Positions 1-64,000 of a stretch of DNA of 64,000 nucleotides are shown in pieces. This DNA is from Candidatus Roseilinea sp. (GTDB lineage: Bacteria; Chloroflexota; Anaerolineae; J036; Brachytrichaceae): the NCBI GenBank assembly GCA_026003755.1, contig BPHV01000004.1:310001-374000 (forward strand). Reading direction: 5' to 3'. The notes beneath the pieces were generated by a model, which was not told where the DNA came from, ran no database searches, and was given only the letters and a program-made list of their open reading frames with translations. Each line of letters starts with the position of its first letter. Position 1 is the first letter of the stretch. A program made the position numbers and the translations under genes.

Positions 1-2
1 AT

Positions 3-2898
3 CCGCACATGGCGCTGTTCAACAGCATGGACTGGGGGCTGATCATCTACGACGAGGTGCACCTGCTGCCGGCGCCGGTCTTCCGCATCACCGCGGAGAT
101 TCAAGCGCGCCGCCGGCTGGGCTTGACGGCTACGCTGGTGCGCGAGGACGGCATGGAAGGCGATGTGTTCTCGCTGGTGGGACCAAAGAAATACGACGTG
201 CCGTGGAAGGACCTGGAGCGCCAGGGCTGGATCGCCACCGCCGAATGCCACGAAATCCGCGTCTCGCTGGCTGACGAAGATCGCATGGAATACGCCGTCA
301 CCGGACACGATCAGAAATATCACTTCGCCGCGGCCAACCCGCGCAAGCTACAGATCGTCTCGATGCTGATGGCTAAACACAAAGATGATGACGTGCTGAT
401 CATCGGCCAGTACATCCCGCAGTTGGAGCAAATCGCCCAGCGACTCGATGCGCCGCTGATCACCGGAGATACGCCGGTGCGCCAACGCGAGAAGCTCTTT
501 CAGCAGTTCCGCGAGGGACAGATCCGCCGGCTAGTGCTATCGAAGGTCGGCAATTTCTCGATTGACCTGCCCGACGCCAACGTGCTGATCCAGGTGAGCG
601 GCATGTTCGGCAGCCGACAGGAAGAGGCCCAGCGCCTGGGGCGCGTGCTGCGGCCGAAGCAGAACGGCCTGCTGGCGCACTTCTACACCATCGTCACGCG
701 CGATACGCTCGACCAGGAATACGCCGCCAAGCGCCAGCTCTTCCTCACCGAGCAGGGCTACCACTACGACATCCTCTACGAAGAAGAGGTGCCCGGCTTC
801 ACGCCGGCGCTGATGGCCATGAACGCAGCGCCCCCCCCGGCGCGCCAACGGCGCGCTCCAGCCGCGCGGCGCGGCTTTGGATTGATCGCGATGGGAAAGG
901 CTCCACCGGCGCCCCACGTTGTGACACCCGCGAGGACGTGGCCCGTCGCCACGCCCTTTCGCAGCAACGCACTTTCACTCGCGCCGGTGATCGAAGCCGA
1001 GTTCAGCGGCGCCCAGTTGCGCGAACTGGCGCGCTGGCTCGGCGCGACGCCGAAGGGCAACTCGCGCGCAGGGTTGGTCGAACAAGTGGTCACAGCGCTC
1101 AACGAGCGCATCGCCCGCGTCGCCGAATCGCCTGATGCGTTGTTGGAAGGCCTGAGCGACGCACAACAACACTTCGCCCGCCGGCTGCTCACCGCGCGCG
1201 ACCCCGAGGTGCCGGTTGCGTATAGCGCGATCGCCGACCTATGGACGCAGTCGGCCGAGCGCCCGATCCACTCCTGGCCCTACGCCCACCGCCAGTTGAC
1301 CGAGATGCTCGAGTCGCTGCGCCGGCGCGCCCTGCTCTTCCCCACCCGCGCGCCCTTTCCGACCAGCGCCCATGATTCATATTACCAGTGGCTGCCCCTG
1401 CGCCGGGCGCCCGTGATGCGCTGGCCCGCACCGGCCGAGGCGACGACGCGCGAGACCGCAGGGCCTTCATCGCCCGCCGCCAACTTTCTGGAGCACTTCC
1501 GAACCTTCCTGGACGCCGTCGCGCGCAGCGGCGCCGCCCTGCGCACGCGGCTGCCGCCACATCAGCAAGCCGCGCGCCTGAGCTGGCTGCGCGGCTGGGA
1601 ACACAACGCCGACGAAGCCGAGCGCGTGCTGCGCTCTCGGCCAAACTGGGCGCCAGATCCACACACCGGCATCAGCGTGCCGATGCTCGGCCCCCTAGCG
1701 GCAGAATCGCTGACCACGCTGGAGAATCAAACGGGCCTGCCCGCGCCACAGATCGAGTTCCTGTTCGCCATCGCGTGCGCTTTACAACTCATCGAGGCGA
1801 CCGATCCCGATGCGCTTACAACGCAAGCCACGGATGGCGCATGGCGCGTGCGCGTATGCCACGATGCGCTCGAAGCGTGGTTGATCCTGGACGATCGGCA
1901 ACAACTTCGGCGCGCCTGGACGGCCTGGAGCGAACAAATCATGGACGGCCTGGAGGTGCGCAGCGCCATCGGCGACCTGAAGCCCGAGCAAACCTTTCGC
2001 GTCATGCGCGCGATCGGCGCGCGCGCCCTAACCCCCAACCTGCTGGCCGCCGAGTGGTGTGCGCTGCGGCGCTACATGGTGCGCGTGCTGCGCAGCCTGC
2101 CGCTCGACCGATGGATCCGCTGGGGACACCCTGCAGGCGCAGCTCTTCGAGTTTCATCCGGAATGCACCTGGACGTTCGCCACGAAGGCAAGTTGGTGGT
2201 TTGCTTACGCCGCCAAAGGCACCCGCGTAAATTTGAAAGTCTTGGACGAATGGCGCCTCACCCTTGGGGCCGTCCTGGAACACATCATCCGAGATTCACT
2301 CGCCTGGTTCGGCGCAGTCGAGGCGCGCCCGACACCGGCCGGCCGGCTGGACGCTTTAAGATCACGCCGCTGGGCGAATGGTTCATCGAAGGGCGAGAGG
2401 AGGCGCCACCGATCAGCGTCGCCCGCACGTCACGACCGATCGAGCCGATCGAGTGGCTGGACGAGTACACCCTGCGGCTGCCGCCGGGCGCCGGATCGCG
2501 CTGCGCTGGTCGGCGTGGTGCGTCGCTGCACCGAACACGGCAGCGCGCCGTTCACTTACACATTCACCGCAGCCAGCATCGAGCGCGCGCTGTCGGAGGG
2601 GTTGTCGTTCGCGGAGGTCGCAGCGCAGTTCAAGCGCGCCAGGGCGCCGCTCAGCCGAACGGTCAGCAACGAATTTAAGCGGATTGCGCAACGGCACGGA
2701 CGCGTGCGCGTGTATCAATCGCTCACCGTGCTGGAGCTGGCCGACGACTTCGCCGCCAGAGAGCTGGCCGCCAGCACCAGCCTGATGCAACACGTGGTCT
2801 ATCAACTGTCGCCGCGCACCTTCATCCTCAACGCGGAAGGACTAGACACGTTGATCGGGGAGCTGCTCAAGAAAGGCTACACACCGAGGGTGAAGTAA
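3..2898 (+). CDS. XPB/Ssl2-type DNA helicase, 5'-truncated, frame-broken
   Basis: ATP-dependent DNA helicase of superfamily 2, XPB type. The frame is open to the left edge, so the N-terminal part including the Walker A motif is outside the window. Visible are the DEVH box (IIYDEVHLLP), motif III (GLTATLVRED), and the second RecA domain ending in motif VI (QRLGRVLRPK). A long C-terminal extension follows, ending in a segment like the helicase-associated domain PF13625. The frame changes three times: near 2123 (one extra G in a G run), 2355 (one T missing from a T run) and 2495 (one extra G). With these corrected, the reading continues to the stop at 2898. I read them as sequence errors. The next gene starts two bases later and carries a related C-terminal domain, so the two are probably co-transcribed. 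Confidence 0.85.
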
Positions 2899-2900
2899 GC

Positions 2901-4754
2901 ATGCATCGGGAGGGGTCCGGAATCGAGCACGAGCTTTTGGGAAGCGCCATGCGCAGCTCCTCATTCACAGTGCTCAGCGCCAGCGCCGGCGACTTCCAAC
3001 GCGACCTGGGCCGCTATTTGCGCCATGTGCGCAAGGCCAACGGCATCCCGCTGACGCAGCAGGGCTGGATCTATAAGACCTGCCTCAAGGCGCTGGCCAC
3101 GGCGCTGAATGTAGCGGAGGCGCCGGCCAACGAACGCGACCACGGGCGAATGTGGTTCATGCGCCGACTGCTGCGGGCGATGAACGAGCTGAGCGAGGCG
3201 GATCAAGGCCGCTTCATCACCGTGAATCCAAACGGCCGGTTGCTCGGCATGCCGATGACCCAGCGGGTGAAGTGGACGTTTGAAACCTGGCGCGACAGCG
3301 ACGCCTGGAACGAACTGCTACGATTGCCGCTCCAGGTCAGCGGCGGACATGCCAGCCGAGAAGCGTCGGCCGCGCTCGGCAAAGCCCGCCTCACCTTGTT
3401 GCGGGCAATCGGCCGTTTGGCGCAAGTCGATCGGCCATCCGGCGAGTGGTTGACGCTGGCCGAACTGGTCGCCTACGTCAAGCGCAACCACTACGCCTTC
3501 TTGTTCGAGCGTCGGCATCACGGCCACAGCCCGCGCAGTTTGTACGTCTCGCCTTACCATCGGGCAAACAATCTCTATGGGCTGACCTTCGGCGCCGTCA
3601 AGAACGAGGCCAACGGTTGGGACCTGGTCGAGGGCGGATTCATCGTGAACGTGTTGACCGGCCCGCTGTGGTGGATGGGTCTAGTCGAACTGGGATACCC
3701 GAGCAACGCTCGGCAGGCCGGCGGTGAAAACGTCGCGCCGGCGGCTTTCCGCCTCACGCCGGCGGGCACATGGCTGATCGGCGGCGGCGATCCGCCGACC
3801 TTCGTCGAGCGCGGCGGCAAGCTCATCGTTCAGCCGAACTTCACCGTGCTGGCGCTCGAACCGATCAGCGACGCCGTGCTGAGCGACCTCGACCACTTCG
3901 CCGAGTCGCAGGGCGGCGAGCGCGTCATCGCCTATCACCTGACGCGCGAATCGCTGTATCGCGGCCAGCAAAGCGGATGGGACGCCGCGCGCGTCATCGC
4001 CTTCCTCGAGGCGCACCAGGGGGGGCCGATCCCGGCCAACGTGCGCCGCTCGCTGGAAGAGTGGGAAGCCGCGCACCGGCGCATCACCTTTCACCGCAAC
4101 GTCTGCGTGGTGCAATTCGCAGACGCCGAGGCCGAACAAGCGCTGACAGACGCACTGATGCCGTTCGAGCCACGGGCCCTCGGCGCGCGCTTCGGGCTGA
4201 TCGAGGAGCGAGACGCCGCCGAGGTTGTGGCTGCGCTGCGCGAGGCAGGATGGACGCCGGTGTTGCAACCCGCCGGCGATCAAGCCACAGAGAACGCACT
4301 GCGCGCCGGCGACGCAGGCGAAGTGATGTTCACCCAAGCCGCGCCGAGCGTGTATGCCCTGGGCAAGCTGGCGCAATTCGCCGAACTGGCGCCGGCCAAC
4401 GAGGGTAAGAACGGCGCACGCATTACCGCCGCCAGCGTGCGCGCGGCGATGAGCAGCGGCATGTCGCTCGATCAATTGCTGGCCACGCTGGCGGAATTGC
4501 ACGCCGGGCCGATCCCCGTCGCGTTGGAGGAGAAGATTCGCGCATGGGCCAGCTTCTTCGGCGATGCAACGCTGCAACACACGGTGTTGCTCGAGCTATC
4601 CAGCGACACCGTGCTGGCCAACTTGCTCGACGACCGCGAGGTCGGCCCCTATCTGACCCCCATCGCGGGCAGCGCAAAGCCGCTGGCGCTGGTGCAGCCG
4701 GCGCACGCCGAAATCGTGCGGGCGATGTTGCGCGAACGCGGGATCAACATTTAG
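2901..4754 (+). CDS. Helicase-associated domain protein (PF13625-like)
   Basis: Protein of 617 residues with no helicase motifs of its own. Around residues 295-400 it carries the block seen C-terminally in bacterial XPB-like helicases: a strand beginning KLIVQPNFTVLALEP, a segment on attributing residues to a YHLTRESLYRG helix, and a FLEAHQGGPIP turn. It directly follows the XPB-like gene, with a two-base gap, so it is likely a partner or regulatory subunit of that helicase. That role is inferred from family and position only. ATG at 2901 has a GAGGG purine stretch upstream; an in-frame ATG at 2949 is an alternative start. The reading frame is intact although both neighbours are broken. Confidence 0.75.
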   Translation: MHREGSGIEHELLGSAMRSSSFTVLSASAGDFQRDLGRYLRHVRKANGIPLTQQGWIYKTCLKALATALNVAEAPANERDHGRMWFMRRLLRAMNELSEADQGRFITVNPNGRLLGMPMTQRVKWTFETWRDSDAWNELLRLPLQVSGGHASREASAALGKARLTLLRAIGRLAQVDRPSGEWLTLAELVAYVKRNHYAFLFERRHHGHSPRSLYVSPYHRANNLYGLTFGAVKNEANGWDLVEGGFIVNVLTGPLWWMGLVELGYPSNARQAGGENVAPAAFRLTPAGTWLIGGGDPPTFVERGGKLIVQPNFTVLALEPISDAVLSDLDHFAESQGGERVIAYHLTRESLYRGQQSGWDAARVIAFLEAHQGGPIPANVRRSLEEWEAAHRRITFHRNVCVVQFADAEAEQALTDALMPFEPRALGARFGLIEERDAAEVVAALREAGWTPVLQPAGDQATENALRAGDAGEVMFTQAAPSVYALGKLAQFAELAPANEGKNGARITAASVRAAMSSGMSLDQLLATLAELHAGPIPVALEEKIRAWASFFGDATLQHTVLLELSSDTVLANLLDDREVGPYLTPIAGSAKPLALVQPAHAEIVRAMLRERGINI

Positions 4755-4955
4755 CCCACACTGGGGAATGGTGGCTCATCGCCGGCCCAACCAGCGGACG
4801 ATGACGGCAAAGCGACCATCGCGTGCCGCCCAAGCGCCTGAAATCAGCGGGCGATTTCGGACGACACAACAAATGGAGGCGCCGCCCGCTATCAGCTTTG
4901 CGCCGCATGAAGGCGGAGCAAGACATCGAGCGCAAGCCCGAGGCACAACCCCTCT

Positions 4956-4961
4956 TATAAT
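4956..4961 (+). promoter_or_regulatory. -10 box upstream of secA
   Basis: A perfect TATAAT lies in the 264-base gap between the helicase-associated gene and secA, 57 bases before the secA ATG. No convincing -35 hexamer is seen at the usual distance. The gap holds nothing else I recognise. Confidence 0.45.
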
Positions 4962-5018
4962 CGCGACCGTACACGCCCATTCGCAGAATTCGGCGCGTCC
5001 GATTCTGATGGCTCAACC

Positions 5019-8191
<3,173 letters not shown>

Positions 8192-8748
8192 TTTGCCTCC
8201 AGCGCCCTGCAAGCCGGCTAAGGAGCAATCACCACACCCTCGCCCGGGTTGGCGTTTCCCGAACGATCGCCTTTGATCCCTACGGCCACAGCCGCATCCT
8301 GCCTTCGGCGATAGCGCCGGGCGGCGACCGCAACGGTCCGTTCGTGCCGGCAGATGCGCCTGCTTTCTGGGCAAAGGCCTGGGGCGAAACAGCGCGAGGC
8401 AACTGTGGCCCATTGAATTTGCGCACCGTCGTTCGATGCCACCCGGCCAGCAGAGCGCCGGATATGACTGCGCGCCATTCCGAACACCTCATACCTTCAC
8501 GTCAGGCATCCCGAACGGCGCGCGTCCTTTTCTCAAAGAGCGGGGGGCGATGTGCTGCGATGTTGCCAAACTCATCCACATCCATCAAACCATCAACCCG
8601 GCTTATCCATTCCCAACTCAGTTGCTACACCGTGCTGCGATGTGCTCCCCGCTTGGCCCAGTCTATCACAAAGATGATACAAAGTAAATACAAAACTTAG
8701 ACAAACCAGATTTTGCTACTTGAGGCCCTTCAGAGTAACATCCTGCCG
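8192..8748 (+). other. Intergenic stretch without a recognisable gene
   Basis: About 560 bases between secA and the deaminase. Open frames cross it on both strands, but none shows a recognisable domain, a start with a ribosome binding site, or convincing codon structure. The last 100 bases are clearly more A+T rich and probably hold the promoter of the downstream gene. Confidence 0.5.
8736..8741 (+). promoter_or_regulatory. -10-like hexamer close to the deaminase start
   Basis: TAACAT ends seven bases before the ATG at 8749 and there is no Shine-Dalgarno stretch. If it is the -10 box, the transcript begins at or next to the start codon. Confidence 0.35.
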
Positions 8749-10110
8749 ATGGCGCACACACTCCTGATCAAGCATGCAGATTGGCTGGTGACGATGGACG
8801 CCGGCCGGCGCGAAATCCCCGACGGCGGGCTCTACGTCGAGGACAACCGCATCGTCGCGGTCGGCCCAACCGCCGAACTCCCGGCGACTGCCGACGAGGT
8901 GCTCGACCTGCGCGGGCACATCGTCCTGCCCGGCATGATTAACACGCACCACCACATGTATCAGAGCCTGACCCGCGCCGTGCCGGCAGCCCAAAACGCC
9001 GAGCTATTCGGGTGGTTGCGCGCGCTCTACCCGATCTGGGCGCGCCTGACGCCGGAGATGATCCGCGTCTCAACGCAGATGGCGATGAGCGAGCTATTGC
9101 TCTCCGGCTGCACCACCACCAGCGACCATCTCTACATCTTCCCCAACGGCTGCCGGCTGGACGACAGCATCGAGGCCGCGCGCGAAGTGGGCATGCGCTT
9201 TCACGCCAGCCGCGGCGCGATGAGCGTAGGCGAGAGCAAAGGCGGCCTACCGCCCGACAGCGTGGTTGAGGACGAAGACGCCATCCTGAAGGACACACAG
9301 CGCCTGATCGAGGCGTATCATGACCCGGCGCGCTACGCGATGCTGCGCATCGTCGTCGCGCCGTGCTCGCCCTTCTCGGTCAGCCGCGATTTGATGCGCG
9401 AGTCGGCCAAGCTGGCGCGGGCCTATGGCGTGTCGTTGCACACCCACCTGGCCGAGAACGACAACGACGTGAATTACAGCCGCGAGCGCTTTGGCATGAC
9501 GCCGGCGGAATACGCCGACGACCTGGCCTGGACCGGCAGCGACGTCTGGCATGCGCATTGCGTCCGGCTCGATGATCACGGCATCGCCCTGTTCGGCCGC
9601 ACCGGCACCGGCGTGGCGCACTGCCCGTGCTCGAACATGCGCCTGGCATCAGGCATCGCGCCGGTGCGCAAGATGCGCGCCCAGGGCGTGCCGGTCGGCC
9701 TGGGCGTAGACGGCTCGGCTTCCAACGACGCGGCGCACCTGTTGAACGAAGCGCGCACGGCCATGCTGCTGCAGCGCGTCGGCTTCGGCCCAGACGCGAT
9801 GACGGCGCGCGAGGCGCTGGAGATGGCCACGCTGGGCGGCGCGCGCGTGCTCAACCGCGACGACATCGGCGCGCTCGCCCCGGGCATGGCCGCCGACTTC
9901 GTCGCCTTCGACCTGCAGCAGATCGGCTTCGCCGGCGGGCTGCACGATCCGGTCGCCGCCTTGGTCTTCTGCGCCTCCGCAAACGTGGCCTACAGTGTGA
10001 TCAACGGCCGGGTGATCGTCCGCGACGGCCAGATCACTACGCTCGACCTGCCGCGCCTGTTGGAGCGGCACAACGCGCTGGCGCGAATGCTGGTCAACGG
10101 GGAGGCGTGA
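8749..10110 (+). CDS. 8-oxoguanine deaminase-type amidohydrolase
   Basis: Metal-dependent deaminase of the amidohydrolase superfamily (ATZ/TRZ-like branch), 453 residues. Visible metal-site elements are the NTHHHMYQSL motif, HTHLAEN, the following WHAHCVRL histidine and the aspartate in LGVDGSASND. The TTSDHLYIFP segment and overall layout resemble bacterial 8-oxoguanine deaminases, which hydrolyse 8-oxoguanine to urate and ammonia. Related S-adenosylhomocysteine or guanine deaminases cannot be excluded without alignment. I chose ATG 8749 because the family motif (TLLIKHADWLVTMD) begins right after it; an upstream in-frame TTG at 8713 only adds a non-conserved leader. The protein is cytoplasmic, with no signal peptide. 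The frame is intact and the gene appears monocistronic. Confidence 0.8.
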   Translation: MAHTLLIKHADWLVTMDAGRREIPDGGLYVEDNRIVAVGPTAELPATADEVLDLRGHIVLPGMINTHHHMYQSLTRAVPAAQNAELFGWLRALYPIWARLTPEMIRVSTQMAMSELLLSGCTTTSDHLYIFPNGCRLDDSIEAAREVGMRFHASRGAMSVGESKGGLPPDSVVEDEDAILKDTQRLIEAYHDPARYAMLRIVVAPCSPFSVSRDLMRESAKLARAYGVSLHTHLAENDNDVNYSRERFGMTPAEYADDLAWTGSDVWHAHCVRLDDHGIALFGRTGTGVAHCPCSNMRLASGIAPVRKMRAQGVPVGLGVDGSASNDAAHLLNEARTAMLLQRVGFGPDAMTAREALEMATLGGARVLNRDDIGALAPGMAADFVAFDLQQIGFAGGLHDPVAALVFCASANVAYSVINGRVIVRDGQITTLDLPRLLERHNALARMLVNGEA

Positions 10111-10114
10111 CGGG

Positions 10115-10620
10115 CCGGCGCCGTGGCTACGTAGGCCAGGCCGGCGATTTTGTTAGCGATGTCGTAGTAGCCCGGCTCGGCTGCGCTCACCCACGGGCCG
10201 AGGAACAACCGGTCGGCCGGCGTGAGCGACCATACCGAGCGCGTGGTTGGCAGCAGCACCGCCCCGGAACGCAGCGACGGTCCGCTCGCTTCGCGCGACG
10301 GCCTGCCGATGAAGCCGCGCCTCAGCGCCGGCGCGACGACGGACATGCGTTCACCGCCGGCGACGCAAGCAGCAGGCCCGCCACGCCTGATCGCGGCATG
10401 ACGATGAACACGGGTTGAAGATCGCCGTGCCCGCCAACGAGGTCAGGCGACCGTTTGCAGATACCCCGACGCACCATGGTCATCCACCGTCAGGATGCGG
10501 GTGATGATCGGCGTGAAGATCAGCGACAGCAGCGGGCCGGCCCATTGCACGGCACCGTAGCCGGCCACCATCTTCGCCAGGCGTTGGAGCAGTTCGCGCA
10601 AGTGTCGAAAGCGGCGCCCG
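10115..10620 (-). pseudogene. Relic of a polysaccharide flippase (Wzx/RfbX-like)
   Basis: On the minus strand two fragments look like a membrane flippase of the MOP superfamily. Reading from about 10600 down to 10450 gives the N-terminal hallmark: GYGAVQWAGPLLSLIFTP, then TRILTVDDHGASGYLQTVA, which runs into a stop, with LTSLAGTAIF continuing in another frame. From about 10230 to 10115 comes the segment PADRLFLGPWVSAAEPGYYD followed by IANKIAGL. A whole gene would be about 1.4 kb, while only about 0.5 kb remains, and the relic is cut off by the end of the deaminase gene. It follows the methionine gene on the same strand. The assignment rests on sequence character only. Confidence 0.5.
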
Positions 10621-10623
10621 CGC

Positions 10624-12534
10624 TTAGGACGACGCAGGCTGGAGCTGGCCGGTTGCTTGCTGGATCAGCTTCGCCACGATGTCGTAGCGCCCAAAGGCGG
10701 GGATGAAGTAAGCGCCCTGCACCAAGTCGCGGATGCCGGCCAGGATCTCCATGGCGATGATCGCGCCCTCGGTGCGGGTTTTGTTGCCGGCTGCCGCCAG
10801 GCGCTGCACGATCGTCTCCGGCATCACCACGCCCGGCACCTCGTTGCGCAAGAACTGGGCATGGCGCACGCTCGCCAACGGCAGGATGCCGGCCAGAATC
10901 GGCAGCGTGAGTTTGCCGAACATCTGCTCGTAGTAGGCGATGAACCGGCGCGCCATCTCGGCGTCGAACACCGGCTGAGTCAACGCAAAGTCTGCGCCAC
11001 ACTCGATCTTCTTGCGCAGCAGTTTGGCCTCCTTCTCGAAGTCGGTCGGGGTGAGATTCGCGGCCACGCCGACGAAGAACGAACACGGCTTGCCGATAGA
11101 CGCGCCCAGCCCATCCAGGCCGATGTTGAACTGCTCTTTGATCATCTGCACCAGGCCGGTGGGCACGATGTCGTGATGGTCGTTGGCTTGCGGATAATCG
11201 CCGATGCGGGTCGGGTCGCCCATCGTGACGAAGATGTTGCGGATGCCCAGCGCGTGGGCGGCCAGCAGGTCACCCTGGACGCGCAGCAGGTTGCGCCCGC
11301 GCACGGGGAAGTGCAGCACGGTCTCGATCTCTGCGCCGGCTTGCACGCGATACGCGGCGGCCATGCCGGTCATGCGCATGCGCGCCATCGGAATGTCGGA
11401 GATGTCGAGCACCGTCGCGCCGGCTTCCTTCAGCATACGCGCTGTCTCCTCGATGGCCGAGGTATCGGCGCTCTTGGGCGGCTCGACCTCGACCGTGGTC
11501 ACAAAGCGTCCTTCGGCCAGTGCTTGGGCCAGCGTGGTAGGGATGCTCGCATCGCCGTGCGGATGCGCGTGACCGCCTTCGGCAGGATGATGGATTTCGA
11601 CCCGCGCGATCGCTGCGGTGGTGGATGCGCTCGACGTCAGCTTATCGAACGCGGCGCGCATGGCTCGCACATGCGCCGGCGTCGTGCCGCAGCACCCTCC
11701 CACTAAACGCGCGCCGGCCTCGATGAATTGCTTCGTGTATTCGGCGAAGTATTCAGGCGTAGCCGGATAGAACACCCGTGAACCGCGCGCTTCAGGAAAG
11801 CCGGCATTCGGCATGGCGGACAGACCTGGGGCTTCGGGCATGGCCTTGGCCGCCGCGGCCATTTGGCGCACCACCGCCAACACGCCCCGCGGCCCTGTAG
11901 AGCAATTCGCGCCGATCAGCGCCGGCTGCCATGGCGTCAGCACCTGAACCGCCTGCAGAGGCGTCACCCCCATGAACGTGCGTTGCTCGCGGTTGAAGGT
12001 CATCTGGGCAACCACCGGTAAGTTGCACGCAGCTTTGGCTGCACGCAGGGCCTCTTCGAGTTCTGCCAGATCGGAGAACGTTTCCAGGATCAGGAGATCG
12101 GCGCCTGCTTCGGCCAGCGCGCCGATCTGCTCATAGAAGGCGCGATAGGCCTCTTCGCGGTTGATGTTGCCCAGCGGGGCGAGGTGGACGCCCAACGGCC
12201 CAACTGCGCCGGCGATCAGAATGTCCGCGCGCACATCGCGCGCGGCCTGACGCGCCAGTTCCACACCGCGCGTGTTGATCTCCGCAGCCGAGGATTCCAA
12301 ATTCCACGCGGCAAGCCGGAACGCATTGGCGCCGAACGTGTTCGTCTCCAGGATGTCTGCGCCGGCGGCGGCATACTGGCGATGAATATCTAAGATGACC
12401 TCGGGATGCTTCAGGTTAAGCGCGTCGTAACACTCGTCAAAGCCGAAGCCGCGCGCATACAGCATGGTGCCCATGGCGCCATCGGCAAGCAACGGACGTT
12501 CTGCTAAACGTTCGAGGAAGTTTGAGCGAGACAT
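10624..12534 (-). CDS. Bifunctional homocysteine S-methyltransferase / methylenetetrahydrofolate reductase
   Basis: Two-domain enzyme of 636 residues (YitJ-like). The N-terminal half (about 1-300) is a homocysteine methyltransferase: it begins with LLADGAMGTMLYARG and shows the three zinc cysteines in GANCSTGP and VGGCCGTTPAH. The C-terminal half (about 335-630) is a MetF-type 5,10-methylenetetrahydrofolate reductase, with the VEVEPPKSAD start, FVTMGDPTRIGDYPQ and FALTQPVFDAEMARRF. It can make methyl-THF and pass a methyl group to homocysteine, feeding methionine and S-adenosylmethionine. The histidine-rich GGHAHPHGD linker between the domains is not conserved. The start ATG has no obvious ribosome binding site. 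The flippase relic follows immediately downstream. Confidence 0.92.
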   Translation of the reverse strand: MSRSNFLERLAERPLLADGAMGTMLYARGFGFDECYDALNLKHPEVILDIHRQYAAAGADILETNTFGANAFRLAAWNLESSAAEINTRGVELARQAARDVRADILIAGAVGPLGVHLAPLGNINREEAYRAFYEQIGALAEAGADLLILETFSDLAELEEALRAAKAACNLPVVAQMTFNREQRTFMGVTPLQAVQVLTPWQPALIGANCSTGPRGVLAVVRQMAAAAKAMPEAPGLSAMPNAGFPEARGSRVFYPATPEYFAEYTKQFIEAGARLVGGCCGTTPAHVRAMRAAFDKLTSSASTTAAIARVEIHHPAEGGHAHPHGDASIPTTLAQALAEGRFVTTVEVEPPKSADTSAIEETARMLKEAGATVLDISDIPMARMRMTGMAAAYRVQAGAEIETVLHFPVRGRNLLRVQGDLLAAHALGIRNIFVTMGDPTRIGDYPQANDHHDIVPTGLVQMIKEQFNIGLDGLGASIGKPCSFFVGVAANLTPTDFEKEAKLLRKKIECGADFALTQPVFDAEMARRFIAYYEQMFGKLTLPILAGILPLASVRHAQFLRNEVPGVVMPETIVQRLAAAGNKTRTEGAIIAMEILAGIRDLVQGAYFIPAFGRYDIVAKLIQQATGQLQPASS

Positions 12535-12590
12535 CGTTCAAATTTCAGGGCCGGGATGGCTGCGCATTCCCCATTGGGGCAATGTCAAGA

Positions 12591-13073
12591 TCAACGCCAC
12601 GCGCGCGCTGTCAGCAACTGGGGCTCAACGTTACACACCTGGGGTAGTTTCTCCAGTGCGCCGACGCTGCGCAGCGCAGCAGCAGCATCGCCATCTTCGC
12701 GCTCCAGCCAGGCAACGTGGGGCGCGTAAGGCGGCGACTGGGCGATGACGAAGCCAAGCTTGCGAAACGCGTCAGTATACGCCTCGACGCGCGCACCTTC
12801 GTTCAACCGGACGAAAACCCGACCGGTCGGCACGACCAACATGCCGCCGTTGCCCTGATAGACGGCGCTCACCTCCTCACCGGGCGCCGGCGGCTCTCCC
12901 TTCAGGATCAGATAGGTGCTGTCATCGTCGTCTTTTAACGTCAGCACAGCATCCTTTGCTTGAGCGGACGACGCGTTCTTGACGGCGTGATAATTCTCGG
13001 CGCGGGTATAGATCACCTCGGCGTGCTCGGTGCTGGCGCGAAGGCACATCGGGTAGTCCAACAGATGACTCAT
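12591..13073 (-). CDS. Stand-alone subtilase-prodomain-like protein
   Basis: Protein of 160 residues, no signal peptide and no catalytic motif. Its second half (about residues 80-155) has the shape of a subtilase propeptide: GRVFVRLNEGARVEAYTDAF, a KLGFVIAQSPPYAPHVAWL stretch, then an alanine-rich helix and a LPQVCNVEPQLL ending. The protease transcribed away from it (13263) has the same arrangement just before its catalytic domain (LFVKFDDEAKATACRQLI ... VEYCHPELI). The two genes are divergent with a 189-base shared control region. Known stand-alone prodomain homologues (I9-type) act as inhibitors or folding helpers of subtilases, so I infer such a role. It could also be a simple truncated paralogue. 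Confidence 0.55.
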   Translation of the reverse strand: MSHLLDYPMCLRASTEHAEVIYTRAENYHAVKNASSAQAKDAVLTLKDDDDSTYLILKGEPPAPGEEVSAVYQGNGGMLVVPTGRVFVRLNEGARVEAYTDAFRKLGFVIAQSPPYAPHVAWLEREDGDAAAALRSVGALEKLPQVCNVEPQLLTARAWR

Positions 13074-13249
13074 AACTGATGCCCATACACACGCAGAATG
13101 ACGACGATGGCGATTCGGCAGCCGTTTGACAAGAGATTATATCGGCCATTATTATCGCTGCACATTTTCAGGCGACGACACCGAGCGCTCGTCCTCTTGA
13201 GCGGATCTGAGTCTAGTTGAGCGTTGCCGGTCGCGCGCCGCCTACAGCA

Positions 13250-13256
13250 CAAAGGA
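13250..13256 (+). promoter_or_regulatory. Ribosome binding site that fixes the protease start
   Basis: AAAGGAG lies six bases before the ATG at 13263. An in-frame upstream start near 13224 lacks such a site, so 13263 is taken as the protease start. Confidence 0.7.
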
Positions 13257-13262
13257 GCTTTC

Positions 13263-15260
13263 ATGAACGCATACACGGTTCAGTATGGCGGCAAAAAGGG
13301 ACAGACCTACAAGCTAGAAGAGAGCAGCGATCTCATCGCCGTGCGCACGCGCAGCCACAATCCGGTCTTCGCGACTGCACCCGACGAAGGCGCAGCACTC
13401 TCCGACGATGCTCTGGCAATCCTTGGCCATTTTGAACTCGAAGCGCAGTATTTCAACGCTGGCGTGGCCATACTGCGGACCCGCACGACGCGCCAGGCCA
13501 GGTCCATCCGCGATCAGGCGCGGGCCGTGCTGAAGCGCGAGCCAGACGTGCGCTTCGCCGGCCGCGTGCTGGTGGATCCACAATCGAAAGCGCCGGTGCT
13601 CTACACCGAGAACCTCTTCGTCAAATTCGATGACGAAGCGAAGGCCACGGCTTGCCGTCAACTCATCAAGAAGTATGGCCTGACGATCAAGTCGCCGGTG
13701 GATTACGTGCGCAACGGTTACTTCCTCGGCGCGCCGGAGGGCATCGGCCTCGAAGTGTTCGATGTTGCTCAGCGGCTGCTCCAGGAGGAGGCGGTCGAAT
13801 ACTGCCACCCAGAGTTGATCCGCCGCCGACGTGACCGCGCCGCCTTCCCCCACCAGTGGCACCTGCGCAAGACCACCATCGGCGGCCGGGTGATAGACCA
13901 GAGCGCCAACGTCGAGGCTGCCTGGGCGCTCTCGCAAGGGGAAGGGGTGACGATCGCCATCATTGACGACGGCGTGGACATTGACCACGAAGAGTTCCGC
14001 TCGGCGGGCAAGGTCGTCGCTCCGCGCGATGTCACGCGCCGGACGGACGACCCTCGGCCGGGCAACTTCGACAACCACGGCACGGCCTGCGCCGGCGTAG
14101 CCTGCGCCAACGGCGCGTTTGGCGCATCGGGCGTGGCACCCAAGGCGCGGCTGATGCCGATCCGGCTGGCCTCCGGCCTTGGCTCGCAGCACGAGGCCGA
14201 CGCCTTCGTCTGGGCGGCGCAGCATGGCGCCGACGTGATCTCGTGCAGTTGGGGGCCGGCCGATGGTCAATGGTGGAATCCCGACGATCCGCTGCACAAG
14301 CAGGTCGTGCCTTTGCCCGACTCCACACGCTTAGCCATGGACTACGCCGTGCGCAACGGGCGCAACGGCAAAGGCTGCGTGATCTTGTTTGCCGCCGGCA
14401 ACGGCAACGAGAGTGTAGACAACGACGGCTATGCCAGCTACGACAAAGTGATCGCCGTCGCGGCGTGCAACGACATGGGGACGCGCGCCGCCTACAGCGA
14501 CTATGGCAAAGCGATCTGGTGCGCCTTCCCCAGCAGCCACGGTCATCCATCGCTGACGCCGGGTATCTGGACGACGGATCGCACCGGCGCGCCGGGCTAT
14601 AACCCCGGCCAAACCAGCCGCGGCGACGCACAGGGCAACTACACGAACAGCTTCGGCGGCACGTCGAGCGCGTGTCCCGGCGTAGCCGGCGTGGCAGCGC
14701 TCATCCTGGCGCGCAACCCCGACCTACGCTGGGACGAGGTGCGCGAGATCATCAAGAATTCGTGCGACAAGATAGACGCGGCCAACGGCAACTACGACGC
14801 CAACGGCCACAGCCCCTGGTATGGCTTCGGGCGGGTAAACGCGCGCAAGGCAGTCGAGCTGGCCGCCCCGCCGCAGCCGCAGCCGGTGGTGATCGTCTCG
14901 GTCAAGCAGGATGTGCCGATCCCCGATCTGAAGTCGGCGAAGCTGAGCGCGACCGTGGCCGAGACGCGCCCGCTCAAAGCCCTCAAGGTCTGGGTGGACA
15001 TCGAGCACACCTATCGCGGCGACCTGGTCGTCACGCTCAAGCCGCCGCCGGCTTCCGGCATTGGCGACATCGTGCTGCACAACCGGCAGGGCGGCGCCGC
15101 CGACCACATCAAGCAGACCTATGACGCGGCCAACACGCCGGCGCTGGCGTCGGTGGCCGGCAAGTCCCCTAGCGGCGAGTGGACGCTGCTGGTCGCGGAT
15201 AAGGCGCGTTACGACGTCGGCAAGATCCGCGAGTTCAAGCTGGAGATGATTTTCGCGTAG
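13263..15260 (+). CDS. Subtilisin-like protease with P-domain (kexin/PrcA-like), leaderless of signal peptide
   Basis: S8 family serine peptidase of 665 residues. Order: a novel N-terminal region (1-100), a prodomain-like segment (about 110-195), the catalytic domain (about 215-530) and a C-terminal P/homoB domain (about 540-665) ending in GEWTLLVADKARYD. The catalytic triad is visible: Asp in IAIIDDGVDIDH (about 234), His in FDNHGTACAG (about 271), Ser in GGTSSACPGVAG (about 468), plus the oxyanion Asn in FAAGNGNE. There is no signal peptide, so it is either intracellular or exported by another route. The layout recalls the calcium-dependent protease PrcA of cyanobacteria. It is divergent from the small prodomain-like gene and converges on acs with a 17-base gap. 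Confidence 0.88.
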   Translation: MNAYTVQYGGKKGQTYKLEESSDLIAVRTRSHNPVFATAPDEGAALSDDALAILGHFELEAQYFNAGVAILRTRTTRQARSIRDQARAVLKREPDVRFAGRVLVDPQSKAPVLYTENLFVKFDDEAKATACRQLIKKYGLTIKSPVDYVRNGYFLGAPEGIGLEVFDVAQRLLQEEAVEYCHPELIRRRRDRAAFPHQWHLRKTTIGGRVIDQSANVEAAWALSQGEGVTIAIIDDGVDIDHEEFRSAGKVVAPRDVTRRTDDPRPGNFDNHGTACAGVACANGAFGASGVAPKARLMPIRLASGLGSQHEADAFVWAAQHGADVISCSWGPADGQWWNPDDPLHKQVVPLPDSTRLAMDYAVRNGRNGKGCVILFAAGNGNESVDNDGYASYDKVIAVAACNDMGTRAAYSDYGKAIWCAFPSSHGHPSLTPGIWTTDRTGAPGYNPGQTSRGDAQGNYTNSFGGTSSACPGVAGVAALILARNPDLRWDEVREIIKNSCDKIDAANGNYDANGHSPWYGFGRVNARKAVELAAPPQPQPVVIVSVKQDVPIPDLKSAKLSATVAETRPLKALKVWVDIEHTYRGDLVVTLKPPPASGIGDIVLHNRQGGAADHIKQTYDAANTPALASVAGKSPSGEWTLLVADKARYDVGKIREFKLEMIFA

Positions 15261-15277
15261 GGCCGCCGTCGGCCACG

Positions 15278-17197
15278 CTATTCCTCCAGCGTCGTCAGGT
15301 CGCCTTCGGGCAAGCCCTGGGCGCGCGCTTTCAACACACGACGCATAATCTTGCCGGAACGGGTCTTGGGCAGCTTGGCGACGAATTCGACCTTCTCCGG
15401 CCGGGCGATCGGCCCCATCACTTTGCCGACGTGCTGGCGCAGCTCCTCGGCCAGCTCCGGCGTGCCTTCGTAGCCCGCGCGCAGGATGACGTAGGTATAG
15501 ATGGCGTTGCCGCGCACTTCGTGCGGCAGACCGATGGCCGCAGCTTCGGCCACGGCCGGATGCGAGACCAATGCGCTCTCCACTTCCGCCGTGCCCAGGC
15601 GATAGCCGCTCACCTTGAGCACGTCGTCCACGCGGCCGATGATCCAGAAGTAGCCGTCCTGATCCACGCGCGCCGAGTCGCCGGTGAAGTAGCGACCGGG
15701 GTAGCGCGACCAGTAGGTCTGCACGTAGCGATCCGGATCGCCGTAGATCGTGCGGGCCATGCCGGGCCACGGCGCTAGGATGGTCAGGTAGCCTTCCTCA
15801 CCGGGCGGAGTTGGATGGCCCTGGTCATCCACCACCTCGGCCTTGATGCCGAAGAAGGGCTTGGTGGCGCTGCCGGGCTTGAGCGGCGTGACCGGCAGCG
15901 GCGTGATCATGAAGCCGCCGGTCTCCGTCTGCCACCAGGTGTCCATGATCGGGCAGCGCGAGCCGCCGATGTAGGTGTAATACCAGCGCCAGGCCTCCGG
16001 GTTGATCGGCTCGCCTACCGAGCCGAGCAGGCGCAGCGAGGACAAATCGTGCTTCTTGGGCCATTCTTCGCCGAAGCGCATCAGGCCGCGGATGCCGGTC
16101 GGCGCGCAATACAAGATCGTCACGCCGTACTGCTCGACGATCTGCCACCAGCGATCCGGCGCCGGATAGGCCGGGCCGCCCTCGTACATGATGCTGGTCG
16201 CGCCGTTCATCAGCGGCGCATACACGATGTAAGAGTGGCCGGTGATCCAGCCGGGGTCGGCAGCGCACCAATAGCGGTCTTCGTCCTGGATGTCGAAGAC
16301 GTAGCGCATGGTGGTGTAGGTGTAGACGGCGTAACCGCCGTGCGTGTGCAGCAGCGCCTTGGGCTTGCCAGTTGAGCCGGAGGTGTAGAGGATGAACAGC
16401 GGATCCTCGGCGTCCATCACCTCGGTCGCGCAGACCGGGCTGGCGTCTTTCATCAGGTCGTGCCACCAGTGATCGCGGCCCTCCACCCAACCGATCTCGC
16501 GGCCGGTGCGCTTGTAAACCACGACCTTCTCGACAATGGGCGCTTCCTTGATCGCATCGTCGGCGATCTGCTTAAGCTCGACGACCTTGCCGTTGACGTA
16601 GGCGCCGTCACAGGTGACCAGCACTTTGCTCTGCGAATCGAGGATGCGCCCGGCCAGCGCCTGCACCGAGAAGCCGCCGTACACGACCGAGTGCACCGCG
16701 CCGATCTTCGCGCAGGCCAGCATGGCGATCGGCAATTCGATCACGCGGCCCATGTAGATTGTCACGCGGTCGCCCTTCCTCACGCCGAGCGACCTGAGCA
16801 CGTTGGCAAACTTGCACACCTCGCGGTTCAAATCCGCGTAGGAGATTTGTCGTTCAGAGAAATCCTCGCCCTGCCAGATGTAGGCGACTTTGTTCTTGCG
16901 CCAAGTCTTCATGTGCCGGTCGAGCGCGTTGTGGACGATGTTGAATTTGCCGCCGACGAACCATTGGAAGAAGGGCTTGTTTGAGTCGTCGAGCACCTTC
17001 TCCCACTTGCCATACCACTCGAGTTCCTCGGCGCGCTCGGCCCAGAACTGCTCCGGATGCTCCGCGGCGAACCGGCTCATGGCATCCCAATCCTTGATGC
17101 GCGCACGCGCGACGACCTCCGGCGACGGGGGATAGAGGGTTTTGTGGTCAATCGAGATTTCCGCTGCTTGCGCCTGCAGTTGGGATTGATCGGACAT
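15278..17197 (-). CDS. acs: Acetyl-CoA synthetase (AMP-forming)
   Basis: Makes acetyl-CoA from acetate, ATP and CoA through an acetyl-AMP intermediate. The length of 639 residues is normal. Visible are the P-loop-like LYTSGSTGKPKALLHTHGGY, the W-rich acetate pocket region DTWWQTETGGFMITPLP, the hinge region YFTGDSARVDQDGYFWIIGR, VDDVLKVSGYRLGTAEVE, and the acetylation/catalytic lysine in LPKTRSGKIMRRVLKA. A CTGGAGG stretch precedes the ATG at the right distance. The lysine is the classic control point for Acs by reversible acetylation; no acetyltransferase or deacetylase gene is adjacent. Single-gene unit, convergent with the protease and divergent from the following amidohydrolase. Confidence 0.95.
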   Translation of the reverse strand: MSDQSQLQAQAAEISIDHKTLYPPSPEVVARARIKDWDAMSRFAAEHPEQFWAERAEELEWYGKWEKVLDDSNKPFFQWFVGGKFNIVHNALDRHMKTWRKNKVAYIWQGEDFSERQISYADLNREVCKFANVLRSLGVRKGDRVTIYMGRVIELPIAMLACAKIGAVHSVVYGGFSVQALAGRILDSQSKVLVTCDGAYVNGKVVELKQIADDAIKEAPIVEKVVVYKRTGREIGWVEGRDHWWHDLMKDASPVCATEVMDAEDPLFILYTSGSTGKPKALLHTHGGYAVYTYTTMRYVFDIQDEDRYWCAADPGWITGHSYIVYAPLMNGATSIMYEGGPAYPAPDRWWQIVEQYGVTILYCAPTGIRGLMRFGEEWPKKHDLSSLRLLGSVGEPINPEAWRWYYTYIGGSRCPIMDTWWQTETGGFMITPLPVTPLKPGSATKPFFGIKAEVVDDQGHPTPPGEEGYLTILAPWPGMARTIYGDPDRYVQTYWSRYPGRYFTGDSARVDQDGYFWIIGRVDDVLKVSGYRLGTAEVESALVSHPAVAEAAAIGLPHEVRGNAIYTYVILRAGYEGTPELAEELRQHVGKVMGPIARPEKVEFVAKLPKTRSGKIMRRVLKARAQGLPEGDLTTLEE

Positions 17198-17289
17198 CGT
17201 GGCCTCCAGCTTGAGAATTGCAGGGATTTTAATTTCGCGGCGCGATGCCGGTCAAGCGGACTCCTCGTGCGCAACGGTCCAACGCGCGC

Positions 17290-17295
17290 TAAACT
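17290..17295 (+). promoter_or_regulatory. -10-like hexamer close to the amidohydrolase start
   Basis: TAAACT ends eight bases before the ATG at 17304, with no Shine-Dalgarno sequence between them. This spacing fits a leaderless or nearly leaderless transcript. Confidence 0.35.
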
Positions 17296-17303
17296 CCCGA
17301 ATC

Positions 17304-18548
17304 ATGACACCCGACACGCCGCAATCCTCCTATGACCTCCTGCTCAAAGGCGGGCACGTCATTGATCCAAAAAACGGGCTGAACGGTCAGCGCGATGTAG
17401 CCATCGCGAACGGCCGGATCGCCGCCGTTGCGCCTGACATCAACCCTGCAACAGCCGCCAAAGTGATTGACGTCTCCGGCCGCTACGTCACACCCGGCAT
17501 CCTCGACATTCACATGCACGCCTATCACACCCGCGCGCCAGAGGGCGCGCCGGAAGGTCTGAGCGTGGTGGCCGACGCGCATACCTTTCGCAGCGGTGTG
17601 ACGACCGTGGTGGACACCGGCACCGCCGGCGCGAATCACATCCGGCACTTCAAAGAGACGGTGATTGACCGCGCCAAGACGCGCATCTTCGCCTACGTCA
17701 ACATCAGCGACAACGGCATGTTGGGCGACTGGGAACAAGACCCGCGCACCTTCGACGCCGAACGCGCCGCCGAGGCCGTGCTCACCTACCCCGACATCTG
17801 CATCGGCATCAAGACCGCCCACTATTGGACGCGCCTGCCATGGGACGCGCTGCATACGCCGTGGGCGGCCGTGGATCGGGCGATTAGGGCCGCCGAGCTG
17901 TGCGGCCGGCACGTGATGTACGACTTCTGGCCGCGGCCGCCGGAGCGCAGCTATCAGGAGCTGATCTTGAAGAAGGCGCGGCCGGGCGACATCCATACGC
18001 ACGTCTATGCCCAGCAGTTCCCGATCATCAACGCGGCCGGCCAGGTCAACGACTTCATGTTCGAGGCGCGGGCGCGCGGGGTGATCTTCGACGTCGGCCA
18101 CGGCGCAGCCAGCTTCTGGTTCCGCAACGCCGTGCGCGCCATCCAGGGCGGCTTCCCGCCGGATTCGATCAGCACCGACCTGCATATCGGCAACGTCCAC
18201 GGCGCCGTGGTGGACATGCAGACCACCATGAACAAGATCCTGAACGCCGGCATGTCGCTCTACGACGTGATCGAGCGGAGCACGGTCAACCCGGCCCAAC
18301 AGATCGGCCATCCCGAGCTCGGTCACCTGAGCGTCGGCGCGTGCGCCGATGTCGCCGTCTTCGAGCTGCGTACCGGCCGGTTCAGCTTCGTGGACTGCGG
18401 CCGCGCCAAGCTCACCGGCGACAAAAAGCTGGAATGCGTCCTGACGATTCGCGCCGGCGAGATCGTCTTTGACATCGGCGGGCTGAGCGCGCCCGAGTGG
18501 ACCGCCGCGCCGCCGGAATATTGGGTCATCCCTGCCCTACAGCACTAG
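17304..18548 (+). CDS. Amidohydrolase/deacetylase-family metallohydrolase
   Basis: Metallo-hydrolase of 414 residues with the dihydroorotase-like fold. The start DLLLKGGHVIDPKNGLNG, the metal motif DIHMHAYH, the later FDVGHGAASF and ISTDLHIGN give the family pattern of the EF_0837 type. Such proteins often sit next to a SelA-like PLP enzyme, as here, and family members act on N-acyl amino acids or amino sugars. The exact substrate cannot be read from the sequence. ATG 17304 is chosen because the conserved domain begins about ten residues later. The SelA-like gene follows after 55 bases on the same strand, so the two probably form one unit. Confidence 0.8.
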   Translation: MTPDTPQSSYDLLLKGGHVIDPKNGLNGQRDVAIANGRIAAVAPDINPATAAKVIDVSGRYVTPGILDIHMHAYHTRAPEGAPEGLSVVADAHTFRSGVTTVVDTGTAGANHIRHFKETVIDRAKTRIFAYVNISDNGMLGDWEQDPRTFDAERAAEAVLTYPDICIGIKTAHYWTRLPWDALHTPWAAVDRAIRAAELCGRHVMYDFWPRPPERSYQELILKKARPGDIHTHVYAQQFPIINAAGQVNDFMFEARARGVIFDVGHGAASFWFRNAVRAIQGGFPPDSISTDLHIGNVHGAVVDMQTTMNKILNAGMSLYDVIERSTVNPAQQIGHPELGHLSVGACADVAVFELRTGRFSFVDCGRAKLTGDKKLECVLTIRAGEIVFDIGGLSAPEWTAAPPEYWVIPALQH

Positions 18549-18603
18549 AGGACAGAACGAACAGCATATCTTGTCCATTCCGTCCGTACCCTGGGCCGCT
18601 GCT

Positions 18604-19728
18604 ATGAGTATCTACGACGAACTGGGCGTTCGACCGGTGATCAACGCCAACGCCACGCTGACGAAGCTGGGCGGCAGCGTCATGCCGCCGGAAGTGATCG
18701 CCGCGATGGAAGACGCGGCGCGCTTTCACGTGGACATCGAAGAACTGCACGACCGCGTGGGCGAAAGGCTCGCCGCGCTGACCGGCAACGAGGCGGCGAT
18801 GGTCGCCACCGGCGCGGCGGCCGGCATCGTGCTCGCCGTTGCGGCGTGCGTCTCGGGCGGTGATCAGGCGCTGGCTCGGCGACTGCCTCACACCGAGACA
18901 CTCGACAAAAACGAAGTCATCATGTTCACTTCGCACCGCAACGGTTACGACTTCGCCGTGCGCCAAACCGGCGTGAAGGTGATCGAGATCGGCAGCGAAT
19001 CGCACACCGAGCCTGCCGAACTGGAGGCGGCTTTCAGCCCGCGCACGGCCGCGTTCGTCTGGTTCCAGGGTTACTTCACCGGCAAGGGTGACCTGCCGAT
19101 CGAGCGCGTCATCGCGGTGTGCCGGGCGCGGGGCGTGCCGATGATCGTGGACGGCGCGGCGCAGTTGCCGCCGGTGGAGAACCTGTGGCGCTTTACGCAG
19201 ATGGGCGCAGCCTGCGCCATCTTCAGCGGCGGCAAGGACCTGCGCGGCCCGCAGACCACCGGCCTGGTCGTCGGCCGGCGCGAGTTGATCCGAGCCATGC
19301 GCAGGCTCAGCAGCCCGAACCACGGCATCGGCCGGCCGATGAAAGTGGGCAAAGAAGAAATGGTCGGGCTGCTGGCCGCGGTGAAGCGCTACATCGCGAT
19401 AGACCATGAGGAACGCCGCGAACGCGACGAGCGGGTGGTGGCCAATTGGTGCGCAACGTTCAACGCGTTGCCCGGCGTGCGCGCCGCGCGCTCATTCCCC
19501 AACGAAGCCGGCCAGCCCCTGCCGCGTTGCGAAGTGCAAATTGACCCGCGCCGCGCCGGCATCACGCGCGACGCGCTGATCGCCCGGCTATGGGACGGCA
19601 CCCCACGCATCAGCGTTGGCCAATCCGACAAGGCCGATGGCATCCTGCTGAACCCGATGACGCTGACGGACGAAGAAGTGAACATCGTCACCGAACGGAT
19701 CGTGCACCTGCTCGATCGTGGAATTTAG
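18604..19728 (+). CDS. SelA-like PLP-dependent enzyme (D-glucosaminate ammonia-lyase-like)
   Basis: Fold-type I PLP enzyme of 374 residues, in the family with selenocysteine synthase-like proteins and D-glucosaminate-6-phosphate ammonia lyase. Seen are the opening YDELGVRPVINANATLTKLG, the GAAAGIVLAVAACVSG cofactor-binding helix, the VDGAAQLPPVENL aspartate strand and the PLP lysine in IFSGGKDLRGPQTTGLV. It is shorter than true SelA (about 460 residues) and lacks its tRNA-binding N-terminal domain, and no selB or tRNA-Sec is in the window, so a role in selenocysteine is unlikely. Paired with the amidohydrolase just upstream, it probably acts in the same catabolic step series. Confidence 0.78.
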   Translation: MSIYDELGVRPVINANATLTKLGGSVMPPEVIAAMEDAARFHVDIEELHDRVGERLAALTGNEAAMVATGAAAGIVLAVAACVSGGDQALARRLPHTETLDKNEVIMFTSHRNGYDFAVRQTGVKVIEIGSESHTEPAELEAAFSPRTAAFVWFQGYFTGKGDLPIERVIAVCRARGVPMIVDGAAQLPPVENLWRFTQMGAACAIFSGGKDLRGPQTTGLVVGRRELIRAMRRLSSPNHGIGRPMKVGKEEMVGLLAAVKRYIAIDHEERRERDERVVANWCATFNALPGVRAARSFPNEAGQPLPRCEVQIDPRRAGITRDALIARLWDGTPRISVGQSDKADGILLNPMTLTDEEVNIVTERIVHLLDRGI

Positions 19729-20074
19729 GCTCCTCGCTCCGCCGCGCGCCGCAATCGTCGTTCGGGTCGCCTGCGGGCACAGCCCACTGCTGCCGGCCGC
19801 CACGACCTGATTGACGTGCAGCAGCGCGGGCAGAAACCGAACATCTCTCGGCGATCCACACTCTGATCGCCGACGCGGGCGCGCCTGCGCACTTCGTCGA
19901 GGGCGGGTACGCGCGACATTCGCACGATCGTCGCGTCGCGTGAGCGTTTGTCGAAGGAAGATCGGCGTGCTAATATCGCTTTGGCATCGCAGACCGGTTC
20001 ATCTGCCGAGCGCACAGCGCAGGCGAGGCGATGTTCGCTTTGCCTGAGACGGTCGCCGCATAAAGGTGTGAAGC
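19729..20074 (+). other. Intergenic stretch before the ABC transporter operon
   Basis: About 345 bases with no gene I recognise on either strand. An AAGGTGTGAAG ribosome-binding-like stretch precedes the permease ATG at 20075. The promoter of the transporter operon should lie here, but no clear -35/-10 pair stands out. Confidence 0.45.
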
Positions 20075-21166
20075 ATGGCCGTTCAAACTGCCCCGATTCC
20101 CGTAAGCTTGCCGGAAGAACAGGCGCGCCCCAACGCGCTGCAGCGCGTCTTTCGCAGCTACGTCTTTCGCCGTCTGGTGAAGGCGCTGGCCACGATCTTC
20201 GCCGTCGTGACGGCCACGTTCTTCCTGATTCGCCTCATGCCCAGCAATCCCGTCGAGATCTTCATCCAGGAGCAGATCGCGATGTATGGCATGTCGTATC
20301 AGGAGGCGCGCGATCAGGCCTCGGCGCTGTTCGCCATTGACCTCGACGCGCCGATGAGCCAGCAATACCTGGAGTACTTGGGCAACTTGCTGCGCGGCGA
20401 CCTCGGCCAGTCCTATCGTTCCAAGGGCACCTACGTCGCGGACATCATCCGCCAGTTCCTCCCCTGGACGTTGTTCAGTGTCGGCACGTCGCTACTGATC
20501 AGCTTCGTCCTCGGCGTGGTGCTCGGCATGCTGATGGCCTACCGGCGCGAGACGCCGATTGACTACGCACTCTCGACATTCGCATCGCTGGTCAGCTCGG
20601 TGCCGAATTACCTGATCGCCATCATCCTGCTGGTGGTGCTGGGGCCGCAGTTGAGGATCATCAACATCGCCAGCATGCGCGGCTCGATCTCGCCGGGTGT
20701 GCAGCCGGGCTTCACGTTGCACTTCTTCCTGGACGTGCTGTATCACGCTGCGCTGCCCATCTTCGTGTATGTGCTCACTACCATCGGTGGCTGGATGCTG
20801 GCGATGAAGAGCAGCACGATCGCCACGCTGGAGGAGGACTATGTGACCGTGGCGCGCGCGCGCGGCCTGAAAGACGGCCGCATCATGACCTCATATGTCG
20901 GTCGCAACGCCTCGCTGCCGCTGTTCACCCAGCTCGCCATCAGCATCGGCTTCGTCTTCGGCGGCTCGGTGCTGATCGAGGCGATCTTCGTCTATCAGGG
21001 CATCGGCCAGCAGTTGATCAAGGCCATCAACCAGCGCGACTACCCGGTGATGCAGGGCATCTTTCTGATCATCACCATTTCGGTCATCATGGCCAACCTG
21101 ATCGCCGACTTGTTGTATAGCCGGCTCGACCCGCGCATCCGTCTGGGTCAAGGAGAGACGAAATGA
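20075..21166 (+). CDS. ABC transporter permease, DppB/OppB type
   Basis: First permease of a peptide-type ABC importer, 363 residues. It starts with an N-terminal cytosolic extension, then a first membrane helix (ALATIFAVVTATFFLIRLMP), the large periplasmic loop with DLGQSYRSKGTYV, and five further helices. The coupling motif is present in the loop TLEEDYVTVARARGLKDGRI (EAA motif). It overlaps the second permease by four bases (ATGA), so the two are translationally coupled. Family members import oligopeptides, but also nickel, sugars or glutathione, and the substrate here is not defined. Confidence 0.9.
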   Translation: MAVQTAPIPVSLPEEQARPNALQRVFRSYVFRRLVKALATIFAVVTATFFLIRLMPSNPVEIFIQEQIAMYGMSYQEARDQASALFAIDLDAPMSQQYLEYLGNLLRGDLGQSYRSKGTYVADIIRQFLPWTLFSVGTSLLISFVLGVVLGMLMAYRRETPIDYALSTFASLVSSVPNYLIAIILLVVLGPQLRIINIASMRGSISPGVQPGFTLHFFLDVLYHAALPIFVYVLTTIGGWMLAMKSSTIATLEEDYVTVARARGLKDGRIMTSYVGRNASLPLFTQLAISIGFVFGGSVLIEAIFVYQGIGQQLIKAINQRDYPVMQGIFLIITISVIMANLIADLLYSRLDPRIRLGQGETK

Positions 21167-22041
21167 CGTTTTTGAAAGGCATCGCGCACTGGGTCAACCA
21201 AACGCTCAGGTTGATCGCCCGCAACAAAGCCGGCTTCCTGGGCTTCATCGGGCTGCTGTTCTTCATCTTCCTGGCCTTCGTCATGCCGTTGTTCGTGCCG
21301 CTGGACAAGACGTCGCGCGTGGACAAAATCTACAACCCGCCCTCCGCCGAGCACATCCTCGGCACCGACTTCCAGGGCCGCGACATCTTCTCGCTGGTCG
21401 TGCACGGCGGGCGGGATGTGATCGTCATCGCTTTCCTCACTGGCGCCATCAGCACGCTGATTGCCGTGGTGCTCGGCTCGACCAGCGCGCTGTTGGGCGG
21501 CGCGGTGGATTCGGCCATCATGACGGCGACCGACTTCTGGTTGGCCATTCCCACCTTTCCACTGCTCGCCGTGCTGGCCACGCAGATCAAGTTGAACGAC
21601 GTGTGGCTGCTATCGCTCATCCTCGCGCTGCTGTCGTGGGCGACGCTGACGCGGGCCATCCGCTCGCAGGTGCTCTCGCTGCGCCAGCGCGACTATGTAG
21701 AAGCGGCACGCTCGCTCGGCATGAGCAACCGGCACATCATCTTCAAGGAGATTCTGCCCAACATGATGAGCTACATCGCCATCAGCCTGGTGTTTGCCAT
21801 GACCGCTGCGGTGTATGCGCAAGGCGGCTTGGTGTTCCTCGGCCTGCTATCGTTCTCCGACAACAACAGTTGGGCGGTGACGATTCAACTGGCGTGGACG
21901 CGCGGCGCGATCTTCTTCAAGGACAGCTTTCTGAACATCATGGCCCCGGTGATCGCGATTGCGCTGTTCCAGCTTTCGCTCGTGCTGTTCACCCGCTCGC
22001 TGGAGGAGATCTTCAACCCGCGGCTGAGGGTGGGAGTGTGA
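21163..22041 (+). CDS. ABC transporter permease, DppC/OppC type
   Basis: Second permease, 292 residues. It has an N-terminal membrane helix (GFLGFIGLLFFIFLAFVMP), the periplasmic segment with HILGTDFQGRDIFSLVVHGG that is the DppC hallmark, and an EAA coupling loop at QRDYVEAARSLGMSNRHIIF. Start ATG lies inside the stop region of the previous gene. A short run of imperfect direct repeats separates it from the ATPase gene. Confidence 0.9.
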   Translation: MTFLKGIAHWVNQTLRLIARNKAGFLGFIGLLFFIFLAFVMPLFVPLDKTSRVDKIYNPPSAEHILGTDFQGRDIFSLVVHGGRDVIVIAFLTGAISTLIAVVLGSTSALLGGAVDSAIMTATDFWLAIPTFPLLAVLATQIKLNDVWLLSLILALLSWATLTRAIRSQVLSLRQRDYVEAARSLGMSNRHIIFKEILPNMMSYIAISLVFAMTAAVYAQGGLVFLGLLSFSDNNSWAVTIQLAWTRGAIFFKDSFLNIMAPVIAIALFQLSLVLFTRSLEEIFNPRLRVGV

Positions 22042-22091
22042 GTCAGGAGTCAGAAGTCAGAGGTCAGGAGTCAGAAGTCGGAAGTTGGGAG
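22041..22091 (+). repeat. Short tandem repeats of an AGTCAG-like unit
   Basis: Between the permease stop and the ATPase start there are about six imperfect copies of a 7-8-base unit (AGTCAGA/AGTCAGG/AGTCGGA). They break the otherwise tight operon spacing and contain no gene. The purine richness could serve as, or disturb, a ribosome binding region. Confidence 0.75.
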
Positions 22092-22103
22092 TGAAGGACG
22101 GCA

Positions 22104-23112
22104 ATGAGCGAGGGCGTGAAAGCAGCAGGTGAGCCGGCGCTCCTGGTTGAAGACCTGTGGGTGGAGTATCCGGCGCGGCGCGGCGTGGTCAAGGCTGTGC
22201 GCGGCGTGAGCTTCGAGCTGCGGCGCGGCGAGACGCTGGCGCTGATCGGCGAGAGCGGCTCCGGCAAGACCACGCTCGGCCTGGCGCTGGTGCGACTGCT
22301 GCCCAAGGCCGCGCGCATCAAGCAAGGCCGGATCATGTACTACCGCAACGGAACCTCACAGGACGTCCTGGCGCTGAACGCAGAGGAGCTGCGCCGCTTC
22401 CGTTGGCAGGAATGCGCCATGGTGTTTCAGGGCGCGCAGAACGCCCTCAATCCGGTGCTGCGCATCGAGGCGCAGTTCCTCGACACCGCCCGCGCGCATG
22501 GCATGGCCGACGCCCGAGCGGTGCGCGAACGCGCAATCGAGCTGTTGAAGATGGTGCAGCTTGATCCGCAACGGGTGATGCACTCCTTCCCCCACGAACT
22601 GAGCGGCGGCATGCGCCAACGCGTGCTGATCGCGCTGGGGCTGTTGCTGCAGCCGCAGGTCATCATCCTCGACGAGCCCACCACGGCGCTCGACATCCTC
22701 ACCCAGCGTTCGGTGATCGAGGGTACTGCGCCGGCTGCGGACGCAGTTGGACTTCTCGCTCATCTTTATCTCGCATGACCTATCGCTGGCCGCCGAGCTG
22801 GCCGACCGCGTCGCAACGGTGTACGCCGGCGCCATCGTCGAGATCGGCAGTGTGTACGACATCTTCGAGCGACCGCGCCATCCATACACGCTGGCGCTCA
22901 CGCGCTCCGTGCCCACCGTCACCGGCGAAATGCACCCGCTGGCCTCCATCCCCGGCTCGCCGCCCGACCTGATCAACCCGCCGCTCGGCTGTGCCTTCCA
23001 CCCGCGCTGCCCATACGCCACCGATCAATGCCGCAATCAGGAGCCGCGGTTGGAGCGCGTCGGCGACGATCAATTCGCGGCGTGCTGGCACTGGCAAGAG
23101 GTGAAGCCATGA
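22104..23112 (+). CDS. ABC transporter ATPase, DppD/OppD type, one frame break
   Basis: First ATP-binding subunit. Walker A (GESGSGKTTLG), signature (LSGGMRQRVL), Walker B (VIILDEPTTALD) and the C-terminal oligopeptide-type extension (GCAFHPRCPYATDQC) with its cysteine cluster are all present. The frame shifts at about 22722: GAGGG should read GAGG, giving IEVLRRLRTQLDF and then the switch-region LIFISHDLSLAAELADR. One extra G in a G run is best read as a sequence error. With it removed the protein has about 335 residues. Its stop overlaps the start of the next ATPase (ATGA). Confidence 0.88.
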
Positions 23113-24116
23113 CAACGCACGCTACGCCGATCATCGAGCTCGCTCGCGTCTCGCGCATCTTCGAGCAGCACCGCAAGCAGGTGAAAGCCGTGGACGATGT
23201 GTCGCTGGCCGTCCAGGAGGGCGAAGTGGTGTGCTTGGTGGGCGAGAGCGGCTGCGGCAAAACCACCACGGGCAAGATGATCGCCGGGCTGATTCATCCT
23301 TCGGGCGGTGAAGTGCGCTATGCCGGCAAGAACATCTGGGCGATGAGCAAAGACGAATTCCGCCGCTATCGCTTGGCCGTGCAACTCATTCATCAGGACC
23401 CCTACGCGTCGCTCAATCCGGCGCACACGGTGTACGGCATCATGAGCGCGCCGCTGTTGCAGCACGGCATCGTCGCCAATCACAAGCAGGCGCGCGAGCG
23501 CGTGCGCGATCTGCTGCGCACGGTGGACATGACGCCGCCGGATGACTTTCTCGACAAGTATCCGCACCAGCTCAGCGGCGGCCAGCGCCAGCGCGTGTCG
23601 GTAGCGCGCGCGCTTACCGTGTCGCCCAAGGTCATCGTCGCCGACGAGGCCGTCTCGATGGTGGACGTCTCGATCCGCGTCAGCCTGCTCAACATGTTGA
23701 CGCGCTTGAAGCGCGACCTGGGCGTGACGTTCATCTTCATCACCCACGACCTCGCCGTAGCCAAACACTTCGCTTGGGAAGGCCGAATCGCGGTGATGTA
23801 TCTGGGCCGGATGATCGAGATCGGCCGCACGCCGCAGATCATCAACCACCCACAACATCCTTACACCCGCGCCCTGCTCTCGGCCATCCCCGAGGCCGAC
23901 CCGCGCATCACGCGCACGAAAGAGCGGCTGCAACTGCGCAGCCTAGACATCCCCAGCTTACTCAACCTTCCTAGCGGGTGTTCCTTTCATCCGCGCTGCC
24001 CGCTGTTCGAGGAAGGTCTGTGCGAGGTGAGCGTCCCGCCGCTGGCGGACATGGGCGAAGGCACGCGCGTCGCCTGCCACGTCGTCGCCCGCGAGCGGGC
24101 AAAGGAGGCGGCATGA
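23109..24116 (+). CDS. ABC transporter ATPase, DppF/OppF type
   Basis: Second ATP-binding subunit, 335 residues. Walker A (GESGCGKTTTGK), Q-loop region (QLIHQDPYASLNP), signature (LSGGQRQRVSVARAL), a Walker B that reads VIVADEAVSMVDVS with Ala-Val in place of the usual Pro-Thr/Val, the switch histidine in FIFITHDLAVAKH and the peptide-transporter C-terminal motif GCSFHPRCPLFEEGLC. It starts within the stop of the previous gene and ends overlapping the small membrane protein gene, so the operon is strongly coupled. Confidence 0.9.
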   Translation: MTTHATPIIELARVSRIFEQHRKQVKAVDDVSLAVQEGEVVCLVGESGCGKTTTGKMIAGLIHPSGGEVRYAGKNIWAMSKDEFRRYRLAVQLIHQDPYASLNPAHTVYGIMSAPLLQHGIVANHKQARERVRDLLRTVDMTPPDDFLDKYPHQLSGGQRQRVSVARALTVSPKVIVADEAVSMVDVSIRVSLLNMLTRLKRDLGVTFIFITHDLAVAKHFAWEGRIAVMYLGRMIEIGRTPQIINHPQHPYTRALLSAIPEADPRITRTKERLQLRSLDIPSLLNLPSGCSFHPRCPLFEEGLCEVSVPPLADMGEGTRVACHVVARERAKEAA

Positions 24117-24295
24117 GCGAAGGGATGACCCGCACGGCGCTCTCTCTCGCGCTGTTCATCGTGATCGCGTCCGCTGCGGTGCTGATCGGCCAGGCGCCCG
24201 GTACGGCGGAGTTCGTCGTATCGGTCATGAGCCTTGCGGTCGGGCTGATCTTCGCCGCTCTCGTGGTGCTCATCGCCCGGCGGGGCATGAAGTGA
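24113..24295 (+). CDS. Small membrane protein inside the ABC operon
   Basis: A 60-residue protein with two predicted membrane helices (about residues 8-25, ALSLALFIVIASAAVLIG, and 32-54, VVSVMSLAVGLIFAALVVLI) and a short basic tail (ARRGMK). The ATG overlaps the stop of the ATPase gene (ATGA), and AAAGGAGG sits just before it, so translation is well supported. I do not recognise a family. Position between the ATPase and the binding protein suggests a part or modulator of the transporter, which is inference. Confidence 0.7.
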   Translation: MSEGMTRTALSLALFIVIASAAVLIGQAPGTAEFVVSVMSLAVGLIFAALVVLIARRGMK

Positions 24296-24398
24296 CGACA
24301 AGGAGGTGATGCATCGAGTCAAGTTCGCTTATCCGAATCCTACCCATAGCACCGTCTAGCCGATGAATCGCAAGTTTGAATCAGGAGGAAGAGTAACC

Positions 24399-26246
24399 AT
24401 GTCCGACAAGAAGATCGTCAACCGAAGGCAGTTTCTGAAAGCCGCTGCACTGACCGGCGCCGGCGCGTTGCTGGCCGCGTGCGCGCCGCCGGCTGCGCCT
24501 GTAGCGCCCGCCCAGCCCGCCGCGCCTGCTGAACAAGCGCCGGCCGCCGAGGCGACCAAGGCGCCCGAGGCCGCGCCGAAGATGGAGAAGACCGGCGAAT
24601 TCCACGGCGCGTTCCCGTATCAAGTGCCGCCCACCGGCCACTGGAACTCATTCGTGCCGGACGGTATCCCCAACGGTATCGCCATCTATCACGACCTGCT
24701 CGAAATGCCGCTGGCGCGCTACAAGTGGGCCGAGGGCGACTATGTGCCGCTCATGGCGACGGCGTGGCAGTTCGATGGCGACAACTTCGTGGTTACCCTG
24801 CGCGAAGGCGCGAAGTGGAGCGACGGTAATCCCTTCACCGCGAAGGACGTGGTGGCCACCTTCAACATCGGCCGCCTGTTCAACTTCACGCTGTTCAACT
24901 ACGTGGACGACGTGCGCGCCAAGGATGACCTGACGGTCGAGTTCCACATGAACAAGCCCAGCACCCTGGTGCGCCGGTTGGCGCTGGTGACGCCCATCCG
25001 CTCTGCGGCGACCTACGGCGCCATCGCCGACAAGGTGGCGGCACTGGTGAAGGAGGGCAAGACCAAGGACAGCGACGAGTGGAAGGCGCTGCTGAAGGAA
25101 GCCACCGAGTTCCGCCCGGAGAAGCTCATCGTCTCCGGTCCCTACAACATTGATCCGGCTAGCATCACCGATGCCTCGCTCACCATGAACCTGAACCCCT
25201 CCTCGTGGGCAGCGGAGAAGGTGAACTTCGCCAAGATCGTGCTCTACAACGGCGAGACGCCTGTGGTGACGCCGCTGGTGCTCTCCGGCGACATTGACTA
25301 CGCCACGCACGGCTTCCCGCCGGCTACGGAGAAGGAGTTCGTCAGCCAGGGTATCCGCATCATCCGCGCGCCGACTTACAGCGGCCCGGCCATCTACTTC
25401 AACCACGATGTTTACCCGCTCGGTTTGAAGGAAGTGCGACAGGCGATGGCCTACTCGGTCAAGCGCGATGAGAACGGCAAAGTGTCGCTGGGCGATTCCG
25501 GCGTGCCGCACAAGTACATGGTGGGCATCAGCGACAACTTGATCCCGAACTGGATCGAGGCCGACGCGCTGGCCCAGATGAACACCTACGACTACAACCC
25601 GCAGAAGGCCGAGGAGCTGCTGACCGGCCTCGGCTTCAAGAAGGGCGACGACGGCGTGTGGGTGGACGACAAGGGCAAGAAACTCGAATTCGAGCTGACC
25701 GTGCCCGCCGAGTTTGCCGACTGGTCGGCCGCCGCCGAGAACCTGGCTAACCAGTTGAACCAGGCCGGCTTCAAGATCACCGTGCGTGGCGTGCAGTTCC
25801 AGCAGCACGCCAAGGACATCCCGGCCGGCGATTTCGTCATGGCCATCCGTGGATGGGGCGCCGGCAATCCGCACCCCAGCTTCTCGTGGATCACGCCGCT
25901 GTTCAACGCGAACTACGTCGCATCCACCACCGGCAAGGGTATGAACTTCCCGATGAAGCAGAAGGTGGGCGACCAGGAAGTGGATTTGGAGCAGTTGATC
26001 GTGAACTCCGCCCTCGGCCTGGACGAGTCGGCTCAGAAAGCGGCCGTCACCGAAGTGGCCAAGGTGTTCAACGAGCTGTTGCCCATCGTCCCGCTCTGGG
26101 AGCGCTACGGCAACAACCCGGTGCTCAACGTGCGCGTCGAAGGCTTCCCGCCCGACGGCGACCCAATCTACAAGAACGCGGTCTACGGCGATAACTTCGT
26201 GGTGATGATGATCCTGGATGGCACGCTGCGGCCCAAGTCGGGCTAG
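24399..26246 (+). CDS. Family 5 solute-binding lipoprotein with Tat signal
   Basis: Extracellular binding protein of the importer, 615 residues. The N-terminus has a Tat-type motif (NRRQFLKAAALTGAGALLAAC) followed by a lipobox cysteine at about residue 28, then a Pro-Ala-rich linker. The SBP_bac_5 core starts near residue 60 and includes WKWSDG-like REGAKWSDGNPFTAKDVVATF. A strong GGAGGA ribosome site precedes ATG 24399; the in-frame ATG at 24363 lacks one. It closes the operon, with two palindromes downstream. The substrate is not evident: family members bind peptides, sugars or opines. Confidence 0.9.
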   Translation: MSDKKIVNRRQFLKAAALTGAGALLAACAPPAAPVAPAQPAAPAEQAPAAEATKAPEAAPKMEKTGEFHGAFPYQVPPTGHWNSFVPDGIPNGIAIYHDLLEMPLARYKWAEGDYVPLMATAWQFDGDNFVVTLREGAKWSDGNPFTAKDVVATFNIGRLFNFTLFNYVDDVRAKDDLTVEFHMNKPSTLVRRLALVTPIRSAATYGAIADKVAALVKEGKTKDSDEWKALLKEATEFRPEKLIVSGPYNIDPASITDASLTMNLNPSSWAAEKVNFAKIVLYNGETPVVTPLVLSGDIDYATHGFPPATEKEFVSQGIRIIRAPTYSGPAIYFNHDVYPLGLKEVRQAMAYSVKRDENGKVSLGDSGVPHKYMVGISDNLIPNWIEADALAQMNTYDYNPQKAEELLTGLGFKKGDDGVWVDDKGKKLEFELTVPAEFADWSAAAENLANQLNQAGFKITVRGVQFQQHAKDIPAGDFVMAIRGWGAGNPHPSFSWITPLFNANYVASTTGKGMNFPMKQKVGDQEVDLEQLIVNSALGLDESAQKAAVTEVAKVFNELLPIVPLWERYGNNPVLNVRVEGFPPDGDPIYKNAVYGDNFVVMMILDGTLRPKSG

Positions 26247-26300
26247 GCTGCGACCGGAACATCCATACCGGGAACTTCGCGTCATAGACCGATAGACCCT

Positions 26301-26380
26301 GCAGAACCCGGGGTTCTTCAAAGAACCTCGGGTTCTGCATGGCGCTCAGAAACCAGGTTCCTCGCAGCAACCTGGTTTCT
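26301..26380 (+). repeat. Two tandem palindromes after the transporter operon
   Basis: Two long hairpins, side by side. At 26301-26338, GCAGAACCC pairs with GGGTTCTGC, with an inner GGTTCTT/AAGAACC stem. At 26348-26380, AGAAACCAGGTT pairs perfectly with AACCTGGTTTCT. The halves resemble each other (AGAACCC...GGGTTCT and AGAAACC...GGTTTCT), so they look like diverged copies of one element. Neither is followed by a T tract, so a REP-like or mobile palindrome is likelier than a plain terminator, though they may also end transcription. Confidence 0.75.
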
Positions 26381-26387
26381 CGTTTCG

Positions 26388-27566
26388 ATGACCTACGACT
26401 TCTCCGCGCTCGACGCGCTGATTGACTCGGCTCTCGATCGCGTCTTTCCCGCCGCACAGGTTCAGGTGCGCCTCGGCGGCGAGATCGTCTACGACATCAG
26501 CACCGGCTTCCTCGATCCAGAGGCACGAGCATGCCCGACCACTGCCGAGACGCGCTTTGACCTGGCCTCGGTCTCCAAACTTTTCACCGTCGTCGCGTTC
26601 ATGACGCTCGTTGAAGCGGGCCGCGTTCAACTCGATCAACCGGTGACCGAAGTGTTGCCCGAATTCTGCGGCCGACGGCCCATCGCGCCCTCCCCTGACC
26701 CACTGCGCCCCGGCAGCTCCGTCGAAATCGCACCGCATACCGAGGGCGAGGTTGACGCCGGCGTGGTCACCTTCCGGCAGCTCCTGTCGCACAGCGCCGG
26801 GTTGCCGGCCTGGTTGCCGCTTTGGAAGATGGCTGCCGAATGGCAGCACACGCTTCCGGCGGCCGAAGTCCGGCGTCGCTTGCGCGAGACGGTCTTCGCA
26901 ACCGCGTTCGCCTATCGGCCCGGCACACGCGTCGTCTACAGTGACATCGGTTTGCTGCTCATCGGCTTTGCCATCGAGCGCCTGGCCGGCGAGACGCTGC
27001 GCGAGACTGTGCGCAACCGCGTCACGGCGCCACTCGGTCTAGATTCCATCACCTACGGTCCGATCCCCTGCGACATGGCTGCGCCGACCGAGCTCTATGC
27101 GCATCAAGGCCGTCGTATGTGCGGCGAAGTGCACGACGAGAATGCCTTTGCCTTCGGCGGGGTCGCCGGGCACGCCGGCTTGTTCGGCACGGCGCACGAT
27201 GTCGCGGCATTCGGCGAAGCGTTGCGCTGCGCGTTGGCCAGCGTGCGCGAGACGGTGCTGCGACAAGAGACGCTGGCCGAAATGGTGCGCCTGCAGGTGC
27301 AGGAAGGCGATGTGCGACGCGGATTGGGGTTTGCGCTGCGGTCGTCCAACCCAGCCGCGATGAGCTATCCGCTGGGCGAGGGAGCCTTCGGTCACCTCGG
27401 CTTCACCGGCACCGCCCTGTGGGTGGACCCATCGCGCGCGCTGGTCTTGGCTTGCCTGACCAACCACATCTACTACGGGCGCGCGGGCGAGGACACGCTC
27501 ACGCCCTTCCGCGCAGCGCTGGCGCGAACGGTCGTCGAATGCATACAATCGGCGCATGGCGACTGA
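26388..27566 (+). CDS. Serine hydrolase of the beta-lactamase/esterase fold
   Basis: Class C beta-lactamase-related protein of 392 residues without a signal peptide. The SxxK motif is in LASVSKLFTVVAF (Ser about 63), the tyrosine motif is YSD in RVVYSDIGLLLIG, and a third motif region is HLGFTG near residue 340 (in place of KTG/HTG). Without an export signal, an esterase or D-peptidase-type role is more likely than antibiotic resistance. It has no ribosome binding site and starts seven bases after the second palindrome. It overlaps the next gene by 11 bases. Confidence 0.8.
   Translation: MTYDFSALDALIDSALDRVFPAAQVQVRLGGEIVYDISTGFLDPEARACPTTAETRFDLASVSKLFTVVAFMTLVEAGRVQLDQPVTEVLPEFCGRRPIAPSPDPLRPGSSVEIAPHTEGEVDAGVVTFRQLLSHSAGLPAWLPLWKMAAEWQHTLPAAEVRRRLRETVFATAFAYRPGTRVVYSDIGLLLIGFAIERLAGETLRETVRNRVTAPLGLDSITYGPIPCDMAAPTELYAHQGRRMCGEVHDENAFAFGGVAGHAGLFGTAHDVAAFGEALRCALASVRETVLRQETLAEMVRLQVQEGDVRRGLGFALRSSNPAAMSYPLGEGAFGHLGFTGTALWVDPSRALVLACLTNHIYYGRAGEDTLTPFRAALARTVVECIQSAHGD
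27544..27549 (+). promoter_or_regulatory. -10-like hexamer just before the PhyH-type gene
   Basis: TACAAT ends six bases before the ATG at 27556, inside the end of the previous gene. It may allow a separate leaderless transcript. Confidence 0.3.
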
Positions 27567-28467
27567 CCCACTCACCCCCGAACAAGTCGAGCAATTTCTC
27601 AGCCGCGGCTTCATCGTGCTACACGATTGCTTCAGCCGCGAAGCTGCCGCGCAACTCACCGACCTAATTTGGCCGCGACTGGGCTACGATCGCGACGACC
27701 GCAGCACATGGAAGCAGTCGCGCGTGCATATGCCGGCCCGCCGGCGATTCGAGATCAAGACCTTCGCGCCCAAAGCTTGGGAGGCGATATGCTTCCTGTG
27801 CGGCGGGGAGGAGCGCATCGCTCAGCCGGCGCGCTGGTCGGATGCCTTCATCGTCAACTTCAACGACGGCGCCGACCGAGAATGGATTCCGCCCTCGCCG
27901 GCGGCCCCCGGCTGGCACAAAGACGGCGATTTCTTCCTGCACTTCCTGGATAGCCCGGAGCAAGCCCTGCTCACCATCGTGTTGTGGAGTGACATCGAAC
28001 CACAGGGAGGCGGCACTTTCCTCGCCTGCGATTCGGTGCCGCACGTCGCGCGCTATTTGGCCGACCATCCCGAGGGCGTGCATCCCTACGCATTTCCCAA
28101 CGCGTCTTTCGTCGCTGCGTGTCATGACTTCGTTGAGGCCACCGGACGCGTGGGCGACGTGTATCTCATGCATCCGTACATGATTCATACGGCATCGTTC
28201 AACCATGCCGACCGAGTACGCATCATCACCAACCCGCCCATCGCGCTGAAGGCGCCGATGTGCTTCAAGCGCGACAACCCGGCCGACTATTCGTTGGTGG
28301 AGCTGGCTGTGCTGCGCGGGCTGGGCATCAGCCCGGAGCAAGGCTACGACTTTCGGCCCACCGCCCCGCGCGAGAAGATCGTGCCGGAACGCGTGCGCAT
28401 CCAACAACAAATGCTGGAGGAGGAGGCGAAGCGGTTAGGGGAATCGGCTTCGGTGCAGAATTTCTGA
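27556..28467 (+). CDS. Phytanoyl-CoA dioxygenase (PhyH) family protein
   Basis: Non-haem Fe(II)/2-oxoglutarate-dependent oxygenase of 303 residues. The iron-binding HxD is in APGWHKDGDFFLHF (about residues 120-125), and the distal histidine is in LMHPYMIHTASFNHADRVRI, where the trailing Arg would bind 2-oxoglutarate. The family hydroxylates varied small molecules, so the substrate is unknown. The start overlaps the hydrolase gene by 11 bases, so the two may be co-expressed. It ends just before a tRNA gene on the other strand. Confidence 0.85.
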   Translation: MATDPLTPEQVEQFLSRGFIVLHDCFSREAAAQLTDLIWPRLGYDRDDRSTWKQSRVHMPARRRFEIKTFAPKAWEAICFLCGGEERIAQPARWSDAFIVNFNDGADREWIPPSPAAPGWHKDGDFFLHFLDSPEQALLTIVLWSDIEPQGGGTFLACDSVPHVARYLADHPEGVHPYAFPNASFVAACHDFVEATGRVGDVYLMHPYMIHTASFNHADRVRIITNPPIALKAPMCFKRDNPADYSLVELAVLRGLGISPEQGYDFRPTAPREKIVPERVRIQQQMLEEEAKRLGESASVQNF

Positions 28468-28494
28468 GCCGATGTGACGCCCAGCTCGAATCAA

Positions 28495-28568
28495 CGCCCG
28501 CGGCAGGACTCGAACCCACAACACGCGCCTTAGGACGGCGCTGTTCTATCCGATTGAACTACGCGGGC
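28495..28568 (-). tRNA. tRNA-Arg (anticodon CCT)
   Basis: On the minus strand, acceptor GCCCGCG pairs with CGCGGGC plus a G discriminator. The anticodon stem GCGCC/GGCGC encloses loop GTCCTAA, giving anticodon CCT, which reads AGG. The T-loop GGTTCGAGTCC is standard. The total is 74 bases and the 3' CCA is not encoded. Confidence 0.93.
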
Positions 28569-28584
28569 TTCTTCAAAGCGCATT

Positions 28585-29366
28585 CTAGCGCATCTCGCGC
28601 GCCAAGCGATCCAGGAATGCCGCCGTCCTGGGCCGGCGTTCTAAGATGGCGCTGATGTAGAGCTGCAGCGCGCGCTCAACGTGCTCGTGCAGGTCGCGCG
28701 AAACATCGAGCGCCTGCACCACCTCGAACGGCTGCGTCTGCAACATGCGCATCAGCGCCAGGCCGCTACGGCTCAGGCGAAACACATCGCGCACCGGCAG
28801 CGCCGCTTCGTCAGAGAGCACGCCGCCTTCCGAGGGGGAGAACGCCACCGGCGCGCCGCGCCCATCGTCGGTCAGCGGCGCGTGCGTGCGCGCACACCGA
28901 AACAGCTCCGGCCGGTACCCCTCCAGCGTGAGCAGGCGCAGCTCGAAGTAGCGCGCTGCAAGACGTCGTGGATCGGGCGCCTCGCACAGCCAGCTCAGCC
29001 CCTCGGCCAATAGGTCGTATAACGGCGCAGCGTCGCTGCCTTCGGGCGCGAACCGGTCGGCCAGCTCGCACAGGTAGTGCGCCAGCGCGCCGCGCTGCAT
29101 CTCTTCGCGCAGCGGGCGATGCGCCTCGATCAGCTCGGCCTGCGTGATCAGGTCGAAGGTGCGTCCCCTTCACCAACAACAGCCGGGTGCGCGTGAACAG
29201 CTCGATGTGGCCGGCCTTGCGCGACGTCGGCTTGCGCGCGCCCTTGGCCAGGACGCGCAACTTGCCGTAATCCGGCGTCAGCAAGCGTGACGAGCCGGTC
29301 GGCTTCGCCGTAGTCGTCGCGGCGCATCACGATCGCCTCGGTCACATAAGCGCGCGACCTGTCCAT
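28585..29366 (-). CDS. recO: DNA repair protein RecO, two frame breaks
   Basis: RecO loads RecA on SSB-coated single strands in the RecFOR pathway. The N-terminal OB-fold reads [20 protein letters not shown] then, after a break near 29288 (one extra G), [20 protein letters not shown], then after a second break near 29157 (one extra G in a G run), [18 protein letters not shown] and the helical C-terminal part. Total length with both bases removed is 260 residues. The usual zinc finger of RecO (four cysteines) is reduced here to RCARTHAPL, with only one cysteine. Start ATG at 29366 is divergent from serA, with 34 bases between the two start codons. Confidence 0.87.
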
Positions 29367-29384
29367 TTGAGCATAGTGTACTCC

Positions 29385-29390
29385 TATAAT
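29385..29390 (+). promoter_or_regulatory. -10 box of serA
   Basis: A perfect TATAAT ends ten bases before the serA ATG, leaving at most a 3-4-base leader and no room for a Shine-Dalgarno site. The promoter overlaps the divergent recO start region. Confidence 0.5.
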
Positions 29391-29400
29391 CCCGCTCGCC

Positions 29401-30990
29401 ATGTTCAACATCCTGATCCCAGACGACCTCTCTGCGGCCGGCCTGGAACTATTGCACAACGACCCCGCCGTGCGGGTGGACGTCGTGAAGAAGATGCCGC
29501 GCGCCGAACTGCTCGAGCGGATCCCCGAATACCACGCGCTGATCGTCCGCAGCGAGACCAAGGTGGATGCTGAGGTGATCGCGCGCGGCAGCAAGCTGCG
29601 CGTGATCGGCCGCGCCGGCATCGGCGTGGATACCATTGACGTGGAAGCGGCTACCCATCGCGGCATCATTGTGATGAACACGCCACAAGCGAACACCACG
29701 GCCACCTGTGAGCACACCCTGGCCATGATGTTGGCGCTTGCCCGCAACATCCCCCAGGCCGACGCCTCACTGCGCCGCGGGGAGTGGACGCGCAGCAAGT
29801 TCATGGGCGTGCAGTTGCAGGGCAAGACGCTGGGCGTGATCGGTCTGGGCCGAATCGGGACGCAGGTCGCCAAGCGCGCCCAGTGTTTCGGCATGGAGGT
29901 CATCGCCTATGACCCCTACGTCAGTGAAGAAGCTGCGCGCGCGAACAAGGTGATCCTGGTCTCGCTCGACGAGCTGCTGGCGCAGAGCGATTTCGTCACG
30001 CTGCACTCCTCGCTCACCCAGGGCAGCCGCGGCTTGCTGGACGCTGCCGCCATCGCCAAGATGAAGCCCGGCGCGCGGGTGATCAACGTCGCCCGCGGTG
30101 CGCTGGTGGACTCGCAGGCGCTCTACGAGGCGCTGGCGAGCGGAAAGCTAGCCGGCGCGGCGCTGGACGTCTTCGAGGAAGAACCCCTGCCTCCCGACTC
30201 GCCGTTGCTCAAGTTGCCGAACATCGTCCTAACGCCGCATCTGGGCGCGAGCACTGTCGAGGCGCAGCGCGACGTCTCGATCCAGATTGCGGAACAAGTG
30301 CTGGATGCCTTGCATGAGCGCGACGTGCGCAATGCAGTGAACTTCCCGCCGATTGATCCTGCCGCTTGGCCGATCATTCGCCCGTACCTGAAGCTGGCGG
30401 AGAAACTGGGCCGGCTGCAGGCCGGGCTGATGGAGGGGCGGCTCGCGCGCATCGAGGTGGAATATCGCGGCGCCGACGTCGCGCCGCATGTCAAACCGCT
30501 GACCGTCGCGCTGCTGCGCGGCCTGCTGGAGCCGATCCTGGGCGGCGAAAAGGTGAACTACGTCAACGCGCCGGTCATCGCCGATGAGCGCGGCATCATC
30601 GTAACCCAGGCGCTGAATCTGACCAGCAGCGACTACACCAACCTGGTCTCCTGCCGCGTCACTACCGACCAAGAAGAGCGCACCATCGCCGGCACGCTGT
30701 TCGACGGCGTCGAACCCCACATCGTGCAGATCGACCAATTCCGCATTGACGCCGTGCCGGAGGGGCTGGTGCTGGTAATCTCCTCGCGCGACGTGCCCGG
30801 CGTGATCGGGCGCGTCGGCACCATCCTCGGCGCGAACTATGTGAACATCGCCGAATACCGGCTGGGCCGCACTAAACCCGGCGACCGCGCTTTGTCCTTC
30901 ATCAACTTGGATAACCCCGTGCCGGACTACGCCCTGAAGGCCTTGCACGACCTCCCAGAGGTGGTCTGGGCGAAGCAGATCACGCTGTGA
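29401..30990 (+). CDS. serA: D-3-phosphoglycerate dehydrogenase
   Basis: First step of serine synthesis: oxidises 3-phosphoglycerate with NAD+. Length 529 residues, the long type with an extra intervening domain. Features: substrate-domain start MFNILIPDDLSAAGLELL, GRAGIGVDTIDVEAA, the NAD-binding GLGRIGTQVAKRAQCFGMEV (about 145-165), catalytic Arg in NVARGALVDSQAL, Glu in FEEEPLP and His in LTPHLGASTVEAQ, and a C-terminal ACT domain (about 455-529, VISSRDVPGVIGRVGTIL) that typically binds serine for feedback control. It is likely a monocistronic unit. A GC-rich hairpin follows the stop. Confidence 0.95.
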   Translation: MFNILIPDDLSAAGLELLHNDPAVRVDVVKKMPRAELLERIPEYHALIVRSETKVDAEVIARGSKLRVIGRAGIGVDTIDVEAATHRGIIVMNTPQANTTATCEHTLAMMLALARNIPQADASLRRGEWTRSKFMGVQLQGKTLGVIGLGRIGTQVAKRAQCFGMEVIAYDPYVSEEAARANKVILVSLDELLAQSDFVTLHSSLTQGSRGLLDAAAIAKMKPGARVINVARGALVDSQALYEALASGKLAGAALDVFEEEPLPPDSPLLKLPNIVLTPHLGASTVEAQRDVSIQIAEQVLDALHERDVRNAVNFPPIDPAAWPIIRPYLKLAEKLGRLQAGLMEGRLARIEVEYRGADVAPHVKPLTVALLRGLLEPILGGEKVNYVNAPVIADERGIIVTQALNLTSSDYTNLVSCRVTTDQEERTIAGTLFDGVEPHIVQIDQFRIDAVPEGLVLVISSRDVPGVIGRVGTILGANYVNIAEYRLGRTKPGDRALSFINLDNPVPDYALKALHDLPEVVWAKQITL

Positions 30991-31000
30991 GCGGCTGCGA

Positions 31001-31020
31001 GGCGCGCGCGGCTGCGCGCC
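31001..31020 (+). terminator. Possible hairpin terminator after serA
   Basis: GGCGCGC pairs with GCGCGCC around a six-base loop, eleven bases after the serA stop. No T tract follows, so it is a weak candidate. Confidence 0.3.
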
Positions 31021-31119
31021 TTGGCCAGCAGCAGTCGGCGCGCGTTTCGCTCAGCCTATTCTTCAAAACGCGAGCGAGAATGGCCATCAGAAATTGAAAG
31101 CGAGAGGGTTGGTAACACA

Positions 31120-32730
<1,611 letters not shown>

Positions 32731-32881
32731 AAAGCCATGCGAGGCGCTTAGGCAAGAGGGATTCCAAGGTCAACACGGGGACCCCAGGCGGGCAGAGGGA
32801 TTTCAGGGTGGGCGAAGGCAATGCCCTTCGCTCCACCCATCCGGTAATCTGCCATACTTAGCCCCATCTCCCCTCGCGTCG

Positions 32882-33253
32882 GTGAAATTCCAGGACGTGT
32901 ATCGCGTGGTGAAGCTCATCCCCAAAGGCATGGTGATGAGCTACAGCGGCGTGGCCCGCCAGTGCGGCAGCCCGCGCTCGGCGCGCTATGTTGGCTTTGC
33001 GTTGCACGCCCTGCCGGCCCACACGCGCGTGCCATGGTGGCGCGTGATCAACGCGCAGGGCCGCATCTCCAACCAATATGCGCCAGATGAGCAGCGACGC
33101 CGCTTAGAGGCCGAAGGCGTCGTAGTCAACGACCAGATGCGCGTGGACCTGCGCCTGTTCGACGCCGAGTCCATCGTTCACCGAAAGCTGAGTCGTGCCC
33201 GCGCGTTGCGCGGCGCAACGGCCAATTCAGGCGGCGGGTCAGATGTCGCCTAA
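32882..33253 (+). CDS. Alkyltransferase-like (ATL) DNA repair protein
   Basis: MGMT-fold DNA-binding protein of 123 residues. The active site loop, PCHRV in true O6-alkylguanine methyltransferases, reads [13 protein letters not shown] here, so the acceptor cysteine is replaced by tryptophan. ATL proteins bind O6-alkylguanine without repairing it and hand the lesion to nucleotide excision repair. Recognition residues [13 protein letters not shown] are present. The start is a GTG at 32882. The 3' end overlaps the end of rpoD, which is convergent, by about 15 bases. Confidence 0.88.
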
Positions 33254-34957
33254 ATAGTCGCGCAGCCGGCGGCTGTGGTGGGGATGGCGCAACTTGCGCA
33301 GCGCCTTCGCTTCAATCTGTCGCACCCGCTCGCGGGTCACGTTGAACATCCGGCCCACCTCTTCCAGCGTGTGCGTCTTGCCGTCGCGGAAGCCAAAGCG
33401 CATCTCCAACACGTCGCGCTCGCGCTGGCTGAGATTTTGCAGCACGCTGCGCACCTGCTGCTTGAGCATCTGCAGCGCAGCGGAATCGTATGGCGAAGGC
33501 GCGCTCTCATCCGGGGTGAACTCCCCCAGTAGGCTGTTCTGCTCCGAGCCAATCGGCGATTCGAGCGAAATCGGCTCGAGCGACATGCGCATGATGTTTT
33601 GAATGCGTTTTACCGCCTGCTCGAGCTTGCGCTCCAGCGCTGGGTCAATCGGCTTACCGCTGGCATGCGCTTCCATAATCGCCACCAGCTCGCGCTCGTC
33701 GAGAAAATCCATCTCCATTGCCAGGTCTTCCGTGGTCGGTTCCTGGCCCAGCTCCTGCGTCATGCGACGTTGCAGCCGATTGAGCTTATTGATGGTCTCC
33801 ACCAGATGTACCGGGATGCGAATAGTGCGCGCCTGTTCGGCGATCGAGCGGCTGATCGCCTGCCGGATCCACCAGGTGGCGTAGGTGCTGAACTTGAAGC
33901 CGCGCCATGCGTTGAATTTCTCAATCGCGCGCAGCAGGCCCATATTGCCTTCCTGGATCAAGTCCATGAACGAAATGCCCCGCCCGATGTAGCGCTTGGC
34001 GATGCTGACGACCAGGCGCAGGTTCGCGCGGGTGAGCGAGCTTCGGGCTTCTTCCGCGCGCAATTCGACCTCGCGCAAGTGCGCTTCGCAATCGGCCTGA
34101 GGCGGCATCCAGGCGCGCGCCTCGTCCCATTCGGGCAGCGCCGGCGAGAACTCGACATGCTGCACGAGTTGCTCGACGAAAGCCGTCGGCAGGATGATCG
34201 TCGCCAGGACAACTTCAAACAACGGCTTGCTGATCTTCTCGACGGTGTGGTCGTGCCCCCAACCAAGCGAGCGCAGATACACTTGCACGGCGGAGGGGAG
34301 CGGGTCGGTGTACTGCCACGGCATGTTGCGCGCATCTTGCAAAATCACCGCCAACGACGGGGGGTCAACGCGGCGCGCAGCGCATTCATCGAGCACAGTT
34401 TGCCAAGAGCGGACGAGGTGCTCATACACCAGCGGCCAAAACGCTAGGCCGCGATCGTAGGCTTCGGCGCGCAGCCGCTGGGCGAGTTGTTCGGCGCCAA
34501 AGGTCGCGCACGTCCTCAGCTCCTGATCGGCAGTTAGCAGCGGCGTCGAGCCGATTTCGCGCAAATACATCCGGACGGGGTCCGCGCCATCCAAGTCGTC
34601 AATCTCGGCAAGCTGGCGCGAGTCGAAGTCGGATAAGTCCACCTCCTCGGCATTGTCCATCTCGGCTAAGGCATAGGCCGCCGCCTCGGCCTCAGCATCC
34701 AGATTCTCGGCCGAATCGAACAAATCCAGTTCGGCAAGCGATGCATCCGGGCTAAGCGCCTCGGGTTCAGTCGCGGCGATGGTCTCATCGCCGCCGATCA
34801 ACGCCGCCGTTTCAAGTTCATCCACCTCGTTACGCCTCGGCTCGGCATTCCGCGCCGGCGGGTCGCTCTGCTGCGGGGCGGGTGCGCCGGCCGGCTTGGC
34901 CTTTCGCGAAGATCTGGCGGAGGCGCTAGAGCGTTTTGTTCTCGTCACGGGCATCAT
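33239..34957 (-). CDS. rpoD: RNA polymerase primary sigma factor (sigma-70)
   Basis: Sigma factor of 572 residues. It has an acidic, poorly conserved N-terminus, region 1.2 ([17 protein letters not shown], about 130), a roughly 150-residue insertion-like segment, regions 2.1-2.4 ([20 protein letters not shown] and [20 protein letters not shown]), region 3 and region 4.2 with the helix-turn-helix ([20 protein letters not shown]). The aromatic region 2.3 residues that open the promoter are present. It follows dnaG with a 16-base gap, the usual macromolecular-synthesis pairing. A GAGGGGG stretch precedes the ATG pair. Confidence 0.95.
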
Positions 34958-34973
34958 TCCCCCTCGAGCGCGA

Positions 34974-36896
34974 TTAGGTCACGTTGAGCGCGCTGCGCAA
35001 CTGCAGCGCCTTTTGTGCCCGCAGATGTTGCGTGAGCACGCGGTGCAGTTCGAGATTATACCGTGCAGCGACATCCGCCTCATGAGCGCGCTTCGCTTCT
35101 TCGATCATCGCATTGATGCCGATCCGGTCACGCATCAGGTTGCGCTCGCGCAAGCGCAGCGCCGTGCGCACGACCTCTTCACGCAGCAGCGCTTCATCCG
35201 CCGCCGACAAGCCGAGCGCGTCGTAATCGGCGATGATCGTCAGCCAGTCCTCCTCCGCTGCCTCCTCTTCCGACGGCGGCGCGCCCATCGCCACGCGGCT
35301 GAGCCGACGAAATCCCGCGCGCAGTACCGGGTTCGTGAAGTCGCGCTCGTCCAACACGTCCAGGTTCGCGCGGGTCAAGGCAACGTTGGCATCCAGCAGC
35401 AATTGTGGGCGTCGCCACAGCGCAGCAATCAGATGCGTCTCCAGGTCGACCTTGTCGGCGCTGCGATGCTCCAGGCTCGGCGCGTGACCTGTGCTGCCCG
35501 CTCCTCCTTGCGCCCCCTGCATGCGCATCCCAGATTCCCCCACCTTGGATCGCGCCTCGCGCGCCACTTGGCCGACCACCGCCAGCACAGCACGCGGGCT
35601 GACTTGCAGGCGGCGCGCCAGCAGTTGAACGTAGAAATCGCGCTGCACCGGGTCGGATGCATCTAGCAAGATCGGGGCGATCACCCGCGCCGCCTGCGAC
35701 TTGGCATGTGGATCGGTTACATCCCGGCTGCGCAGGACGACGTCTATCACATGCTCGATCACCGGCCGGGCATGGGCGACGACCTCGCGCCAGCGTTCCG
35801 GCGATTCCAACACCAGCTCATCCGGGTCCTGGCCTGGCGGCAACACGGCCACCCGGATGTCCGCTTTGAGCTTCGACTCGCAGCGGATGGCGCCGCGCGG
35901 ATCGAAGATCGGCTGCGCTTCGCGATCCATGGCCTCGCGCATGACCTCCACGCCGCGCAGGACGGCGCGGTCGCCGGCGGCGTCGGCGTCCAGCGCCAGC
36001 ACGATGCGCGTGGCCAGGCGCTTCAACGCGCGGAACTGCTCCTCGCTGAGCGACGTGCCCATGCCGGCGACGACGTTGGCAAAGCCGGCCTGGTGACAGC
36101 CGATTACGTCCATGTAGCCCTCGACCAACACCGCCACCTGTTCGCTACGAATCGCCGAGCGGGCGCGGTGCAGGCCGAACAGCAAACGGCCCTTATCGAA
36201 GACGGCGGTCTGCGGCGAGTTCATGTATTTCGGTTCGCTGCCGTCGAGCGAGCGCGAGCCGAACCCGACCACCTGCCCCTGGGTGTCGTGAATCGGAATC
36301 ATCAGCCGGCCGCGGAAGCGGTCGTAGCGGCGGCCCTCGGCGTTTTCGATCACCAGGCCGGCGTCAATCAACTCCGACACGTCGAAGCCGCGCGCCGTCA
36401 GGTAGTGCGTCAGGGCGTGATAGTCGGCCAGGCTGTAGCCGATTTGCCAGGCGGCGAGCGTCTCGTCGGTGAGCCGGCGCTTCTCGCGCAGGTACGCCCG
36501 GCAGGCCGCCGCCTGGGGCGCTGTGAGCAGCAGGTGATGGAAGTAGGCCGCTGCCTGCGCCAGCGCATCGCGCAAACGCGCCACATGTTCAGCGGATTGC
36601 TGCTGCTCAGACGTGTGCTCATCCAGTTGCACGCCGGCGCGCCGGGCCAGTTCGCGCAACGCCTCGCCGAACGTCCATCCCTCCTTCTTCATGAGGAAGG
36701 AGAACACATCGCCCTGCTCGCCGCTGGAGAAGTCTTTGAACGTCTGCGTATCGGGAAAGACGAAGAAGGACGGCGTGCGCTCGCTCTGGAACGGCGATAA
36801 GCCCTTGTAGTTCCGGCCGCTCCGCGAGAGCTTCACGTAGCTGCCGATCACCTCGACGATATCTACGCGACGCTTGACCTCTTCGATCACAGACAT
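34974..36896 (-). CDS. dnaG: DNA primase DnaG with a lost zinc site
   Basis: Primase of 640 residues that makes RNA primers for replication. The N-terminal domain aligns with the CHC2 zinc-binding domain in [18 protein letters not shown] and [17 protein letters not shown], but the four metal ligands (Cys, His, Cys, Cys) are Ser, Gln, Asp and Ser. The TOPRIM core is intact: [17 protein letters not shown]-type VEGYMDVIG and [12 protein letters not shown] acidic pair. The helicase-binding C-terminal region follows. I chose ATG 36896 ([17 protein letters not shown]) because it matches the family start; an upstream ATG adds unrelated residues. A TACAAT lies seven bases before it. Forms a unit with rpoD. 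Confidence 0.94.
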
Positions 36897-36903
36897 GGTG
36901 AAG

Positions 36904-36909
36904 ATTGTA
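36904..36909 (-). promoter_or_regulatory. -10-like hexamer close to the dnaG start
   Basis: On the minus strand TACAAT ends seven bases before the dnaG ATG, with no Shine-Dalgarno sequence, so the dnaG-rpoD transcript is probably leaderless. Confidence 0.4.
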
Positions 36910-36979
36910 ACCGCGTGAAAAGAAGGCGGACCTTGCCCTCGCAAAGCCCGCCTCGTTCGCGCCTGTCCCCGAACTCGGG

Positions 36980-38725
36980 TTACGGATGCGGTTCTACGTT
37001 AGGCCACGGCGGATCTTCCATCGTGCCTAGGGGCCCGCTGTTGGACGGTGACGTGCCGCAGCCCACCTTTAGCGGCTTGCCGTCATAGTACTTCTGGGTA
37101 CCTCCGTGCATGACGCGGAACTCGATGTTATAGCCGCCCGTGACGTTGAACTGGATGCTGATCGAGCCCATTGGCGCCGTCGTGCCCACCGAGGCCCACA
37201 CATTGGCAAAGGTACTCGGGTTGGTCGCGGATGCGTTGCCCAGGCCGCAGCCCACCAGGTTGTTCACGCCGATCACCTTCACCTGAACAGAGTCGTAGGG
37301 TTGCAATGCCTGAAGGCCAAACCAGTAGTAGGTCGCCGTCTGGCCGGTGTTGATGTTAAAGAGGATGTCCCCGTTACAGGTACCAGGCACGCGACTATCG
37401 CACGTGGGCGGCTGGTTCGGGTTGCTGGTGAAGATCGGCCCGGCCGTGCCGCCGGATGGCCCGGCGTAGTCCCAACGGATGCTGTAGGGTTGGCCATACG
37501 CCGGCGCGCCAGAAGGTAAGCTCACCCGCAAGTAGTATGTGCCGCTTGCGGGCACAGTCACCGTGATGGTCGCATCACCGCTGCTGGGGATCACACCGTA
37601 TGGGTCTATCCGATCGGTGCTGTTGATCGGATCGGCGCCGCTGCCGGGGCAGACATAGCCGGTCTTCAGCGGGCTGCGCACCTGCACCTGCGTGCCGCTG
37701 ATGGCGTGTCCCAGCACCTGGACGCGAATTTGAACCGCGCCGGTGATGTTTATCTTGAAGAAGTCGTATCGGTCTTCGCTGCGCGTATTCAGCAGCAAGC
37801 CGTGGGGCAGCAGCGGCGCTTCGCACGGGTTGTTGTTCGGCTCATGCGGTCCCGGTACCGTGCTGTATTGCCAGCGGATGATGTAAGGCGGCGGGGCCGG
37901 CTGACCGCTGCCGCTAGCCACGCGGAAATACACTCGCCCCACGGGCACGTTGTATACGGTGACCACGGGATTTGGGTTGGTTCCCATGCCCATCAACGGC
38001 GTTAGCGCGTTGCAGTTGCCCTGGTCGGCGAACACCTGCAGTTGGCCGACGGCCGTGTAGTTGGTCAACGAGACGACGAGGGTAGCGCTCGGGATGGTGT
38101 TTTGAGCGAACATCCAGCTATCGGTGGTCGGATTCAACACCTGATAGCCCTTGTTGGGCTGCAACGGCCCACCCTTTGGTCCGTTGGCAGCGTCGCAGGC
38201 CGATGTGCCCGTGTTGCTCAGCGGCTGTGGATCAGGCGGGGTGCGCACGACGAATGGGAGATAGGCTTTGCCCTGCTTGATCAGGAGATACGTCGGGCTG
38301 GAGGCTATCTGGGTGCTGGATGTGTATGGAAGCTCGAAGTAGATCATCGAGCCGCTGACCACCGCACCGGCGTCCAGCGTGGCCGTCATCACGGCGCGCT
38401 TGCCGCCCAACGACAGCGTAGGGGTGACAGGGTTAGCCGGCCCATAGCCGTTGATTGGGTCGTAGATGAAATAGCTGCCGGCGGTGGCCAGCTCGTAGGG
38501 CGCATCCACGCGGACGACGACATGTGGGCTTTGCAGCAAGTTGAAGCTCGTGCCCGCGCTGGGCGTCCAAATCTCGCCGCCGTCCACAGCCTGCGGCTGA
38601 GCCAGGCCGTCCGGCGCTTCGTCCTGCGCCGTGGCCTGCCCGGGCGCGGGCAGAACGGTCGCCACCACCAGGGCCGCGGCAACCACTATGCCCAGGCGCC
38701 GGATATTTTTGTTATGCACCGTCAT
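36980..38725 (-). CDS. Secreted protein with PPC-like domains
   Basis: Exported protein of 581 residues. Signal peptide MTVHNKNIRRLGIVVAAALV ending near AQA-type ATAQ (about 35), then an Ig-like N-terminal part, a KAYLPFVVRTPPDP motif, and three jelly-roll-like blocks. The middle one (PHEPNNNPCEAPLLPHGLLL then SEDRYDFFKINIT) matches the bacterial pre-peptidase C-terminal (PPC) domain, and the third may be a diverged copy (PPTCDSRVPGTCNGDILFNI). No enzyme motif is seen, so a surface-binding role is likely. ATG 38725 has a GAGGGAAAG site. The SH3 lipoprotein gene lies 134 bases upstream on the same strand. Confidence 0.72.
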   Translation of the reverse strand: MTVHNKNIRRLGIVVAAALVVATVLPAPGQATAQDEAPDGLAQPQAVDGGEIWTPSAGTSFNLLQSPHVVVRVDAPYELATAGSYFIYDPINGYGPANPVTPTLSLGGKRAVMTATLDAGAVVSGSMIYFELPYTSSTQIASSPTYLLIKQGKAYLPFVVRTPPDPQPLSNTGTSACDAANGPKGGPLQPNKGYQVLNPTTDSWMFAQNTIPSATLVVSLTNYTAVGQLQVFADQGNCNALTPLMGMGTNPNPVVTVYNVPVGRVYFRVASGSGQPAPPPYIIRWQYSTVPGPHEPNNNPCEAPLLPHGLLLNTRSEDRYDFFKINITGAVQIRVQVLGHAISGTQVQVRSPLKTGYVCPGSGADPINSTDRIDPYGVIPSSGDATITVTVPASGTYYLRVSLPSGAPAYGQPYSIRWDYAGPSGGTAGPIFTSNPNQPPTCDSRVPGTCNGDILFNINTGQTATYYWFGLQALQPYDSVQVKVIGVNNLVGCGLGNASATNPSTFANVWASVGTTAPMGSISIQFNVTGGYNIEFRVMHGGTQKYYDGKPLKVGCGTSPSNSGPLGTMEDPPWPNVEPHP

Positions 38726-38859
38726 GTGCTTTCCCTCATACCATACACAGAATGGAGCTTGTGTCGCATCAATGGGCGGGTGGGATACCTCACCCGTCAT
38801 AGTTTGTCGGGCCAGGCGTCGGCGCCTGGGCATGTCGTTCAGCGACATGTTCGCATCTA

Positions 38860-40836
38860 TCATGGATCAGGCGTTGGTGTCGGGCTGCCGCCACCGCCGC
38901 CGCCACCGCCGCCACCGCCGCCGCCGCCACCACCGCCACCGCCGCCACCGCCGCCGCCGCCGCCGCTGCCGGGTGGGCTGACATTGACGCAGAAGAATTT
39001 CTCCCCAAAGTCGGCGCGGTCGCCAGCGTTGGTGTCAATGCGCAGGGTAATCTTGTAGCAGCCGTCGGCAAATTCGTTGCTGCGGAATGAGATCGGGCCG
39101 GTGCCGGTAGTCGGGCGCGACAGGTTGGGCTGATCCAGCGGCCCCGCCGGCCCGCGGGTGCTGTTCGGCTCGAACACCAAGTAGATCGCCCGCGCGCCGT
39201 AGACTTCCCAAGCCATGGTGTATAGCTTGTCATTTCGCGGCACGTAGGCAATGTTGCCCGGCGATTCACCCACATACTCCGGATCTTTGCGCTTGCAGAA
39301 CGTCCAGTTGCTCGGGTTGCCGGGCTTGTTGGCCTGCCAGTCGGGATTGCTGGGGTTGCAGTCCGGATACCCGCCTGCGCCCGGGGCGCCCTGGCCGATG
39401 ACGTTGATGGTGATGCTGTCCTCAAACACCTGGTTGTTTAGATCCACCCAGCGCAGGCGGATGGTGCGCGGGCCGACGATAGCGGGCACATCCACCTGCA
39501 TGACCTGGGCCACCGGCCCGCGATAGCCCTGGCCGTCGCCCCGGTCGAATTCACCGCTCTTGAAGTTCGGGATGTTCCAGCTCGCGAAGACGGTAGCCCC
39601 CGACGGCACCGGGTTGGCGTTGACGCGCAGCACGCCCTTGTCGCCCACCAACTGGCCGGTAGCAGGCGCGCCGATGACGTTCAGATTGATGACGTCCTCA
39701 AACACTTGGTTGTTCAGGTCCACCCAGCGCAGGCGGATGGTGCGCGGGCTGATGACAGCGGGCACATCCACCTGCATGACCTGGGCCACCGGCCCGCGAT
39801 AGCCCTGGCCGTCGCCCCGGTCGAATTCACCGCTCTTGAAGTTCGGGATGTTCCAGCTCGCGAAGACGGTGGCCCCCGACGGCACCGGGTTGGCGTTGAC
39901 GCGCAGCACGCCCTTGTCGCCCACCAATTGGCCTTGCGGCGGAGCGGTCGGCGGCGGCGGCAGGGTCACGATCGGCACCAGCACCGGCGTCGCCGGCGGC
40001 CGAACGACGACCGGCGGCGATGTCGGCCGCGGCGGCGCGGCAGCCACGGGCACATTAGCAGCGGCACTGTTGGCTTGCACATAGTCGTTGATCACCCAGC
40101 CCACGCCTCCTGGGGCGGGCGGATAGACGATCTGCCACCAGCGGCCATCCGCGCTCTTGCCCCGCACAGGCGCCACTTCGCCCTGTTTCAGCTCGCCGAT
40201 CTTGGCATAGACCACGTCTGGGCCGATGCGCACGTTGACGAACTCGTTGGTCACCGTCAGGCTGGGCGCACCGGGGTCACTCGGGGCAGGCTGCTGGCCG
40301 GTTACAGCGCCGGCATCGCGCGTCGGCTGCGGCTGGCTCGGCGCAGCCGTCGGCGGAGGCGGCGCCTGCGTTGGAATGACCGCCGGCTGGGTCGGCTCGG
40401 GCGCCGCCGGAGGCTCAGGCGCTGCTCCGGCCTGCGCGATCAGCACGAGCGGCTCGGACTGAGTGAGCAGCTTGTCGTCCGGCGGGCCATATGCCTTGAG
40501 TTGGATGGCGTGCGTGCCGGCCGAAAGTGGCGTCCATGGCACGTTGATCGGAAAGCTGGGCACGCCTTTGGACTTATCGGGCGCGTTCAGCGTGGCATAG
40601 GTCGTGCCGTCAATGATCACATCCACGCGCGAGATCGCGTCGCCGGTCGCCGTGCCGACGATCGCAATGCTCTGTCCCACGATCAACTGCGCATTCTGTT
40701 CAGGAGCTGTGATCTTAATCTCGGGCGTCTTGGCCGCGCCGCCCAGACAAGCCGTCAGCGTGAACAAGCCGATCAAGCCGGCAGCAACCAAACGCCAGAG
40801 AAGGCCCGGGAGATTACTGAAGGTTATCTTCTCCAT
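38860..40836 (-). CDS. SH3-domain surface lipoprotein with duplicated domain and glycine tail
   Basis: Exported protein of 658 residues. The N-terminus has a membrane segment ending in a lipobox (GLFTLTAC, about residue 29). Next are an Ig-like domain (about 35-130), a Pro-rich linker, a bacterial SH3 domain (about 190-260, VNVRIGPDVVYAKIGELKQG), a second Pro linker, two almost identical 92-residue copies of a beta domain (GQLVGDKGVLRVNANPVPSG), and a C-terminal domain with NEFADGCYKITLRIDTNAGD. It ends with 26 glycines then SPTPTPDP. This looks like a wall-associated adhesin or scaffold protein, and no enzyme motif is seen. Confidence 0.75.
   Translation of the reverse strand: MEKITFSNLPGLLWRLVAAGLIGLFTLTACLGGAAKTPEIKITAPEQNAQLIVGQSIAIVGTATGDAISRVDVIIDGTTYATLNAPDKSKGVPSFPINVPWTPLSAGTHAIQLKAYGPPDDKLLTQSEPLVLIAQAGAAPEPPAAPEPTQPAVIPTQAPPPPTAAPSQPQPTRDAGAVTGQQPAPSDPGAPSLTVTNEFVNVRIGPDVVYAKIGELKQGEVAPVRGKSADGRWWQIVYPPAPGGVGWVINDYVQANSAAANVPVAAAPPRPTSPPVVVRPPATPVLVPIVTLPPPPTAPPQGQLVGDKGVLRVNANPVPSGATVFASWNIPNFKSGEFDRGDGQGYRGPVAQVMQVDVPAVISPRTIRLRWVDLNNQVFEDVINLNVIGAPATGQLVGDKGVLRVNANPVPSGATVFASWNIPNFKSGEFDRGDGQGYRGPVAQVMQVDVPAIVGPRTIRLRWVDLNNQVFEDSITINVIGQGAPGAGGYPDCNPSNPDWQANKPGNPSNWTFCKRKDPEYVGESPGNIAYVPRNDKLYTMAWEVYGARAIYLVFEPNSTRGPAGPLDQPNLSRPTTGTGPISFRSNEFADGCYKITLRIDTNAGDRADFGEKFFCVNVSPPGSGGGGGGGGGGGGGGGGGGGGGGGGGGSPTPTPDP
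38887..38964 (-). repeat. Glycine codon run
   Basis: 26 consecutive GGC/GGT codons near the 3' end of the SH3 lipoprotein gene. The mixed use of GGC and GGT shows it is not a simple trinucleotide expansion, but length variation between strains is likely. Confidence 0.85.
39417..39933 (-). repeat. Two tandem 276-base in-frame copies
   Basis: Two copies with a period of 276 bases (92 codons), nearly identical at DNA level (only scattered differences), encode the duplicated beta domain of the SH3 lipoprotein. The close identity shows a recent duplication or gene conversion. Confidence 0.88.
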
Positions 40837-40859
40837 CTTTGCTCTTGGTTCTTTACTCC

Positions 40860-41779
40860 TTACATCAAATGCCAATCCAGAAAGCGCTCAGTGCGCCGCA
40901 GGGCGTTGAGCGCGTTGGTCGAATTGGCAAAACCGCGACCCTCTTCAGGATAACTCGAAGGTTTTACCTTCGCGCTTCAGTGCAGCGACGAACTGCGCAG
41001 ATTCATTGAGATGTATGCGCGCGTCGCGCTCGCCGTAATGATCAGCACTGGGGCGCGCATATGTTTGACGTAGTTCAGCAGGAGAACCGAATCTCATACT
41101 CGCGCGATCGCTCGGCGGTCTCATCTGCCACTCCCGATCTTGCCGCTAGGATAACATAGCTCTTGGCGACGCAGCAGCAATACTGCTGCACCGGATCTCA
41201 CGCCAGGTCACACGCGCATGTGGGCCGCCGTGCAGATCGCCGGCAGGCCGCGCGCGGTTCCACTTTTTCTCATCCGGCGCGCAAGGCCGGTAAAGAAAAC
41301 CCTGGAATCAGCTATCTATCGTGACTGGTACATTCGATCGCCAGCCGGTGCGGCGGCCGGTTGGTATCGCCCGCCCCAGGACGGCGGGGTTATTCTACAG
41401 CCGCCAATATTAACAATGCAGAGCGGATCGTTGCTTTACTCGCCTCCGACGAGCACTATACGTTTGCCATCCGTTGCCTCACGCAAAGTCTTCGACGGCC
41501 CGGCCAATGTGGGTGAGCTGGGTCGGGAGAGAGCCGTCGGCGGCCATCGCCACACCTCGCCGTAGCGGCTGCAATGGCGATAAGCGACCCATCCGACGAA
41601 CGCCGGTGGGCGCAGTAGAACGCGACGCGCCGGCCGTCGAGCGATGCCGCACGGTTATGGATGCGCTCGACGGCGTTAGTGATTAGTTCCGGCCACCACC
41701 CGTCCGGCGGGTGGGCATCCGGTCGCGGCAACGACGGCATTCCGTAGTGCTCTTGCGTGGATGCGGCGCTCCGACTCAT
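40860..41779 (-). pseudogene. Relic of an S9 prolyl-oligopeptidase-like gene
   Basis: Both ends of an S9 peptidase remain on the minus strand, but the core is gone. At the 5' end (41779 down to about 41455) a beta-propeller blade can be read: SLDGRRVAFYCAHRRSSDGS and then, after a frame change, AADGSLPTQLTHIGRAVEDF and ATDGKRIVLVGGE. At the 3' end (about 41080 to 40860) is the hydrolase end: LLNYVKHMRAPVLII, a break, GERDARIHLNESAQFVAALK, a break, and PEEGRGFANSTNALNALRRT with FLDWHLM. A full gene would be about 1.9 kb; only 0.92 kb is left and the serine nucleophile region is missing. Its ATG overlaps the stop of the upstream glycoside-hydrolase-like gene, so it was once part of that operon. 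Confidence 0.6.
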
Positions 41780-43753
41780 CGCCGGCTGTGGCGGAAGCTC
41801 AGCGCGGCGAGGCCCGACGCGATCAGCATCAGCGACGCGCCGAGCCAGGTGAGGCGCTGATGGCTCGCCTCGGCCGCCGTGCGCAGCACAGCCTGATCGC
41901 GCCCCAGCCAGTTAGACCAGGACGCATCGTTTTGTTCGCGCGGGCCGATCGCCGCTTTGGGGTCAGGGGCGGCCACCTTGCGCCAGACGACATCATCGAA
42001 CTGGGCGCTGCCGGCCACCCACAGCCCGCTGCGGCCCGAAGCAAAGCGCGCTTGAGGATCGGCTGCCGCGAACTCGTGCCCATCGTTCAGCCGGACCCGC
42101 ATCTCGTTCCCGCGAATGGCCACGCTGAGCTTGAGCCAGTCCAGCGGATCGCGGCCGACGTTCGATGCGCCGGCCAGTTCAACTTCGCGCGCGCCGTTCA
42201 CGACGCGATAGACGCGCGCGAGTGCATCACCGTCTGCGGAGCGCTCAACTTCGACCCGGTAGTGGTTATCCTGATCTTGGACGCGCACCGCTAGGCCCCA
42301 CTTGCCGGCGGGGTCTTGCAGGCGGCCGCGCGCCTCGAAGACGTAGTCGCTGCCGGGCAGCGCAGTCATCAGCAGGCCCTCGCCGCTCGCGCCAAGCGCG
42401 ACGCGCGCGCCCGTGGCCTCGTCTATCTCGATGGGCGCCCACGCGCCGCCCAGCGCAGTCCACACGCCGGGATCAAGCTGACGGCGGGCGCTGCGCCCGG
42501 CGGACAGATCGGCGCTGCGATGGTTCAGCACCCATCCGGCGCCGGTGTCTTTGCAGATGTAGGCATGTAGCGTCGTCGCGAAGATGTGCTGAAACAGACA
42601 GGCCTGGTTGTCGCTGAGCTGCGGCGCATCGGGCAGCGGGGGTGAACGGCCCGGCGGGCGATGGGCCGACGTAGATCTTCGTCTTCCAAGCGTTCTCGTT
42701 CACCTCGGTGGAGAGGAAGTAGGCGCCATCGTGGAACATCATGTTGGGCGCAGCCAGCTCGTACGGCACATCGAGTAAGACGCGCTCAGATGTCGGGTAG
42801 ATCAGGCCCTCCACGCTCCAGGCCCGGCGCATCTTGATCTGCCAGAAGCCGGCCTCGCTGCCGCCGCGAAACCAGTACAGATAGAACATCCCGGTCTGCG
42901 GGTCGCGGAATAGGGCCGGATTCTGGTTGCGTATGCCCACCTCCTGAGGCACGACGACGCGATACGTCGAGTCGAAGTGAACGCCGTCGGCGCTGGTGCG
43001 CATCACCAGGTGGCTCACCCCACAGTGATCGCGGTCGTAGATCATGTATAGCCGATCGCCCACCTTCTGCACCGACGGCCAGCGCTCGCCATCGCGATTC
43101 AAGAGCGGCTCGGGCCACTTCACCCAGCGCACCAAATCGTTGCTGCGCGCCAGCCCGATGCCGCCGCAATCGGCCAGGCCGTAGTAGCCCCAATAGCGGT
43201 AGCCATCGCGGTTCAGTTCGACCACGCTCAGGGTGTGCGGCGCCTCGGTCTCCCAGGCTGCGGTGCGCGTCATGACCGTGGTCGGCGGGCCAAAGGTGTA
43301 GTAGCCAAGTCCGGGCCGGCCGAAGTCGTCGAACATCTCGAAGGTGCGCCCGCCGCTGGAGAGGTCATCTGCCGTCGCGCTGCCGTAGTAAAGGTAGATC
43401 GTCCGTCGGCCTGCCGGCGGGATGTGGGGCGTTTTGATCCAGACGACCGCCTGCCGCGCGACGGCGTCGTAGCGCTCGACCCAGTGCGGCAGGTAACGCC
43501 GGCCGTCCTCGTCGGCGAAGCGCAGGTCACCACCGTCGGGCCGCGCCAGGTCGAAGTCGAAGTTGTGCGCGTTGAGCGCCAGCCGCGCCTGAAAGTCGCG
43601 CAGGTCGGTCGGCCCGTCGTTAGTGAGGGTGACCGAGCGGCGATAGCGCCATTCAGCCGGCGGCGCGGGTTGCGACGATGGCGGCGGCGCAGCAGCCCAT
43701 GCGCACAGGACGCCGACGAGCGCGATGAGTAGAGCGAAGTTGGCGCGCGACAT
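41776..43753 (-). CDS. Exported DUF2341 / glycoside-hydrolase-like protein, one frame break
   Basis: About 658 residues after correcting one extra C/G at about 42640 (five bases where four are expected). Order: signal peptide (MSRANFALLIALVGVLCAWA), a DUF2341 beta domain (about 35-130, RRSVTLTNDGPTDLRDFQ), a five-bladed propeller resembling GH43/GH32 (SNDLVRWVKWPEPLL, WPSVQKVGDRLYMIYDRD), a LamG/3-keto-disaccharide-hydrolase-like domain (about 425-590), and a C-terminal membrane helix (WLGASLMLIASGLAALSF). It should be anchored outside and bind or cut glycans; catalytic residues are not assigned. The GT39-like gene lies 39 bases upstream on the same strand. Confidence 0.75.
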
Positions 43754-43792
43754 AGCTGCGAACGAGGATGCAATATAACAGGGAGTCGGCGC

Positions 43793-45752
43793 TCAGGGCG
43801 AGCGAATCGTCACGCGCGCGACGATGTGCTCGGTCGCTTCCCCCGCCGTCAATCTTCAGGCGCTCGAAGGTCGGATATCGGTATAAACCGATCACGACGT
43901 TGTATTCGCCCGGCGGCGCATCGGCGGGGATCGGCACAGCGCGCGTGTCGGTGATGATCTGGCCCGGCGTCCAGCGCGAGGTCGGCGCAGCGCCGTTCAC
44001 CGGCGGGCTGTCGAACGCGGCGATCTGACTGCCGTCATCGGCGCGGCGCAGATGCATGAACACCGTGTAATCGGCGCGCGGCGCCTGGTCGGCCCGCCAA
44101 ATGAGATCCAGGGTGACCGCCTCGCCGGGGTGATACGGCCGCGCGCGGCCACGCGCGCCCACCAACGCGATCTGCTCGCCGAAGCGGACGTGCTGAGGCT
44201 GCACCGGCGCATCCCCGGCGGCAAAGCGCAGATCATACAGCGCCAACGACACATCTTGAAAACCCTGGGCATAGGTGCGCGCGCCGCGTTGATTGAGCGC
44301 CTGCTCAACGGCCGAGGGCGGTTGCAGCGCCATCGCCCAGCCATAGTTCACCAGCCACAGGCGCGACTTGCCCTCGGCAAAGCGCGCCAGCTCTGCCTCG
44401 ACCGAAGCCGAGTCGCGATTGAGCGCGTCGTTGCCGACGATCCACACCGGCATGTCAAGCGGCCCGTAATATGCCAGGAGCGGGAACTGATCACTGTTGA
44501 CCAGCACCGCGCCGTCATTCGGCCGCGCGCGCGCGCGAATGGCGCCGACCATCGCATCGTAACGGCTCTTCTGCCAGCTCAAATCGAACAACTGCAGGTC
44601 GCCGACGACGGCCGGCGCGAGCGCGATGAGGATGACAGGGGCGAAGGAGAGCGACGACAGACGCGAGGCCGACAGGCGCGAGAGGGAGGGGCGCGCAGCC
44701 CGCCGGAGGGCATCCTCGATCCGCACGACCCAGCCGGCGGCAGCCAGCGTTAGGGGCAACAGCGCGAAGAGATAGTAGCGCGGGTTGAAGTCGCCCACAA
44801 TGCCGGAGCGCCCCGCCGTCGCGGCCACCACGCCGAGCGAGGCAACGATCCAGCCCAGGATGAGCCAGGCGTCGCCCAATTGCCCACGTCGCCGGTAACC
44901 GATCGCGCCGATCACAGCCAACGCGAACAAAGTGAGCGCAACAGCCCTCAGGCTGCCGTCGGCGCGCATCCCGAACAGTAAGCCGTTGACGCCTACGCCG
45001 AAGTCGCTCGCGATGTCTTCGAGGGCCGGCGCAATACGCGCGCGCCCGGCGATGGCGCGCGACGCATAGCGCGATTGCAACCCCACAAACCACGCGCCGA
45101 AGACAAGCGCGATGGAAAGATGGGCCACCAGCCAGGCCACGATGCGCCGAGCGCCGCGCGAACGCAACGCCGCCAACCCAAGGGCCAGCGCGTTCACGAG
45201 CAACACGCCGGCGGTGTAGTAATGCGTGAACAGCGCGCCGAGCGAGAGCAGGACGTAGGCCGCGCCGCGTCGCCGGCCCTGCACGCTGCGCCCCGCGGTT
45301 TCCGCCTGGCGTTTGAGGGATGCGACGGCCAGCAACATCGCGCCGCCGGCGAACAGCGCCGCCGGCGCATACATGCGCGCTTCTTGGGCAAAGTACAGCA
45401 AGATCGGCGAGACGGCAAGCAACAGCGCCGTAAACGCCGAGGCGCTCGCTCCACCGATCAGCCAACCCAGCCGCGCGCCCACGGCCACCAGCAAGACGCC
45501 GCCGCACACCGACAGGTAGCGCAGGGCAAAGACCGACTCGCCCCACAGCAGGCGGCTCGCGCCGAGCAACAGGTGATACAGCGGGGGTTGCGCGTCGAGG
45601 CCGGCGATGAGCGACGCAGCCGGCTGTTGGCTGGCCCACACCGAAAACGCCTCGTCTCCCCACAAGCTGCGCGCATCCAACGTCCACGTCGCCAGCAGAA
45701 ACGCCAGCGCGCAACACGCGCATGCAGCAACGCGCGCCTGCCGATCTGTCAT
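43793..45752 (-). CDS. GT39-like membrane glycosyltransferase, one frame break
   Basis: Integral membrane protein of about 652 residues in the GT-C class (PMT/ArnT relatives), which transfers sugars from lipid-phosphate donors outside the membrane. The loop after the first helix carries the acidic motif (ARSLWGDEAFSVW), followed by a YFAQEARMYAP loop and about ten hydrophobic segments. The last 150 residues form a soluble beta domain. The frame breaks at about 43838 (one extra G in a G run); corrected, it ends ATEHIVARVTIRSP. Divergent from a GT2 gene of the dolichol-phosphate type that could make the lipid donor. Confidence 0.82.
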
Positions 45753-45762
45753 CACGCGCGCG

Positions 45763-45768
45763 ATGATA
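45763..45768 (-). promoter_or_regulatory. -10-like hexamer close to the GT39 start
   Basis: On the minus strand TATCAT ends ten bases before the ATG at 45752, with no ribosome binding site in between. Confidence 0.35.
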
Positions 45769-45833
45769 GCACCCGCGATGTTAGAATTCGCGTTGGCAAG
45801 CCATCGGTGGCTTTCGCCACATAGCGAACCCTG

Positions 45834-46586
45834 GTGATCTTCGTCGTCCTTCCCGCCTACAACGAGGCCGTGGCACTCCCTCGGTTGCTCGCCCGCATCG
45901 CGGCCGTGTCCGATGCCCACTTTGGCGGCGGATTGCGCGTCATCCTGGCCAACGACGGCAGCACCGACGGCACACCGGAACTGGCCCGCGCAGCGGCGGA
46001 GGCGCACCGGCTCCGCCTCGACATCCTGACGCACGAGGTCAACCGCGGGTTGGGCGAGGCGATCAAAACCGGCCTGAAAGGCGCGCTGGCGCGCGCCATG
46101 AGCGACGACGACGTGATCATCACCATGGACTCCGACGACACGCATCTGCCCGGGTTGATCCCGCGCATGGTCGCGATGATCGAGGAGGGCAACGACCTGG
46201 TGATCGCCTCGCGCTATCAGCACGGCTCGCGCATGCTCGGCATTCCGCGCCACCGCCAACTGCTCAGCACCGGCTTGAGCTGGCTGTTCCGCATCGTGTA
46301 TCCGATCCCCGGCGCGCGCGACTACTCGTGCGGCTATCGCGCCTACCGCGCCGGCGCGCTGCGCAGGGCGTTCGACCGTTTCGGCGACCTGCTGTTCGTC
46401 GAGCGCGGGTTCGCTTGCATGGTGGACATCCTGATCAAGATGCACCTGGTCGGCGCAACGGTGAACGAAGCGCCGATGATCCTGCGCTACGACCGTAAAC
46501 CGGGCCCAACCAAGATGCCGGTCAAGCGGACGATCGTTCAGACCTTTCGGCTGCTGACGCGCCGGCGCTTCGGCGTGCTGGATTGA
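45834..46586 (+). CDS. GT2 glycosyltransferase, polyprenyl-phosphate mannosyltransferase-like
   Basis: Family 2 transferase of 250 residues, GTG start. Motifs: FVVLPAYNEAVALPRLLARI, the nucleotide DxD-type VIITMDSDDTHLPG, ANDGSTDGT and the acceptor region YSCGYRAYRAGALRRAF. There are no C-terminal membrane helices, so it is a soluble DPM1-like enzyme working at the membrane face on an undecaprenyl-phosphate acceptor. It is divergent from the GT39-like gene, whose substrate it could supply. That link is inferred from position and from the usual pathway. Confidence 0.85.
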   Translation: MIFVVLPAYNEAVALPRLLARIAAVSDAHFGGGLRVILANDGSTDGTPELARAAAEAHRLRLDILTHEVNRGLGEAIKTGLKGALARAMSDDDVIITMDSDDTHLPGLIPRMVAMIEEGNDLVIASRYQHGSRMLGIPRHRQLLSTGLSWLFRIVYPIPGARDYSCGYRAYRAGALRRAFDRFGDLLFVERGFACMVDILIKMHLVGATVNEAPMILRYDRKPGPTKMPVKRTIVQTFRLLTRRRFGVLD

Positions 46587-46592
46587 TGGCGA

Positions 46593-47426
46593 TCATGCGT
46601 CGCCGGCCTGGTCGTCGCGCGGCAACAGGGGCGCGGGCTCGGCCTTGAGGCGCGCGATCATGGCCGGGTCTTGCAACTCCTCGAAATACGCGCCGGGCGG
46701 CGGCAGCGTGGGGCAGACATTCACTTGTTCGAAGCCGAGGCCGCGCGCCAGCGCCGCCACGGCTGCAGCGGCCTGCTGGCCGGCTTTCTCCAGCAGGCCC
46801 TTCTCGATGGCGGCGCCGACCAGGGCCTCCATCGCGTCGCGCCGCGCCGCGTCCATCAGCGTGATGTCGCGCCCGGTGAGCCAGCCGGCCTTGTGCGACA
46901 CCGCGCGGGTGAGCGACTCGTCCACGTAGACCATCAGCACCTTGGTCGGTGGCAGCGTGATCTCGACGCTGCCGCTGGACACGCGCACATCCTCCTCGCG
47001 CAGATGCTTGAGATTGACGCCGGCAACCACCCGCACCCCGACATCCATCACCAACTCCTCGCCCAACAGCCTGTCGTGCAGCGGCTTGATGAGTGAATTG
47101 GGCGGCGCGCACCCGCGCTCCTTTTTGACGGTGACCGTGCCGATCTGGCCGTAGGCGACCAACGCTGCCGCGCGCACTTCGCTCACGACGACGGAGGGAG
47201 CAAGCAGCGTGGTCGCTGCGTTGGGCCGCGCCGGATGCGGCGCGGGCGGCGCCTGAGCCGCGATGAACAAAATGACCAGGCAGGCGAAGACGACGGCGGC
47301 GGCAAAGAGCGTCAACGGCCCAATGCGTGACAGGTTGGCGGCCAAGTAGAACAGCGCGCCCGCGGCGATGGTGAGCACGACATACAGCCTGGCCCCGCGC
47401 AGCGCCGCTCGCGCCCTAGCCATCAT
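46593..47426 (-). CDS. DUF4230-family membrane-anchored protein
   Basis: Protein of 277 residues. It has two N-terminal membrane helices (YVVLTIAAGALFYLAANL and LTLFAAAVVFACLVILFIA), then a DUF4230 domain (about 110-240), with LIKPLHDRLLGEELVMDVGV and VSSGSVEITLPPTKVLMVYV. The family has no assigned function; members are membrane-anchored. I chose the ATG pair at 47426/47423, preceded by GTAGGTGG; an upstream ATG is not supported. The C39-like gene lies 37 bases upstream, so the two are likely co-transcribed. Confidence 0.78.
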   Translation of the reverse strand: MMARARAALRGARLYVVLTIAAGALFYLAANLSRIGPLTLFAAAVVFACLVILFIAAQAPPAPHPARPNAATTLLAPSVVVSEVRAAALVAYGQIGTVTVKKERGCAPPNSLIKPLHDRLLGEELVMDVGVRVVAGVNLKHLREEDVRVSSGSVEITLPPTKVLMVYVDESLTRAVSHKAGWLTGRDITLMDAARRDAMEALVGAAIEKGLLEKAGQQAAAAVAALARGLGFEQVNVCPTLPPPGAYFEELQDPAMIARLKAEPAPLLPRDDQAGDA

Positions 47427-47463
47427 CCACCTACCCACAACACCTCTCCCCTTGCTCCGGCGA

Positions 47464-50169
47464 TCAGCGCACCACAGCCGGCAAATAGCGCCGATACACC
47501 GTGGTGCGCGGGTCAATCATGGCCTGCACGGCGTAGCCGTCATACCATTTCTGCGCGTTGCCGGCGGCGTCCACGGCGCGCACGCGGAATTCGTAAGTGC
47601 TGCCGGGATCGCCGATGAAAATCATGGATGTCTCCTTTAGGCCGGTCGCAACCGTGACCCAGTCGCTGTCGGTGATCGGCTGGACCATGATCAAGGGCGC
47701 AACGGTCGTCATGACGACGACCTCCGTTAACACCACCGGCGCCGTGATCTCCTCTGTGCCCGAAAGGATCAGCTCGTAGGCGATGCGCGGCACGGCCACC
47801 GTTTCGGTCGTGACCGTGTAGACGGTTCGCGCCCGCATGATCTCGCGGGCTTGCACGTCATAGGTCAGGCCTTCGTCCGAATTGCGCGGCATATCTGTGC
47901 CAAACCAGCGCAGATACACCGTCGGCAGGTGACCCATCGGCTCCGACGCGACATCTGCCGGGCGTGTCGGCGGCGCGTTGACTTCACCCGGCGCCACGCT
48001 CTCGACGATCAGATTGCCGTTCGCGTCGGTAATCAACCGGTAGGTATCCGCCGGCGTGCTGGCCGTAGCGCTGAGCATCGCGCTCAGGGTGATGCCGGTT
48101 GTCGCATCGAGCATCTGCGCCCATGGCGGCGTGCGATCCACCAGGATTTCGCGCGGCGGCGTGGCCTCGCTGTTGGCTGTGCCATCGCTTGCCAGCACGC
48201 TCCACAAGTAACGCCCATCGGCCGGCAGGGTTACCGTCCACTGCGTCTCTGTGATCCAGCCGCTGGTCGCGCGCCAGCCGTCGCTTTCGCGCCACAGCGT
48301 TGCGAAGAAACGGTGCCGCTTCTCGCCGGAGAGGTCGTCGGCGTCGCCAGCGTCAGCCCAGCGCAGCGTCGCTGTGGGCGACGCGCGCCATTGTGCAGGC
48401 TCCTCCGGCACGATGGGCATGTTGGGCGGCAGGTTGCCCAGGCGGATCTGCGCGTTGCCGCCACGGTTGACATACTCGATCTCCACGCGATGCAAGCCGG
48501 CGGTCACACGCACTTCCTTTTCGTGGGCCACGTAGACATTGGAGTCCGCATCCCAGGCGTCCATCTCCAATTTGCCATCCACCCATAGCCGCACGCCGCC
48601 CACGGCTTCGATGCGGAAGGGATAGGTGCCCTCGTTCAGCGCCAGGTAGCGCGTCCACCGCACCGAAAAGTCGCGCGCGCCCATGTTGGCTGCCGGCGCG
48701 GCGCCGTTCCAGCCAAAGTTCAGCGCCGAATCGGCCTTGACCAGCGAGGCCGGTGGAGAGAGCAGCGTGTTGTTGAAATACTGGCCGATCCACATGCTCA
48801 TCACCGAAGGCAGAATCTCGTCCGGGCCATATTGCACCAACGCCAAAGGCGAAACCGCGCGCACATGCGCCGGATTTAGCCGCAGGGCTTCGAACGTCTG
48901 CGCGTCGGGAATGATGCGCCGCCGGCCGTTGATGACGAGCGCTGCCGGCCCGCCCAATTCGGAGCGGACGATGAGCGGCGCACGCCAGACGAACTTCAGC
49001 GCGTCGGCCCATACCTTGCGCAGTGGATTGTCGCCGGTGTGATTGCCCAACAGGACATAGCCGGCATCGCCGCGCGCAAAGGGATACGCGCCCAGCGACA
49101 TCCAGCCTGGCCGCGCCTTATTCTGCGAGCGCCGCACGAGGCTCAGCCCTTCCGCGTGCACCACGCGATAGGTAGCCACCGGCACCGCGCTGTCATCGGT
49201 ATCTTCACGCGGCACCCAGGCGAACACCTCCCAAACGCCGTCGAAGGGCAAGTTCGGCGTCCAGCGGGCGACGGCGGTATCGTCGCCGGGGCCAAGGTTG
49301 GATGGGTCGGTCGTGATCGCAAAGCGCGATTCGCTCGCGAAACCGACCGGATAAGAGATCCACTCGCCCTGGGCGGAGAAGCCGGGATCGGCATCGTTGA
49401 CGACGATTTCCACGCTGAGCGATGGGCCGCCGCCGATCTCCAACGCCTCCTGCGCGCCCTGCGGGACGACGACGACGATGGCGAATTCGCCGTAGCCGAC
49501 GCCCCACTCCAACTCGGCATCGGGCTTGTTGAGTAAATTGGGGCGCACGATCATCGCCTGCCGGCCGTTGGTCGTGTCGTAGCCGATGATGGTGCCGGCG
49601 TGACTGCCCCAGGTCGAAGTACCGAATGCGCCGATGACCGGCCGGCCGGCGTCAATCTGCTCGACGATTTGCTCGAACGTCGGCGAGTAGATCGCTCGGA
49701 CGCTGAACTGATAGCCGCGCTCGCGCGCGAACCAGGCGAATCCTTTGGCAACGTCAGCCGCATCGTAACCGCTATCGCTGATCTTCCCGTCATCGTCTAC
49801 GTTGTTGTAGCAAAACAGATTGGGGAACAGCTCGCGCAGACGCTGCAAAGTGGCGTTCTCGTTGCCGTCCCACAGCGCCGGATAGCCGCGCTCAGACCAG
49901 TACTTCAGAAGGGTCGCCGAGGCGATGGTGAAGCAGCCCGGCCAGCAGCCGTCGTTATCGCATGCGCACGGCCAGACGTTGCCGGCGCGCGGAACGATGT
50001 CGTCGGGCACGCCGCTGAGGACGACGCGCCGCTCCGGGCGCACCGGATCCGGCCGGCGAGACATGGCGAAGAGGGCAGCCGGCGCGGCAAACCCCGATAC
50101 AACCGCTGCAACGATCACACAGATCGCAGCGCGCGCGACGGCGCGTGCTGCATCACGCCACACATTCAC
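47464..50169 (-). CDS. Exported C39-like peptidase with Golvesin and PA14 domains
   Basis: About 901 residues. After a signal-like N-terminus (VWRDAARAVARAAICVIVAA), a C39-type peptidase fold begins near residue 70: the nucleophile region is GCWPGCFTIASATLLKYW and the histidine is in GSHAGTIIGYD. A Golvesin/Xly-type domain follows (VVNDADPGFSAQGEWISYPV), then a PA14 domain (WIGQYFNNTLLSPPASLV), then Fn3-like repeats. It ends in VYRRYLPAVVR. C39-like domains may cleave peptides or peptidoglycan stems; the rest bind glycans. The start is GTG 50169, nine bases after a TATAAT. DUF4230 gene downstream. Confidence 0.72.
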   Translation of the reverse strand: MNVWRDAARAVARAAICVIVAAVVSGFAAPAALFAMSRRPDPVRPERRVVLSGVPDDIVPRAGNVWPCACDNDGCWPGCFTIASATLLKYWSERGYPALWDGNENATLQRLRELFPNLFCYNNVDDDGKISDSGYDAADVAKGFAWFARERGYQFSVRAIYSPTFEQIVEQIDAGRPVIGAFGTSTWGSHAGTIIGYDTTNGRQAMIVRPNLLNKPDAELEWGVGYGEFAIVVVVPQGAQEALEIGGGPSLSVEIVVNDADPGFSAQGEWISYPVGFASESRFAITTDPSNLGPGDDTAVARWTPNLPFDGVWEVFAWVPREDTDDSAVPVATYRVVHAEGLSLVRRSQNKARPGWMSLGAYPFARGDAGYVLLGNHTGDNPLRKVWADALKFVWRAPLIVRSELGGPAALVINGRRRIIPDAQTFEALRLNPAHVRAVSPLALVQYGPDEILPSVMSMWIGQYFNNTLLSPPASLVKADSALNFGWNGAAPAANMGARDFSVRWTRYLALNEGTYPFRIEAVGGVRLWVDGKLEMDAWDADSNVYVAHEKEVRVTAGLHRVEIEYVNRGGNAQIRLGNLPPNMPIVPEEPAQWRASPTATLRWADAGDADDLSGEKRHRFFATLWRESDGWRATSGWITETQWTVTLPADGRYLWSVLASDGTANSEATPPREILVDRTPPWAQMLDATTGITLSAMLSATASTPADTYRLITDANGNLIVESVAPGEVNAPPTRPADVASEPMGHLPTVYLRWFGTDMPRNSDEGLTYDVQAREIMRARTVYTVTTETVAVPRIAYELILSGTEEITAPVVLTEVVVMTTVAPLIMVQPITDSDWVTVATGLKETSMIFIGDPGSTYEFRVRAVDAAGNAQKWYDGYAVQAMIDPRTTVYRRYLPAVVR

Positions 50170-50178
50170 CGCTTGGGC

Positions 50179-50184
50179 ATTATA
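50179..50184 (-). promoter_or_regulatory. -10 box just before the C39-like gene
   Basis: On the minus strand a perfect TATAAT ends nine bases before the GTG at 50169. The transcript would be leaderless or nearly so. Confidence 0.45.
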
Positions 50185-50205
50185 GCGGTGAAGCGTGCGC
50201 GATGA

Positions 50206-50266
50206 TTTGTCTGTGCTGCAAAACCGATCTTCGCGATGTCCCTCTTTCATGCGCCGAGCGAGGGGG
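50206..50266 (+). repeat. Intergenic repeat copy 1 with a following hairpin
   Basis: A 37-base element (50206-50242) starting TTTGTCTGTGCTGC and ending CTTCGCGATGTCCC is identical to the one at 56860-56896. After it the sequence differs but again can fold: here CCCTC (50240-50244) pairs with GAGGG (50260-50264). The repeat lies between the divergent C39-like and DUF11 genes. Confidence 0.8.
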
Positions 50267-50645
50267 AATCGGCGCGACGGCCGGCGGAGGCGGCGCCGGC
50301 CCAGGTGCAACGCTCTGGCCACTATCGGGCGGGGGAGATCGCGGCCTGGGCGGCGGCGACGTTCGGGTGAACATGCGGCGCGTCGGGCCTAGATGTTATG
50401 TTAATGGTGTGGCCCGAACGGGCGCGCAGCGCCTGACTCGCCGGCGACGAAGGGGTATGGAAAGGGGGATCGGATTGACGATGTCCGGTTTTGGCCCTGA
50501 TTTTGTCCTATTTGTGACCTTGCGCTGCGACGCCTGAAGGCGCTAGAGTCGTCGCGTGATGGCCGCTCAGGCGGGCCATCGCTCAAGGATGCGCAGCGGT
50601 TGCGCTGCTGAGAAGGGGCTAGATATGCCCAAGGAGGTAAAAGCG
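50267..50645 (+). other. Leader region of the DUF11 giant
   Basis: About 380 bases without a gene. Three small hairpins stand close together: CGCC-TGAA-GGCG (50531-50542), GATGGCC/GGCCATC (50558-50580) and GCAGCG-GTTG-CGCTGC (50593-50608). They are followed by AAGGAGGT (50632-50639) and ATG 50646. They do not match a riboswitch I know. Confidence 0.45.
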
Positions 50646-53600
50646 ATGCAAACGCGACGGCGATTGGGTTTAGTGGCGGCCGGCACCGTGTTGCTGGCCG
50701 GCGTGTGGGGCGCGATGCCGGCCCGGCCGGTGGTTGCAGCGTGGCCACCTAGCAGCACCTTGTATGGTGCGGTGTTTCGCAACAACTACTTCGATACCTT
50801 GTGCTCAGTATCGGTTACAAATTGGAGTAATTTTTCTACTAACGTTACATTAACTCCTAATGGCTATTCTGGACAAACACAATCCATACCCGCAAAACAA
50901 ACTCGTATATGGTTAAGCAGTATTATCCCATCAGGTGTAGAAACTTTTGTTACAGCTCAGAGTGATAACAATGCTTTGCTAACTGGATCAGTTCGTTGCC
51001 GTAGCACCATTGCAACAAACGACTCTCTGGCTGTAGATGAAATGATTCCATTCTCCGGTCCAGCTACGATTCCGTTCATCTCAACAGGAGGAGGTTACTT
51101 TGTTGGCTCGCCGCAGAGTGGCAACATCTATCGTATTAGCGATGGTGTGTGGTTACAAAGTGTATCAGGTTACAGTTGGTTTAAATCAGCTTCTGATGAG
51201 GCTTATGTGCGGAGTAATGCGGCGCAGATTGTACGTGGCAATATGACTACAGCCGGCGGCGGACGGGGTTCACTGACTGCCCTGCCCGACGCTTATTCAG
51301 GGAGAACCGGTGGTCTTTCCTCGAGTCTTCCAGTCCAGCTCCGCTAACCAGGGTTCTGTTTTGGCCCTGGTCAACGTTGGAACTTCATCAGCAACGGTGA
51401 ATTTGGTAGCCTATGAACAGGCGACCCAACAATACGTCCTCTTACGGGCCAATCACATTGGGAGCCAACCGTGGAGTGCGCATTCGCATTCCCCAAGATT
51501 GGAATCCTGGCTTCAATGCAATGAGTGTCGCTGCTGAGGCACAGGAAGCAGGAGCGCAACTGGTTGGTAGCGTTTCAGTGTATCGTGGCACAACAAACTG
51601 GGACGCGCAAAACTCGATCACATACCTTGACTTGTCCTCTGGCTTAAGCGGGCCACGTGCCTTTGCAACGCTCGCGCGTGCAACTTTCCGGCGTCAGATA
51701 CCCAGTGGTGAAAGCGCTGCCATCGTTATCATGAATACATCAAACCACAATAGTGTTCCAATTCGAGTGGTGTTGCGAAACTCCAGTGGTACTCCAGTGC
51801 TTAACCAGGCTTACTCGCTTAACGCCTTTCGGCGCTTGGCAATTCCTTTGACTGACGATACTGTCTATCCCACGGGTGAGTATTCGGTGGAAGCCTACCC
51901 AGATTCTGCGTATGGCACGGTGGCAATGATGGTGGTTGGACAGGAGGGTGGCACTCAACCCGGTGCATGGTCGATAAGCGCCTCTGTCTCTGATTTCGAT
52001 CAAACGGGGCCAAGTTGCACTGCTAATCCGACTCCGTCATTTGCATGGGTCAGTGGGCAAACGAATGTGGTTGTGACGTGCTCAGACGATCGTTCTGGCA
52101 TTCGCGGTAACAGCACTTTCAATTTCACACTGAATCCCAATCAGGGCAATCAAAGTGTAAGCGGCACGGCTTGTGATCTGGCCGGCAACTGTACGAACTT
52201 CTCGTTCTCTCCCTATAACCGCGACAGCGCTGCGCCGAACGCGCCGAGCCTGAGCCTGAGCGGGTTCAGCGTGGGGAGCTGGAATCCGAGCACGCTGAAC
52301 GTGGCGAACAACGGCGACAACGGGCCGTCGGGCGTGAGCGCGATCCAGTGCAGCGTCAACGGCGGGGCGTGGGGCGCGTGTCCGAGCAACGTGAGCAGCT
52401 ACGGGCACGGGACGACGATTGTGGCGCGCGCGGTGGACAACGCCGGCAACGTGAGCGGGAACAGCAACACGGTGACCATCCAGCGCGACACACAAGCGCC
52501 GAACGCGCCGAGCCTGAGCCTGAGCGGGTTCAGCGCAGGGAGCTGGAATCCAAGCACGCTGAACGTGGGGAACAACGGCGACAACGGGCCGTCGGGCGTG
52601 AGCACGATCCAGTGCAGCATCAACGGCGGGGCGTGGGGCGCGTGTCCGAGCAACGTGAGCGGCTACGGGCATGGGACGACGATTGTGGCGCGCGCGGTGG
52701 ACAACGCCGGCAACGTGAGCGGGAACAGCAACACGGTGACCATCCAGCGCGACACACAAGCGCCCAACGCGCCGAGCCTGAGCCTGAGCGGGTTCAGCGT
52801 GGGGAGCTGGAATCCAAGCACGCTGAACGTGGGGAACAACGGCGACAACGGGCCGTCGGGCGTGAGCGCGATCCAGTGCAGCATCAACGGCGGGGCGTGG
52901 GGCGCGTGTCCGAGCAACGTGAGCAGCTACGGGCACGGGACGACAATTGTGGCGCGCGCGGTGGACAACGCCGGCAACGTGAGCGGGAATAGCAACACGG
53001 TGACCATCCAGCGCGACACACAAGCGCCCAACGCGCCGAGCGTAGTGCTTGGGGGCTTCAGCGGCGGGACATGGAACCCGACCACGGTGAGCTATGCCAG
53101 CAACGGCGACAATGGGCCGGCGGGGGTGAACCTGGCGACGCTGCAGTGCAGCATCAACGGCGGCGGAGCGACAGCGTGTCCGGACAACACGGGCTTGAGC
53201 GGCCTGCCGCACGGGACGACAATTGCGGCGCGGGTGCAAGACAACGCGGGCAACTGGAGCGCGTTTGGCGCGGCAGCGACCATCCAGCGCGACACGCAGG
53301 CGCCGGCCACGGCCATCGGCGCGATTGCGCCGGAATACCGCAACACGCCCCCGCAACTGTTCTACGCGCCCACCGGCGACGGCGGCAGCCCCTTCAGCGT
53401 GGTGCGCTTGTTGCGACGGGCCAATCCGACAGACCCGTGGACGGACAGCGGCGCGCTAAGCAACGGCATGAGTTGGACGCCGCCCAGTCAGGGGCGCTGG
53501 TATGTGGCCTCGAAGGTGACAGACGAGGCCGGCAACGTGGAGCCTGATCCGAGCGGTGCGACCGACGATGCGACGTTCTTCTACGACACGGTGGCGCCAA

Positions 53601-56600
53601 ACGCGCCGGCGGTGTCGAGCGTGGGGCCGGCCAACAGCCGCACGCCGAACGTGACCTGGAGCGCAAGCAGCGACCCCGGCGAGCCGACGACGGGATCGGG
53701 GGTGCAGACGTATCGGGTGTTCATCCTGCGCCCGGACAACAGCGTGGTGACGCAGTATGACATTGCCGCGCCGACGACGAACGGGACGGTGAATGTGGCG
53801 CTGGACGATGGCAATTACATCGCGCGGGTGGTGGCGATTGACCGGGCGGGCAACCAGAGCGCAGCGAGCGCGAGCTACCCGTTCAGCGTGGATTCCACAT
53901 CGGTGTTTGCCGGTCGGGTGTATAGCGACGCGGTGCCGCTGGGGCAGTATGGGGGTGAGAGCGGCGTGGCAGCGGTGCCGGTGACGCTGACGCAGCCGAC
54001 GAGCGCGATCAGCACCACCACGACCGACGCGCTGGGAGACTACAGCTTTGGTGGGCTGGAGGCGACCGGGTACTACACGGTCAGCATCGAGACGCCGGCC
54101 GGCTATGTGCGGACGACGCCGGATCAACGGCGGCGGCTGGTCGTGATCGGCAGCGACTTCACGGACATTCACTTTGGGCTGCGCTACATCGGCAACCTGG
54201 ACACGCAGTATCTGTGGGTGGATACGCAGTGCGAGGATGGACAGCCGTTCCCGCTGGCGCCGTTCATGGTAGAAGGGCCTGGGCTGAACACGCTAGAAGC
54301 GACCGATGGCGGGGGCGGCTGGGCGACAGAGGTGAGCCAGCCTGGGGTGTATACGGTGACGTTGATGGACGCAGGACTGACGTTGGTGGCGCCCGGCAAT
54401 GTCAACCCGGTGGCGGTGACGGTGCCGGCGAACGGTTCGGGCGGGGCAACGTTTGTGCTGCGCTGCTCGGAGATTGCAGATGGCCGCGGGGGAATCGTGG
54501 TGCGGCTGTACAACGCGGACAACCCGGCTGCGACCGCGAGCCTGTTTGCCGGCCAGGCGGTGACGGCGAGCAACGGGGTGAGCGTGCTGGTGGGCACGAC
54601 GAACGCGGCCGGCTACGTGGCGTTCACGGGGCTGATCTCCGGGACGTGGGTGGTGACGGCGCCGCAGCTCGGCGGGCAGGCGCTGGTGGCGCCGGGGTGG
54701 CAGGCGTATGTGCAGACGGTGAACGTGGTGGCGCCGCTGGCCCGTCAGGTGCGGTATGGCTATCGCGCGCAGAACGACGCCACGCCGGCGGCCAAGGTGA
54801 GCGAAGACCTGGACGCGAACGGTGGGTTGTACGTGGGCGACGCGGTGCGCTACACGCTGGCGGTGACGAACAACACGGGGATCACGCTGACCAACGTGCG
54901 CATCACCGACGTGCTGCCGGCAGGGTTGCAGTTCAACGGCATCGAATCGGTGACGCCGGCAGGGTGCAACGCCGGCGAGTCAAGCGGCGTGGTGCTGGGT
55001 CTGTGCCCGGCGCTGGGGTCTGGCCAAGCGATGCGTGTGGTATTCACGGCGACGGTGACGGCAGCCGGGCAGAACATCGTGAACACCTTTACGTGGAGCG
55101 CGGATGAGTTGGCCGGCGAGCAGCCGGGCGGCAGTTGTGTCAACGCGCCGTGCGGCGACGCTCAGCCGGAGCCAAAGGCGCGGCTGAACAAGCGAGGCGA
55201 GGACATCACCAGCAACGGTGGGTTCTTCACAGGCGATACCCTCCGCTATACCCTGCGCTTCACCAACACCATGGCCATTACGCAGACCAACGTGCGGATC
55301 ACCGATGTGTTGCCGATCCAGCTCACGCTGGTTGGCGTACAGCCGCCGGCGACCTGCACCGACCAGAGCAGCGGGAACACGGCTGCTGTGCTGTGCCCTG
55401 AGGTAGCGCCATCGGCGGGTGTGGTCGTGGTGATTACGGCGACGGTCAATGCGTCTGCCGCCGGCCAGACGATCACCAACACGTTCACGTGGAGCAGCGA
55501 TCAAGGCAATGGCAACCTGCCGGGTGGATGTGTGAATGCGCCGTGTGACAACGACGATCCCTACTGGCCTCCAGAGCCGCCGATCGGGCCGCTGCAGGCC
55601 GACAAAGTGGCGGAAGACGCGACCGACAACGGCGGGCTGTATGTGGGCGACACCGTGCGCTACACGCTCACGGTGACCAACACCAACGCGATCACGCTGA
55701 CCAACGTGCGCATCACCGACAGCTTGCCGGCCGGCCTGGCGTTGGTGGCGGTGGAGAGCGTGAGCGCGGGATGCACCGATCAGAGCACGGGCAACACAGT
55801 GCAGATACTGTGTGCTGCGTTGCCCGCCGGCGACACGGCCCGCGTAGTCTTCACCGCGCGCGTGCAGCCCGAAGCGACAGGACAGACGCTGGTCAACCGC
55901 TTCCGTTGGACGGCGGAGCAATGGCCGTTGCCCGATAATGTGTCGAACGACTGCGCGAATGCGCCGTGCGGCGGCAGCGATCCACAGCGGGGCAGCACCG
56001 GGCACAAGCTGGGCGTGGGTGAACTGAGCGAGAATGCGCCGGTGACCTACACGTTGGTGGTGACCAACCAGACCGGCGTGGCACTGACGAACTTGCTGAT
56101 CACCGACGTGCTGCCATCGCAGTTACAACTGAGCAGTGTCAGCGTGCCGAGCGGCTGCGTTGACAATAGCGCCGGCAACACGGTCCAGGTGAGCTGTGCC
56201 AGCTTGCCGGCCGGCCAGTCGGTGGAGGTCACAGTGTATGCCGCTGTGGTAAGCGCCACCGGGACTGTGGTCAACAGCTTTACATGGACGGCGGACAACT
56301 TGGGCCCGGATCAGCCGGTGGAGTGTTGGGACTTGCCGTGCGACAGTGAGGACCGGCCCAACTTGGTCAATATCGAGACGGCCAAGGTCGGCAGTGCAGC
56401 GATGGCGCGGGTGGGCGACCTGATCACTTACACGTTGACGCTGAGCAACAGCGGGAACGTGACCGCGACGGCTACGGTGACCGACGTGCTGGACGGACGG
56501 CTGACGTTGGAAGCGGCCTCTCCGATGCCAGACGCGACCAGCGGTGGCGTGCTGGTGTGGCAGAACGTGAGCGTGCCACCGGGCGAGCGGGGTAGTGATG

Positions 56601-56813
56601 ACGGTGACCGTGCGCGCCGGGGCGAACACGCCGCTAGCCCAGTCCTACGCGGTGGTTAACGCGATGCAAGTGAGCTACCGCAACACCACGTTGACCCGTC
56701 AGGCAGGCGAGGTTGAGATCACGCCGTGGCGCGCCTTCATACCGATTGCCATGCGTCCACCGGAGCTGACGCCGCGCGTGTATCTGCCTGTTGTGTTGCA
56801 GCAGGCGCAATAA
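50646..56813 (+). CDS. Giant secreted repeat protein with DUF11 domains, three frame breaks
   Basis: About 2055 residues after removal of one extra base at each of about 51300, 51440-51470 and 56590. Signal peptide MQTRRRLGLVAAGTVLLAGV, a 500-residue N-terminal part of unknown fold, three nearly identical 88-residue Ig-like repeats plus a diverged fourth (52243-53306), further Fn3-like domains, an SdrD-B-like domain (about 53900-54180), then four to five DUF11 domains (from about 54790; hallmarks GDAVRYTLAVTN, LTNVRITDVLPAGL). It ends RVYLPVVLQQAQ. DUF11 proteins form outer surface layers or stalks. The first 1.5 kb is clearly more A+T rich than the rest. A terminator follows. Confidence 0.83.
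52243..53306 (+). repeat. Four 264-base tandem repeats within the giant gene
   Basis: Three near-identical in-frame units with a period of 264 bases (88 codons), followed by one clearly diverged unit. Each begins APNAPSLSLSGF and ends NTVTIQRDTQ and carries two cysteines (IQCSxNGGAWGACPSN). The high DNA identity shows recent expansion. Confidence 0.92.
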
Positions 56814-56830
56814 AAGGGTGCGCTCACCGA

Positions 56831-56863
56831 ACGGGGCGGATTAGAGACATCCGCCCCGTTTTG
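56831..56863 (+). terminator. Rho-independent terminator after the giant gene
   Basis: ACGGGGCGGAT pairs perfectly with ATCCGCCCCGT around a six-base loop, followed by TTTTGT. It lies 17 bases after the stop and is the best terminator in the window. Confidence 0.88.
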
Positions 56864-56913
56864 TCTGTGCTGCAAAACCGATCTTCGCGATGTCCCCCCT
56901 TACACGAAAAGGG
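56860..56913 (+). repeat. Intergenic repeat copy 2 with a following hairpin
   Basis: Second copy of the 37-base element (56860-56896), overlapping the T tract of the terminator. The following bases differ from copy 1 but can again fold: CCCCTT pairs with AAGGG a few bases on. It is about 130 bases upstream of the LamG gene. Confidence 0.8.
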
Positions 56914-57026
56914 CGAGAGGGAGTAAGATGGGTCAACGCGCAACAGTGAATCATCACTCGGCTGCCGCTCAAATTGCTGTGTGCTTTGGCGCTGGCATGT
57001 TGGGCGGATGAAGACAGGGGATGGCG

Positions 57027-58157
<1,131 letters not shown>

Positions 58158-58159
58158 GC

Positions 58160-58265
58160 ACAACGCAACCCGGGCTTCAGCCTGCGCCACTGCAACGTAG
58201 CACGGGCGCAACCCAGGCTTGAGCCTGTGAAGCCTGTGAAAAGCTGAAGCTGAAGCTCGTGTTAC
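58160..58265 (+). repeat. REP-like palindromes, left flank of the transposase
   Basis: Several copies of an AGGCTNNAGCCT-type palindrome upstream of the transposase, for example CAGGCTTGAGCCTG (58214-58227) and GGGCTTCAGCCTG near 58170. They share the core with the right-flank copies. Confidence 0.8.
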
Positions 58266-58301
58266 AGTCTGTGGCGTCGCCAACAAGCCAAGAGTGCGCT
58301 C

Positions 58302-58952
58302 ATGAGCGAGACGTTTTACCGTCGCAACTTGCCACACTACCATCCGCCGGATGCCACATACTTTGTCACCTTTCGCCTGGCGGGCAGTCTGCCGCAGCAA
58401 GTTCTCGAAAGCCTGCGGCAAGCGTACGAACAAGAAGAGGCCTTGCTACGGCAGCGTCTTCAAGGTCAACTCCTGGGTGAGGAAATCTACAAACTCCAAA
58501 AGCGGATCTTTGCCCGCTACGATGCTGCTCTCGACCTGGCCGCCGGCGGACCTCATTGGCTTGCTGACCGATGCCTGGCCAACGTCGTTGCCCGTGAGAT
58601 CCGCGCCTTGCATCCGACGCACTATGCCCTGTTGGCCTATTGCATCATGAGCAACCATGTCCACCTCCTACTCGACTTACACGGCATCCCTGATCCCCCG
58701 CGCCTGGCTTCGGGCCAACACCACACGCCTTTGAACCATGCCTTACGCTTGCTCAAGGGTCGCACGGCGCGATTTTGTAATCAGATGTTAGGCCGCAGCG
58801 GGCCATTCTGGACCCCGGAGAGTTACGATCACGTAGTCCGAGACAAAAAAGAATGCGAGCGCATCATTGCCTACATCATCAACAATCCCGTCAAAGCCGG
58901 CTTGGTAGAAAATGCAGCCGATTGGCCTTTCACCTATGTTGCAGAGACGTAA
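58302..58952 (+). mobile_element. REP-associated tyrosine transposase (RAYT, Y1)
   Basis: Single-strand transposase of the IS200/Y1 superfamily, 216 residues. The HUH metal motif is in YCIMSNHVHLLLDLHG (HVH), the catalytic tyrosine is in WTPESYDHVVRDKKECERII, and the family N-terminus is NLPHYHPPDATYFVTFRLAG. RAYTs act on REP palindromes in trans, and copies of such palindromes sit on both sides here. It is a domesticated or low-activity element rather than a classic IS: no terminal inverted repeats or target duplication are evident. The frame is intact. Confidence 0.92.
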
Positions 58953-58953
58953 T

Positions 58954-59172
58954 GCAGGCTTCAGCCTGCCAGATGGGCACACAGGCTAAAGCCGGCGTTA
59001 CGACCTGCTTCAGCCTGCCACAGGCGCGCGGCCTAATGCGGAACTTCGGCCTGTTGCGAGTGATGGGCACACAGGCTAAAGCCGGCGTTACGACCTGCTT
59101 CAGCCTGCCACAGGCGCGCAGGCTGGAGCCTGTGTCACGGTCTGCCACGAATGGGCTAAAGCCCATGTTACG
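58954..59172 (+). repeat. REP-like palindromes, right flank of the transposase
   Basis: The palindrome GCAGGCTTCAGCCTGC (58954-58969) begins two bases after the transposase stop. A 58-base unit at 58972-59029 is repeated exactly at 59062-59119 (period 90). Further palindromes are CAGGCTGGAGCCTG (59119-59132) and GGGCTAAAGCCC (59153-59164). This is a REP cluster. Confidence 0.9.
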
Positions 59173-59191
59173 TGATAATGGGTGAGAACAG

Positions 59192-61210
59192 ATGAAGAAA
59201 ATCAGCGTGCTGGCGTTATTCTTCCTGGCCCTGTTGGGCTTCCGCATCGTGATGAGGGACGCCTCCGCCGTTGCTCCAGCTCAGGCAACGCCCACCCCGT
59301 CCCTACTTTACCTGCCTTTGACGCTAAGGAGCGGCGGCGCTATCACCGAATGGAGCCAGCACGCCCACGACGCCCAGCGCACCGGCTATGCGCCGCAAGC
59401 GCCGGCCTACCCTTGGAAGCTGCGCTGGATTTGGAATGGCGTGTCGCCCGGCGGCGGCGTGAGTAAAGTGACCACCGGCGGCACGCTGCCGCGCAGCGTC
59501 CAGCCGGTCACCGGCGGCGGGCGGGTGTATATCGCCGCCGGCAACGACGGCGTGTTTGCCCTCAGCGAAACTACCGGCCAGCAGCTCTGGCAGCGCAACG
59601 GCATCGGCGATGTGCGCTCCACCGTGGCCTATGACCCCGACACCCAATCCGTCTTTGTCGTCTCGGCCAACGGCCGGCTGTATAAACTGCGCGCCTCCGA
59701 CGGCGCAGTGCTTGCCCAGTTCATCACCGATCAGGCCAGTGCATTGCCGTTGCCGCCGGCCCTGCTCGACGATCGTGTGGTGTTTGCGATGGGCCGGCGC
59801 GTCCACGCTGTGAACAAGCTCACCTTGCAGGGCATCTGGACCCACACCGTCGCCAGCACGCTCACGGTAGCCGTGCCACCGGCCTACTCGCCTTCGCGTG
59901 ACCTGATCTTCGTCGCCACCGAGCCAGACCTGTTCGTGCGCGCCATCCGCAACAGCGATGGCGGGCAACAGTGGGCCAGCCGGCCCGTGCCCGCCGGCTG
60001 CGCCTTCGGCGACCCAACCCAGTTCCGTTACGGCTGGCCGGTGGTGGCCGAGAACGCCGGCTATGTGCTGGTCAAGGTGCGCCTGCCCTGGCAACGGTTG
60101 TGGATGGACTGGCCACAGACCAACGCCGCCATGCGCCAGTTGCTACAGGATAACCCTTGCCACCGCGCCCTGTTTGCGCTCGACCTAGACGATGGCAGCG
60201 TCCCGTTCATCGCCAACGTGGGGCATGGCGGCTACGGCGACAACGATTACCTGCCGATGGGGCCGCAGCCGGTGGTCAAGCGCCTGCCCAGCGGCAAAGA
60301 CGTGGTGTACATCATCATCCGCGCCAAACATGCGTACGATGCGCGCTGGGACTCGCACTTTGGCGAGATGGTGCTGGACGGTAGCACGGTGAGCGGTTTG
60401 CAGGCCGGCGATGTGCGCTTCATCGCCTTCGATTGGCCGCCCGGTGATAGCAACCCTTACCTGCTCACCGACGAGCAGCCCAACGTCAGCGTGGCCGGCG
60501 ACTACCTGTTCGGCGGCCACTGGGAGGCCGGCTTCGCGTTGCGTATCCTCGACCGCTCCGACGCGCGCGGCAGCTTCAGCAACAAGATCACCTCGCAGCG
60601 CCTCTCGACCGTGGCCACGTCTCAGGATACTGGCGGGTGCGTCTTCAACGCCGCCACACACTACTGCGCCGCCGGCCTGTACAACACGCGCCCCTACGAC
60701 TTCGGTTTCTACATCTACTACGGCCAGGGTTCGGTGTACGACCAGTACTGGAGCGAGTACGCCACCTGGGTGGTGAGCAACGATGCCCTCTACTTCCGCA
60801 GCGCCGATGGCGCGATTGTGGCGCTCACCAGCGGCAACCCGCTCTCCGGCATGGCTGCGATGACCGACCTCAGCGCTGCCTCCACCCCGCGACCGGCGTC
60901 CGACCCAACACCGGCCGCGCAGATTGATCACGCGCAGGCGCGCGCCTGGGCCGGCCGGACGGTGACGGTGACCGGCGCGCTGCGCTACGTGTTCAACAAC
61001 GGCAAGCAGGTGTTGCTCGGCTTCAGCAACCCGCATCAGGGCAGCTTCAAGGCGATCATCGCCCGCGAGCATTGGCGCAACTTCCCTGCTCCGCCAGAGC
61101 AAATGTATCGCGTCGGCCAGTGGGTGGCGGTCGTGGGGACGATCGGCTGGTATCAGGGCGACCCGGCAATTCGCGTCGCCAAGCCCCAACAGGTTCAACA
61201 GACCCGGTAG
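59192..61210 (+). CDS. Secreted PQQ-type beta-propeller protein
   Basis: Exported protein of 672 residues. Signal peptide (MKKISVLALFFLALLGFRIV), the segment SLLYLPLTLRSGG, then PQQ-like blades: VYIAAGNDGVFALSETTGQQ, VFVVSANGRLYKLRASDGAV, VVFAMGRRVHAVNKLTLQGI, LYFRSADGAIVALTSGNPLS. A small OB-like C-terminal domain (about 580-670) contains VTVTGALRYVFNNGKQVLLG. No calcium/PQQ enzyme ligands are clear, so it is likely a binding or scaffold propeller. The gene follows the REP cluster and is only one base upstream of the next gene, so the two are coupled. Confidence 0.8.
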   Translation: MKKISVLALFFLALLGFRIVMRDASAVAPAQATPTPSLLYLPLTLRSGGAITEWSQHAHDAQRTGYAPQAPAYPWKLRWIWNGVSPGGGVSKVTTGGTLPRSVQPVTGGGRVYIAAGNDGVFALSETTGQQLWQRNGIGDVRSTVAYDPDTQSVFVVSANGRLYKLRASDGAVLAQFITDQASALPLPPALLDDRVVFAMGRRVHAVNKLTLQGIWTHTVASTLTVAVPPAYSPSRDLIFVATEPDLFVRAIRNSDGGQQWASRPVPAGCAFGDPTQFRYGWPVVAENAGYVLVKVRLPWQRLWMDWPQTNAAMRQLLQDNPCHRALFALDLDDGSVPFIANVGHGGYGDNDYLPMGPQPVVKRLPSGKDVVYIIIRAKHAYDARWDSHFGEMVLDGSTVSGLQAGDVRFIAFDWPPGDSNPYLLTDEQPNVSVAGDYLFGGHWEAGFALRILDRSDARGSFSNKITSQRLSTVATSQDTGGCVFNAATHYCAAGLYNTRPYDFGFYIYYGQGSVYDQYWSEYATWVVSNDALYFRSADGAIVALTSGNPLSGMAAMTDLSAASTPRPASDPTPAAQIDHAQARAWAGRTVTVTGALRYVFNNGKQVLLGFSNPHQGSFKAIIAREHWRNFPAPPEQMYRVGQWVAVVGTIGWYQGDPAIRVAKPQQVQQTR

Positions 61211-61211
61211 T

Positions 61212-62630
61212 ATGCAACAGATATCCTGCCTGCGCTATTACAGCGCGCTCGTAGCTACGCTACTGATGTTTTTTGCTGGGACGCAATCGGTGCGTGGCCA
61301 AAGCAGCACCCTCTTTCTGCCGATTGTGCATGGGCCAAACTGCGGCGGGGCGCGCTTGCCGCGCATCAACGCCCCTGGCTTCGGCAACGCCACAATTCCT
61401 TTTGCGCAAACGGCGATTGCCTGGTTCGGCCAGCTCTCGCCCGATAGCAACTATGCCGACATCCGCGTCGGCTACAACAACGCACAGCTCTACGTGTACT
61501 TTGCCGTGTTCGACCGCCATCTGTGGCACGACACCAACCCGACGCCGGCCACGCTCACGCAATGGGACGCCGTGACGCTACTGATTGACACCGCCGGCGG
61601 CAGTGTGCTCTCTGCCTCCTCGTGGCGCTTTGTGGCGCAGCTCTCCGGCGATCCTGATCCGGCCTATCGTGCTGCCTACCGCGGCAACGGATCAGGCTGG
61701 CAGGCGGCGAGCGCGTCCTTTCAGGCTGTGCCCGGCTGGCGCGGCAATGCGCTCAATGACAACAGCGATACCGACCGCGGCTGGGCGATGGGATTCACCA
61801 TCCCGTTCAGCAGCCTCGGCTTAAGCGGCTCGCCGGCGCTGGGAACGCAATGGCGCATCGCCGCCATCTTGCACGACCGCGACGCCCAAGCCGGCCCGCC
61901 GCTGGCCGATCAGCACTGGCCTGCGGCCATGGCGCCGGACAAGCCACAGTGTTGGGGTTGGTTACGCTTTGGGCTGCCCGCGTATGCCGCAATCGGCGCG
62001 CCGAGCGGCCACGCCCTCATCCGCCGCCCGACACAGACTAGCCCGTCGGTGCCCGATGCCGACGTGGGCGGTGCAAGCAGCAACCAATGCCCAGGCGATG
62101 ATGCCTACATCTGGCCCCAATGGGCCAACGCCAATTACGGCAGCGCGCCCGACTTCAACATTCAGAACCAATCGGATGTGGCCGATTGGCCATGCTTCTC
62201 CAAGTACTTCATCACCTTTCCGTTGACGGCCATCCCGCCCGGCAAGACGATCCTCTCGGCTACGCTCACCTTGTACCAGTTCGGTAATTCAGGCGGAGCG
62301 TCAGCGCCGTCCTCGTGGATTCAAGTATTGCTGGTGAATGGCGCCTGGCAGGAGCACACCCTCACCTGGAACAACGCCCCACCCTTCGAGGAGAACGTCA
62401 GCGGTGCGTGGGTGCCGCCCATTATCAACTTCCCTGGCTGGCCGGGTGTGCCGCGGGTGTGGAATGTATCCTATGCCGTCGCCACGGCCTACGCGCGCGG
62501 CGAGCCGCTGCGCCTGGCGCTCTACAGCGCCGACTCCGATTACCACACCGGCAAATACTTCGTCTCGTCGGATACTGGGGATTGGAACACTGCCGGCCGG
62601 CCGCGCTTGGAGGTGTGGTGGCGCGACTGA
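61212..62630 (+). CDS. Secreted CBM9-like / DNRLRE-like protein
   Basis: Exported protein of 472 residues. Signal peptide (MQQISCLRYYSALVATLLMF), the motif STLFLPIVHGPN, a CBM9-like beta domain (about 45-260) with WDAVTLLIDTAGG, and a second beta domain of the DNRLRE/CBM96 type (about 275-472) with GDDAYIWPQWANANYG, FITFPLTAIPPGKTI and WNVSYAVATAYARGEPL. Both fold types bind carbohydrate. There is no catalytic motif. It follows the propeller gene with no gap, so the two are one unit. Confidence 0.75.
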   Translation: MQQISCLRYYSALVATLLMFFAGTQSVRGQSSTLFLPIVHGPNCGGARLPRINAPGFGNATIPFAQTAIAWFGQLSPDSNYADIRVGYNNAQLYVYFAVFDRHLWHDTNPTPATLTQWDAVTLLIDTAGGSVLSASSWRFVAQLSGDPDPAYRAAYRGNGSGWQAASASFQAVPGWRGNALNDNSDTDRGWAMGFTIPFSSLGLSGSPALGTQWRIAAILHDRDAQAGPPLADQHWPAAMAPDKPQCWGWLRFGLPAYAAIGAPSGHALIRRPTQTSPSVPDADVGGASSNQCPGDDAYIWPQWANANYGSAPDFNIQNQSDVADWPCFSKYFITFPLTAIPPGKTILSATLTLYQFGNSGGASAPSSWIQVLLVNGAWQEHTLTWNNAPPFEENVSGAWVPPIINFPGWPGVPRVWNVSYAVATAYARGEPLRLALYSADSDYHTGKYFVSSDTGDWNTAGRPRLEVWWRD

Positions 62631-62724
62631 ACCACGCGATGGCGCGGAGTCGCGGGGGCGTCACAACCTGCGCTTGCCTTCCCGGCGGCGCGCCCTGTTG
62701 CCTGGCAAAGGCAACCGGCAGGTA

Positions 62725-62730
62725 TAGAAT
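62725..62730 (+). promoter_or_regulatory. -10-like hexamer close to the subtilase start
   Basis: TAGAAT (overlapping TATAGA) ends seven bases before the GTG at 62738. No Shine-Dalgarno site is seen. Confidence 0.4.
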
Positions 62731-62737
62731 TCCATCG

Positions 62738-64000
62738 GTGAAGCGCTTCCGTCTATTCATCACCTCGGCGCTCTGCCTGGCCATGCTCACGGCCTGGCGG
62801 TTGCCCGCGTTACCCGAACCGCCGCCCAGCGTCTCCGCCCGAGCCTGGGCAGCGACTGCGGTTCGAGGCGCCGTCGCCGATGTGATCGTCACACTACCCG
62901 GCTACCCCGACCTCTCACCTTCTCGCGCATTGCGCACAAAGCGCGAGAAGACCCGCTTCGTCGTCCAGGCGCTGCAAACGCATGCCGAGCGCGCTCAGGC
63001 GCGACTGCGCGCCGACCTCGCCGCGCGCGGCCTTGACTTCTTCCCCCTATGGATCACCAATCAAATCGTCGTCCGACGCGTAGACCGACCGACGCTGCGT
63101 TGGCTGGGCACGCGGAGCGACGTCATCCACGTTGACCTGGACGAGCGAACGCGCGGTCTCGACAATAATCAGACCCAGCACCGGCGCCCGAAATCCCACG
63201 CTACGCTGACCGTTCCCCATTCTCCGACTACAATCGAATGGGGCGTCCAGCGGGTAAACGCCCCACAAGTCTGGGCCAAGGGCTACACCGGCCAGGGCAT
63301 TGTCGTCGCCAATCTAGACACAGGGGTGCGCTGGGATCACGATGCGCTCAAACCCCACTATCGCGGCTGGAACGGCGTCACCGTCACCCACGACTATCAC
63401 TGGTTTGACGCTGCACCCGAAGACGGCAATCCACCCTCGCCTACGCCGGTGGACCTGAACGGCCATGGCACGCACACCACCGGCACCGCGGTTGGCGACG
63501 ACGGGATGGGCAACCAGATCGGCGTTGCCCCCGGTGCCAAATGGATCGCCTGTCGCAACATGGCCGGCCCAAGCGGCATCGGCAGCGTGGCGCGCTACAT
63601 CGCTTGCTTCCAGTTCGCGCTCGCGCCAACCGATGTGAACGGCAATTCCCCCGATCCCGATCGCAGCGCCGACATCACCAGCAACTCCTGGGCTTGCGAT
63701 CCAGCCTACGGCGAGATCGGTTGCGACGTGCCCACTGCGCTTGTCACCGCGACCCAGGCGTTGCGCAATGCAGGCATCATGGTGATCGCATCGGCGGGCA
63801 ACAGCGGCTCGAGCTGCGAAACGGTGAGACTTGCGCCGGCCACGCTGGATCAGGCGTTTACGATCGGCGCGACAAACGGCAGCGACGCCATCGCCGGCTT
63901 CAGCAGCCGCGGCCCCTCGCTGCTCACGGGGCGCATCAAACCGGATGTCGTCGCGCCTGGCGTCGGCGTACGTTCGGCGTGGTCGTCCTCGACGAACAGC
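62738..64000 (+). CDS. Secreted S8 subtilase (bacillopeptidase F-like), 3'-truncated
   Basis: Open for 421 codons to the window edge. Signal peptide (VKRFRLFITSALCLAMLTAW), a prodomain (about 45-150), then the catalytic domain: Asp in IVVANLDTGVRWDHD (about 194), His in NGHGTHTTGTAVGD (about 242), oxyanion Asn in VIASAGNSGSS (about 350). The active-site serine lies beyond the edge. An insertion between Asp and His (WFDAAPEDGNPPSPTPVD) and the GVQRVNAPQVW start resemble the bacillopeptidase F/vpr branch. The start is GTG. It is the second subtilase of the window, unlike the first exported. Confidence 0.88.
   Translation, partial: MKRFRLFITSALCLAMLTAWRLPALPEPPPSVSARAWAATAVRGAVADVIVTLPGYPDLSPSRALRTKREKTRFVVQALQTHAERAQARLRADLAARGLDFFPLWITNQIVVRRVDRPTLRWLGTRSDVIHVDLDERTRGLDNNQTQHRRPKSHATLTVPHSPTTIEWGVQRVNAPQVWAKGYTGQGIVVANLDTGVRWDHDALKPHYRGWNGVTVTHDYHWFDAAPEDGNPPSPTPVDLNGHGTHTTGTAVGDDGMGNQIGVAPGAKWIACRNMAGPSGIGSVARYIACFQFALAPTDVNGNSPDPDRSADITSNSWACDPAYGEIGCDVPTALVTATQALRNAGIMVIASAGNSGSSCETVRLAPATLDQAFTIGATNGSDAIAGFSSRGPSLLTGRIKPDVVAPGVGVRSAWSSSTNS

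Follow-up and report, generated by a model that had tools for sequence, protein, structure and literature searches.

Small proteins with the fold of a subtilase prodomain that are encoded apart from their target have been described in eukaryotes, but scarcely in bacteria. In Aeromonas sobria, a kexin-like protease, ASP, and a separate small prodomain-fold protein, ORF2, are encoded by adjacent genes (PDB 3wqb; PMC5638518); the C-terminal lysine of ORF2 reaches the active site of ASP, and ORF2 inhibits ASP with an IC50 of 84 nM (PMC5638518). POIA1, yeast Pbi2, Arabidopsis SPI-1, TgMIC5 and Plasmodium SUB1-ProM (I9 and similar) are separate small propeptide-fold gene products and potent subtilase inhibitors, and SUB1-ProM adjoins the gene of its own target (PMC6993865). 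Protein inhibitors that act on proteases inside the cell are uncommon (PMC3901451). In the case of IPI (BsuPI), a cytosolic bacterial subtilase has a cytosolic protein inhibitor. The calcium-dependent protease PrcA of Anabaena is presumably an intracellular, Arg/Lys-specific, Ca-dependent subtilase with a propeptide and of a length similar to that of the protease described here; we know of no stand-alone prodomain partner of PrcA. A literature search with partial coverage found no stand-alone prodomain that inhibits a cytosolic subtilase in bacteria.

The window, that is the whole analysed stretch of 64,000 nucleotides from Candidatus Roseilinea sp., contains a locus which resembles ASP/ORF2 in combining a kexin-like protease with a small prodomain-like protein encoded next to it. 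We infer, with a probability of about 0.72, that the small protein serves as a dedicated inhibitor of the adjacent protease in the cytosol, acting in trans by mimicking the product. The two genes and the region between them are:

12591..13073, minus strand: stand-alone prodomain-like protein, predicted cytosolic protease inhibitor (160-residue ORF; orthologues; profile homology to subtilase prodomains; fold)
13263..15260, plus strand: kexin/furin-like subtilase of 665 residues without signal peptide (PF00082, PF01483; best solved relatives kexin and furin)
13074..13262, no strand: shared divergent control region of 189 bp (length verified; alignment of eight genomes)
13126..13155, plus strand: sigma-70-type protease promoter TTGACA-N18-TATTAT, 11/12 matches (conserved in the genus; TTGACA in 8/8 genomes)
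13136..13141, minus strand: TATAAT, possible -10 element of the small gene, within the spacer of the protease promoter (ATTATA on the plus strand, 7/8 genomes)

The start of the protease is best placed at the ATG at 13263, which is preceded by AAAGGAG and gives a protein of 665 residues; the genes diverge, and the distance from ATG to ATG is exactly 189 bp. Direct reading of the N-termini of the small protein (MSHLLDYPMCLRAS...) and of the protease (MNAYTVQYGGKKGQ...) reveals no hydrophobic signal segment. The positions of both ORFs, their divergent layout, the shared 189-base control region and a protease without a signal peptide, all of which had been claimed in an earlier note on this DNA, were thus recovered. 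The flanking genes belong to ordinary metabolism (a homocysteine methyltransferase/MTHFR fusion and an acetyl-CoA synthetase). About nine S8 loci are present in the genome; a second, unrelated subtilase starts near the end of the window (62315-64000, plus strand) and runs off it. No good -35 element was found for the minus-strand TATAAT in the eight-genome alignment. If this element serves the small gene, the two promoters would overlap and could not be occupied simultaneously, which is only a suggestion.

The protease is composed of the following parts:

13263..13592, plus strand: prodomain unit 1, beta-alpha-beta-beta-alpha-beta, residues 1-110 (AlphaFold secondary structure)
13593..13838, plus strand: prodomain unit 2 with the cleavage-site tail RRRRDR, residues 111-192 (AlphaFold; structural matches, several of which end at R192, to the PC1/3 prodomain and subtilisin prosegments)
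13938..14783, plus strand: catalytic S8 domain (D235, H272, S468; D334, D388 and E311 correspond to furin D258, D306 and E236)
14979..15245, plus strand: P-domain of the proprotein convertase type (PF01483)

Pfam assigns residues 226-507 to Peptidase_S8 (PF00082, E=3.7e-47) and residues 573-661 to the P-domain (PF01483, E=3.1e-12), and among proteins of solved structure the nearest in sequence are yeast kexin (E=4e-31), mirolase, furin (E=2e-24) and the Aeromonas serine protease. With an S8 catalytic domain nearest to kexin and furin and a P-domain, the enzyme is kexin-like (S8B-like). Its catalytic triad (D235, H272, S468) is intact, and D334, D388 and E311, which align with furin D258, D306 and E236, are kept in all 12 orthologues; counting also the S2 residue D154, equivalents of furin D258 and D306 (S1), E236 (S4) and D154 are found in 12/12 family proteases. 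In the established furin structures, D258, D306 and E236 are the acidic residues which bind Arg at P1 and P4. Since these are kept in every orthologue, the protease is likely to be specific for Arg.

The prodomain of the protease (residues 1-192) is modelled as two successive beta-alpha-beta-beta-alpha-beta units (AlphaFold, pLDDT 90). For the second of them, the PC1/3 prodomain in complex with furin (9fie_B) is a match with a Z of 9.8, residues 112-192 of the model lying on residues 29-110 of the chain, and ORF2 (Z 9.6) and subtilisin prosegments match as well. The prodomain ends in RRRRDR, followed by AAFPHQWHL, and the presumed P1 residue (R192) is basic, R or K, in 12/12 family members; in distant relatives, as judged by eye, it is Lys (G212, G221, G258) or Thr (G381). 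The same two-unit prodomain was seen in another S8 protease of about 740 residues (L034 and L036, from G022 and G023; also in G019 and G020), with prodomain-profile E values of about 1e-14, so that several subtilases of the group share a prodomain of two units.

Pairwise BLASTP between the small protein and the adjacent protease was non-significant (E=0.34), so that profiles were required. The small-protein alignment comprised 13 members, including a diverged paralogue from G024. This second stand-alone prodomain-like gene (contig 39, L013 1480-1956, minus strand) encodes 158 residues with 28% identity at an unrelated locus, has R-x-x-R near its end (RHKREE), and no protease was seen near it. 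The small-protein profile and the prodomain profile aligned over 103 columns with a score of 72.5 (P=3.4e-11); reversing the profile gave 18.0, and 200 shuffles of the columns gave a maximum of 26.6 and a mean of 13.1. Searches in both directions agreed: when 396 genomes were scanned with the small-protein profile, it hit the prodomain of a 709-residue subtilase in G258 (E=1.1e-9), and a profile made from prodomains only found the small genes of G018, G015, G016, G019, G024 and G014 (E 8.4e-7 to 2.2e-5). Judged by these profiles, the kinship of the small protein with subtilase prodomains is genuine. The prodomain resemblance noticed earlier, weak as it is in pairwise comparison, is borne out at the level of profiles, and the profile alignment pairs exactly the motifs that had been set side by side, VEYCHPELI and VCNVEPQLL.

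The stand-alone proteins form a separate clade (support 0.97 in a short-alignment tree), for which reason we rejected an origin by recent duplication from the adjacent prodomain. Inhibitor_I9 was not among the Pfam hits, and PF22148 (Fervidolysin prodomain) and PF18492 (ORF_2_N) appeared only below threshold, in 4/13 and 2/13 members, respectively. PF12690 (IPI/BsuPI, immunoglobulin-like fold) matched no member of the small family, and the predicted fold is different too. A Pfam match to LAL_C2 (E=0.007) lies below the cut-off of that family, spans 30 residues and was discarded, as were the hits L014, L021 and L045, chance matches within unrelated genes. A search of PDB sequences with the small-family profile gave chance hits only (D-lactate dehydrogenase, E=0.16).

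The AlphaFold model of the small protein (pLDDT 89, pTM 0.82) contains a complete beta-alpha-beta-beta-alpha-beta prodomain unit in its C-terminal half (residues 78-157), and, when the secondary structures of the two models are compared, its N-terminal half resembles the first prodomain unit of the protease in a shorter form with one helix missing. When structural matches were ranked with VIA-align, ORF2 of Aeromonas (3wqb_B) came first (Z 8.3, 92 residues, rmsd 3.2), followed by the PC1/3 prodomain in complex with furin (Z 7.3) and the propeptides of Tk-subtilisin and subtilisin (Z 6-6.9, those of Tk-subtilisin 6.5-6.9); the protease's own prodomain has the same set of top matches. Thus the structure prediction proposed in the earlier note assigns the subtilase-prodomain fold to both proteins. 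These Z values are modest, the fold is common and RRM proteins follow closely behind, so the weight rests on the sequence evidence for the kinship. RRM-domain proteins (NONO, SFPQ) filled the first list from Foldseek with low TM and rmsd above 11 A, sharing ferredoxin-like topology only, and were set aside; the realigned list is led by prodomains.

One further feature concerns the end of the small protein:

12594..12605, minus strand: C-terminal tail R157-x-x-R160, predicted occupant of protease subsites S4-S1 (R157 and R160 invariant in 13/13; R160 corresponds to R192)

Conservation within the protein is highest over the last 11 residues (mean 0.75 vs 0.58 for residues 1-80), with R157 and R160 invariant in all 13 members, the diverged paralogue included. 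In the profile alignment R160 falls on R192 of the protease, the equivalent of the prodomain's cleavage-site Arg, and in the structure alignments both residues fall on residue 110 of the PC1/3 prodomain, which is the P1 Arg of the primary cleavage site of PC1/3. R-x-x-R is the minimal furin-type recognition motif. Taken together with this motif, the coincidence of the three residues makes the tail such as would be expected of a product-like inhibitor of the adjacent protease. Two observations count against the inhibitor reading: one or two residues follow R160 in 3/13 members, and the P4 Arg of the small protein is without a counterpart at P4 in some cognate prodomains.

Among 28 genomes of the family, 12 have both genes, 16 have neither and none has a single one, a count that ignores phylogeny and may reflect few events. 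The genes are adjacent and divergent in the 8/8 members of the genus which have the pair. Four genomes from two further genera (G012, G014, G015, G016) carry both genes, but on different contigs with unrelated neighbours; in G012 the two contigs measure 179 kb and 245 kb, and over 20 kb separate each gene from the contig ends. The genome of G022, of the same genus and in one contig, has 14 S8 matches and has kept the acetyl-CoA synthetase gene, and it contains neither an orthologue of the protease nor the small gene. Thus, the association of the small gene with the orthologous protease across the family is strong.

Outside the family, sampling of 396 genomes from the class and 400 from the phylum yielded no intact small gene, and no relative turned up in plasmids or viral contigs. 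The pairing, whose absence from related genomes would have refuted the reading of the earlier note, does recur in the family, adjacent in eight genomes and unlinked in four; by these samples it is not a general feature of the phylum. The only trace of the small gene beyond the family is a truncated remnant of its C-terminal part in G287, a genome of another family (L043, around 1501-1708), about 60 residues long, ending in VENVEPQMLLESVRR and without a clear start codon; it is possible that this remnant is a relic of transfer. The nearest relative of the protease outside the family, a close one, is encoded in G381 (L048 1495-4239), a genome with no small partner. This protease has no S1 Asp (SWGPKG vs SWGPAD), its prodomain is without the P1 Arg, and from its sequence SH3-like repeats and a cysteine-rich end look like replacements of the P-domain. 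That it manages without the small protein is counted against the inhibitor reading.

Between the window genome and eight relatives, dN/dS was 0.11-0.32 for the small gene, 0.08-0.24 for the prodomain of the protease and 0.05-0.12 for the catalytic domain. In 12 genomes the small protein is a separate ORF of about 160 residues with its own stop and no catalytic domain. On the evidence of these orthologues and of the dN/dS values, the small gene is real and is maintained under purifying selection.

The main alternative to inhibition is that the small protein is an external folding chaperone, as ORF2 is for the Aeromonas serine protease, and that inhibition is a by-product. ORF2 is the best structural match (Z 8.3), the fold and the basic C-terminal residue (Arg here) are as in ORF2, ASP is also of the kexin family and a relative of the adjacent protease, and ORF2 both aids the folding of ASP and inhibits it (IC50 84 nM; PMC5638518). 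But ASP is propeptide-deficient, whereas the adjacent protease has a complete tandem prodomain (residues 1-192) that is itself under purifying selection (dN/dS 0.08-0.24), so a second folding helper would be redundant; moreover, related proteases exist without such a gene, none having been detected in G381 and none nearby in Pantoea. We therefore consider a chaperone rather improbable. The earlier note had proposed an inhibitor or a folding helper: prodomain kinship, fold and recurrence speak for that proposal, and of the two functions inhibition has the stronger support, since the protease has kept a constrained prodomain of its own.

It is also conceivable, with a smaller probability still, that the small protein is a prodomain-type inhibitor but acts chiefly on a different one of the cell's roughly nine subtilases, or on a protease of foreign origin. 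The several S8 loci in the genome, the separate clade of the stand-alone family, which is no recent copy of the adjacent prodomain, and the second, diverged copy at an unrelated locus in G024 are in agreement with this. However, the small gene occurs exactly where the adjacent type of protease does, even in genomes that keep the two apart, and does not follow S8 genes at large; within the genus the two are neighbours, and the R-x-x-R tail suits the predicted specificity of this protease. That the small gene is a decaying, functionless prodomain copy is very improbable: the remnant in G287 indicates that decay does occur, but the gene is full-length in 12/12 family genomes with invariant terminal residues, and the selection data (dN/dS 0.11-0.32) contradict it.

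Inhibition of the adjacent protease by the small protein might proceed as follows. The protease would fold with the aid of its own tandem prodomain and would mature by cutting after R192, between RRRRDR and AAFP. The 160-residue protein would then provide in trans what the cleaved prodomain provides only briefly: its C-terminal beta-alpha-beta-beta-alpha-beta unit would pack onto the catalytic domain, and its R-x-x-R tail would occupy subsites S4-S1 like an uncleaved product. As long as the inhibitor is not removed, diluted or out-titrated, the mature enzyme would thus remain inactive in the cytoplasm. This scheme starts from the gene structure, the homology, the predicted fold, the invariant tail, the conserved specificity residues, the co-occurrence and the purifying selection. 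The Arg specificity, the autocleavage at R192, the binding, the inhibition and its physiological reason are what we infer from them. With somewhat less assurance than for inhibition as such, we regard it as probable that a bacterial proprotein-convertase-like protease, which keeps its own prodomain, is silenced in the cytoplasm by a gene-encoded prodomain with an R-x-x-R tail tuned to S4-S1, a counterpart of the eukaryotic stand-alone propeptide inhibitors.

If this is true, the locus would be a bacterial example in which target, binding site and cleavage-site mimicry can be read from the sequence, meaning that the same solution arose in bacteria. It might also serve as a simple system for how a free prodomain changes from folding helper to regulator, and as a natural inhibitor scaffold for furin-like specificity.

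In comparison with known systems, the locus shares with ASP/ORF2 a basic C-terminus at the active site, Lys in ORF2 and, by prediction, Arg here. In contrast to ASP, which is secreted and lacks a propeptide of its own, so that it needs ORF2 to fold, the protease here keeps its full prodomain, and both proteins lack a signal peptide; unlike asp and its partner, the gene pair is divergent. The I9-type examples named above are all eukaryotic (PMC6993865), whereas the predicted target here is a cytosolic bacterial kexin-like enzyme; also unlike them, a reduced first unit precedes the inhibitory unit and the tail ends in R-x-x-R. IPI likewise concerns a cytosolic bacterial subtilase, but its immunoglobulin-like fold is unrelated to prodomains. 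This kind of protein is already known from the I9-type mimics and ORF2, and what appears new, within the literature searched, is its combination with a prodomain-bearing cytosolic kexin-like protease.
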